A DNA stretch of 64,000 nt from positions 5,436,001 to 5,500,000 of the forward strand of contig NC_061773.1 in the NCBI RefSeq assembly GCF_022458985.1, written 5' to 3'. A program made the position numbers and the translations under genes. Under the pieces are notes generated by a model. It saw only the letters and a program-made list of their open reading frames with translations. It made no database searches and was not told the DNA's origin. Origin of the DNA: Mugil cephalus. Taxonomy: Eukaryota > Chordata > Actinopteri > Mugiliformes > Mugilidae. Shown one piece after another: positions 1 to 64,000 of the stretch. The first letter of the stretch is position 1. Each line of letters opens with the position of its first letter.

Positions 1-3000
1 TGCACACCATGGAGCGACACTGTGTGCAGGTGTTGGAGTTGGGCTTGTCGTCCCCAGTGCCCGTCAGGTCGGTGGTTTTGCAGACGGGACACAGTTTGCT
101 GCTGGGCATGGGCGCGATTTGAGGCACAGAGTAAGGAGAGGTGGGGACGCTGCCTCGGTCTGGGGACACAGAAGGGGACCTCCCAGGCCTGCTGCTACCC
201 ACATCCACCTGCAGACTCTTCCTGGATACGTGGCCGTGGCCCTGCTCGCCTTGAGCTGCAGCGTGCTGAGGAGTGTCATGGGCGGCCAGCCTGTCACCTG
301 TCCCAACGCCACTCTGGACTGTTGATTTAGGTCCTGGGTCTGACGGAGGTGGTCTGGCAGGGAGAGGGGAGAAAACGCAGAACAACGTGGAGGTTAGACA
401 TGAGTTAGGAGACAAAATTCAACAGAAAGACAAATCAATTACAACACATTGTATTTTTTGACCCCTGTAAATGTCAAGGAGCCGTCTGGGCCTGGAAATG
501 CTTGATTACTGTCACAAGACAGAGATCTCAAAGGTACCAGATTATTTCTACGTGCTTTCAGTTGTCATTTTTACACCATTGAATGTTTATCCCTTCAGTT
601 TATTTTTCCCTGCATAGCTTTAGTCACAGTCTTGACCAGTGTGCCCACATGCGAACGAAACATATTGTTTGTATACGTGACAAATTAAGTCTTCATCAAA
701 CAAGCGCGCACACATCGGAGATTTGCCTCGACCCTTTAAGTTTCCCTGACGTCATCGCAAACTTCCCGAGCACGCCTACTGTACAAGTCACACTATTTGA
801 TTTAAAAAAAAGTAATCACTGCGCTCGAGGGCGGAACAAACATATTACATTTTTTGATTTAAGTGAAATTGATTTGCTCGTGTCAACCCGCAGTGTCATT
901 CACTGCAAATCATCACCACAGCAGCCTTTTGGGTTGATTGAGGGAAAGGCTGAGGGGGCTGTTTGACAGCGGTGCGGCAAATAGAGGAGGTGAAAACAAT
1001 GAAAGAACAAGAGAAATGATGAATAGATGCACAGTCACTTATCTTAGAAGTATTGCTTGTTATTAAAGCAACATACTTTGAAGAGTTCTTAACTTTAAGA
1101 AAAAAGTTAACTCATATTTCACACATATTAACATATATTTTTTAAAAAATGCATTTGCTGTTATAGCAGTTATTTCTGCCTTAAATTAAACAAGTAGCGC
1201 TGCTTCTTCTTGAGTGGTACATTTCAGCCCTGAGATGCATTAAGATTCACATTCCATTAAAACATGGTGTGACTTTAGACCGGCTAACACAGAGCTGAAT
1301 GTTGGCTACTTTCTATAGCCTCTACTGTGAGTTGCTCCTCAAGGTTGTTTTCACTCTTTAAAGCTTTTCTGTCCTGGCCTCAGTAACGTGTTTGAGCTCT
1401 GTGCCTAGAAAGGTAGTGCATCAGTATCGTAAACATTTTGGCTTTCTCACTCATTCTGGGTCTTGAGGCATCGGTGACAATAGCTTGATGAGAATGGAGA
1501 ATTTCCACTGTCATATCATTTTAGACCTTGTTTTGTCAAGGCCGTCATCTTCAAAGACGGCCTCGGCAGCAGCCCCGTGCATCTACAGCCAGGGAGGGAA
1601 GGAGGAATTAAAATGGAGCTTGTTAGCATTTAAGCTCCAGAGCGCTCAGACCAACGAGCCTATCGGGAATGATCCACACTTTTCAAACCATCACCGAGCT
1701 GTTACATTTTAAATTCAACACAGTCTAAACTGGACATTTGGAGATATTGCTGAAGCATCTAACTGCCAATGCACAGAATGGACTGGTTCTAAAACCAAAT
1801 CTAATACATCCAGTGTCCGCATAAGATACAAGGTACCACGTGATATTTATCACTTAATTAGGATACATACAAAGTGGAGTCTCTTCTGATTTATGCAAAG
1901 TTTCAGGAATGACTTAATGAGAGTAAAAAAAAAAAAAGTTTAAAATGGAAGACACCTTTTCAAAAGATGCTTTTAAAGATTCTCATCCATCAGCAAATGG
2001 GAGTCCACTGAGAACAACTTGTGGCTTTATGTCTAAAGCGCTACAAATTGGTTGCCTTATCACAAAGTGGATAGTGAAGCATTTAGGCGCTGACAATCAT
2101 TTGTAATAAGAGCTCCCAGTGAAACTTCTCCCATCGTAAAGAGGCCATAAGACGGTCAATGATACATGAGATAATGCCAGTGCCACTGCTGAGAAGTCAA
2201 GACACACATCACGATGATTCACACTGCAACTGCAGCACAGTGTGAATCCTACAGGAACAGTTAAACATTTTGGGAAATATGTGTATAGGTGCTCAGATGG
2301 ATGAGAAAACTCATAGCACTCACATGTGATGAGTAACACAGGGCAACAGGAAGCAGCCAGTCAGCTTATCTCAGCACAGAGGACAAAACCTAGCATTTTC
2401 TCACAGTAAGTTTGGAAATTTAATGGACCCAGACTGAGAAGTAGTGCTGCTGATAGCCCCACCTCCCATGGCTGCTAAATTGAAAAGGTAATTTCGACGC
2501 TTTAGTATAAATGTAATGTTTTCCGTCTTGATCCCTTGAGTTGCATTTGTTACCTTCAGGCAAATCCCTAATTCCTCTGTCTTCATGCTATAACCTATAA
2601 CATTTACAGAACAGATATGAGAGTGGAATCATTATTCTCGTGCATGTCGTCCATTTTCTCTAGTTGTAAGCCAATGAACATGGAGTGGGCAGTAATGACA
2701 AACAGACGTCATTAGCACTGTCAGGCTAATGAGTGGGAATCAACTAGACACGGCGATCGTTCTCAGTAGCAGGCCACGAAGAGTGAATCCAACCAAGGTA
2801 AGAGTGTTGTTTGCACAAAAATAGACATATTATTATAGATTCAGTCGTGCAACACAATCCCATTTTAAATATCAAACATTATAAGAGCTACTGGTGCGTG
2901 AAGGCATCACAGCTTTTTGATAGAAATCTAGCGTTTATGTCCATTTCCAATTTGAATACAGAATAATGAGAGCTTATTTTAGTGACATCTCTGCAAACAA

Positions 3001-6000
3001 ATGTAGTCCCTCCAGTTTTTTAACCAGACCACGCTGTAAGTGGCATTCTGCATGGAAAAGTCCAAGAACAACAACAATAAAAAGCAATGCAGTTAAAAAG
3101 TAAACTGTCCCTTTACATGACACGTATATATTTCCCTCATGGGACAAAAACCTAACCTCAGACTGACATCTTTTTTTGTCAGATATGTCCCCTGGTATAA
3201 GATCATCTAAGACATGTGTGCTTAATTTTAGTCCCATACAGTATCAGTATCCTTGTAATGGACATGCTATACGTTTCTCATTGATTTATGCCTCTGTCCA
3301 CTGGAAATGAAACTGGGTAGCTGAGGCTTCTGGGTGAAACGTTGTCTCCTGCTTCCATTCAGAAATATTTAAAGGTCATAGCAGAAATGTATGGGACGGA
3401 TTAGACATGTCCAAATGCACCCTTTGTTTTAAACGTCCACATGCACGTTAAAGGCATCACTGTGAAGTTGTGAAGTATAAATCCACCGTGAACCGTCTCC
3501 TCAACAGAACAGCATCAACCACTGGCAAGGTCTGGAAATGTCAGAAAGAAAAATGTGAAGAGGTTGTGTTTGCTCCCCAGGAGGAAATATTTCTGCTGTG
3601 ATGCAATGCAGCAGCTGCGGGACACTTTGCTTTCTAAACAAGAGGTTTTCTGGGTTGGAGTTCATCTCAAGGGTTAAAGGGGGATGAAGGGGGTGGATAA
3701 AAGTCAACGCCAATTATTTTTCAAGTTATCTCTTATTTCTTGATGTTATTAGCTGTGCACTATGCTCCATTCCCACAAAATAATATGAACTCCCGCAGAT
3801 GCATTTAACGACATTATTTTCTCAATTAGCGAGTCCTTTGATAGAAGTAGTCACAAATAGACCCAAAGCAAAGCAGTTATGAGGAGCACTAAACTAATTG
3901 TTACAGTGTGTGGTGGAGGTGGGTATCAGGGTTATAGACCACAGCACTTCTTATTTCTATTACACGCAGGTCTTTTATCGTTTTGCATCAGACAAGCTCG
4001 GCTAATCCTGAAAAACTAATTGATGAACAGAGATGGATGAGGGAAAGCTCGGGAGACAATGCATTCACCAGGATGCTGGCCAAATATAAATGCAGTATCT
4101 ATATTTCTAAAACCTTTCTTTATGTATCATTTAAAATCACAACTTGTCCTTAACAACAACCACCGCACAAACTGTGAGCTACAGCTGTTAATGTGCGTCA
4201 ATGTCCAGTCCAATGTGCGCACCCGGGACTGAACCAGGCCCGGTGCTGCTGGAGCTGACTGAAGCTCAGGTTCAGTCGCTGTGTAATCTCAGTGCAGAGT
4301 CTTTGAGATGAACCGTCCTCAGTCTGACAACATGAGGTGGAACGGTATGTACTTATTTATGTGGTTTCGCTCAGCTTCACAAAGTATAACATGAAAAACT
4401 CAACCATTTCATGTGATCAGTTTGCAGCAGCTGAAAGTGGCAAGTAAAAAGTCTTATAACAATAAAAACATGCATGATGCAATGCCTCCAGGTACAGCCT
4501 GTGTATATCATATATTATTTTTAAGGCTAGGATCCCAACCAAAGACTTTCATAAAAAAAAAAATAAAAAAATAAAAACATATTTAATCTAATGTAACTAT
4601 CAGTGAACCAGTGAATGAGGTAACACAATAGTGGCTAATACAAACATATTTGCATTACTACAAACTGGGTGACAGTCTGTGGTAATACTTTCAGAAAACA
4701 AAAGTATTTAGTTACTTTAGGTGTAATATCTATAAATAAATATGAATGCAGAAAGCTAAACCTTCAAGACATGACAGCCGATGGGTTCCGAAACTGCTGC
4801 TAAGTCAAACAAAACTGTTGCAAACAACAGCTGCAGTTTCACATTAATTAACCGTGAAACTTATAAAAGTGTCTCCTTTGTTTCTCCGCTCCAGGATCCT
4901 GTGACCTGTAGTATTAAACCACATCTGCTGTTATCACTGTAAGTGTCGTCATATCAACCAGGATTAAGATCTGAGAGGCTGCCTCTTTAATAAAAACGTT
5001 GTCACTCTAATGACTTAATCCCTTATAGGCAGAAGTCAGAAGTGTCATAAATAATAATAAAACGTATGAATTATTTGTTTGGGTTACGATAACCATTTAG
5101 TATATATAGGCTACATAGCGCACAGTGCTTTCATTGCAGCAGGTAAATTAATTATGAGAACCTACTGTCAGAGCACTAGTGCTTGAGTGGATCCATTATT
5201 TCCACGGTTTATGAACTGTAGCTTTGTTTTGGTTTGAAAAGAAAGTGGCACATGTTGAACAGAATCAAATGCCGCTCCACATTTCGTAGCGTATGTCATT
5301 ACATGACGAGGAAAGTTCGGTTCAGCGCTATTTTAATTGTCAGAAAAACAACGGGACGACAATTCAGCAGCAGAACACTGAGCGCGTTGTTGTGAACAGG
5401 ACATTGGTACTTGTGTCAGAACGCTTTTCAGCCAGTCATCAGGTTGGGATGACTGCGTACATAGTCAAAGCTGTTGTGATAAGAAAAACAACTAGTGTGA
5501 TGCAGAAGGGCGGGGTGGCTGGAATAGATTCCTACAAGGGCTCAGATTTAGCTCTCTGACTGCAATGAATAAAATATAATAGGCCCTGAAAAAGAGCAAA
5601 AAAATAAGTCTATACAGAACTTACTTTCAAATTAAGTTATTATATCGCATATTATACTGCATATATATATATATATATACAGTATGTATACCTATACATC
5701 ATATCTACTCATAATATTAGGCATACTTATCAAGTGCTGCAACCCATTTAATTAAGAGGAACGTCCCCAATCTACAGACTCAGCTCAGCCACAGTCTCAT
5801 TGTTTCTCAAACTCCCACAAATTCTTTGTAAAAGAATACGTTGGACTGATCACAGAGGCACGATCTGAAGGAGGCCATTTAAATCAGCCATATAATACAC
5901 GCTCTCCCCCTCTCTGCCTATTTCTCACCACGCCTCCCTCTCCCGGCCTCTCAGCTCACTCAGTCTCTCACCGCTCGCCATCACTTTATGAGATACCTTA

Positions 6001-7725
6001 GGGTGCATACCGGAGAGAAATCAAGACATAAAATAATCATGAGGTTACAAGAGAGCCATGAGCCTTTAAACTTGCCCTGCAGTGAATAAACAGGATGAAC
6101 AGTGAGTGCTTTTCCAAAATAGAAACACGGAGCGGACTGGACGTGATTAAAAGTATATGGCAGTCTTATTGCTGAACACGCCCACAGCAGAGCCCCGTGC
6201 ACCGTTGCAGCCTAAAATCACTGCCTAGTAAAAACAAATCAGACGGTGAGACTTGTTCTCCAAAGCACCGGCTGTTCTCTAATTTTTGGCCTTGCACGAC
6301 GGTTTGTAGCACGAAAGAGAACCCACACCGGGCTAAAATGCGAGTACTGCGAGGCAGGTGTGGCAAATCCTAGATGCAGCTGTGTCTCTGTGTGTGGGTA
6401 TTGAAGTCTACAACTGTTGAACTGTGTAATTAAGTCAATATCAGATCTTGTTGGAAGGGTAATCCCTCCCACACACCCACACAGAAAACCTGCAGGCTGC
6501 TACATGTGGTCACGCCGATCATGATTTTGGCTGCTTTATTTTTGTTTTTTTTGTTTCTTCTAAAAGACTAATAACGTATCAGCCTGCACTGTGCTACTAT
6601 AATCCAGCAGTGGGGTTTATAAATATGAAACTATCCATACGAAGGGACTGTTGTAATTCATGGCTACCATGTAGTCTGGTTTCTTACGGCAGGATGCAAG
6701 GCCACTTTTCTGTGCAGCTGTCAGTGGCGAAGAAACAATTTTCAATGGCTAGCTATTGATTTGAAATCTGATGACTGAGACAGTCGTGGCACACACGTTT
6801 TTTTAAGCTCCCGAGGAGAATGACATAGATGGTAGCACTGCCATACTGCACAACGTTGTCATCAGGCAGGGTGCAGACCTCCTCCTCCTCCTCCTCCTCC
6901 TCCTCGCCGGGAGAAAAGGTGATTTCTCAGAATGACTGTTTTTACTAGAATTCATGTCGGTCTATGTTCAGGAAATCAGCCTGTAATGGAAACCTCTGAG
7001 ATCCGGCGCACTTCGCATCATTTACATTTCTAATTTATTTATCACCTGAAGCTATGGGAGCATTAATATCTCCGAAATCCATTCCCAGGTGTTCATATTT
7101 ACTTGGCACTGCCTCACTATGAGGAGGGGGAAAATGTCGCTCTTTCATTCATGATAGTTACTGGTGCCTCGGGACAGACACCGTGAAAACGGGCGTAGAA
7201 ATTCCTAGTGAGACGTCTCAACGCTGTATTTACGTTATTATCGATTCTACATCGAAAGCGTTGCATATTAAATTTGACTTGGACTCAGTCCGACGTTGAC
7301 TAAAAGGGTGTTGCTGTCCAAAAAAAGCAAAAAAAAAATGGGTCTGAAAAGGGGGTGGCGGATTGTGTTGACAGGGATATTGAAATAAATAATTAAGCGC
7401 CCATTCAAGTCTATCTACACGCAGTCGGTTGATCCTATATCTACGCTGCACGTCGTACTAATGTACGGTACACACCACGCTGCCGTGTAGCCTCCCTGCT
7501 TTCTCTCCGCTGTTTGGCGGAGAAGCGTCCTAGCTATCGCGGCTACCTGTTAATCCCCGGCCCGGGTCCAGCCCCACTTCCTCCGACTGGAGCTCCGTTG
7601 CTCGGCTTGATGAGCTGTCCAGAGTCCGGTGGTGCTGAAATGGAAGCCGGAGCCCCTGCAGCAGGGACGGCGGGGCCGGCCTGTCCCGCCTGTCCCTCCC
7701 CCTCCATACTGGCCTCGTTCCCCAT
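1..7725 (-). CDS. bsn: Bassoon, presynaptic active-zone scaffold (5' part; runs off left edge)
   Basis: Bassoon is a giant scaffold of the presynaptic cytomatrix. Two coding exons are visible: exon 1 at 7547-7725 and exon 2 from 353 down to the window edge. Exon 1 begins MGNEASMEGEGQ, matching the human MGNEVSLEGG start; Gly2 fits the family's N-myristoylation signal. The rest of exon 1 is rich in Gly, Pro and Ala, as in mammals. Exon 1 ends in phase 2 before a gtagcc donor; exon 2 follows a ctgccag acceptor with a long pyrimidine tract and restores an Arg codon. Exon 2 encodes RKSLQVDVGSSRPGRSP, then SVSPDRGSVPTSPYSVPQIA, then CPVCKTTDL and CTQCRSMVC, the start of the first Piccolo/Bassoon zinc finger. 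These strings are near-identical to human BSN. Only about 177 codons of a protein of nearly 4000 residues are present. Teleosts may carry two bsn copies; which one this is cannot be told here. Confidence 0.93.
354..7546 (-). other. bsn intron 1 (7.2 kb)
   Basis: This long first intron separates bsn exon 1 from exon 2. It is AT-rich and contains no exon I can support on either strand. Visible content is limited to short simple repeats (an AT run near 5660-5680 and a CCT run at 6878-6905). Long first introns of neuronal genes often hold enhancers, but I cannot identify any from this sequence alone. Confidence 0.85.
6878..6905. repeat. (CCT)n microsatellite
   Basis: About nine uninterrupted CCT triplets lie in bsn intron 1. 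On the minus (transcribed) strand this reads as a GGA run. Confidence 0.95.
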
Positions 7726-8100
7726 CGTCTCGGGATAGGTCTCGACGGAGAGAAACGATGTTGTAGATGGTTCTACAGCTGTGCTAAAAACTCAGATAAA
7801 ACTCAGCGCTGCTCCCCTTCCGCCATCATCACCTACAATTCAGCATCCCGCACGGAGCACGCGCACTGAAGGAGAGGATGAGGGAGCGCGCTGACGCAAT
7901 GGGTGGTGACTTGTGTTGCTCGTACGTGCGCGTTCACAGCGCCCAGTTATCTCAAGCCTCAAGTGTCACCACGCAAATACCCCCAAGCCCTTTACGGCGC
8001 ATGTGTGGAAACCACCGAGACCGCCCGTATTCAATTCGCGTCTTTCCCTTTACACCACTAGCTCGGTAACCTAAATGCGGGAGACACCGAACACCACGGA
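7726..8100 (-). promoter_or_regulatory. Probable bsn promoter and 5' UTR
   Basis: The 400 bp upstream of the bsn start codon are clearly richer in CpG dinucleotides than the flanking DNA (for example around 7860-8050) and there is no other gene nearby that could use them. No TATA box is evident. The transcription start cannot be placed exactly. Confidence 0.5.
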
Positions 8101-9777
8101 CTGCACGTTTGAGATACGGCGTTTGTTATCATATCTGACAGCGTTATTGTTGTTTTCCTTCCAGCGAGGCTACAGAAAGTATCACAGAAAAAAAATATAT
8201 ATATAACCCAATGAAATTCAGAGACCCAAAATTCAAAACCGTTTTCTGCAAAATAAGTATCTTAAAAAGTCTTTAATATTTAATATTTATAACATCTACA
8301 GTATTAAATTATAGTGATCATAACAATATTAAATTATTATTATTATTCATTATTATTATTATTATTTAAATTATTTTATTTATTATTTAAAAAAGCTACT
8401 TTAGTCGTCAAAATAGTAAAACCATAAATAAACACGAATAATGAATCAGAGAGACCTGTGAAACACAGGTTATTGATAATAACAAATTTCTTAACATTTT
8501 AAGTGAGCATTTCATCTGTGAACACAAAGCTAGCAACTTACTTGATACCTGATCAAGCTGATCTTTTAAAGCATTTAAGCAAAAAGGTCAAAAACTCCCC
8601 AGGGCTCATAAAATGTAAATTTGCTAGTTATCTCGGTCTCCTGAGATTTCTAACGAAACACTGTTGGGACAAAATAAGGTATTTGAAAATGTCATCTAGA
8701 TATTTAGGAAATTATGGAAGTATTTTTTATTTTATTTATTTATTTTTTTTTCAGATACTTCAAGATACAAAAAATAATAACTAATTCCGAATATGAAGAT
8801 TGACTGTTTTAGACCCTGTATTGTTTGGTGGTGTAAATAACTAATTCTTTTAATCTACAGATTTAAAATGTTAATGATAGCAACTACAAATTGAACAATG
8901 CAATATCTATGTCATGTTTTTTCAAATACATACCTGTGCCACCACAGTCCGACTGTGACGAAGTTGGTTAGACATCAGTCTGAGTCTTTTCCAAATTGCA
9001 GGCAAAGAGCGATGACATTTATTTATTTCACTAGAACATATGCTGCACTGAAAATCTGCAGCTGAGGGGTATTTTGTTTTAGTTTCCTCTCCCACATAGA
9101 CAGCTGCCTTAGAGGCACTGGCATTATTACAAGCTCATCATAGCAGTGCTCAGATATGTCCCGAGGTAAAGAGCAACATTAGACGACAAACAAAAAACAC
9201 CAACCACCAAAACAACTGTCACACTAAGACTGACAGTTTTGTCATACTCAGTACATTTCCTGCCAAAATAATCCGCGTATTGCAAGAGGCTGCTCAGTGA
9301 ACAGGATAATGTAAGGTTTATTTATTTAACAAAATGATAAAATGTGTCCGTTTGAATAGAACTGGTGTGAATGAAAACTGAAATTGGTCTTGCAATATAG
9401 AAATGCAACTCCAATATTAAATGTTTATGTAAATACACATGTACATCAACTACAGCCATACACACATCTGAACTTACTTTTATTGTGAATGGTTTTCGTT
9501 ATAGCGCAGAGAGACTAAATGACTGCTCTCCCTAGTGTGCACCAGCTGTCACTACAACACTTGTAACAAACTTAAAGAACAAAGCTACGGTTATTAAAAT
9601 TATTCACATTTGTAAAACCGTTTTCTTTTTGTTTTGTTTTGTTTTTTTGTAAATGGAAGGTAACACCTATCTGTATGCCATTATTATAAAATGCCGTAGC
9701 CCTGGACTCTGCAGTCGGTCATGTCACTGAAAAACATACAAAAAATGCATTTGTGATTCGAAGATATTCTCACTTAC
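8101..9777. other. Intergenic DNA between bsn and BAP1, no gene seen
   Basis: This is AT-rich spacer with ATT-rich runs near 8280-8390. No splice-supported exon, RNA gene or recognisable mobile element was found. It separates the divergent bsn promoter from the BAP1 3' end. Confidence 0.7.
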
Positions 9778-10640
9778 TTTATTGAAGAATGAACTGGCAA
9801 GCACAAAAAAAAAACGGCTGAATTCAGTGTAACGGCGAGCCAATCAACAGATACATATGTACAAAACACACAGCTGCAGACGTCCAACTTAATATTCACT
9901 CAGTTTCAAGATTAATTTCAGGTACAAAAATAACACAAGCTCATTTTTTTCATTTTCAGGCCCCCAAGGGATACGGACAGCAAGAGACCCTTGACTGAAG
10001 AGATATTACAGTGAAAAGAAAAACCCTGATGCATCAGGACTGGTTGAGATTAAAATTGTCCATGTATAATGTGATTAAAACACATTTTTATGTGTTATAA
10101 AGTGAATTTCCTACACTTAATATGCTGAGATTAAAATGCTATGGGTGAATAAAACTGCACTTTTTTTTTATTTTTTTAGAAAACATTCAATACTTCATTG
10201 GCACTGTGAAAAAATAACAGAGGGATACAGCTGAGGAAATGATTGGTGGTTATCAAAATGTGTACTTAGTGACAGACAGAGGGGAATTTAAGAAATCCCT
10301 AATCCAATGTATAACTACTGCACTGACCACAAACAATAGAGAACACCTTTTAATAAAGGCATTCCAGTGCATCACTGGGGACATGCCTGATTCCATATTT
10401 ACAACTGGAGACAGCAATGGCACAAGAAGAAAATGTACAAAAAACGATAAAAGAATTGACCAAACACATGATCGATTTTACAATGCGGAAAACGCTCTGG
10501 CTAAAATACAACACCGAACTGTACCAAAAGGAATAAAGGCAGTTCATTGTGCAGGAGTGCGGCAATTTCTTTTTTTTTCTTCCACTGTTGTGATTGCTCG
10601 GCGCTCACAGGTTACTTACAGACATAATGATTGTTTGAAT
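9778..10640 (-). other. BAP1 3' UTR with poly(A) signal
   Basis: Reading the minus strand downstream of the BAP1 stop codon, the first convincing AATAAA lies at the complement of 9778-9783, giving a 3' UTR of about 0.85 kb. A 186-codon open frame on the opposite strand here (10239-10799) overlaps the last BAP1 exon and has no recognisable product, so it is not treated as a gene. Confidence 0.6.
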
Positions 10641-16683
<6,043 letters not shown>

Positions 16684-17567
16684 ATTTGTATTTGTGTAAT
16701 GCTGACTGATATTTAAGATGTTTTCCAGTCCATGTTCGAAAACAGGATACAGATATCTAACCACAAAGTCTTATCCATTCACGAAACAACTATGGAGCGA
16801 GAGCTCAAGATAAACACAATAGACAGAGTTGGCCGCTTATGAAATACGTCATCAAGAAAGGACGGAGAGTTGCAAAAAAAACAGTCCGACCGCCAATTTC
16901 CTGCCATACCCGAAGGAGTCTGTGTATCTATCAATTAATCATTCATTCAACCGCTAGACATTTTTGTTAACACTTTATATATATACTTTTGATTTTGACA
17001 ATATTTAACAATATCAATAAAAAATGCATTTAAATATGTAGGCCTAATTTACAAGAAAAGCGATGCCATCTTGTAAATATACTTAGAGGCAAATAATTAG
17101 GTCAATGTCATATTTATCGTAACAGTGGCTATAAACTTAAGTTTCACCAAAACAAGCACACAGTACCTCCTGAAGATACCGTATTTTGATAAAACAACAA
17201 ATAAATAAATAAAATTAAAAAATGTTGAATATTTTGTGAGAATCAAACTGAACAAAGAAAATCAATTACAGGAAATACCAATATTGATAAACTGTGCTAC
17301 ACATGCAATGCGTGATTCAATGATTAAAATATTCCTAGTTTGTGTATTGGCGTAGTAGTAAAGTGAGCGACTGAAGGAAGCGCTAGAGGCAGGAACTAAA
17401 GTTGGAGTATCCTCTGCGGGGACAGTAATCGAGGTCACACTGGCAAAAAATGGAAATTAGTAACGTTTATCAGTTCATTTACACAATTACTGTACTTATT
17501 GATTGAATGAACATTGCATGCGCCATCAGCCCAGCTTCTTGAGCAGGAAAGCACATGCGTGTACCAG
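16684..17567. promoter_or_regulatory. Shared head-to-head promoter region of BAP1 and RAD54L2
   Basis: BAP1 (minus) starts at 16683. The first, non-coding RAD54L2 exon probably ends at a gtaagc donor at 17568 (plus). Fewer than 900 bp therefore serve both genes. The part nearest BAP1 (16640-16930) and the part nearest RAD54L2 (17330-17570) have more CpG than the AT-rich middle. I see no TATA box in a usable position. The exact start sites are inferred, not seen. Confidence 0.55.
17430..17567 (+). other. Probable non-coding first exon of RAD54L2
   Basis: A good donor (ccag followed by gtaagc) ends this segment, and the first coding exon of RAD54L2 opens with an acceptor at 18920 and 51 nt of leader. 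The exon's left limit is a guess. No start codon in frame with the coding sequence is needed here. Confidence 0.4.
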
Positions 17568-18971
17568 GTAAGCTCCAGCAACACCTTTATGTTTGAGTCT
17601 AACAGACGCGTCTTAGTGTTAGCCTCGGTGTAATTTAGGCTAGCATTAGCTCCGGGGACGCTACACCTACACAATGTTAGATTGTTATCTTGCCACGACA
17701 GCCAACAAAACCGTCGCCTCGACAGAGCAGGCTGTTTTGTTCCTTGTAGCTCAAGTTACAGCCAGACATTATGCTTTTTTGCCACCGATGGACCTCGGAG
17801 GTTGCATGTGTTTGAGCTTTTATTGGTGCTGCTCTGCGTTTATTGTTGTATAATTAGCTAGCACACTGGGCTGCTGACTCAGCCTGAGAAACGGTGTCAT
17901 TTCTGCATATGTAATTGAATAGTCCTATTAGAAGCCACCTAACAATAGTTACTTGGCGTTCCTGTTAACTAACACTAACACAACCACAATAGAATGGGAG
18001 CAGGGGTGGGGATGTGCTGCTACCTGCTAGCCTCCTCCATCCTGAGCTCAAAAGCCATTGGATGAGTTCTCTCCCACGTCATGTGTAGCGTATACTCCAA
18101 CTTATAATCGTTACACTGATCAATACTAACACTACTCGATAATAGATATCTATGTTTGATACTCAGTGTGCAGTAGCTACCATAACATGCGGATTATAGC
18201 TTATAACAACGGCCTCATTACGATAAGTCACAAAAGGGGTACATTTTCATGCAACATGCTCACTTCTCAGTTCGTTAGGTACACCAGTGCTAACAATCTT
18301 GTGCTGCTTCTTAGCTTCATGAAGTTTATGGTACTGGGCATTTGTTTAAAATAACTGGGAAATCTGTTTATTGAACAGTATTTTCATTGCGGATTGTAGT
18401 ACTATGTATTGTATTTTTATTTTTTTTACCAACACATGTTTATGTTATTCTATTGCCTCATTTTAGTCAGTGGGCTACACTCAAAAGCAAACAAAAAGCC
18501 CTTTGTGCTTAATTCAATCTAGTTTAAGAGTACTACAAACTGCATCCTCCAAAATGATCTTATAGTTGATTGACCGTCTTTCTAACACTGTTTCCACATA
18601 AACTGAACACTCCAATAGTCATGAGGGGGCATTTAGTGCTGGAACTTTATTATAGAAGACATTCATTTTCAGTAGTGTACCTGATATATTGGTAAGTGTT
18701 CACACTAAACTCTCTGTTCAGCTATTATATATTGTGTTGTGTTTCTTGCATCGTTTTCGCCAAATAAACCTAATCTTCAACTAAAAATATGTATATCAGT
18801 TTAGAGATAGATAACATTAATCTTTTGCATTTTTGTAATTAATTAATAGGCGTCAAATGCAAAATACCAATAACTAAAAAAAAAAGCTATGATGTGACAT
18901 GATGTGTCTTGTTGTTTTAGGGCTCCTGATGAAGGTGTGTAGGTAATACTTCGAGAGCCCTATAAGACACC

Positions 18972-21900
18972 ATGTCTGAAGAGGCAATTTCAGAAAGTGA
19001 CCTGGAGGCCAGCCTTAACAGTGAAGAGGAGTATTTGGAAAATGAAGAGGAGGAGGACATGGATGACATGGACGAGGATGAAGAAGAAGATGAAAATGAT
19101 GGCGATGATGAAGATGATAGCGTCGGTGAGTGACATATTAACGACTTTCTTGTGTCCGTTGATGTAATGTAACCCTTTCTGGTGCTTAGAGCTCAGCGAT
19201 TTTAAAGATAAAGCCAAAACAGATGTATGTAGTGCATGTCAGCTGTTTCATACCAGTCAACGGAAACACTGTCTATTCTCTTTCAAGACCGACCTGAAAG
19301 CGCCCAGAGCCAAACAGAAACAGCTCAGGATGGCAGGGACTCCACCTCAGCTACCTCCGGAGAGCCTTCTTCTGGGCCTCCATCTCAGCCTGCGTCCTGC
19401 CCGTCCTCCAGGGCCCCCTCCAGACCTGCTTCTCGTTCTCAGCCTCCCAGCAGCCCAGAGAACTCCAGCCAGAGCAAGCCACTGTCCAGCAAAACAAAGA
19501 AACAAAAAGCCTCTAAATCAACTAAATCCTCGAAATCGTCAAAAGGGTCCAAACTTTCCAAGCCATCGAAGCCTGCACACATGAGGAAGAACATCAGGTG
19601 CCTTTAGCTCTTTTCCACAATTCACAGGTGCTTTCTGTGTAGTTTTATGTTTTATTTGTGTGTAACTGGACTTTTTCCATCATGCTTATAGAAAGCTGCT
19701 AAAAGAGGATCAGCTGGAGGCTGGGACCAAGGCCGCTCAACAGGAAGAGATGGAGAGGCGGAAACGTCTCGAGCAGCAGAGGAAGGACTTTCCTGCACCC
19801 GCCCCAACACTCCCGGACTCTCAACTAGGTGACTATTGTGAATTTCAACCTTCTGTTCGATCATTTAACTTCTCTAAATGTACAATTCTCTTCCGCTCTC
19901 TCTAACAGTGGACACTGCTTCGATTTTAGACGAGGTGTCTCACTTGGTCCCCGCCGTCCTCACCAAGCAGGATGTGATCTGTCTGGACAGCAGTGGTGAG
20001 GAAGAGGAAAAAGTAGACCCTAAGTTGCTTCAACTTCCAATTCGAGATGGTAAGATAGTACAGGTCTAACACTCATGTGTCCAAGTGATTTCCACGTTTT
20101 AAAGCAAAAGCTGACACGGTGTTTGTTTCGTCAATGATGAGCAGATGTAATTGAGCTGAGTTCTGGAGATGAAGACGCCCTGCAGATAAGCAGCGAGTCG
20201 GCCGACGAGGATGCCGATGGCGCCACCAGCTCTGAGGAGAGCAGCGGAGCGCACATCAACGACGCTCTGAACCAGCCTGACGCCCTGGGTCGAGTGCTGG
20301 TTAATATCAATCACCCTGCGGAGGAGAAAGATATTTACCTCGCGCCACAGCTGGCCAAGGCTGTCAAACCTCACCAAGTATGACTTCTCTCCATATCAGG
20401 AAATGAAAATAACCAGTAGCAGAAAATCTCACTACAGGTTGTTTATTCACAAACATTTTTCTCGTCATGTCTAAGATTGGAGGGATACGTTTTCTCTATG
20501 ATAACCTCATCGAGTCCCTGGAGCGGTATAAGACCAGCAGTGGATTTGGCTGCATCCTCGCTCACAGCATGGGGTTGGGAAAGACACTACAAGTCATTTC
20601 CTTCATTGACATCCTGTTGAGAAATACTGAAGCCCACACTGTGCTGGCCATTGTCCCAGTGAGTATACTGAACTAAAAACAACACACAGATTTCATGTTT
20701 CCGGAAGTTATTGATTTATTTGGATTAAATTAAACAATCTTTGTCTTTCCTTTACACAAGGTAAACACACTTCAAAACTGGATGACTGAGTTTAACATCT
20801 GGCTCCCACCTCAAGAAGCCCTTTCCCCTGAAACTGACCCCACACTCGTCACTGGCCGCAATTTCAAAGTTCACATTCTCAACGATGAGCACAAGTATGT
20901 AACGTGCCGTTTTTTGTACGGGATTAAGATCTCGTAGCATTTGATTAGGTAACCATGTTGACTGTGTGACCTGCAGAACAACGATGGCCAGGGCCAAGGT
21001 AGTGGAAGAGTGGTCCAGAGACGGAGGTGTGCTGCTGATGGGCTACGAGATGTACCGCCTGCTGTCCATGAAGAAGAGTTTTGTGATGGGTAAGAAGAGG
21101 AAATCGAAGAAGCCTGCTGGACCTGTCATCATTGACCTGGATGAAGAAGATAGACAGCAGGAACTCATGAAAGGTCAGCACAGGCCTCACAAAGCCTTGT
21201 TAAATGGTCTATTTGCTTAAATAGGGATTAGACACATACAGCACTTCGTTTTGTCTCATTGTTTCATAGGCATTGAAAAGGCGATAGCACGGCCAGGCCC
21301 AGACGTGGTGATCTGTGACGAAGGTCATCGGATTAAGAATTACCACGCCAGCACATCGCAGGCCCTGAAGAATATCCGTTCCCGGCGCAGGGTGGTTCTC
21401 ACCGGTTACCCTCTGCAGAACAACCTGATTGAATACTGGTGCATGGTGGACTTCGTCAGGCCTGACTTTTTAGGCACACGTCAGGAGTTCAGCAACATGT
21501 TTGAACGTCCCATTCTGAACGGTCAGTGCGTGGACAGCACACCTCAAGACGTTCGGTTGATGCGCTATCGGAGTCACGTGCTGCACAGCCTGCTGGAGGG
21601 TTTCGTCCAGAGGTAAGCGTTCAGTCAGATGCAAAAGTTGGACATCATGAATGAAAGAGAATACTGCCCTGGAAGACACTACCTCACAACCCTCTCTGGG
21701 GCTGCTTTCCTGGTTCACAGACGAGGTCATGATGTGCTGCGAGACCAGCTTCCCACCAAGGAGGAGCATGTGATTCTGGTGCGACTGTCTCCCGTTCAGA
21801 GGGCGCTTTACACCGAGTTCATGAAGCGGTTTCGAGAAGCGGGGAACAGCGGCTGGCTCGGCCTCAACCCGCTGAAGGCCTTCTGTGTGTGCTGCAAGGT

Positions 21901-24900
21901 GAGAATGCTTTCCTTAAAAAAGTCTGGTAAGGGTCGCTTCATTTACACACTCGCTAGCTTTCTCTTTTCATCCAATTTTGTTATTTCCGAGTAACTGAGT
22001 CTTCTTACCTTCCAGATCTGGAACCACCCAGATGTCCTCTATGAAGCCTTGCAGAAGGAGAATCAGGCCAATGAGCAGGACCTGGATCTTGATGACTTAA
22101 CTTCAGCTAATAACCCTCGCTGTCCTGCACCCAGTGCTGGCCTCAAAGCCAAAGTAGCAGACTCAAGCAACAGCAAAGGCAACAGCAACCTACCACCACT
22201 CAATTCCTCTCAGGAAAGAGCCAATCAGGTCATCACATATGAATGGGTATGTTATCGAGCTACTGTTCCCATCTAGAATCTATCTGCTTTGATGAGTAAA
22301 GTTTTTAATTCATCACCATTCTGCTAAAGCCCAAAGCTTCTCCCTGCTAACTTGTGATATTTGACATATCTTTTAAGGGAGTTGCAATGTCTGGTTCTTC
22401 ACAAGTCTCTCCATCCATTTATGCATCTTAGGCAAATGACATAATGTCAAACTACCAGACGGGCGTTCTGGAGAACTCTGCCAAGATGGTGCTGCTCTTC
22501 TATCTGATTGATGAGAGCGTTGCACGAGGAGACAAGATTTTGGTCTTTAGGTAAGTGTCTTTAAACACAAAGCAATTTAGAGAAGAGACTGGCTGCAGTT
22601 TGACTAATTATGAATCTGACTGTTTTAACTTTAAGTGCTTTTAACCAGCATTAATATTTTAATACTGCTCGATCTCATGACGTATTTTCGGATCACTTTC
22701 ACAATTAACCAGAATGATGGCCTTTAGTAAACCACATTTATCTCTGTTTCCAGCCATTAAAAGGTCATGTACTTTCATTAACCCTTGTTCTTTTCCGGCT
22801 GTGTCTCCACTAGTCAAAGCTTGTCCACCCTGTCCGTCATTGAGGACTTCTTATCAAAGAGGCCGATGCCTCCAGGCATCGCTTCCACTGAGAGCCAGAA
22901 CCCAAACTGGGTTCGCAACCTCAATTACTACAGTGAGTCATCCAATCTGTGCTCTTCTCCGAAGCTAGCAACTCTGCTGAAAGTGTAGTCCTCACCATGG
23001 TAACTTCTCACTCGGGTTTGTCTTTAGTGATTTAGTATCCACGGATGTAACATCTGCCGCTAAATCATTTTTACTTTGCTCGAGACACTGTTGATTTTAT
23101 GTATGTATATTATACACACTCTATATGCAGCTGGGATAGTTACAGCTTCCTCCAGTCGTTTAATTGTTCTGCAGAGATGACAAAGTGTCCTATAAGAATT
23201 CAATAAAGTAATACATTTAAAATGTCTTCTTCACTTTGCTGAAAGTTCAGATATCTTCAGGTACTTTATGTGATGACTGTCTGTCTCTCTGTCTGTCTGT
23301 AGGACTGGATGGGAGTACGTCTGCCTCAGAAAGAGAACGGCTCATCAATCAGTTTAACGACCGAGAGAACAGGACAACATGGGTCTTCCTTCTGTCTACA
23401 AGGTTTGTTTCTCTGCTTTTTCTTCCCCGTAACATTTCTCACGCTTCCTCCACACGCCGGCATAAAGTTTCATCACTCATTTTCCCTGTCTTTCCCAGAG
23501 CGGGCTGTTTGGGGGTAAATTTGATAGGGGCCAATCGCGTTGTTGTCTTTGACGCATCCTGGAACCCTTGTCACGATGCCCAGGCAGTGTGCAGAGTGTA
23601 CAGATATGGTCAGAGGAAACCTTGCTGCATATACCGTCTTGTCTGTGACTTTACCTTGGAGAAGAAGATCTATGACCGACAGGTCTCCAAACAGGGCATG
23701 TCTGGTAAGGGATTACCTTTTTACATTATTCATTATTCATATTACATTGATTACATGCACCATGTAAAAATCCTGTTCCTTCATTTTTTATTTTTTTTTA
23801 CAGACCGTGTGGTTGATGACCTGAACCCTGTGCTGAACTTCACACGTAAGGAAGTGGAGTCGCTGCTACACTTTGTAGAAGAGGAGCCGGAAACTGAGAA
23901 AATCTCCCCCGAATCCCAGGACTTCGAAGCAGTGATATACCAAGCCTGTCAGCTTTACCCGCACCTCATCACCAAGGTAGAGTTGTATAAAAAAATGTGC
24001 TCTGCGAAAGCCTAGGCTCTGCAAGACGTTCAGTAACTGAACCTCATACCTCAGGGAATCTAGTAGCAGATTCATGCGCTCAGAAGCCCACAGCAGCTTT
24101 AGTTATTTGTGGAATGATGTGCTGCTGAAAATGTCAGGTTTTGCAAGTGCATGAGACACCCTCAGAAGAATCACGTCCAATCTCTGATCAGTCACAAGGG
24201 AGACCTACACAATAATGGGAAGGTGGTCATAATGTTATGTCTGATTGGTGTACATGGCCCAGTAGTATTCTTGGGTTGCTAAAACATTTTATTATCTTAA
24301 AAGTTCTTAAATATGTTTGTGATAAATAAATATGCAGGAGAAGGGAAAGTGCAGGAGTACAACTATTTGACGGATATGACAAAGACCATATGAGTGAGGA
24401 TCACTACACAATTTACAAAATGAATTTTCCTCTTTCCATGTGTCTCCATAGAAACCTTTCCACCACGAGTCTCTGCTGGTCGACCGTAAGGAGTCAAAAC
24501 TCACCAAAGCAGAGAAGAGAGCTGCCAAGAAGAGCTATGAGGACGAGAAACGAGCCTCTGTGCCCTACTCTCGGCCGTCGTATGCCCCCTACTACCCGAC
24601 CAACGACCATCAGCTCGCAAACATACCAGCATTCAACCAACGTGGCTGGTGAGACTCAGGCTGCGTGTTTTACCTCCCGGTTGATAGTTTGTTCCTTATT
24701 TTCTGTTGTGGAATGAATTGAATGAATGAGGCCCAGCTTTTCATCGCAAAATGAACAATGCTCTCCAGTCCCTTTGTTGCATAACGGTGAGAGATTTGTT
24801 TCATTTTGTAGCTGTAGCATGTTCCTGTTGTTTTTCTAATGGATCTCCAGCGCAGCAGGCACTTCTTCTAATTTGTGTGACCACCTCATGAGTTCAGCCA

Positions 24901-26868
24901 ACCTTCACATTCCCAGGCGTCCCATGACCAGACCAGATGACAAGCCCGTGGCTAGTGTCAGACCCATCCAGTCCACCCCCGTCCCCATGATGCCTCGTCA
25001 AGCCGGCATGGGTATGTCTGTCTCCGGCTCCGCTGGCAGCCTCCCGGTCAACTTTCTGCAGAAAGCTGGCGTTTATGTGCAGAGAATTGTCACCACAACA
25101 GGTCTGATTTCATGTTTTTAAATGCGTAAAGGGCTGAAATCACTTGCATCACCTACGTCAGCTATGTCTCGCGAAGTCAACACTGACACCAGCTGTTTGT
25201 CTGGGTCCGCAGATATAGTGATCCCCGGAGCCAACAGCTCGACAGACGTTCAAGCTCGAATTAGTGCCGGGGAGAGTATCCACATCATCAGAGGATCTAA
25301 AGGTAGTTGCAATAACATGCTGCGGACTCTCTGCTTAGGAAACATTCGAGTCACCTGCCTCGCTCAGTTAACGTATTGTCCAACACAGGTACCTACATCA
25401 GGACGAACGACGGAAGAATTTTTGCTATTCGATCGGGAAAGATCAGCCGACCGGTAATTGGTGGTTCATCAGCTTCAAGAGGTACAGATTCATGTTCCTG
25501 CTTCCTCCTGTTCTTCACATACAGTTGAATTTCAACCATGCAGCATTGAGCAGGTGTTTTTTTTTTTTTTTTTTTGGTGCTCTTGAAGGCCTCTCGCCCA
25601 CGGATTTATACATCACAAGGAATACAGCAAAAGCGATATTAATTAATCGGTGTAATGTCTCTTGTGGCACACGAGGAGCTTTTAGAGCTATTAAAAATTG
25701 CATGACATAGAAACTGGAGAAGCAGTACTAACTTTGGCTTTCAAGATTTTGTAGAGGTGGCTTCATGTCGGGCTTTGCTATATTCTTTTCAGAGCTTCAG
25801 CAATAAATTATTCAGAGGCAGAAATCATGCAGACGTCTCCTGGAGTTTCCTGACTGCATTTCTCTCCTCTCCACAGACACGCAGGGTTCTGTAATCAGTA
25901 ACGGATGCTCGTCCCCCGTGGAGCAGCAGCAGCGCTCCCCTAATGGAGAGCAGCGGTCCTCCTCTCCGCTGAGCTCCGAGATCCTCAGAGAGCTCAGCCG
26001 CTACACTTCGTCCTCGGGCGACGGCGCCGCCGCCGCCGGCGTGGGGAATGAGTTGCCGTCGCCGTCGGACGCGTCGTCCTTGCCCGCGGGGGACGGGGGC
26101 GGCGCACAGAACTATCAGACCGGCGATCTGAGCAGGCAACTCGCGGACGACCTCCTGAGTTCGGCGTTGGAGATGCGAGGCGGTAAACGCAAGAGCACTG
26201 AAAGCCAGGACGGCGCGCAGATAGTCGGCAAACGACCCTCCGCTCCAAGTCATTTCCCCGGACTGTCCATGGGCTCCAGTGGACTTAGCTTTCCCGCGGT
26301 GGGTCTGAACTCTTCCTCCCTGCTGGGGAACCTGGGTCACATGAGTCACCCGCTCCTCATGGGTGGTAGCGGTGGATCATCATTCCTTCCAACATCGGGA
26401 CAAACACTGGCTGACCTACAGACCACCATGTTCCCATCTGCCACGGGGAACGGACACCTCACCACCCCCTCCTCGTCCTCTCTGCCCACCGTTTTCTCCT
26501 CTGCCTCCACCACCATTCCCATGTCATCTACGCCCTCAGCGGCCACTTCTTCCTCTCTAACGTCAGGTTCCCTGCCCCCGTACTTGATGAACCCCAACAT
26601 GGCCGGCCTGCTCTCATCCAGTTTCCCCCTCAACTACAGTCAGTCGTTGCTCTCTGAGCCGAGGATGTTCCCCAACTCCCTCCTCTCGGGGTCCGGGCCG
26701 TTCTCCTCGCCCAACTCCGGCTCTACGACGTCTAGCTTCCTCTCCCATTTCAACAACCCCACTTCCAGCCTGTTGGGAGCCGCCCTGACCCAACCCGACA
26801 GACACCCGAACACAGAGAACGGCGGTGACAGCTCTGACGACGACGTCATAGAGGTGACGGGACAGTAG
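18972..26868 (+). CDS. rad54l2: RAD54L2 (ARIP4), SNF2-family ATPase / androgen-receptor-interacting protein
   Basis: RAD54L2 is a nuclear DNA-dependent SNF2 ATPase that modulates steroid-receptor transcription. Coding exons: 18972-19125, 19288-19597, 19692-19828, 19909-20049, 20145-20377, 20476-20658, 20761-20894, 20977-21173, 21270-21612, 21721-21898, 22016-22246, 22432-22550, 22814-22932, 23303-23402, 23499-23704, 23804-23976, 24452-24648, 24917-25101, 25213-25302, 25389-25481, 25877-26868. They sum to 4515 nt, 1504 residues (human 1467). The N-terminus is very acidic. The helicase has Walker A GLGKT (358-362), the DEGH box (513-516), LTGYPLQNNLIEYW, and the C-terminal lobe ending CRVYRYGQ (to 898). 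Later segments VTTTDIVIPGANSSTDVQAR and GESIHIIRGSKGTYIRT match human ARIP4. The last exon is Ser/Gly/Leu-rich and ends DDDVIEVTGQ, as human ends DDDVIEVTGK. A 5' non-coding exon ending at 17567 and the acceptor at 18920 are inferred. Confidence 0.97.
24221..24252. mobile_element. Solo terminal inverted-repeat fragment of a Tc1/mariner-like element
   Basis: The string ggtggtcataatgttatg and the following tctgattggtgtac are the terminal sequence of an abundant fish Tc1/mariner-like family. Only the end survives, inside the RAD54L2 intron between 23977 and 24451. The same family is present as a longer copy in RASSF1 intron 1. Confidence 0.6.
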
Positions 26869-29527
26869 AGCTGCAAAAGGAGACGGAGGCCGATTCACAC
26901 ACAATCCATCATGTTTACCCTAAAGAACATTAGGAATGGGAACATGTTTATACAAAAATAGAGGAGCGAGTTTCTGTTACAACATATCAGCCTTAAATTG
27001 CTGATTGGTGGTTATATGTGTTGTTATCTTCTAAATGTGATATCAAAACACAAAGGGGTTACAGAGATACCAATTTAAACATTGCCGTTATTCTCTTACT
27101 AGACAAATTGAAATAAACATTATCAGTTTTATTAATAAATTAATAAAACATTTAACTAAAATTTGTTAACCTAAAAGCAGCGAAGTTGGCAATAAACCTG
27201 TGCATTTTGACACTTTTTTTTTTTTTTTACCATTTTTCAGCAACATTTTACACTGTGTTTTTATGACTGAAATAAATCGGAATTCCCATTCCTAATGGCC
27301 TCATTAGACTCCACACACACACACACGCTGACTCTCACCTCGCGATGAGAGAATCAACTTGTACCTTACTGACTGTACAATGTCAAGAGTAACTAAATCC
27401 TAATGCTGAATATCCCAGACTTGTTCAGCTGGAGCAGCAGAGCCGCGGGAACAGACCTTTTTTCTCATGACGGGGGACCAGCTGAATCTTTCGGGGGCTA
27501 TGCACGGCCTCCTCTGCTACGTTTCTAAGCAAGGCCTCGCCGTGCCGTCAGTTTCATTTCCCTCTGACTTCAGACGTGATGAAGTGTTGGATTTTCTCAC
27601 GATATATTGCAGCTGAACGGTCGCGTGCAAACGTAAACTTCCCTCTTACCCGGATGCTAATCGACATCAATTTCCTCGAGTAGTTTTCCTCACAGTGTAG
27701 CTAAACTGCAACTCTCCATAAAGCACCAAACAGGAACTCAGAGTTTCTAATGTCAAAATCTTCAATATATTTAGAGAAAATCCTTCAAGGCTTATCTTTA
27801 ACAACGGGAATTTTAGGCTTTCAGAGCGTATTTTAGTCCTTAGCGGTTTAATAGGCATTGTAGCATCCCCTGTTTAAAGGATATTATGTGTGATACTATA
27901 ATTGATCATGTTGATACTTTGTAAATAACAGGTCATTATCATCGTTTATATTGCAAGTCAATACTGTGCAGTGTGTAGATTTTGGTTGTAGGGAGATAAT
28001 CACAGTGACTATTATGATGATAATGAACACACTGCTTTGATTATGGGGAAATAAATTTATGTTCGAATATGTAAAGTTCAAATACGTTCGTTTTTTTCCT
28101 CCCCTTTTTAAAACTAAACTGAATGTACATTCATGCTAGCCTTTGATGACACAGGGGCTGAGACATGGATTAGGACTGTGTTGTTTCATTTTTAGCCTTA
28201 AATAACACAAAGGGGTCTTGAGTCTTAGCATTTATCTTAGTACGTCCTTTTTACAAATCTCCAGACAGTCGGTGTCGAAACTCAAAGCGCACGTTCAGAG
28301 CAGGTTCAGCGTTGTGACTGAGAAGCACCAAGCGTGAAAGCCAAATGGAGCTCAAACCAATGTTTAACGTCGCCGGGTTGTTTTCAGAACTTTGAAGATC
28401 ATCTCTTTCGTTGCAGTCCTTACTGACACGTCCCCGCCATTTGTTGATACGCTCGCTCAAGTCGACCCGCACCCCACATGTAGTTTTTATGACGGTAATT
28501 ATCAGAAACTCGCTGAGAACAAATATTGCCTAAACTGTAGAGACCATTGCATCCATGCAGCCTGAGAGGATGTGAAACCTTAGAGTCGATGTAGCCGCCG
28601 AGCGTCCTTCGAGACGTGTCAACATCTCCACACGAGCGCCCGTGACCGTGGTGGAACCAGGTCAGGTGATGCGGTGGCCTTGGGGAAAAAAAAAAAAAAA
28701 AAAACTGCTGGTGCCGTCGTGTGGTAGCGTTTCATCTAAATGCAGTGCCGTGTAAGTAGCTTCTGTCAGTAGTGTCGGTCAGTGTAGGTATGCGGTGCTT
28801 TAGGGAGTTTAGGTCTTTGCTGTTCTCCGTTTCCCTGTGTTTCTGTGTTGTCATGACACCTCGAGGTATTTCGATGTAGGAAAGTCACTTTCCTCTCTTG
28901 GTAAACTAGGCTAGATGCAGTGGTTAGTAGCCTTTAGAAAACACTGGATAAACTGAGACGACATGTCATTCCCCGCTGAGTTCTAATGTCAATGTTTTCT
29001 TCTGGGGACCTCCTGCCCCCACAGCTTCACTTCGCTCTTTGTTTCATTTCCTACTGGCTCCTCTCCTGTCATTTAGGATGCGTCACCTCCATCCTTAGCT
29101 TCCTCCAGCATGTCTTGGCAAATTCAGTTTGCTTTGTATTTCAAAGTGGAGGTAGCACTTTGTAAAGGATCATATCTGCTTGTGAACTGTACAGACAACA
29201 CAAAGTCGACCCCATGTCTTTATTCTCAGTCAATCAGAAACACTTTTTACATCTTTTATGTTTCTCGGGAATATTTCCTCCTTTTTTTCCTTTTCTTTTT
29301 TTAAATGTTTTTGTAACTTCTTATCGGTGTTCACTCACCTGTCCCTCATTTCAGTCTGGGCGTCTGAAATGTATTTATTTATGATAGAAAACATATTGCT
29401 TTTGTAATTGCATTTTTTTAAAACTTTTTGTTCACTTTGACCCATTAACGGCTGAACCAGTAAGACTTTCATACATGCAGCCTGAGTTGGAAAAAAAATA
29501 TGACTGTGTTATCAATGTTATTTTAAC
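26869..29527 (+). other. RAD54L2 3' UTR (about 2.7 kb if the distal poly(A) site is used)
   Basis: No other exon is recognisable between the RAD54L2 stop and the CYB561D2 gene. Several AATAAA hexamers occur, for example at 27191-27196, and the most distal one starts at 29528. Alternative polyadenylation is therefore possible. The stretch holds T- and A-runs (27209-27229, 28684-28704) but no open frame of note. Confidence 0.55.
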
Positions 29528-29577
29528 AATAAAACACTCTTCTATTGCAGCGTGAATCATTTACAAAAGCTTTTATT
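29528..29577. terminator. Tail-to-tail poly(A) signals of RAD54L2 (plus) and CYB561D2 (minus)
   Basis: AATAAA on the plus strand lies at 29528-29533, and AATAAA on the minus strand is the complement of 29572-29577. Cleavage usually falls 10-30 nt downstream of the hexamer, so the two transcripts would end within a few bases of each other between the signals. This is the only AATAAA on the minus strand in the roughly 0.9 kb below the CYB561D2 stop codon. Confidence 0.6.
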
Positions 29578-30481
29578 TCCGACCGTATTTTTCAACATAG
29601 CTTGTTTAAACTTGACTGAATTTTCAGTAAACAGCAGCATCCATCATCCAAAAGACGGGAAAATAATAAGTGACCTGAGATTAAAAACAAAATTTATGGG
29701 AGATTTATCAGATAACATAATAGTAGAACCTTGTGACTAAATAAACTATGTGGCAGTTCTTAAGAAGAAGGAATGGATAGAGAGGATCTGTCTCAATAAA
29801 ACTGGAACTGGGTCACTGGTTTTCACTCTGTGACTCCTGAGAGAAGCCGGATGAAACTTCACTTTCACAAAACTGACAGGGCAGATTTTCAAAGTGCGGA
29901 TGGACAACGACCCAAAGCAAACTGAAAACTTCTTAAAATGAACAAAACAAAGAACCACTGACGTTCAATAACCTGGAGTCCCACCACTCATGTGTATTTT
30001 TAATTAAATGAATTTTAGTTTGACTAAAACCAGACAGGTTTTCAGAAGTTATGTCTAAAGCCTTTGCTTGCAGCCGTGTGAGGCCACTGAAACATGCTTA
30101 ATTAATACGGCTGGTGTGCAGCTCAGTTCACGCGTTCTCAGTTTGAGGTCGGCGTGTCAACATTTTCATTTTCATCCGCTGTAAAAACTGAAGCTCATGG
30201 TTTAACTGGTGTGAATATCATTCATTTTGCTCTTGATTAGAAATCAAACATCGAAGGCCAACATGTAACACTTATGCATTTAACTGCAAAATAAGATTTA
30301 AAGATCAAATTTAAAGATAAAAACCCAATGACTGCAATCTTGTGGATATTTTTTGGCAAATGCTAGATAAGAAAAGACAGACAAGCATGTGGCAGATGAA
30401 ATTGAATCCATTTTGACTTTCAAGTAATTCTGATGGCAAGTTCTGTCTCTTAGAGTCTCAGAGTCCGTATCACGTCCTTCG
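29578..30481 (-). other. CYB561D2 3' UTR
   Basis: This is non-coding sequence between the CYB561D2 stop codon and its only good poly(A) signal on the minus strand. No open frame or repeat of note is present. Confidence 0.55.
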
Positions 30482-31523
30482 TCAGGACTGCAGCCGCTTT
30501 TTAGCCATGTAAGAACTGGAGACTTGGTTCATGATGATGAGGGCACAGAAAGCAGGGCAGAGCGCCGACAGGTACCATGTGTGTTCCTTGACAGCTGCAG
30601 TGAACCAAGCCGAGCTGAGGCCGAGGAGCAGGCTGCCACTGCCAAGCAGGTAGGTGACGAGTCCTGACGCCGCGTGGTAGCGCTTCAGTTTGGCGAGGGA
30701 CCAGCCTTTGGCCAGAGAATGGTAACTGAGGGGCAGGGCCGCCAAAGACTGCACGCCGACCACGCACACCGTGAACAGGCCCAGCAGGCCGTGCCACGAG
30801 GTGAAGTGGGGCTTCCCGTTGAGGTGTTTGTTGTAGGAGATGGCAGCCAGGCCCAGGGCCGCACAGGACACACAGAGGACCTGCAGGACCCAGTGAACAC
30901 GGCCTTTGGTCTTGTGTGAAAACTTTTTGATGAGGGAGGCATGAGGTGAGAAGAGGAGCACAGCTTCTGTCATGAGGAAGCAGAACTGGTGGCAAGAAAG
31001 ACAGAAAGTTAAAAAAAATATATTTTCCGGACGTGTTAATCTGTCTGTCTGTTTGATAATATAAAATATAATCTGAAATGTGCAGATTGACAAATACAAG
31101 TAGAGATTTATTCATTACAACTGCATAAACCGGTTAGTGGTTGGCAACCGATTAATCGACCAAATGTTTAGGATCTAAATTTAAAGGTGAAGTGTTTGGT
31201 TCATCTCTTTGTTTCGCGTGTTTCCAAGTTGCGATGTTTCAACTTACAGCTAGTGTCATGAAGAAAGGATGCCAAGAAAACCAACCTGAAAACAAAAAGC
31301 AAGAAAGGGGAATGAATCAACCAGCGCTATGCAAAGAAGAGACGCACTGAAAACACACTGATATGAAAATGAACGTGAAAGAGCACTCACTTGTACCAGG
31401 TCGAGACAAAACTGCGATGAATGCAGTGAAGAAGACACAGATGAAGTGGGTAAGAACCGCAGAAGCTTTTCTGGCAAAGCCGTAAAACCGAGGCTCCGCT
31501 TCGGTGTCTCTGTTGTTGATCAT
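30482..31523 (-). CDS. cyb561d2: CYB561D2, cytochrome b561 domain membrane reductase
   Basis: Cytochrome b561 proteins move electrons across membranes, classically from ascorbate, through two hemes. Three exons (minus) at 31391-31523, 31248-31285 and 30482-30985 give 675 nt, 224 residues (human 222). The start MINNRDTEAEPRFYGFARKA precedes the first membrane helix (LTHFICVFFTAFIAVLSRPG). The four heme-binding histidines are in place: His50 (FSWHP), His88 (RVHWVLQ), His122 (SWHGLLG) and His161 (RYHAASG). Six hydrophobic segments fit the fold. LFSPHASL, KLKRYHAASGLVTYLLGS and IIMNQVSSSYMAKKR closely match human CYB561D2 rather than CYB561A family members. The gene is divergent from RASSF1, as in human. 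The close paralogue CYB561D1 is possible in principle, but the RASSF1-TUSC2-HYAL2 neighbours favour D2. Confidence 0.93.
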
Positions 31524-31856
31524 GTTTAAAATGAACTTTAGACACCAGACTGTCAGTACGTGAACCCGGTCAGTTTAAGGCAGCGAGGAAAGCGGAAGTG
31601 ATGGTCGGTTAAAAGTCTTTTACTTCCCTCTGCTGCAGAGCTGCTTCATGTAAATAAACTACAAGACAAACGGAAGACTACATTAACACATATCAGTCAC
31701 ATGTCTGTATATTTTACCGATCATTAATTCATCTCAGTCAAACTCTCAGATTTGGCTCCGCTGGGGGTTGGCTCCGCCCACCGATCTAAAAAATAATGTC
31801 CGGGTTTTCTTTTCAGAATAAAGGTCAAGAATCAAGTCGTGTTTATTGTCACCAGA

Positions 31857-31942
<86 letters not shown>
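31857..31942. repeat. (CTAT)n microsatellite
   Basis: About 21 uninterrupted tetranucleotide units. The flanking sequence (31805-32340) is AT-rich, of low coding quality, and may be the tail of a dispersed repeat that I cannot name. Confidence 0.97.
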
Positions 31943-34389
31943 GTCTGATTACAGAGTGGGTGAGCGTTGTTATTGATGTATGCATCTATACAGCCAATAA
32001 ATGTTTGCACTGCTGTCATCTCTGTAGGTTCTTTTTCCTTCTTGCTATTGCACTTCATAATGTGCAGTGTGTAATCTTGCATTCTGCCATTTACAGACTA
32101 TTTACACCATAGCTATACTACAGATTACTGTATATTACTGTATTTGCACTTATACTAATATTACAGAGTGCTTTGCACTACTGCCTGCACAATGGACATT
32201 GTTATTGACATGTACATATACAGAGTTTACATTATTTTTGTTGTGGGCGGACAAAGCTGTAGCTGCCACAAGGTTTGTTTCTGTTACTGATTTAAATCAA
32301 TCAAAGCATCTTTGAGACAATTTGGATTCCTACCAATGTTATAGAAATAAAAATGGTTTAAATCCATGAGGGAGCAGTCTCAGAGAGTTATGAACCAGAC
32401 ATGTCACTGTCTGGTTCTATATAAAAATATAAAAAGTTTGGTATTTTGTAACAGATTTGGAGATTACTATGGAAACGCAATAAGGATGTGACAACATTTA
32501 AATGAACGCTTTTATTCTTAAAATCTCGGTTTGTCCGGAAGTCACCTCTGTTTATTCGGGTCAACTTAACACATCAATTCCTGGCTGACGTGGATGCTGG
32601 TCACATAATCTTTCTGGAAACAAAACAATTAGCACAATGTCAAATTCTACAGATGTCAAAAAAATAAATAAATAAATAAATTTGTTAATTTAAAGCAAAA
32701 GTATTCAATATAGTTTGTGAATAAAGTTAAAATGACTGAAAGTACTGTAATTTTTGAAACTTTAAAATCCTGCCTGTCCTGATGAACTTTGATGGGTTCG
32801 TTGTTTCTGTATGTGTGCTCCGGCAGAGATGTGAACCGTGGATCATTACATTCAAACCTGAGGCCATGGGTGAAGGAGCTTGTGATATTAGTGGGTGCAC
32901 AGGTCATCAAGAATCAAGAGTCTCACCTGCCACAAAGAAGCCCCCAACACGTACGCTCATTACTGTATGGGAAGTCTGAGGCTCATGGCTCCACATCCAG
33001 CAGACGCGCACGGGTCAGCTGTTGACTGGTCATTGTGCTCCAGTTACTCTCTAATAGGCCTGTGACTCTGCAGGGCCTCCGAACACTGGGACATAGAGGC
33101 AGCACAGAAAAACAACAACATGCTCATTGTGAAGGTCCCTCCCTTCAGTCCTGTCTGTCTTTCTCTCTCCGTCTTACACACGATAATTCTTAAAGTAGGG
33201 TGCCACATGGTCTCTTCATTATTTATAAAACAAAGTGAGATAAACCGTAAAGCTCCCTCTGTTTTCCTCCACTAGACTGCCTGTTTGACAGCTTCAGGCT
33301 CTTGTTGTGACCTGCATTCATACAAGAGTGATCAGTCCACATGGTGTCACCAAAGTTTGACTTCAAAATAAGACATCTTTTAAAGGAATGCAGCTGTGGA
33401 ATGCAAATAAGTGCCTGCAGATTGTGCTACTAAGTCTTGGCATTACGTACACTTCCGTCGTAGTCGTCAACATCGGTCTCATTCAAAATCTGCAGAGGTA
33501 ACTAGTTAGATATAACTCCCCATAGTATATCAAGTACTAAATCAGTTATAATTATCCAGTTCTCCAGTGTATATAGATGCCACACATTTTACTGAACTGT
33601 TGGTGTGTTGCTGATAATATGTTTAACTTCCTGATGACATGACATTTTATGCTGTGGATTCAAAAGTCTCCAACCATATTGAAATCAGTATTTGTACTAC
33701 TTGTATAGATGGAGAATTGTCCCAGGCCGAATAGACTGAAAAAGACATAACTGTGAGAGATTATGAGACGGCAGCGTTGTATTCCAGCGTGTCCTGTTTG
33801 AGAGTGAGAAAAGCATTTCATGTGCCATATTTGAGCCTGGAGGTTTTTTTTGCCTCCCTGAATCATTCCCAAATGTCTCCTAATCAAAGATTAAACAGAT
33901 TTATCCACCATTCCCCTGTTGGATTAAGATTTTTAAAGGGGGAAAAAAGACTTATATGATTTATAATATTTTATATATCATAATTAAAGAACTAATACAA
34001 ATGTGAAAATTTGGCATTTTATACACTTGATACAGTAACGATTTTAACCAAGACAAAGATTTTTTTTTTCCTTCAGCACATTCAAAATACTCTACAGGCA
34101 GAACAAATATTAAAAAAAAAAACACAGACATTTTTTTTTTAAAAAGAAATAGATATGAGCTAAAATAAGCGAAACAACATCATCAAATAAAACAAGAAAA
34201 CAAGAGTCATTTATGTATGAATACAATTAATACATAAATATTATTATTATTCATACATTAACCCAACTGTGAATTAACCGGTGAGAAATCTGATACTGAA
34301 ATATAATATTTTAAATATTACAGAGAGGTTATAGTGTACAGTCATTATATGTGTATAACAGTGTGATTTACTTACCACTTCACCACAGT
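31943..34389. other. Intergenic DNA between CYB561D2 and RASSF1
   Basis: In human this interval holds NPRL2 and ZMYND10; neither is recognisable here on either strand. The DNA is AT-rich with poly-A/T runs near 34060-34140. One small splice-like pattern near 32.5-33.05 kb is listed separately. Otherwise I see nothing that I can support. Confidence 0.6.
32511..33050 (-). other. Possible small minus-strand transcript, unrecognised
   Basis: On the minus strand there is a splice donor-like ctcac complement at 32922-32926, an acceptor-like tttccag complement at about 32611-32617, a short terminal open stretch ending KDYVTSIHVSQELMC, and a poly(A)-like complement tttatt at 32511-32516. No continuous reading frame with an upstream ATG joins the two pieces convincingly in the frame of that ending, so it may be a non-coding RNA or chance. 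No family is recognised. Confidence 0.18.
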
Positions 34390-34634
34390 AAACCCATGTA
34401 GGTCTGTGAGTGAGAACAGAGGGGATTCCTCTCCCAGTGCACTTTAAAACACATCTAAATTAGTGGGATTAGACGGTAATCCCACACTCTCAATGTGCAT
34501 GCGCAAACTCCAGTGTGTGTGCGTCTCTGCCTCCGGGGGACTGTTCGGCGCTAATTCATCCACGAACTGCTTTTATTCTCCGGACCGTCTCTACGACGAG
34601 TGGTGGTGATGAAGTAAACAATGAAGTAAACAAG
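34390..34634 (+). promoter_or_regulatory. Probable RASSF1 promoter with non-coding first exon
   Basis: This segment is richer in GC and CpG than its surroundings and ends in a strong donor (caag followed by gtaagg at 34635). The first coding exon of RASSF1 appears to open with the acceptor ctcttgcag ending at 35930, 124 nt before the ATG. A 5' non-coding exon here would fit. The start site is inferred only. Confidence 0.4.
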
Positions 34635-36054
34635 GTAAGGCCATTCTTTATCAGTCTCGCGGTCAGAAACAAAATCCTTTGTGACATTTGGTGTCAACTG
34701 AGTTCGCCGTCCCGCTTCAGACTACAGGATTAAACTGGCCGTCCGGTCCGGCTGCACGCAGAGCTGCATTTAGAAACTACCACAGACTAATGAAGCAATG
34801 ATTTATGACACAGACTAAAGTCATAGTTTGAATCGAGCATAAACCGTTATAAAATAATAATTGAATAAAAACATGCATGGGTGATCCTGGTTACAATGCG
34901 TCCTTGTCGCTCTGCGTGAATAACTGTGCCGTGTGGTGACCCACTTGGCAAAACGCACAAAAAAAAAGAAACCCGGGTCGTTCACATTCAAGTCACAGCG
35001 CAGCTACACGACGAAACTAATTTGGCAAAGTTTTAGAGTCACCTGTCAACATTTTACACTTGTTCTTCTTCCTCATTCAAAGTGGTGTGATCACTGGTGG
35101 ATTTATTTATCATAAGGTAAGATGCTGCAGCAAAATGTCAAATCATGTGCAGATTCGTCATTACTAATACATTAAAATAAAAACTATAAAAATGTGTGTT
35201 TAAACTGAAGTTTAATATCTCATTTTTATAAACCAGCAGTGAATGTACCCATTGAAATACAACGGAGAACCAGTAACAAGAAAATATATAAATATATATG
35301 TGCACTAGCCTACTGTTAGTAAATGAGGCCTAGTTAGTGTCCATGGTCACTATTCAATTGTATTGTATTGTGTTTTTAGTATTTTTGACAATCTCAATCA
35401 AAACATCCGGTTTAACAGCACCACAAATGATTAGCGCTGTTCCAACCAACCTGCACATTTGTGGCATTTTGGGGAGCGGTTTTTTAGCAGCGATGGCTGA
35501 CACTTGGGCTGATGTGAGTTTTAACCTTTATCTATAGGGGTCTGAAAATTCTCCCTCGTTTCTTTGGTTTGCTTTGATGTGCTTGTTGTTTTGTTTTTCT
35601 TCTTCTTGTTTTTTTCCTCTTTCTGAATCTAATCAGTGACATTAACACACATTAACAGTGTTTTGACCAAAACATGCAGCTTTGAGTCACTGCCACAGTT
35701 TGAGTCGTCCCTGGATTGCGTGGGATTATATTCGTCATCTTGTCCCACATTTTAATATAATCGTATGAATCCTGGCTTCAGACAGCGAAGGTTAATCTTT
35801 GTTTTTCTGTTAGTGAAGTCCATACAGACACTGAATATTATGCTGTATTGCCTCATAAACAGATTCAAACGTGCCAGATTCTCTCTCAGATGTACAACAA
35901 TGTGTAATAATTTCAATCTGTCTCTTGCAGCTGATAAAAATTTAGAGGATAATTGTCCCTCTAAATAAAACGCTGCTTTGAAAGTGGACTGCAACAAAAA
36001 GCTCATGGACAGCTAGTGCTTGCTTGACATGCCAGTATTCGCACCGAGGACAGG

Positions 36055-37017
36055 ATGTCTAAGTGTGAGCTGATCGAGCTGAAAGACCTCAGTGTGAGTG
36101 ATCCCATCGAGCTAGCTGCTCCAGCCGTCCACACGGCCCACGCGCCCGGAAACCCAGGACAGCCCGGCCACTACCACGTTGTCCGTCTGGTTGGAGACAG
36201 TGTCAGCATTGAAGCCCCCGGATGCCATGCGGGAGAGGCTGGCGTGGGTCACGACTTCCAGCCTGACAGTTACACTCATCTCACCTGGTGTGACCTGTGT
36301 GGAGAATTCATCTGGGGACTTTACAAGCAGAGTTTACGCTGTGCCAGTGAGTACCTCCCACAAATGGTTATGGATCTGTTTAAAGACTGAGTCTGGTAAA
36401 AAAATCTGTGTTTATCTGATTGGCAACAAACAAGCTAAGAGGTAATCCTCACACAAATGCAAGTCTATGTGAGCGGAGCCTGATGATATGTGTAACAGAC
36501 CTAAAAACACATAAATGAGCCGATGCACACAGCATTTATGAAGAACATGGGCACCGTCATTTACTCTGAGTCAGTTCCTCATTCACCGTCCTGCTGCAGT
36601 CAGTCCCCAACAACAGCACTATTGACTCCTATTTGATTAGCTGAAAAATGTCTTGTTTAGTTATTCTAGAGAATTATTTACCTTTTGTGAAAATGGAAGT
36701 TTATATAAGATGACTCTTTAGAAATGAAATCTTATGAAGGAACACACAGATCAGGCATAACATTAAGACCACCTTCCTAACATTGTGTAGCTCTCCCTTG
36801 TGCCTCCAGAACAGTGTGTGTTTGTGGTGTCTGGCAACACAGTGTTGTTAGTGGGGTCTTTGGATCCTATAGGTTGAGGGGAGGGGCCTCTGTGGATCAT
36901 ACCACAGATACTTGATCAATTTGGGATCTAGTGAATTTGGGGGCCAGGTCAACTCCTTGTTCTGTTCTTCAAGTTTTTTTTTAGTTGTTCCTACTACTGT
37001 TTCTCTGTGTGTGTGTT

Positions 37018-37085
<68 letters not shown>

Positions 37086-39985
37086 AGGCTGCATCCTGCT
37101 GTGTCGTTGCTGTGGAGTGGGGGTGTCTGGTCTGGTCTAGGTGGGTGGTGTTTAAGTAACATCTACATGAATGCCAGGTCCAGAAATTTCCCAATGTTAT
37201 TCACTTCTCCTGTCAGTGGTCATGATGTTCTGCTTGTTTGTTGAAAATGATTAGCTGCTGAGAGCACAATGGTGAAAGACATTGGTTTTGGCCTTCATGT
37301 GTATAGATTAGAAATATATACAATATATTTGAAGAATATAGAGTCATTTTTTTCTTTGTAGGTGTGTAGATTTCTGTTATGATGAATTAAACAATAGAAT
37401 CATTAACCATGTTGACGCCTTGTTGAACATAAAGCCTAAATCAGCCCTGCATTCTTATAGTAACTATGTCATGTCCATTCACATCTCGCTTTCTAGTATC
37501 TCCAGATTTCAGGATGCCCATGTTAGTGTTTCCATTCAGGACAAACTTCACCCCAGGCTTTTGCCTAATCTGTAGGAAGCTCTGGAAAGCTTCACGGTAC
37601 AGCTCCTTTCTGATACAGCCTGGGAGTCTCTTTGCTCCTCTGCCTTTCTATTGTAGCATCAGGCCCATTTCACGAAGAAACTAACTGCTGAGAGATGAAC
37701 AGTTGACACTGCAGACGTCTCTGACCCGATGACCTCTTGCCAAAGCAAAGCTGAAACAAATCTGAATTTGCTATACCTGCGCCCTGTAATGGTTTCTGTC
37801 CGTCTCTCTCTCCTTAGACTGCAGCTACACTTGTCACTACCGCTGCAGACCGTTCATCCAGCTGGACTGCAGCACACATGGGAGTTTGTTCACAAATCAT
37901 GCAGATTTCTCTGTTGACTCCATCGAGACTGACACAAATGTGGTAAGGAGCAATGCCACCAATAGTACACCTGAAATGTTTGGTATTATATCATTAAAAA
38001 TAATATTTACTTAATCCTTAAAGCGTAAATTCTGACATTACATTTAAATGTGCAACCAGGAACAAGTGGTTCCAAGAAAAATGCTCAGCGCTGGTCATAT
38101 GGTGTAGGTGGGTAGGTCAAAGCAGATGGAGGCTGCCAGATTGTCCGCTGCTGTCCACGGTGTGTAGCTGAGCCATATATCCTCAGGAGTACTGGTTTTA
38201 TTGCCCATTCGTCGTCAGTGCATCTATTCAGAAAGTAATTCAGGAGACAACTGAGGGGAGGGGATAACTTAACCTTCAGCAATTAAACAGCTGTCCAGAG
38301 AAACACCGAAGGACCTTTTTATTTATCTTATTTTGCAAATGATCTCTACCCAGGAATAACCAATCACTGAAAACACTAAGAGAGAATCACTGAAAACCTG
38401 TAATTAATGAAATAATTTAAATGGTCTACTCTAAATGCTTCTTGGGGAAGGTGCAGCAGAATAGTGAATTCTACAAAAAACAAAGCTTGCGATACTGACA
38501 ATTATAAATTATAGGGTCAGGTTGGGGCAAGAGAAAGTATGTCCTAACTTCAGGAGAAAGCTTAGCTTTTAGAATAATTAAACAGCTCTCACTGGGATTG
38601 GGCTGACCCTCCAAACATCTTTGTCAGGTTTTATTGATGGGGAGGAGCAAGTGGAGATGCTGATGTCAAAAGAGCTGCTGGCAGAACAGAAGAGAGACGA
38701 GGAGGACAGCGAAGCCATTGTTCCATGCAGCTCCAGGGGTTATTTTAAAACGGATACGTTTGATGACAGAAATCTGAGCTTTTACAATGACTTGGGGAAA
38801 CACAGCAAGTGAATGCCGTCAGGAATATAGCGGCTCAGAGCTAGAACTGTATTTCACTGCATGTGCGTCTTTCTTTCACAAGGTGAGGCTAAACCATAGA
38901 TTAACAATCAAATTTCATCCTGCAAGGAGTGGTAAGTGATTTGACGCTTTCCATCATGTTGTCTCATTGTTGCTCTGCCTGTCCTCTTTTTTTTTTCAGG
39001 ATGAAAAGACAGAGTTGGGCAAACAGGAGCTGACTGCTGGTGAGATTCAACAGAGGGTTATCGATTACAACGCTCAGATCAACAGCAACCTGTACATGGT
39101 GGATGTGAGTGACTTTTCTGAACATTCAGTCACGCAAAAACATGCACTGTAGTTGTAAGATATGATCATATGATCCAGGACGGACTGAGTTTAGTCCCAA
39201 TCTTATGCTCCATCTCTGTCTACCCTGCAGAATAAAGACGGGTCCTACACTGGTTTCATCAAGGTCCATTTTCAGTTAGTCCGTCCCATCTCCTTGCCCC
39301 CCCCTCAGAGCCTGGGCTCCACACAGGAGGGCGACCAGCAAGGCAGACATATGAAGCGGCGGACGTCTTTCTACCTCCCCAAAGACACAGCGAAGCACCT
39401 GCACATAAGCTCCGAAACACGGGTGCGAGAAGTCATCGAGGCCCTGCTCAACAAGTTCACCATGGTGGACAACCCGGCAAAGTTCGCCTTGTTTGAGCGC
39501 TCTGACAGACAAGGTCAAGGTAGGATGCTGCATGGTGATGAGTTGTTTACCAGAAAACAAAACAGGTACCAAATTCAGAAGCTCTGATTGTTTTTCCCCC
39601 CCAGTGTACATGCGTAAACTGTCTGACGACGAGCGTCCTCTGTATCTGCGTCTGTGTGCTGGCCCCAGAGAAACAGCCTTGAGTCTGGTGTTGAAAGAAA
39701 ACGAGACAGGGGACGTAAATGTACGTTTCAGTTCGCCTCTGTGATACCTTCGTTGACCTGTTGTAAACCTTTTGTTTAACGACATATATTTTGTATGTAT
39801 AGTTGCTTTTAACATGCGCTTGCTCTCCTCCACAGTGGGATGCCTTCAGCTTTCCTGAGTTGTGCAACTTTCTGCGAATCTTGCAGCGGGAGGAAGAAGA
39901 GCACGTGCGGCAAATTGTGAAGCGCTACGCTCTTGCTAGAGACAGGATGAAACAGGCCATGGCCCAGATAACTACCCCTGGGTGA
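36055..39985 (+). CDS. rassf1: RASSF1 (RASSF1A-like long form), Ras-association / SARAH scaffold
   Basis: RASSF1A is a tumour-suppressor scaffold that binds MST kinases through SARAH and acts on microtubules and Hippo signalling. Exons 36055-36346, 37818-37942, 39000-39104, 39231-39519, 39605-39720 and 39836-39985 sum to 1077 nt, 358 residues (human A form 340). The start MSKCELIELKDLSVSD resembles human MSGEPELIELREL. The C1 zinc finger begins at His66 and continues WCDLCGEFIWGL, LRCANCSYTCHYRCRPF. The ATM-site/linker region is followed by YNAQINSNLYMVDNKDGSYT. The RA domain starts at RRTSFYLPKDTAKHLH (about 217) and runs to about 308 with KFALFERSDRQGQVY. SARAH (310-355) has NWDAFSFPELCNFLRILQRE. 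All phases close. A RASSF1C-type alternative first exon was searched for in intron 2; none splices in frame to exon 3. Confidence 0.95.
36743..37238. mobile_element. Non-autonomous Tc1/mariner-like element in RASSF1 intron 1
   Basis: The left end carries gatcaggcataacattaaga and ccaccttcctaacattgtg, and the right end carries cctgtcagtggtcatgatg, the two termini of an abundant fish Tc1/mariner-like family. The copy is about 0.5 kb, far shorter than a transposase-bearing element (about 1.5 kb or more). The central part is replaced by a GT run. No transposase frame remains, so this is an internally deleted, immobile copy. Confidence 0.65.
37006..37084. repeat. (GT)n microsatellite inside the Tc1-like copy
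   Basis: About 35-40 GT dinucleotides with a few TTT interruptions at the left side. It lies exactly where the element lacks its central part. Confidence 0.95.
38627..38812 (+). other. Orphan open segment in RASSF1 intron 2
   Basis: A tttgtcag acceptor-like site ends at 38626. The following frame is open for about 61 codons to a TGA at 38810-38812. It encodes MLMSKELLAEQKRDEEDSEA and then a segment rich in Ser, Asp and aromatic residues ending YNDLGKHSK. Entered in phase 1, it could follow RASSF1 exon 1, which ends in phase 1, as an alternative terminal exon. No in-frame donor joins it to exon 3. I do not recognise the sequence; a chance open frame is quite possible. Confidence 0.25.
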
Positions 39986-39999
39986 TGAGAAGACGTTAA

Positions 40000-40005
40000 A
40001 ATAAA
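40000..40005 (+). terminator. First poly(A) signal after RASSF1
   Basis: AATAAA lies only 15 nt after the RASSF1 stop codon. Further AATAAA hexamers follow up to about 40450, so a longer 3' UTR is equally possible. Confidence 0.4.
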
Positions 40006-41314
40006 CCTCGTATTTGAACCATAAGAAAGACCTACTCCTGCCTTGAAAAGAATCATGGATCCATAAGAAAATTTATAGCAACATAAAAGGGACAAGAAGA
40101 GCTCAGGAAATGATGTTATTGGCAGGATGGGTTTCTAGTAAAACAGGGAGACTGTTACATACAAGGTGAATTAACTAAAGGATCAGGTCGTACTACGATT
40201 GTGAACACAGGACCACTGCTATGATCGGAATTGGCACAAAACTTAAAAGGCTGTCTTGACTGGATGCAATTCCTTCTTTAATACCGATGCTGCTCAATGT
40301 GTTTATTAAGAGACACAGATAATAATAGTAATAAATTGTGATTTTATTTGTAATTTATCTTTAGTTTTTAAAATGTTAGCACATCAACTTGTGAAATTAA
40401 ATTAAAATAAATTTATATTCGTATTATCTAATAAACACATCATAATAAATGATGAGTCACTTTTCCTTATTTTACACTTAATTTGTGCTCTGGCTTTTTA
40501 AGTGGGGGCCAGAGTATCATGGTCAAAAGTGTGTGAACACTTTATTATTGTGATGGTTCTGTGTCTTTGTCTTTTATTTGTGCAGATGTTCTGAGTTTTC
40601 TTTTTTAATTTGTTAAGTTCCTTATTTTCCGTGTATTGCTCATTGGTTTCTCCCAGTGTGTTTGCCCTGATTAGTTTTTTGCACTTAACACATTGGCTTC
40701 ACTGTAGTCTACCCGAGCCATAAATGTTAGGCCACTAGCAATAGCAAATTTTAAATCAATACAGATACATTTTAAGATAAATATGCAAATTAAATTTGAA
40801 CTTAATGGTAAAATAAGCAAGTATTTGTCTGTCCAAACAGGGTTACGTCAGTGCTTTTCACTGTTAATTTTACATTTCAAAGTTTAAAAGACATATTTCT
40901 GACTCAGCATTTTGGCACTACTACACGCTACATTGTATGCAGACTGTTACCCGGCTACAAGGGTTTCCTGGGCTGCAACACTGTAGGAATAGCTGAAATC
41001 TTGTGAAACCTGTTGCATTCTGCATCAGTTCACTTCCTATGGGAATCTTATTGGTACCATGAGAATTGTAACAACAATTTAAATAAAAATAACTTAAGTG
41101 GATAAACCAACGATTTCTTCTAACTGGTGGAGGTGCAGCAGAGCATAGTTAATTAAACAAAAATGCGAGTAGGTCTGGTGGACATACCATATACTGTATA
41201 GACAGAAACTTTCCTTGAAAAAAAAAAATTAATGTGCATTTTAATCTGTCAATGCATGTGGCTCAATTCCACACAAGCTTGTGCAGCTCACTCTGACAAA
41301 ACATCATGTCCCCA
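40006..41314. other. RASSF1 3' flank, no gene seen
   Basis: AT-rich DNA, the first part of which (to about 40450) may be RASSF1 3' UTR with several poly(A) hexamers. No exon or named repeat is supported in the remainder. Confidence 0.6.
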
Positions 41315-42000
41315 GCAGAGTCAGAGACCTCAACACTGACTATTATAACAACTTCAGGATGAGAACCTGTTCAGAAGCAGTGACATCAGGCTGGCACAAG
41401 ATCAAGACATTCTCCCTGGCCATAAACATGCTCACAAAGTCTGCTGAACCAGAGTGCAGGACGAAGTCTGCGTAACGCCAGCCACCGATCAGAGCGTTTA
41501 TAGACGACCTCACAGTCACCACAGAATCAGTCCCAGGCTGCCGGTAGATTCTAAAGGGTCTCGAAAAGCCGATGGTGGATGCGAGGATGCGCTTTAAACC
41601 AGCCAGGTCAAGATCAATAGTGCCAAGTAGAGGAAAAGTAGATGACAAGTAGCAGTTCAGCGTTGCAGGTGCAACAATCCCGACCATCAGATGAGCCTGT
41701 CGTGAGCTTTGGTAAGGGGTCTGAGGGACGCAGCATCAAGCAAATCAATCTGCACTAAACTGGAAAGAAGGCTGAAGTCAGTGGACTAGTCTGGATTGCC
41801 AGGGAAGTTCAAAGCTTGGTTTTACCAACATGGCATCCTTTCCAGGATCCTGTACTCCACGTCTATGAAGTGCCAATCTAGACAGTAGAAACCCTTGACA
41901 GAAAGATCAGCAACCACCTAAGAAGATGTGTGGGGCTTCCAAGAGGTCTGAAGAGCATTGCTCTCTATGGGCACCATAACAAACTTGACTTCCTCTCAAG
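41315..42000 (+). mobile_element. Decayed reverse-transcriptase fragment of a non-LTR retrotransposon (LINE-like)
   Basis: Plus-strand pieces read VRDLNTDYYNNF, then NMLTKSAEPECRTKS, then AFIDDLTVTTESVPGCR with the F-x-D-D form of the reverse-transcriptase catalytic box, then ILKGLEK, and further on a KAW..YQHGI-like stretch and HLRR.LGLPR-like stretch ending at a SIALYGH-like motif. These belong to a reverse-transcriptase family common in fish genomes. The copy has internal stops, frame changes and missing segments and covers only the palm and thumb parts. No 5' or 3' end was identified, and I cannot assign the clade with confidence. Confidence 0.6.
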
Positions 42001-42039
42001 TGTTTTAGTGTGATTTAAATGAAAGTAAAGTGAACTAAA

Positions 42040-42670
42040 TACATCCCTTTTGTCTTTCTGTCCAGGCTCTCATTTCATTGTGCCTCATATTTGTTTATAA
42101 TAGTCTTACATCTATTTATAACAACACCTAATTTGCACTAATTTACCTAAAGCTGACAAATAACACCTATGATATTAACATAGTATCTGTTAATTATAAT
42201 TAATTATATCTGTTAATAATAGTGTCATGTTCTTGTCACTTTACTTAGCGCTGACAAATAGCACTTATGATATTGCATAGCTGTTTATAAATGTGTGCTG
42301 TAGAGAGATGTATACATTATTATAACTTTATTACATATACTTATAGCTACAGATATAAAGGACTAAAGGCGAAGTCAAAACTTATTATGCATCACTATGC
42401 ACATTTAGCAAAGCCAAGTAGTTATGATGCATCATAACATTAACAAGTGACTAGGCAGATATTGACATATTTATTATGCACTATTCAGATTAAAATTATA
42501 ATCATTCATAACCAGTTGTCATAATGCATCATGAAGTTGGTTATGACGACTTGTGAATATGTATAGATGGTAATAATGACCATTATAATGCTTTATAGAC
42601 ACCTTATAAAACATTATGAGTGCATTCATAGGGCATTATAAATACAACCTTCATAGAAAGTATTACCCTG
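42040..42670. repeat. AT-rich dispersed repeat, unclassified
   Basis: The stretch is built from many short related motifs (cattataatg, cttataaaac, cattcataggg, catcataac), often in both orientations, and ends in tagaaagtattaccctgag, which looks like the end of a fish miniature element. No matching opposite end is seen. It directly abuts the 8.5 kb composite structure to its right. Confidence 0.35.
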
Positions 42671-42671
42671 A

Positions 42672-43155
42672 GATTCAATTTCAATTCAATTCAATTTTAT
42701 TTATATAGCGCCAATAACAATACAAAACGTCTCAAGACGCTTCACAAAAACCAGCCTACAACCTCCAGAGCAAGCCTGAGGGCGACGGTGGCAAGGAAAA
42801 ACTCCCTTTTAACAGGAAGAAACCTTGAGCAGAACCAAGCTCATATGGAGGGACCCATCTGCCGAAGGCCAGCCGGTTAGAAACAGAGAAGATAAAGAGA
42901 AAAGAAGAGCAGGAGAAACGAGACAAACAAACTTCTGTCATAGATACATACATCAAGCTGAAGGAAACATGTAGGGTCTAGTAATATAACACATAGCTGA
43001 TGATCTATGAGACAGTTTGTGAGTATAACAGGAATCATGGGCAGGTTGGTGAATTGTTCATCTAGATAGGAGTGGACAACTGGAGGAGGCCATGATGACT
43101 GGGACAGATGTAGTTTATGGAGCTCCACAGGTCTGATACACGGCACTCCAGACCA
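42672..43155 (+). repeat. Left inverted copy of the bracketing repeat
   Basis: Begins with an ATTCA-type run and tatatagcgcc and contains aaaaactcccttttaacagg, catagctgatgatctatgag and cactggaggagg-like strings that are all found reverse-complemented at 50725-51166. This sequence type is a frequent dispersed repeat in teleosts. The left copy carries about 35 bp (near 42850-42890) that the right copy lacks. Confidence 0.85.
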
Positions 43156-43299
43156 CAAGAAGATGGAGGGAGAGGGGAGGGGAGATGGTGAGACACAGTG
43201 GTTAGTAATAGAAAATTCAATTATAAGGGATTAGAGGACAGGAGGATTAGAGGACTTCTTATTTTTGCATTTAAAAAAATCTGGGAGCAGACAGCATCT

Positions 43300-46200
43300 G
43301 AATGCTATAAACAAAGTGATGTTCAGTGTAAAATCCAACTCCTACAGGAGATTATCTTCAGCAAATCCTGAAAATTAAAAGCAGACTCCTTGAGGAGAAT
43401 TTTTTCAGCAAATCCTGAAAATCAAAAGTAGAAAAAGAGTTGATCTCTGAGTTTAGTGTTTGTGGCTAAACCTGAGATGTACCTGAACATCAGAAAGCGA
43501 TGAACAAAGTCATGTTCAGTCTAAAATCCGACTCCTAGAGGAGATTTTTTTCAGCAAATCCTGAAAATCAAAAGCAAAAGAAGAGTTAATCTCTGAGTTT
43601 AGTGTTTGTGGCTAAACCTGAGATGTACCTGAACATCAGAAAGTTAGAAAAGAAGTGATGTTCAGTCTAAAATGCGACTCCTAGAGGAGATTTTTTCAGC
43701 AAATCCTGAAAATCAAAAGCAGAAGAAGAGTTAATCTCTGAGTTTAGTGTTTGTGGCTAAACCTGAGATGTACCTGAACATCTGAAAGCGATGAACAAAG
43801 TGATGTTCAGCCTAAAATCCGACTCCTGGAGGAGATTTTTTCAGCAAATCCTGAAAATCAAAAGTAGAAAAGACTTAAACAGATTTAGCCACAAACACTA
43901 AACTCAGAGATGTACCTGAACATCAGAAAGTTAGAAAAGAAGTGATGTTCAGTCTAAAATCCGACTCCTAGAGGAGATTTTTTCAGCAAATCCTGAAAAT
44001 CAAAAGCAAAAGAAGAGTTAATCTCTGAGTTTAGTGTTTGTGGCTGAACCTGAGATGTACCTGAACATCAGAAAGCTATGAACAAAGTCATGTTCAGTCT
44101 AAAATCCGACTCCTAGAGGAGATTTTTTTCAGCAAATCCTGAAAATCAAAAGTAGAAAAGACTTAAACAGATTTAGCCACAAACACTAAACTCAGAGATG
44201 TACCTGAACATCAGAAAGTTAGAAAAGAAGTGATGTTCAGTCTAAAATCCGACTCCTGGAGGAGATTTTTTTCAGCAAATCCTGAAAATCAAAAGTAGAA
44301 AAGACTTAAACAGATTTAGCCACAAACACTAAACTCAGAGATGTACCTGAACATCTGAAAGTTAGAAAAGAAGTGATGTTCAGTCTAAAATCCGACTCCT
44401 TGAAGGGAGATTTTTTTCAGCAAATCCTGAAAATCAAAAGCAGAAGAAGAGTTAATCTCTGAGTTTAGTGTTTGTGGCTAAACCTGAGATGTACCTGAAC
44501 ATCTGAAAGTTAGAAAAGAAGTGATGTTCAGTCTAAAATCCGACTCCTGGAGGAGATTTTTTTCAGCAAATCCTGAAAATCAAAAGCAGAAGAAGAGTTA
44601 ATCTTTGAGTTTAGTGTTTGTGGCTAAACCTGAGATGTACCTGAACATCTGAAAGCGATGAACAAAGTGATGTTCAGTCTAAAATCCGACTCCTAGAGGA
44701 GATTTTTTTCAGCAAATCCTGAAAATCAAAAGTAGAAAAAGACTTAAACAGATTTAGCTACAAACACTAAACTCAGAGATGTACCTGAACATCTGAAAGC
44801 GATGAATAAAGTGATGTTCAGTCTAAAATCCGACTCCTTGAGGAGATTTTTTTCAGCAAATCCTGAAAATCAAAAGCAGAAGAAGAGTTGATCTCTGAGT
44901 TTAGTGTTTGTGGCTAAACCTGAGATGTACCTGAACATCAGAAAGTTAGAAAAGAAGTGATGTTCAGTCTAAAATCCGACTCCTTGAAGGGAGATTTTTT
45001 TCAGCAAATCCTGAAAATCAAAAGTAGAAAAAGACTTAAACAGATTTAGCCACAAACACTAAACTCAGAGATGTACCTGAACATCAGAAAGTTTGAAAAG
45101 AAGTGATGTTCAGTCTAAAATCAGACTCCTTGAAGCGAGATTTTTTTCAGCAAATCCTGAAAATCAAAAGTAGAAAAGACTTAAACAGATTTAGCCACAA
45201 ACACTAAACTCAGAGATGTACCTGAACATCAGAAAGTTAGAAAAGAAGTGATGTTCAGTCTAAAATCCGACTCCTAGAGGAGATTTTTTCAGCAAATCCT
45301 GAAAATCAAAAGCAGAAGAAGAGTTAATCTCTGAGTTTAGTGTTTGTGGCTAAACCTGAGATGTACCTGAACATCAGAAAGCGATGAACAAAGTCATGTT
45401 CAGTCTAAAATCCGACTCCTTGAAGCGAGATTTTTTTCAGCAAATCCTGAAAATCAAAAGTAGAAAAGACTTAAACAGATTTAGCCACAAACACTAAACT
45501 CAGAGATGTACCTGAACATCAGAAAGTTAGAAAAGAAGTGATGTTCAGTCTAAAATCCGACTCCTAGAGGAGATTTTTTCAGCAAATCCTGAAAATCAAA
45601 AGCAGAAGAAGAGTTAATCTCTGAGTTTAGTGTTTGTGGCTAAACCTGAGATGTACCTGAACATCAGAAAGCGATGAACAAAGTCATGTTCAGTCTAAAA
45701 TCCGACTCCTTGAAGCGAGATTTTTTTCAGCAAATCCTGAAAATCAAAAGTAGAAAAGACTTAAACAGATTTAGCCACAAACACTAAACTCAGAGATGTA
45801 CCTGAACATCAGAAAGTTAGAAAAGAAGTGATGTTCGGTCTAAAATCCGACTCCTAGAGGAGATTTTTTTCAGCAAATCCTGAAAATCAAAAGTAGAAAA
45901 AGAGTTAATCTCTGAGTTTAGTGTTTGTGGCTAAACCTGAGATGTACCTGAACATCAGAAAGTTAGAAAAGAAGTGATGTTCAGTCTAAAATCCGACTCC
46001 TAGAGGAGATTTTTTCAGCAAATCCTGAAAATCAAAAGCAGAAGAAGAGTTAATCTTTGAGTTTAGTGTTTGTGGCTAAACCTGAGATGTACCTGAACAT
46101 CAGAAAGCGATGAACAAAGTCATGTTCAGTCTAAAATCCGACTCCTAGAGGAGATTTTTTTCAGCAAATCCTGAAAATCAAAAGTAGAAAAAGACTTAAA

Positions 46201-49200
46201 CAGATTGCTAAATCTGGCTAAATCTGTTTAAGTCTTTTTCTACTTTTGATTTTCAGGATTTGCTGAAAAAAATCTCGCTTCAAGGAGTCGGATTTTAGAC
46301 TGAACATCACTTTGTTCATCGCTTTCAGATGTTCAGGTACATCTCAGGTTTAGCCACAAACACTAAACTCAAAGATTAACTCTTCTTCTGCTTTTGATTT
46401 TCAGGATTTGCTGAAAAAATCTCCTCTAGGAGTCGGATTTTAGACTGAACATCACTTCTTTTCTAACTTTCAGATGTTCAGGTACATCTCTGAGTTTAGT
46501 GTTTGTGGCTAAACCTGAGATGTACCTGAACATCAGAAAGTTAGAAAAGAAATGATGTTCAGTCTAAAATCCGACTCCTTGAAGGGAGATTTTTTTCAGC
46601 AAATCCTGAAAATCAAAAGCAGAAGAAGAGTTAATCTCTGAGTTTAGTGTTTGTGGCTAAACCTGAGATGTACCTGAACATCAGAAAGTTAGAAAAGAAG
46701 TGATGTTCAGTCTAAAATCCGACTCCTGGAGGAGATTTTTTTCGGCAAATCCTAAAATCAAAAGCAGAAAAAGAATTAATCTCTGAGTTTAGTGTTTGTG
46801 GCTAAACCTGAGATGTACCTGAACATCAGAAAGTTAGAAAAGAAGTGATGTTCAGTCTAAAATCCGACTCCTGGAGGAGATTTTTTTCAGCAAATCCTGA
46901 AAATCAAAAGTAGAAAAGACTTAAACAGATTTAGCCACAAACACTAAACTCAGAGATGTACCTGAACATCAGAAAGTTAGAAAAGAAGTGATGTTCAGTC
47001 TAAAATCCGACTCCTTGAAGGGAGATTTTTTTCAGCAAATCCTGAAAATCAAAAGTAGAAAAAGAGTTAATCTCTGAGTTTAGTGTTTGTGGCTAAACCT
47101 GAGATGTACCTGAACATCAGAAAGCGATGAACAAAGTCATGTTCAGTCTAAAATCCGACTCCTAGAGGAGATTTTTTTCAGCAAATCCTGAAAATCAAAA
47201 GTAGAAAAAGACTTAAACAGATTTAGCCACAAACACTAAACTCAGAGATGTACCTGAACATCAGAAAGTTAGAAAAGAAGTGATGTTCAGTCTAAAATCC
47301 GACTCCTAGAGGAGATTTTTTTCAGCAAATCCTGAAAATCAAAAGTAGAAAAAGAGTTAATCTCTGAGTTTAGTGTTTGTGGCTAAACCTGAGATGTACC
47401 TGAACATCTGAAAGTTAGAAAAGAAGTGATGTTCAGTCTAAAATCCGACTCCTGGAGGAGATTTTTTTCAGCAAATCCTGAAAATCAAAAGTAGAAAAGA
47501 CTTAAACAGATTTAGCCACAAACACTAAACTCAGAGATGTACTTGAACATCAGAAAGTTAGAAAAGAAGTGATGTTCAGTCTAAAATCCGACTCCTAGAG
47601 GAGATTTTTTCAGCAAATCCTGAAAATCAAATGCAGAAGAAGAGTTAATCTCTGAGTTTAGTGTTTGTGGCTAAACCTGAGATGTACCTGAACATCAGAA
47701 AGTTAGAAAAGAAGTGATGTTCAGTCTAAAATCCGACTCCTGGAGGAGATTTTTTTCAGCAAATCCTGAAAATCAAAAGTAGAAAAGACTTAAACAGATT
47801 TAGCAACAAACACTAAACTCAGAGATGTACCTGAACATCAGAAAGTTAGAAAAGAAGTGATGTTCAGTCTAAAATCCGACTCCTTGAAGGGAGATTTTTT
47901 TCAGCAAATCCTGAAAATCAAAAGTAGAAAAAGAGTTAATCTCTGAGTTTAGTGTTTGTGGCTAAACCTGAGATGTACCTGAACATCAGAAAGCGATGAA
48001 CAAAGTCATGTTCAGTCTAAAATCCGACTCCTAGAGGAGATTTTTTTCAGCAAATCCTGAAAATCAAAAGTAGAAAAAGACTTAAACAGATTTAGCCACA
48101 AACACTAAACTCAGAGATGTACCTGAACATCTGAAAGCGATGAATAAAGTGATGTTCAGTCTAAAATCCGACTCCTAGAGGAGATTTTTTTCAGCAAATC
48201 CTGAAAATCAAAAGCAGAAGAAGAGTTGATCTCTGAGTTTAGTGTTTGTGGCTAAACCTGAGATGTACCTGAACATCAGAAAGTTAGAAAAGAAGTGATG
48301 TTCAGTCTAAAATCTGACTCCTAGAGGAGATTTTTTCAGCAAATCCTGAAAATCAAAAGTAGAAAAAGAGTTAATCTCTGAGTTTAGTGTTTGTGGCTAA
48401 ACCTGAGATGTACCTGAACATCTGAAAGCGATGAACAAAGTGATGTTCAGTCTAAAATCCGACTCCTAGAGGAGATTTTTTTCAGCAAATCCTGAAAATC
48501 AAAAGCAGAAGAAGAGTTGATCTCTGAGTTTAGTGTTTGTGGCTAAACCTGAGATGTACCTGAACATCTGAAAGTTAGAAAAGAAGTGATGTTCAGTCTA
48601 AAATCCGACTCCTAGAGGAGATTTTTTCAGCAAATCCTGAAAATCAAAAGCAGTAGAAAAGTTAATCTCTGAGTTTAGTGTTTGTGGCTAAACCTGAGAT
48701 GTACCTGAACATCAGAAAGTTAGAAAAGAAGTGATGTTCAGTCTAAAATCCGACTCTTGGAGGAGATTTTTTTCAGCAAATCCTGAAAATCAAAAGTAGA
48801 AAAGACTTAAACAGATTTAGCCACAAACACTAAACTCAGAGATGTACCTGAACATCAGAAAGTTAGAAAAGAAGTGATGTTCAGTCGAAAATCCGACTCC
48901 TAGAGGAGATTTTTTTCAGCAAATCCTGAAAATCAAAAGTAGAAAAGACTTAAACAGATTTAGCCACAAACACTAAACTCAGAGATGTACCTGAACATCA
49001 GAAAGTTAGAAAAGAAGTGATGTTCAGTCTAAAATCCGACTCCTTGAGGAGATTTTTTTCAGCAAATCCTGAAAATCAAAAGCAGAAGAAGAGTTAATCT
49101 CTGAGTTTAGTGTTTGTGGCTAAATCTAAGATGTACCTGAACATCAGAAAGTTAGAAAAGAAGTTATGTTCAGTCTAAAATCCGACTCCTTGAGGAGATT

Positions 49201-49740
49201 TTTTTCAGCAAATCCTGAAAATCAAAAGTAGAAAAAGAGTTAATCTCTGAGTTTAGTGTTTGTGGCTAAACCTGAGATGTACCTGAACATCTGAAAGCGA
49301 TGAATAAAGTGATGTTCAGTCTAAAATCCGACTCCTGGAGGAGATTTTTTTCAGCAAATCCTGAAAATCAAAAGTAGAAAAGACTTAAACAGATTTAGCC
49401 ACAAACACTAAACTCAGAGATGTACCTGAACATCAGAAAGTTAGAAAAGAAGTGATGTTCAGTCTAAAATCCGACTCCTTGAGGAGATTTTTTTCAGCAA
49501 ATCCTGAAAATCAAAAGTAGAAAAATAGTTAATTTCTGAGTTTAGTGTTTGTGGCTAAACCTGAGATGTACCTGAACATCAGAAAGCAATGAACAAAGTC
49601 ATGTTCAGTCTAAAATCCGACTCCTAGAGGAGATTTTTTTCAGCAAATCCTGAAAATCAAAGGCAGAAAAAGACTTAAACAGATTTAGCCACAAACACTA
49701 AACTCAGAGATGTACCTGAACATCTGAAAGCTACAAACTA
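43300..49740. repeat. Satellite array, about 43 units of 142-150 bp, two unit subtypes
   Basis: Each unit carries gatgttcagtctaaaatccg, a ctcctagaggag-like short palindrome, a T-run, cagcaaatcctgaaaatcaa, a 28 bp core and gatgtacctgaacatc. Spacing between successive gcaaatcctg landmarks measured at the left end is 142-146 bp. The core is present in two orientations: forward (example 43443-43470) or exactly reverse-complemented (example 43884-43911). By eye I count about 26 forward and 17 inverted. Inverted cores always follow agacttaaacaga, and forward cores follow gagttaat or gagttgat, so these are two stable subtypes. Divergence between units is only a few percent. The first units (43300-43420) are degenerate, and the last (from about 49700) decays into unique DNA. 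Confidence 0.95.
46208..46487 (-). repeat. Two array units in reverse orientation
   Basis: Within the array, about 280 bp reads as the reverse complement of the neighbouring units (for example aaaatctcctctaggagtcg and ctgaacatcacttc). The left joint is a near-perfect palindrome centred near 46213; the right joint joins aggtacatctc to the mirror-image gagatgtacct arms. Confidence 0.9.
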
Positions 49741-50724
49741 AAATCCTGAATAACAAAGGCAGAAAGAGACTTAAACTGTTTGTTTGTGGCTTAATCTCCA
49801 TGACTACCTGAGGCTTTGATGAAAGATTCTGATGATCAAAGACCTTATGGAACTTGTCTACGTTGTATATGCAAATGAGAGAACGCAGCTGATTACTACC
49901 ACGTGACATGACGCGAATGACATAAGTCTGTCACGTGATTATTTATTTGATTATTAGAAGTCATTCCCCAATAATGTCATTAATCATGAATAAATTTCAA
50001 CCACTTTTAAGGAAGCCACGTTAGATATCGTCAGTCTCTATTTTGAAGCAAATCGTTTCTTCAAAACGACATTCTGATTCAACTTTTGCCTTTATCCGAG
50101 CGTTTTTTCAGTGAAACACTCAAGCTGTTACTGACAGATACAGTTTCGTACATTTAAGATAAATTATTAAAAGTGACTTTGCACTTTGCTCCCTCCCGTT
50201 CGCCTCGTTAACACATCCAGAGTTGCGTTAACCAAGGCTAATTCATTAGCTGGTTAATTAGCTACTCAATCATTTCAGCTTATAGGCTAGCAATGTTGTG
50301 CAAAAACAACATCAACGAACATATCATACTCAAAATTCGCCTACCGAAGTGGAGGACACACTCTTTATATGTTCTGTAATTGCAGCAATAACGGACAAGT
50401 ATTATTTGGGTTTAAAATGGTCAAAATGGATGACATGTCACTCAAAAAGCGACCACGCCCTCAATTACGCAGAACTTAAACCTTAAAAAAAAATCAATGG
50501 GTGTGTTATAAAAAAAAAAAGAAAAAAGAAAAAATACATACAACATTCGTTTTCGTTGTCGCGAATAATGAAATAAGCTGTTAAGACCAAAAACATTTCT
50601 GTTTTTGGTTCCAGACTGCAAACATGTTTATTTTGCTGTAAAGTTTGGCTTTTTCTCAGTATCTGACCTGTGGAGTTCTAAGCTACATCAGCTGCTGTGG
50701 CCTCATCAACCAGCCCAGTCTTCA
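49740..50724. other. Unique DNA between the array and the right inverted repeat
   Basis: About 1 kb of non-repetitive AT-rich DNA, with two cacgtga/tcacgtg E-box-like sites around 49900 and 49932 and poly-A runs near 50485-50535. No gene is recognised, and no counterpart exists on the left side of the array. Confidence 0.6.
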
Positions 50725-51166
50725 TGGTCTGGAGTGCTGTGTATCAGACCTGAGGAGCTCCATAAACTTCATCTGCGTCGTCATGGCCTCCTCCAGTTGT
50801 CCACTCCTACCTAGCTGAACAATTCACCAACTTGCCCATGATTCCTGTTATACTCACAAACTGTCTCATAGATCATCAGCTGTGTGTTGTATGATTAGAT
50901 TCCTTCAGCTTGATATATGCATCTATGACAGAAGTTTGTTTATCTTGTTTCTCCTGATCTTCTTTTCTCTCTATATTCTCTCTTTCCCGCCATATGAGCT
51001 GGGTTCTGCTCAAGGTTTCTTCCGATTAAAAGGAGTTTTTCCTTGCCACCGTCGCCCTCAGGCTTGCTCTGGAGGTTGCAGGCTGGTTTTTGTGAAGCGT
51101 CTTGAGACGTTTTGTATTGTTATTGGCGCTATATAAATAAAATTGAACTGAATTGAATTGAATTAA
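50725..51166 (-). repeat. Right inverted copy of the bracketing repeat
   Basis: Reverse complement of the left copy, including the mirror of tatatagcgcc at 51125-51136 and an outer TGAAT/ATTGA run to about 51166. It differs from the left copy by scattered substitutions and by the lack of about 35 bp. Confidence 0.85.
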
Positions 51167-51444
51167 ATAAATATACAAGTAAAATTGAATTTGTAAAAAT
51201 TTTTGTGGACACTCGATTAGCCCTGAGGGCACTGACTGGGAGACATGATGACCCCCGTGGACATCATGGAGGCAGGTCTGCTGGCAGGCAGCCTCTTACA
51301 CCCTGGTCCGCAACAACATGGCAGCTGTTCCCTCTGGGAAATTTCACATTTGCAGCAGCAAGGTACAGGCACTCAGCAACATACATACTACATAAAACAG
51401 GAAGAACACAATATACTATATACATTTTTTTTACAGAATTATAA

Positions 51445-52430
51445 AGATAAGTGAATTGAAAGAAAGTGAATACAAGATGTACAGAGTGTTATCTGTGACA
51501 AACAGATGAGGAATTAAACAGGCATCTGACTTGAGGCAGGAAAGATTTCCTGTAGCGTTCTTTGAGGCAACGGAGTTGTCTGAGTCTCTTGGAGAAGTCT
51601 GTCTTGTCTGTCTATCATCTGGTGGAGAGGGTGGTCAGGATTATCCATGATTGATAACAGTTTGTTAAGTGTCCGCCTCTCCACCACCACCTCAAAAGTT
51701 TCCTGAGTGTAGCCAATGACAGAGCCAGCCTTCCTGATCAGTTTATTCAGTCTGTTGGCGTCACTGGCTGCAATGCTATTCCCCCAGCAGACCACAGCAG
51801 AGAAAAGGGTCCTGGCCACAACAGACTGGTAGAAGATCTCCAGCATCTTACTGCACACGTTGAAGGATTTCGGCCACATCCTTACCAAGGATGCTGAGGG
51901 GCTGAGGAGCTGTTCCCTTCCTCCTGATGTCAGTCACCATCTCTTTGGTCTTGTCCACGTTTAGCAGCAGGTGATTCCTTCCAGCTCACCCCACAAATCT
52001 GTCCACCAGTCCTTTGTACTCCTCCTCATCCCGTCATCCCTCTTATACACGCCACAACTGCAGAGTCATCAGAAAATTTCTGGATGTGACATGACTGAGT
52101 TGTGCTGAAAGTCAGTGGTGTATAAGGTGAACAGAGTAAGTACAGTCCCCTGTGGGACTCCCACACCACTCACCACCACAAACTGTGGCCTGTCTGTCAG
52201 GTAGTCAGTGATCCAGGAGACAGGATCCACCAACACCCATCAACCGCAGCTTCCCACCCAGGAACAAAAGGCTGGATGGTGTTCAAGGCACTGGAGAAAT
52301 CAAAGAAAGTGATCCTCACTGAGCCACCACCATCCAGGTGTGAGCTGCAGCAGACAGATGACCGCACCATCCACCCCCAGACTCAGATGATAGGCAAACT
52401 GTAGGGGGTCAAAGGTGGTCTACCTGGCCG
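51445..52430 (-). mobile_element. 5'-truncated LINE (L2/jockey-like) reverse-transcriptase remnant
   Basis: On the minus strand the sequence reads from DPLQFAYHLSLGVDGAVI through ITFFDFS-type, DYLTDRPQFVVV and VPQGTVL pieces and KFSDDSAVV (catalytic box) to the ORF2 tail at 51514-51888, which includes IFYQSVVARTLFSAVVCWG, LIRKAGSVIG and LSIMDNPDHPLH. These strings are hallmarks of a very common teleost LINE. Everything upstream of the fingers region is missing, as expected from 5' truncation on insertion. The coding part is broken by several frame changes and stops. The 3' limit is uncertain and could extend to about 51180. Confidence 0.8.
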
Positions 52431-52719
52431 TGGAATGAATTTACAAAGTGTATAATTGACACTGAAGACTTTAACTGCAATTTTTTCAATAAAAGTATCT
52501 GCTATTCCGAGGTTTCATCAGACATTTTCTTAAGAAATATTCATTACATGCTTCGTAGTAGGGCAGTTCATTAAATGTAAACACTTCTGTGCACTAAAAC
52601 AAAGGCAAACATTAAGAGTTGTTGTTATTTATAGGTTAATAAGGTATTGTGGTACTGGTCCGGTCCCAGTGAGATCAAACTGGTCTGAATATTTTGTCTG
52701 GATTTAAGTGCGTCATACT

Positions 52720-52980
52720 GAAGTCCCACATAGGTTCGCGCATCTCTTCTCTGTTCAGTGTTTCCAGGTCACCCTCCTCTCCATGTGGTGGCGGTAGCTC
52801 TCAATGTTTCTGAACCAGCCGTCAAAGGAAAAGACAGAAGAACAGCGTGCAGCGTTAGTTAGCATAAACAGCTACCATAGCTGTGTTTACCAGACGTTTG
52901 AGGAATTAGCAACCCGGCAAGAAAACCTCATCAAAAGAAAAAAGAAGTCCGATCTGCGAACACGATACTTCCCAGTGTAG
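52720..52980 (+). promoter_or_regulatory. Probable TUSC2 promoter and non-coding first exon
   Basis: A donor (gtgtag followed by gtatgt at 52981) ends a segment containing the string catgtggtggcggtagctc, which resembles a short repeat often found at fish gene starts. The coding exon of TUSC2 opens with an acceptor gtgacag ending at 53793. The order promoter, non-coding exon, 0.8 kb intron and coding exon is inferred. Confidence 0.4.
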
Positions 52981-53890
52981 GTATGTTTTCATGAGAGCTA
53001 CAACCAGTGGTTATCAAACCAGCTCGTGTGAGCTATTGTCAATATCAGTAAACGTTATTTTGATAAGAAACATGTTGACCTGGCTAATGCTACTAACGCA
53101 GTGCTAAGTGTCTTTAGCTAAATGTGGCGTTATCAGCCAGGAGATAAGGTGACAATAAATGTGTGACTAATGAAAGAAGGACCGATGTGTGTTGGCGTTG
53201 CTGGTCAAGGTTAGCTAGCTGACTTAGCTGCTATATCTAGAAAACCTCCCGAGTCCTTAAGATTCTAATCAGAGCTAAATATTGTTTTTCAGACGTCCAC
53301 TTACCCTTTTAAGCTATTTTTATAGCATAATATAAGTAGATTTCTTTGTACGGAACGCTAGAGGAGCTGTCTTAATATAATTTTGCAACGTCAGCTTGCA
53401 ATGTCATGTCACTGGCCTTCTGTTAGTGACATAGATGCAGGACACATACTTCGGATTTTTACCATACATGGAGTCGGTATCACCCTGGACCACTTATTAC
53501 ATCTGTGTTGTATTCTCTATTTGATTCATTAGAATGATACTATTTGATTCAAGTGTCTCAGAGTCCATGTTTTTAATCCGTATGTGTTACAGTAAAGTGA
53601 AACCCACCTGTTTACCTTTCTGAAAGGTAGAAGTACAGTCCCTTTCTGTGGTGACACTGTTCACATTTGTTCCCAGAAATGTGGAATTCAGCAATATATG
53701 TGTACAGACCTCTTGCTTGCTTAATCAATAAAAGGTCATACATCACCAAGTTATATTGCATGAAATGACCAGTTTCCTCTTGTCGTGTGACAGGTCTCCT
53801 ATCCTGAAGCTCTCAGTTCATCTAGTACAGTAACACTGTAGCACCACTGGCAGTCCTGTGACCCAAGAAAATAATGTGCTGCAGCTGAAG

Positions 53891-55190
53891 ATGGGGGGTA
53901 GCGGCTCCAAATCCAAAGGATTTTGGCCTTTTTCTGGCTCAGGTAGTGGTGACGATCCAACCAAAGACGGAAACGGGCAGACACTGACAAGAGTTCGAAG
54001 CTTCCCAGGTGCAACACCTTTCGTGTTTACCAGACGAAGGTAACTACAGCGTCCGTCCACACAGTATATGCTCCTAACATACAGGCCCAGCTTACACTAA
54101 CTTATACAAACGCTGTTGGAGTCATGAAAAGTCACTGATCTAGTGATGACATTGAAAATAGCAAATGTGATGTCATATATTCAAATTAGAATATAACAAG
54201 AGATCCATTCATAAAAGACTGGTCAATGCAAGATGTTAGTAAAAAATATTTAGCCAGTGTTGTTGACTCTGGAAAAGATGAAGTCATAAATGTATGTTGT
54301 TGGCCCAGCAGTTCAGGCCATCCAGTCACTCATCATAACAGAAAGCCCATGAGTATGTTTGTTCATCCAACTTCTGTCATTATTTATCCCCTCGGTCTTC
54401 ATTCTCCTCATTTGTATTTAGCATGAGTAGACACAAACACACCATATCTTTGTAGCAAATCTGTGGTATTATTGCTGGCCTCTTATTTACCACATTTATA
54501 CTGTTACCACATTTAAGCTGTAATTTCTTACCATACTTCCCCAACCATGTAAAATAAACCTTTTTAAGCACGGAAAGACCATTTTGCTTAAACTACACAA
54601 TATAATGCACAAGGTTCCTAAGAGGCTGAGTCCCGTGGACTTGGACTGAGACAGACTAATGATCCACGAGGGAAATTACTTGGTCACAGTAGCTAGTAAA
54701 AAGAAAGATAAAAGAAAAAAGGATCAGATTAGAATCAAATAAAAATTTGTATTATGAACAAATTTACAGAAGTAGTTGGTAAAAAAAAATAAAAAAAAGC
54801 TCAAGTGTGTTTTTTGAATGTAAATACCGCCTTTTTTATTTTAAGGTGGAGGGTCTTGGAGAATCATAATTTATTGATTTAGTCTCTTTTTTGCAGCTCT
54901 ATGTTCTTTGATGAAGATGGTGACTTGGCCCATGAGTTCTACGAAGAGACAATTGTGACAAAAAATGGACGGAAAAAAGCCAAGCTGAAAAGGATTCACA
55001 AAAACTTAACAGCTCAGGTGAGGAAATTAAAATATTCAACTTTGACTTTACTTACCAACATCATTTCTCTGTTTAATTAACTCAAATGATTTTTATTTTT
55101 GTGTCCTTCCAGGGAATAATAAAGCTGGACCACCCGTGCATCCATGTAGATTTCCCAGTTGTCCTCTGTGAAGCCTCACTGAATGTCTGA
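53891..55190 (+). CDS. tusc2: TUSC2 (FUS1), mitochondrial-associated tumour suppressor
   Basis: TUSC2 is a small N-myristoylated protein linked to mitochondrial calcium handling and tumour suppression. Three exons at 53891-54039, 54897-55017 and 55113-55190 total 348 nt, 115 residues (human 110). The start MGGSGSKSKGFWPF matches human MGASGSKARGLWPF, including the myristoylated Gly2. The core RSSMFFDEDGDLAHEFYEET, IVTKNGRKKAKLKRIHKNL and QGIIKLDHPCIHVDFPVVL is nearly identical to human. The C-terminus is five residues longer (CEASLNV against YEV). The gene lies between RASSF1 and HYAL2 in the same orientation, exactly as in the human cluster. Confidence 0.97.
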
Positions 55191-55818
55191 CGAGTGTCTC
55201 AGACTAGTCACTGTGTCAACTCCGTCCTGTGGTTTCCCTTGCAGAGGGAATCCTGAACCACCTTTAAAAATGACATGATCTCTTGATATGTTGATGCCCT
55301 TTTGTGGACAGGCTGATGTATTGCGTGCTGAGCCTCTGCATGTGATCTGTTTTTGGCTTGTGTGCAATTAAGACACAGAATAGGTCACTAGTGGGCATCC
55401 AGAAAAGTGCCAAGTTGGCAAAAACCTACTCAGTTTACAGATCATGGTTTGTGTGCATGTAAGTGTGAATGTGTGTGCAGACATGGGATGAAGCCTGACA
55501 GAGTCCTGACGCTGCAGATTATCCTCTGGTATGATTAATTGAACTCAAGGAGTTTGAGGACTGTGTTACCAGTTCATTCCGCTGTCAGTGCACACTTTAG
55601 TTTTCTGACAACATTGTGACTCGCTTTATTATGCATGGAACAGGATCTGCTTATAGGTAACAGCCTAGGGAGTTGACAATCAGTGGCCCACAAAATCTAA
55701 AGTGGATTAATTTGATATTAATACGTTGGAAGGACTGACTTCAGCGACCTCAGAGCCACGCACATATACACATACATGTATACATTTATATGTGTATACA
55801 CTCAGCAGCAGTGAGTCT

Positions 55819-55824
55819 AATAAA
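55819..55824 (+). terminator. Probable TUSC2 poly(A) signal
   Basis: AATAAA about 630 nt after the TUSC2 stop codon, the first on this strand in an otherwise featureless 3' flank. Confidence 0.45.
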
Positions 55825-58653
55825 AGATCCTGTTGTTTTCTTTTGGCAAAGTATGTTTCACTTTTAATTTATTATGACTGTTTTTTAATTACAAATTGAA
55901 ATGCTGACCCCTGTCTTGTCCCTGTTTTATTTGACTCCAGTATAAATGAGGACAGAAAACGTATTTCATAACCTTTAGAAATAACTGGACAGCAGTGAAT
56001 GTGCTAGAATACACATCAACCTGGAGCTGCTGTTACGAAGCCCACGGTGCAGTTTCAGTAACCTGAAGAGAGTTTACAACAACAATATTTTTCAGAGGCT
56101 TCAGTCTCTTTGCCTGATGTGGTGAACACCTGTTGATGCATTAATACTGATAATATCAGAAACTAATCAGTTGCTAATTTTATCCCCAATTCCACACAAT
56201 GAGTCACAATGATGGTTTTTATATTAAGATTCAGTACATTCAGGCCATACGTTTGCTAATAAAACTGACAAGGAGACTTTTCTGTTGCATCTCCTGTTCT
56301 CCCATGAGACAGTTAGGAATTTGCAATACTGAGAAGATGAACCTACAACGGAAAAGCAGTCATCAGCGTGCCTGGATGAACCTTTATATAACGAGCTTAG
56401 AAAAGCTTTTTGTCAAATAATCTTTTATAATGATAAAGCATTTTGGCAAAGGTTGATAAATAACTGATAAGGTCTGCAGTAAAAAATAATGCTCCTGACC
56501 TCCACCTGCCACAAAGTTACCCGGCTGCAGAGGAAATTGCAAAGACACCTCATTGTTTGGGGGAAAAACCTGTGTGCATAAGCGTCTGTTAATGAAGTAT
56601 GGATGAACTGAAGAGAGCAGTGAAGGCTATCTATGGGAAAAGGGTTTCTACAAAGCTGTCTGATATTGCTCTCCTCAGAGGATAAAGGGGTCTGCGCCAA
56701 AATCCTCTCCACTTTATTACTTTTATGTAATGATTTTACTCTGCGTGTGCTGCTGTTTTTATCCTCTGGCCAAGTGCCACTTTCAGCTGAGTATGGGGGA
56801 GACATGGCGGTGTAATCATTTCTCGTTTATTTTTGCAAAGTTGAAATATTATAGAAGGCCATGAGGGGAATAGCAGGTTTGAGGTCTGAAAAATAAAAAT
56901 AAAATATTGACTCAGCAAACCTTCCAACCTGTTTTTTTTGCTGACAAAAAGACTTTGTTAGACATGAAATCTCAAAGTTAGGTGTTATGCACTGTCACTG
57001 CTAACCTTATTATTAAAAGAATATGTGAGTTTTTGCACCTTCTCAAAAACATGTTTTAAACATGGGATGATGGTCTAATCTTAAACTGATTAACTGTTAC
57101 TTAGTCATATAGTCTGCAAACGTCTGTGTAACTTGGGTCAAACAGAGGAGGAGTTTTGTGGGAATTTAAATAGCGATGAACTACCGCTTGTTGTTGGAGG
57201 GAGCTCAAAGACTGTCATCATGGAGTAGGAAGCTTGGCCTGTTGTTTGGCTGATTTACTTTCATCTAGAGGTTAGAAAGGAAAAAGCTGCAGGTAAGAGA
57301 CATCTGGGGCTGCTCTTATAGACTATTATGTTGATCATTTAATATTGTTTGCCGATTTGAGTTCTTTGTTCCCCAATTCCAGAGCCCTTAAGGCACAAAA
57401 CTTTTACTTTTCTATTAACTAAATGTTGGTACATGTTTTGAAACATACATGATGGTATATTTCCCAATTCATCCTAGCCCATTAAAGCTCCAAGAATTTA
57501 TCATATAAAGGGGTGTTTCATCAGTAGACGCAAGTAGGCTTTAGGGATAATAACTAACTCAGCATTTAACTATTGTGTTATGTCTGTTATTCTAATATAT
57601 ATATAAAAAGGAAAACATAAGCATCCTACTATACTGCCTGCAGGTACCAATAGTTTAAATGCTGCTGTTATCAATGAAACTACCTCCGCTGAGATTGGAG
57701 AACATACTAGTGAGGGTTTAAATAAGAGGGGGGGGGTGGGCTTCACTGGAATTTATTTTTATCTAGAAATTTACGTGAGCTGAGGTAGCAATTATGGTTA
57801 AGTTTTAAGTACAACACACTTAACAGTTATAACTCGTCGTGAACAAGGAAAAAAGTATAAAATACAGCAGAAATATGTATTTAACTTATCCTGAACCCCC
57901 CTACTCACGATAAAAATGCAGTGGGCTGTTGTTGCTCAACGGTTCCGGTCTCTTTGCTACTCCTCGGTTTCTCTCGGTACCAACGTGGGGAGGACTTCTT
58001 AAAAGTGGACAAAATGGACTAAACAGACTATGACTGTTATTTCTCACATGGCAGGGCGGCGGAAGAATGATTTATGTCATCGTTACAGGAGTGGAATAAA
58101 CCCGTGTCCTCGGCTTCAGCAGAACAGGTTAGAATGGACACGAAGAAGAAACACGATAGCAACGTTAGCACGTCTGTCAGTTTCAATGAAACTTTGAGCT
58201 GATGTGTTTCCAGCACATTCACTTAGCTCGTAGACAAAAGAGGTTTCAGACAACCCTTGAAGAAAATAAGCTAGCTGTTGAACGTAGTTTATTACAATTG
58301 CTCTACATAATTTCCCATAACTGATTTCTATGTAATATGAGTAATATGACTCGTAACGTCTGTAAAAGAGGAAGTTGAGTTATTTGCGGTGTTTTATACT
58401 ACTAATAATAACTTACTCACATATAATAATGTACATTAGATATGTGATCTAGTTATCTTTACTCTCAGTTAGATTTATTTCCAGAGAAAATCAGTCCGCA
58501 GTATGTCTGTTTAGCTTCAGCCACAGCTATGCAAAATACTCCCCACGGGCTCTTTACACACATCACATAATTGCAAACATTTTTAACTGTCAATCAAGAT
58601 ATCTGAAGTCATCTTTTTGATTTGATTTTACTAAACTGGCTTGTCTTTACCAG
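55825..58653. other. Intergenic DNA between TUSC2 and HYAL2
   Basis: AT-rich spacer. A good donor (ctgcag followed by gtaaga at 57293) could end a non-coding HYAL2 first exon around 57200-57292, downstream of a tttaaat-containing segment at 57164-57170. The HYAL2 coding exon begins after an acceptor (tttaccag) at 58653. No other gene or named repeat is supported. Confidence 0.5.
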
Positions 58654-58685
58654 GGAAAGAAGAGTGGATGTGAGCAGTGAGCGCC

Positions 58686-60645
58686 ATGGAGGCTGTGTTT
58701 CACTCTCTCTTCAGCACAGCTGGCCAGCTGCCTTTTTTACTTCTGACCCTCCTTACATCGTGGACAGTCTTGTGTTCGGGAGATATAAAGCAGACAAGAT
58801 GGCCATTATATTCCCAGAAGCCAGTTCTTCTCGCCTGGAACGCCCCGACACAGGACTGTGTGCCTCGACATCGCGTCACTTTGTCTTTGGAGCAGTTTGA
58901 CATTGTGGCATACCCCACTGAGGGCTTTGTCCGACAAAATCTCACAATTTTCTACAAGGAACGCCTTGGCCTGTATCCCTATTATCAGCATGATGGCACT
59001 GCGGTGAATGGAGGTCTTCCACAACTGGCCAGCCTCAGCCAGCATTATAAAAAGATGCCCGAAGGTCTCGACAAATACATACGAGAGCCACAAGCAAAAG
59101 GTTTGGCCGTTATCGATTGGGAGGAGTGGCGCCCATTGTGGATCCGAAATTGGGCACCGAAAGATATCTATCGAAATAAGTCCTGTGAAATTTTGGCCAA
59201 AAAGAACCCTAACTGGACCGCGGAACATGTGAAAAAAGTTGCAGAGCAAGAATTTGAGTTATCGGCTAAAACCTTCATGCTGGAGACTCTGAAACTTGCC
59301 AAAAACCTGAGGCCCAATCAACTTTGGGGCTTCTACCTGTTTCCAGACTGTTACAACCATGACTACAGGAAGGGCCTGACCAAATACACAGGCCACTGTC
59401 CTCCTGCAGAGATAACTCGAAATAATCAGCTTAACTGGCTGTGGAAGGAATGTACAGCACTTTTCCCTTCGATATACATGGACTTTGCACTACACTCTAC
59501 GAAGTATGGACGCCTCTTTGTCCGAAACCGGGTGAAGGAGGCGATGCGCCTGGCGTCTGTTGGAGATGGACTGGCACGTCCTGTTTTTGTGTACACCCGA
59601 CCTTTTTACCTCAGTCAGATGACCCTCCTAACTGAGGTAAGTTGTCTAGAGGAACAGTTCAGGAAGAGGTTCATACATTTATTTAGTCCGTAATTAATTG
59701 TTGGTTCATCTTTCAGTACATTGTTTTGTTATTCAGTAAATGAATTAGCATTTAATATGACAAATATACGGCTGCAAAGGGATGCCCCTCTCACAGTTGT
59801 TGTTTTGTCTAAATTCATTATAGAGCAGCAGCTTTACTTTCACCTAAAATGTTTTCCACTGTTTAAAGTCCGTTCTCAGTCCCTTTACATCTACGCACCA
59901 GTGCTGGAAATGAAATGTGTGTCTTTTTATCTGGGTAGCCATCAGTAAATCACTGGCATTGCTTTAAGGTCGACATACCTTGTTAGAAATGTCAGTAGCA
60001 TGTAATAAAATAAACTTTCTGTGCAATGACATTTTCCACATTGTATGAAACTGTGCTGAAATCTCTTGCAGACTGATTTGGTCTCCACCATAGGTGAGAG
60101 TGTTGCACTTGGAGCTGCAGGTGTTATCTTCTGGGGGGACACGTCCTACGCCAACAGCAATGTATGAGTCGCACATTCTCAGTTGTTTTATGTGGAATAA
60201 CCTAGTGTTCAGGGATCTGGTGTTAACATCGTCTCTTTTTCTGAATAATCTCCAGGCCAGCTGCTCCACTCTCAACAATTATCTGCAGGGACCGCTGGGC
60301 CCGTACCTGCTCAACGTGTCGACAGCAGCAAAGCAGTGTAGCCAGATTCTTTGTAAATCCCACGGCCGCTGTCTTCGCAGAGAACCAGACACCGATGCGT
60401 TCCTGCATCTCAACCCCTCCACGCACAAGATAACCAGTCAGAGCGGTCAGCTGAAAGTCGTGGGAGCGCCTGGCAAGGCTGAACTGACTGTTTTCCACAC
60501 ACACTTCCAGTGCCAATGCTACAGTGGGTACAGGGGTGATGGCTGTGCTCAGAAAGAAAAAGGGCAAAATACAGCCTCCTCTGTCTTAGGGACCTGGCCT
60601 CTTTGCCTTTTACTCCCGCTCGGACTCCTCAGTCTGCTACACTGA
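58686..60645 (+). CDS. hyal2: HYAL2, GPI-anchored hyaluronidase
   Basis: HYAL2 is a glycosyl hydrolase family 56 enzyme on the cell surface that cuts high-mass hyaluronan. Exons 58686-59636, 60072-60161 and 60256-60645 sum to 1431 nt, 476 residues (human 473). I chose the ATG at 58686 because it sits in a gccATGg context. A signal peptide (hydrophobic [12 protein letters not shown], 16-27) is followed by [20 protein letters not shown]. The catalytic motif [11 protein letters not shown] gives Asp144 and Glu146 (human Asp133/Glu135). [34 protein letters not shown] and VFVYTRPFY are family blocks. Exon 2 encodes [12 protein letters not shown]. The EGF-like end has [10 protein letters not shown] and [13 protein letters not shown] hydrophobic tail ([14 protein letters not shown]) fits a GPI signal, which favours HYAL2 over HYAL1; the position next to TUSC2 agrees. 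Confidence 0.95.
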
Positions 60646-62677
60646 GGAACCAGGAAGCCCCAAATATTTGTGGCGTCTTCCAGGAAAAAACTGTTCAGAC
60701 TTTTTGACATGAAGTTACCAAAAATATACTGAGAGCAGCTGGCAGTCCGGTACGGAAACAGAGATCTCCAATTGTGGCAGGAGTTTTTTTATTTGTTTGT
60801 TTTTGTTTTTTTCTTCTTCTTTTTATATCTAGACCAAATCTGTCCACCAATGTTTCAACTTTTAAAATTTTGACAAAAACATACAGTGAATATGGTGAAT
60901 AGTTTTTAAAGACGTTAAAAAAAAATTATTTATTTTTTTATGATGGGCTCAACAATAGACCAACACAAAAGAAATGACAGTATAAAGGTTTCCTTGATGT
61001 CCAGTTGCATTAAGTTGCATCACAACAAAACAATCGTTTTAGGTCTTCGCCTTGTTCATCCAGGATTTAATGCATAAATGCAATATGTCTCAAACTGTTA
61101 GGTAGCCGCCCAAGTCGTGCCTTTGCAGGCTACAAAGTGCTCTTTCTGAAATGTTGCCTTTCTTCAGCTCAGTGCTTTAAATTAACATTTACTCCAGAAT
61201 GCCTACTAGTATGTCCTTTGAAGACAGTGTGGACTAAACAATAAATACCAACAGAAACCTTGTTATTAATTGACAATAATATTATTCTCTAATTTTAAAC
61301 AGATATTACTGTAAAAGCAAGTCATGTGAGAAATAACTAGAAGTAGCCTTTAAAAAGAAAAAATACTTAAACAGTGTGTGGTTATATTTAAATTTGTTGC
61401 TGATATATTGGACCTTTTAGTACAGAAATGTCTTAACTGGTATTTGAAAATATGATTATGTTAAAAATATATATACCAGCTGGATGAAAAGTCTAATGTC
61501 AACATCAGCCTAAGAAATCAAGTATTGGTTGGTCCTGTACATAATACTTGTTTTTTCAGCACAGTCCTGCTGGTGGCGCTGTGTTCATAGCAACAACTAT
61601 GTTCACCTTAAGGTTACTTTATTTCTGACACATTTGCTGAGCAGTTTTATATTTATACAGTAAATTTTAGATTTAGTGACCAAAGATGAGTGATGTTAGT
61701 TGGTAGGTTGTGCTGGTTTTTGGAAAACTGGAAATTGCACCGGTACAGTTGCAATAGCATGTTATACGGTACATGTATGTTTGATACAAATTTTATATTT
61801 TTGCACTTTACTTCTTTTCTGTTGAGGTGGATTGTGCTTCAGTACACGTTGCCTGTGAGGGGAGGAATTATGTTATGTTTCCAGGACACACAACCTTTAA
61901 GGCTGTACAGCATTTCTGATGTATGTCTGTGAAGTTTCTCAGTCATCCAGGTCATGGTAATCCAAAAGGCATCACTTTGTGCTGTTTGTTCATTTCTCAA
62001 CTGTCTTTAGATCAAATCCTCCACCTCAGGCAGCTTTGTTTCAGTCTTACTTAGTATTAAAAAAGTCTTAAGAAATTTCAAAGTCTTATTTTGCGCAAAC
62101 GGTGCCATTGTTTCAAATCAAATCTTACTGAATGGTTGTGTTTTTAACATGTTTTATGTTGTAATAACTTCATTATTAAAGTGACATTTTTTGAGTCATT
62201 TGTGTGTAATACAATGTGTATATTTTTTACTTCTGGCAGAAAAGATCTGATTTTTCAGGGACATCCTGCAGCTGGTGCCTTGGAATATTCTTTTGCATTC
62301 ATGAACGACGTCACAGGTTTATTGTTTGTAGAATATATTTAAAGATCAGGTACTTGTCTGTATCAGGTGTAGACTAATATAATGTGATAGGGTTTCTCTA
62401 AAGAGAAAATCTTTTTAGAAGCGAGCAATTATTAAAGTACGGGGACTTTCAATGGTCTGAATCGTGATGAACTAAAGATACAGTTTTTAAATTGTTACAT
62501 CTTAGTATACAGATAGATTCAGATACTGCATTGTATTCTCTTTTTTAGCAGGATTAAAAAGAAAAAGTTTTTACAACATGGTTTACTGTAGTTGCAGGGC
62601 AAGATTTTTGTAATTTTACTAAAAATATCTGTATCTTGCTTATTGTGAGAAAAAAAATTGTACCTTACATAAATAAA
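60646..62677 (+). other. HYAL2 3' UTR and flank
   Basis: No further exon is recognised. Poly(A) hexamers occur near 61241 and at 62672-62677, so the 3' UTR may be 0.6 to 2 kb. T-rich runs lie around 60786-60830. Confidence 0.5.
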
Positions 62678-62799
62678 AGGCTGCATATTGCTGCGCGGAT
62701 TAAAATAACTGAATATGATAATAATATTACAAGTTTAAATGTCATCTAACATGTAACATATCACTAACTGTAATCATTAATCGGTTTTGCCAGTCTCGT

Positions 62800-63227
62800 C
62801 TTGGTGGCCTCGACAGGAAGTGACGTAGGCAGCTTAGTTGTTATGTGTAGCTTGTAATGTCCTCCGATGTCAAACAGACCACCTGACTGTATGCTTCAGT
62901 CCGGATAGATTTAATCTATACAAGACATTTATCCTCTAAAATATATTTACATTTAGCGACTTTCTTGATCGCTAGTACACTCAAGTCTGCTTTCGATTAA
63001 TGGACAACCTCCCATTCAATGTACGGACAGTTATTTATTTTTTGTGTTGTGGAGAAAAAAAAAAATAATATCTGGCTTTAAGCAAAAATCTTCCTCTCAG
63101 TTTGAAAAGCTAAATTAGCTGCCACCAGCCAGCGTCGACTCGAAGTCTCAGAGCAGACAGCTATGCAGAAGACATGAGAGCGAAGAAAGCTTCGTCCTTC
63201 TGAACGTTTTTAACTGTCTCCTGCGTC
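62800..63227 (+). promoter_or_regulatory. Probable promoter and non-coding first exon of the gene at the right edge
   Basis: The segment contains the CpG-bearing stretch gccagcgtcgactcgaagtc and ends at a consensus donor (gtaagt at 63228-63233). The next acceptor that precedes a plausible start codon is tccag ending at 63955. The exon is inferred. Confidence 0.35.
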
Positions 63228-63973
63228 GTAAGTTTTTTTCTCTCTCTCTCGCTTTCTCTGCTGCTGTATAATGCACCTTGCCTCTTAAAGCATCCAGCTG
63301 TGTAGCTTGTACCAGAGCGACACATCTAGCTAATGTTAGCATTGTTGTATTGTTTTGGATAAATTATATTGGTAATTTTTATATGACATTCTTGTGCATT
63401 CTGACACACATGAAGTCCTTTATCCTGGAGCGATAACTTTACCTTAACTGAATGTTCTTAGTTAAATTTCTCCATTTGTTCTGTCACCTTGTAAATCCAT
63501 ATCATGTCCTAACATATTCATCCTGTTCAGAAGTATTAAGCACCTAACGTTAAAGTGCTTTATTTTAATCCATGTGATTAGGAGTCATTCATGACTTCTG
63601 TTGATCTGATGTTTTCTCTCTTTTTTTTTTTTTTTTGTTAAAAAAAAACTGCAAATATTATTTCTAAGGGCCACACACAGAGTTTAATATCTAAGCTACA
63701 CAACAATACAGGCTTGACACCTTTAATTACAAGCTGAATCTTGTTTGGGGATTTTCTGCCATCATATCTGTGTGTTTGGACAAAAATACTCCCTTACATG
63801 CATCTTCTCAACATTAGTTTTTCTTTTAGAATCCGACAATTGTAAAGCCAGGGGCATATAGTCGAGCCACAGCGATGTCTTTACATGTGAAGTGCTTTAT
63901 TACAGGATCAGTGTGAAGCTCTCTCTGACAGTGCACTCTCTACCACTTTTTCCAGATCACTCATCTTTATGAA

Positions 63974-64000
63974 ATGAATTTCTTGCGTAATCGCCTCGTC
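63974..64000 (+). CDS. First nine codons of a gene, possibly abhd14a (cut by window edge)
   Basis: An acceptor (pyrimidine tract and tccag to 63955) is followed by 18 nt and the open frame MNFLRNRLV, which runs off the window. A basic run before what may become a membrane anchor fits the start of fish ABHD14A, an alpha/beta-hydrolase family protein whose human gene is also in band 3p21. Nine residues are too few to be sure. A two-codon upstream frame (ATG AAA TGA, 63969-63977) overlaps the start. Confidence 0.35.

Follow-up and report, generated by a model that had tools for sequence, protein, structure and literature searches.

A satellite array between two inverted LINE ends in Mugil cephalus: very probably three superimposed layers and not one element

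Results

The bracketed array and its surroundings

We analysed a window of 64,000 nucleotides from Mugil cephalus (contig NC_061773.1, positions 5,436,001 to 5,500,000), in which a tandem satellite array lies between two copies of a dispersed sequence that face each other (Table 1), in the interval that separates a RASSF1-like from a HYAL2-like gene. The first-pass annotation had treated the whole as a single 8.5 kb unit with long terminal inverted repeats and no coding capacity, and had offered three readings of it: a large non-autonomous element carrying a satellite, a way for satellites to spread, or a coincidence of two insertions. Its basic observations are sound. TRF calls a tandem array at 43,376-49,678, with scores of 8001 at period 146 and 7976 at period 291, and about 44 units of ~145 bp make up the satellite once the edge monomers are included. 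The two facing copies are genuine as well, aligning at 85.5% over 483 columns (42,673-43,155 versus 51,163-50,725), a match far above chance (E 3e-165). Coding capacity is indeed lacking: across 42,672-51,166 there is no stop-to-stop frame of at least 150 codons, and the sole frame of at least 110 codons (117 codons) falls within the left bracketing copy. An Rfam search of 40,000-54,000 yielded nothing reaching the gathering score, ARAGORN found no tRNA in the window, and a search for inverted repeats near the array returned only a 10 bp A-rich match. Viral contigs scanned for the satellite motif, the LINE tail and the LINE 3′ motif gave no match.

Table 1 Features of the bracketed structure (positions in the window)
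Feature	Position	Strand	Basis and remarks
Left LINE copy, 3′ end of an APE/RT non-LTR retrotransposon	42673..43244	-	Alignment to the longer genomic copy L008
Satellite array, monomers of ~145 bp with a tendency to dimers (291 bp); right edge degenerate	43296..49790	+	TRF; edge monomers by BLAST and reading
Two-monomer (~289 bp) inverted segment within the array	46215..46503	-	Self-inverted matches, minus-strand anchors, sequence reading
Right flank of the old dispersed unit	49790..50654	+	Alignment; in common with loci on C6, C8, C13 (two), C16 (two) and C23
Right LINE copy, same family as the left copy	50660..51164	+	Alignment to L008

The bracketing repeats are LINE 3′ ends

Each bracketing repeat is the 3′ end of a LINE of the APE/RT type, whose tail reads (TTGAA)n. 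All 20 genomic copies sampled have the 3′ tail in common and extend upstream to varying degrees (478-5,075 bp), so that a common 3′ end goes with variable 5′ truncation in every one, as for an APE-type LINE. Frames of two long copies, L017 and L022, match Pfam RVT_1 (PF00078), and the one upstream frame scanned, that of L017, matches Exo_endo_phos (PF03372). The family is like 5′-truncated APE-type LINE insertions in its short-tandem-repeat 3′ tail, its variable truncation and its EN and RT domains; it departs from them in that no target duplication was recovered for the window copies, and its clade is a presumption, the tail being one that we take to be L2/CR1-like, of the kind seen in teleosts. 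A literature search on the letters of the tail returned only unrelated papers, judged by their titles.

Both window copies carry their tails outward, the left one ending in (TTCAA)n on its left side and the right one on its right side. The left copy has an internal deletion of ~92 bp and the right copy several internal deletions. Measured on a LINE ruler with L008 as reference, the left copy is 5′ truncated at about 687 (43,244) and the right copy at about 555 (50,660), which contradicts the earlier statement that the two start and stop at equivalent points. Their outer ends coincide since each copy finishes in the LINE 3′ tail, and their inner ends look matched in a direct comparison because the break in homology falls at the left copy's ~92 bp deletion. 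The enclosure is also lopsided, with ~50 bp from the left LINE to the first monomer sequence and ~0.87 kb from the last degenerate monomer (~49,790) to the right LINE. Compared with the 20 genomic copies, which were chosen for their closeness to the left copy and thus bias any comparison of left with right divergence, the left copy shows 96.1-96.9% identity and 2.5-3.3% substitutions (both over its first ~480 bp), and the right copy 85.1-87.2% identity and 4.8-6.4% substitutions. A search for a target duplication gave no convincing one, either around each LINE copy or around the structure as a whole; for the latter there were two shared 7 bp words, neither at both outer boundaries, and mutational loss is possible.

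A palindromic core is flipped in two fifths of the monomers

The monomer contains a ~28 bp imperfect palindrome that is inverted in 17 of the 42 plus-strand monomers of the window (about two fifths), the remaining 25 being forward; on the minus strand there is one core of each orientation. Outside the window, all 27 classifiable monomers are forward (19 from the C13 interior and eight from L041, L042, L044 and L045), a count that leaves out two apparent reversed cores in L047, which lie outside monomers, and seven ambiguous anchors (two in L042, three in L043 and one each in L044 and L045). When reverse-complemented, the reversed core is identical at 27 of 28 positions to the forward cores of the window and of the C8 relic. 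The change is exact and local, one stretch of an imperfect inverted repeat being turned round while monomers elsewhere keep the original state, as template-switch spacer inversion would leave it.

A looser scan gave one reversed-like match each in L044 (at 1221) and L048 (at 384), both outside satellite matches.

Inversion is also found on a larger scale in the same array. Self-inverted matches at 45,931-46,499 and 46,228-46,779 place their centres at 46,215 and 46,503, and both breakpoints of the resulting 289 bp dimer inversion lie at monomer cores. In folding predictions, the forward core of the window (47 nt, z of -5.31) forms the better fold, ahead of two copies from outside (42 nt, z values of 0.13 and -1.22). 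The flipped cores and the dimer inversion are consistent with template switching, or with an inversion at a hairpin, as the presumed mechanism. A study in yeast reports that template switching at imperfect inverted repeats inverts the spacer and homogenises the arms (PMC8604942). The short palindromic core with an inverted inside is alike; the window differs in that the presumed event would have given rise to a monomer class of a nuclear satellite, amplified beside a second class. We tentatively suggest that the palindromic core is a recurrent inversion point, responsible both for the 28 bp flip that founded the second monomer class and for the two breakpoints of the 289 bp inversion; hairpins would then drive diversification, and the array may be polymorphic for flipped states. 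A literature search by titles and abstract openings found no work on flipped cores in satellites.

The satellite lies inside a dispersed unit that is probably older

The satellite occurs at eight loci in the genome (all 19 candidates scored). The right flank lies beside seven of them, C1 being without it in the ~0.9 kb read, and the left flank beside five, from one of which the query was taken; both flanks are present at four loci (C6, C8 and two on C13). Since the flanks recur at seven and five of the eight loci, respectively, the satellite most probably expanded within an old dispersed unit of low copy number, which is found whole or in part on seven contigs (C1, C4, C6, C8, C13, C16 and C23). 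Long arrays, spanning about 6-11 kb, are present in the window (on C4) and at two places on C13, where the spans include inserted DNA. The few copies read show no sharp common end in the flank alignments. This bears on the suggestion of a way for satellites to spread: a satellite does sit inside a dispersed unit, but the unit is a different and older one than the bracket, with flanks common to the loci.

The outer parts of this unit are missing in the window. The right flank finishes in ~100 bp (50,555-50,654) of a repeat that is abundant in its own right, found alone at 24 further places, and the start of the right LINE truncates it. Both LINE 5′ ends are close to remains of the unit, and at an E cutoff of 0.01 the missing parts were not found beyond either LINE. 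Two insertions alone, into a unit still intact, do not explain this; deletion or later recombination is needed on each side.

As to what the unit was, a true DNA transposon, perhaps of the Helentron-like or foldback sort, with internal repeats growing into satellites, comes close to an even chance in our estimate. Conserved left and right flanks around one to three monomers at several loci, together with the long arrays at three, argue for it. Such monomers between conserved flanks are what characterises transposon-borne satellites of the Tetris or Cg_HINE type. Tetris is a foldback transposon with the TIR-220 satellite in Drosophila virilis and likewise holds tandem repeats in a dispersed unit, with a longer array at some loci (PMC4079207), and Cg_HINE, the non-autonomous Helentrons of Crassostrea gigas, are likewise dispersed, with a centre of satellite-like repeats and a conserved flank on either side (PMC7492417). 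The mullet unit has its monomers in the centre, shows no TIRs and has LINEs as its outer inverted copies, unlike Tetris (PMC4079207), and it is of low copy number with no Helentron ends identified, unlike Cg_HINE (PMC7492417). Copies also sit among tandem beta-microseminoprotein-like genes, which we count for a transposon, as the protein matches C8 only and the unit elsewhere is therefore not tied to the gene. Weighing against a transposon, neither termini, TIRs, a hairpin end nor target duplications were identified, the copies are few and only ~70-80% identical, and segmental duplication could explain why C13 and C16 each carry a pair of loci.

An ancient, immobile segmental duplication, in some copies of which a minisatellite expanded, is the other candidate, and we regard it as possible but somewhat doubtful. 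It would account for the small number of copies, for three right-flank copies in the tandemly duplicated C8 gene cluster (the two read are 99.0% identical over ~1.08 kb) and for the paired loci of C13 and of C16, which lie ~0.5 Mb apart. It sits less easily with copies or parts spread over seven contigs, and with the similarity between L041 and L042-L045, which stops within the stretches read, simple repeats aside.

We also asked whether the unit might be sequence upstream of the members of a gene family, given the C8 right-flank copies among PF05825 genes, and rejected this, as the protein matches only C8 (all 22 candidates scored).

LINE and satellite occur apart

Two outcomes that the first-pass annotation had named as counting against its reading were observed: the repeat occurs without the satellite, and the satellite without the repeat. 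None of the 20 sampled LINE stretches (10 kb each) contains the satellite, and none of the 39 other listed LINE matches, among 40 listed of 3,445 candidates, lies within 15 kb of any satellite locus. Conversely, the stretches read from five of the seven other satellite loci hold no LINE copy, a search of L041-L045, L046, L047 and L048 giving no match to either window copy. A second LINE copy is present in three of the 20 LINE stretches, twice inverted and once direct, none with satellite; inverted LINE pairs without satellite thus exist. No second bracketed structure was seen in these 20 stretches or in the satellite stretches read, which left out C13:24.10 Mb and C16:16.76 Mb. With inner ends that differ, and with repeat and satellite each occurring alone, a coincidence of two insertions is the best supported of the three original readings, and the ends of the bracket most likely record separate insertions of a common LINE.

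That the inverted pair arose in one event, by inverted duplication or recombination of a single insertion, is very improbable: the copies are of one family, opposite in orientation and both near the unit's remains, but their truncation points and private deletions differ, and outside the tails they have no sequence in common at the thresholds used. A single non-autonomous composite, foldback-like element, with inverted LINE ends as termini that mobilise the enclosed satellite, can be dismissed almost entirely, for although one locus has the array flanked by two inverted copies and no remains of the old unit were found outside them, the supposed terminal inverted repeats are variably truncated LINE 3′ ends, no target duplication was found for the whole, and LINE and satellite are found without each other in the stretches sampled.

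Discussion

We consider it very probable (about 0.85) that the 8.5 kb structure consists of three layers and is not one element, the inverted bracketing being a coincidence of orientation. The oldest layer would be the low-copy dispersed unit, made up of a left flank, one to a few monomers of ~145 bp and a right flank, at about eight places. In a second layer, the internal monomers would have expanded into arrays at three of these places, and in the lineage of the window the ~28 bp palindrome would have been inverted in one monomer class, perhaps by template switching, after which the flipped class was presumably amplified with the original one, often alternating with it as dimers. The third layer would be the two LINE copies, inserted independently, one on each side and in opposite orientation, each 5′ truncated and each insertion probably costing the unit part of its outer sequence. 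The identity of the LINE, the differing truncation points, the unit flanks at other loci and the flipped cores are direct observations; the order of the layers, the independent timing of the LINEs and the deletion of the unit's ends are our reconstruction from them.

The locus carries a caution, in that copies of a common LINE that happen to lie inverted on either side of an array can mimic a giant element, and mapping both copies onto a longer member of the family is a test for such mimicry. The value of the locus lies in the small natural series to which it belongs, running from one to three monomers up to arrays at three places, in which the origin of a satellite within such a unit can be followed, and in a single satellite array in which hairpin-linked inversion can be read at two sizes.

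The satellite array and its bracketing LINE copies

In the window (C4:5,436,001-5,500,000) the satellite array sits in the interval between two plus-strand genes that we take, from their translations, to be RASSF1-like and HYAL2-like. Its monomer sequence is recognisable from near 43,296 and fades out near 49,790. The first-pass annotation had treated the array and the two inverted copies around it as one 8.5 kb unit with long terminal inverted repeats and equivalent end points. The array and its inverted bracket stand, with the two copies 85.5% identical over 483 aligned columns, but the shared end points do not. Measured along the LINE copy in the 10 kb genomic stretch L008 (the ruler), the left window copy reaches position 687 with about 92 bp skipped, and the right copy ends at 555. 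Compared directly, the two appear to end together because the deletion in the left copy begins where their alignment ends.

Coordinates of the array, its neighbours and the other satellite loci
Feature	Location	Strand	Remark
RASSF1-like gene (presumed)	window, about 36.0-39.6 kb	plus
A+T-rich sequence	window, 42,100-42,672		directly outside left LINE tail
Left LINE copy	window, 42,673-43,244
Satellite array	window, 43,376-49,678		TRF period 146 (score 8001) and 291 (score 7976)
Right LINE copy	window, 50,660-51,164
Antisense fragment	window, 51,200-52,430		directly right of right LINE
HYAL2-like gene (presumed)	window, from 58.7 kb	plus
Satellite array	C13:24.10 Mb	minus
Satellite array	C13:24.58 Mb	plus
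Short satellite relics	C6, C1, C8, C16 (two)

A search of the 634.8 Mb assembly (24 contigs) with the left copy brought up 3,445 candidates at first look, the best 40 of them at 96-100%. For 20 of the 39 listed matches, the window's own excluded, we retrieved the surrounding 10 kb; one stretch contains 500 N. All 20 copies have the 3' end in common and their mutual similarity reaches 478 to 5,075 bp upstream, as is typical of 5'-truncated LINEs. Reading frames in two of the copies match the Pfam reverse transcriptase, and an upstream frame in one of these two matches an APE-type endonuclease. Relative to the same 20 copies, which were picked for likeness to the left copy, substitutions amount to 2.5-3.3% in the left copy and 4.8-6.4% in the right. 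No convincing target duplication was found, a result that does not decide for or against independent insertion.

Within the LINE 3' region there is also a direct duplication around GCACTCCAGACCA (ruler about 473-575; in L008 from 1491). Two of the 20 copies (L011 and L016) are truncated at it, at about 480, and the internal deletion of the left window copy coincides with it.

The bracket did not recur in the sequence sampled. A satellite match (E <= 1e-8) occurs in none of the 20 LINE stretches. Conversely, of the seven satellite loci outside the window, five were sampled by seven stretches, and none of these matches either LINE copy. They represent C6, C8, C1, C13:24.58 Mb (both edges and some of the interior) and C16:17.26 Mb, leaving out C13:24.10 Mb and C16:16.76 Mb, and reach roughly 0.5-1.8 kb past the monomers, so that a LINE may still lie farther out. 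Among the best 40 of the 3,445 candidates, none of the 39 matches other than the window's own lies within 15 kb of a satellite locus. Paired LINE copies do occur: a second copy is present in three of the 20 stretches (inverted in L011 and L027, direct in L025), and the same best 40 include two further pairs within 15 kb, one inverted at C1:27.85 Mb, with 11 kb between its members, and one direct at C5:0.87 Mb. The likeliest reading of the bracket is that two LINEs happened to insert on either side of an older unit bearing the satellite.

A probably older dispersed unit around the satellite

Outside the window the satellite was found at seven loci (108 matches; 19 of 19 candidates scored). The right flank of the window array adjoins it at C6, C8, both C13 and both C16 loci, that is, at seven of eight loci with the window; at C1 none was seen in the roughly 0.9 kb read rightward. 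In a C8 tandem gene cluster (three places) and on C23 it stands apart from any listed satellite; these right-flank counts come from the best 40 of 150 candidates. The left flank, queried from the C6 locus, adjoins the satellite at C8, both C13 loci and C1 (five of eight with C6 itself), and no other place was listed (five of five candidates scored). Since the flanks recur beside the satellite at other loci, the satellite appears to have grown within an older, low-copy dispersed unit. The right flank ends in a stretch of ~100 bp (50,555-50,654) that matches alone at at least 24 further places among the best 40 of 150 candidates, and is therefore a separately abundant repeat.

In the window the right LINE starts at the right-flank end point. 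The unit carries on past this point in two stretches from other satellite loci (L041 and L045), and its continuation has no match beyond the right LINE; likewise, the left flank has no match in the window, whether outward or inward of the left LINE. From these alignments, the LINEs appear to sit at broken edges of the older unit. That unit may be either a transposon or a segmental duplication.

The C8 right-flank copies sit among beta-microseminoprotein-like genes (PF05825). Protein matches to these genes are found on C8 only, so the unit is something more than a part of that gene. About five tandem genes give exon matches at C8:17.549-17.567 Mb (including L046, C8:17557300-17562600), and three of them have a 71% copy of the right flank upstream, at a spacing of about 3.54 kb.

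Both C13 (24.10 and 24.58 Mb) and C16 (16.76 and 17.26 Mb) carry two oppositely oriented satellite loci separated by about 0.5 Mb, and these pairs may reflect inverted segmental duplications. Within the C13 array (L047, C13:24582100-24586300), a 0.5-0.7 kb insert that by eye resembles a foldback element lies at about 1000-1700 and 2780-3310, duplicated along with monomers to give a repeat period of about 1.73 kb at 90% identity.

Other repeats surround the window array. The A+T-rich sequence, with repeated TTATAA-like words, is presumably MITE-like, and the antisense fragment reads like what we take to be another LINE reverse transcriptase; 52,103-52,426 is 79.6% identical to the satellite-locus stretch L042. 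Further repeated sequence at 40,675-40,850 matches L045:1817-2002, near the C13 array, at 76%.

Inverted cores within the array

The array contains two monomer classes, and the difference between them is an inversion of a core of about 28 bp. The commonest reversed core has 15 exact occurrences, and its reverse complement agrees at 27 of 28 bases with forward cores of the window and of the C8 relic alike. Classification of 42 plus-strand and two minus-strand anchors gave 25 forward and 17 reversed cores on the plus strand and one of each on the minus strand. Elsewhere, every classifiable monomer is forward: the C13 interior has 19 of 19, and L041, L042, L044 and L045 together have eight of eight. 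These counts omit two non-monomer matches in the C13 interior and seven ambiguous anchors (two in L042, three in L043, one each in L044 and L045), L048 being without an anchor. Because the classifiable monomers outside the window are all forward, the reversed form is most simply the derived one.

Along 38 ordered monomers, 22 of them forward and 16 reversed, we count 27 runs where 19.5 would be expected (z +2.5); the two forms tend to alternate, in keeping with the 291 bp period. In DNA hairpin folding, the window forward core does better than its shuffles (z -5.31) and the reversed form does not (z -0.08); two slightly shorter core copies from outside fold weakly (z 0.13 and -1.22). At 46,215-46,503 a two-monomer segment is inverted, with both junctions within cores. 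A yeast study describes template switching that inverts the spacer of short inverted repeats and homogenises their arms (PMC8604942). By analogy, template switching may have acted on the satellite cores. The finding is ordinary in kind, and the part worth keeping is the satellite with its flipped core.
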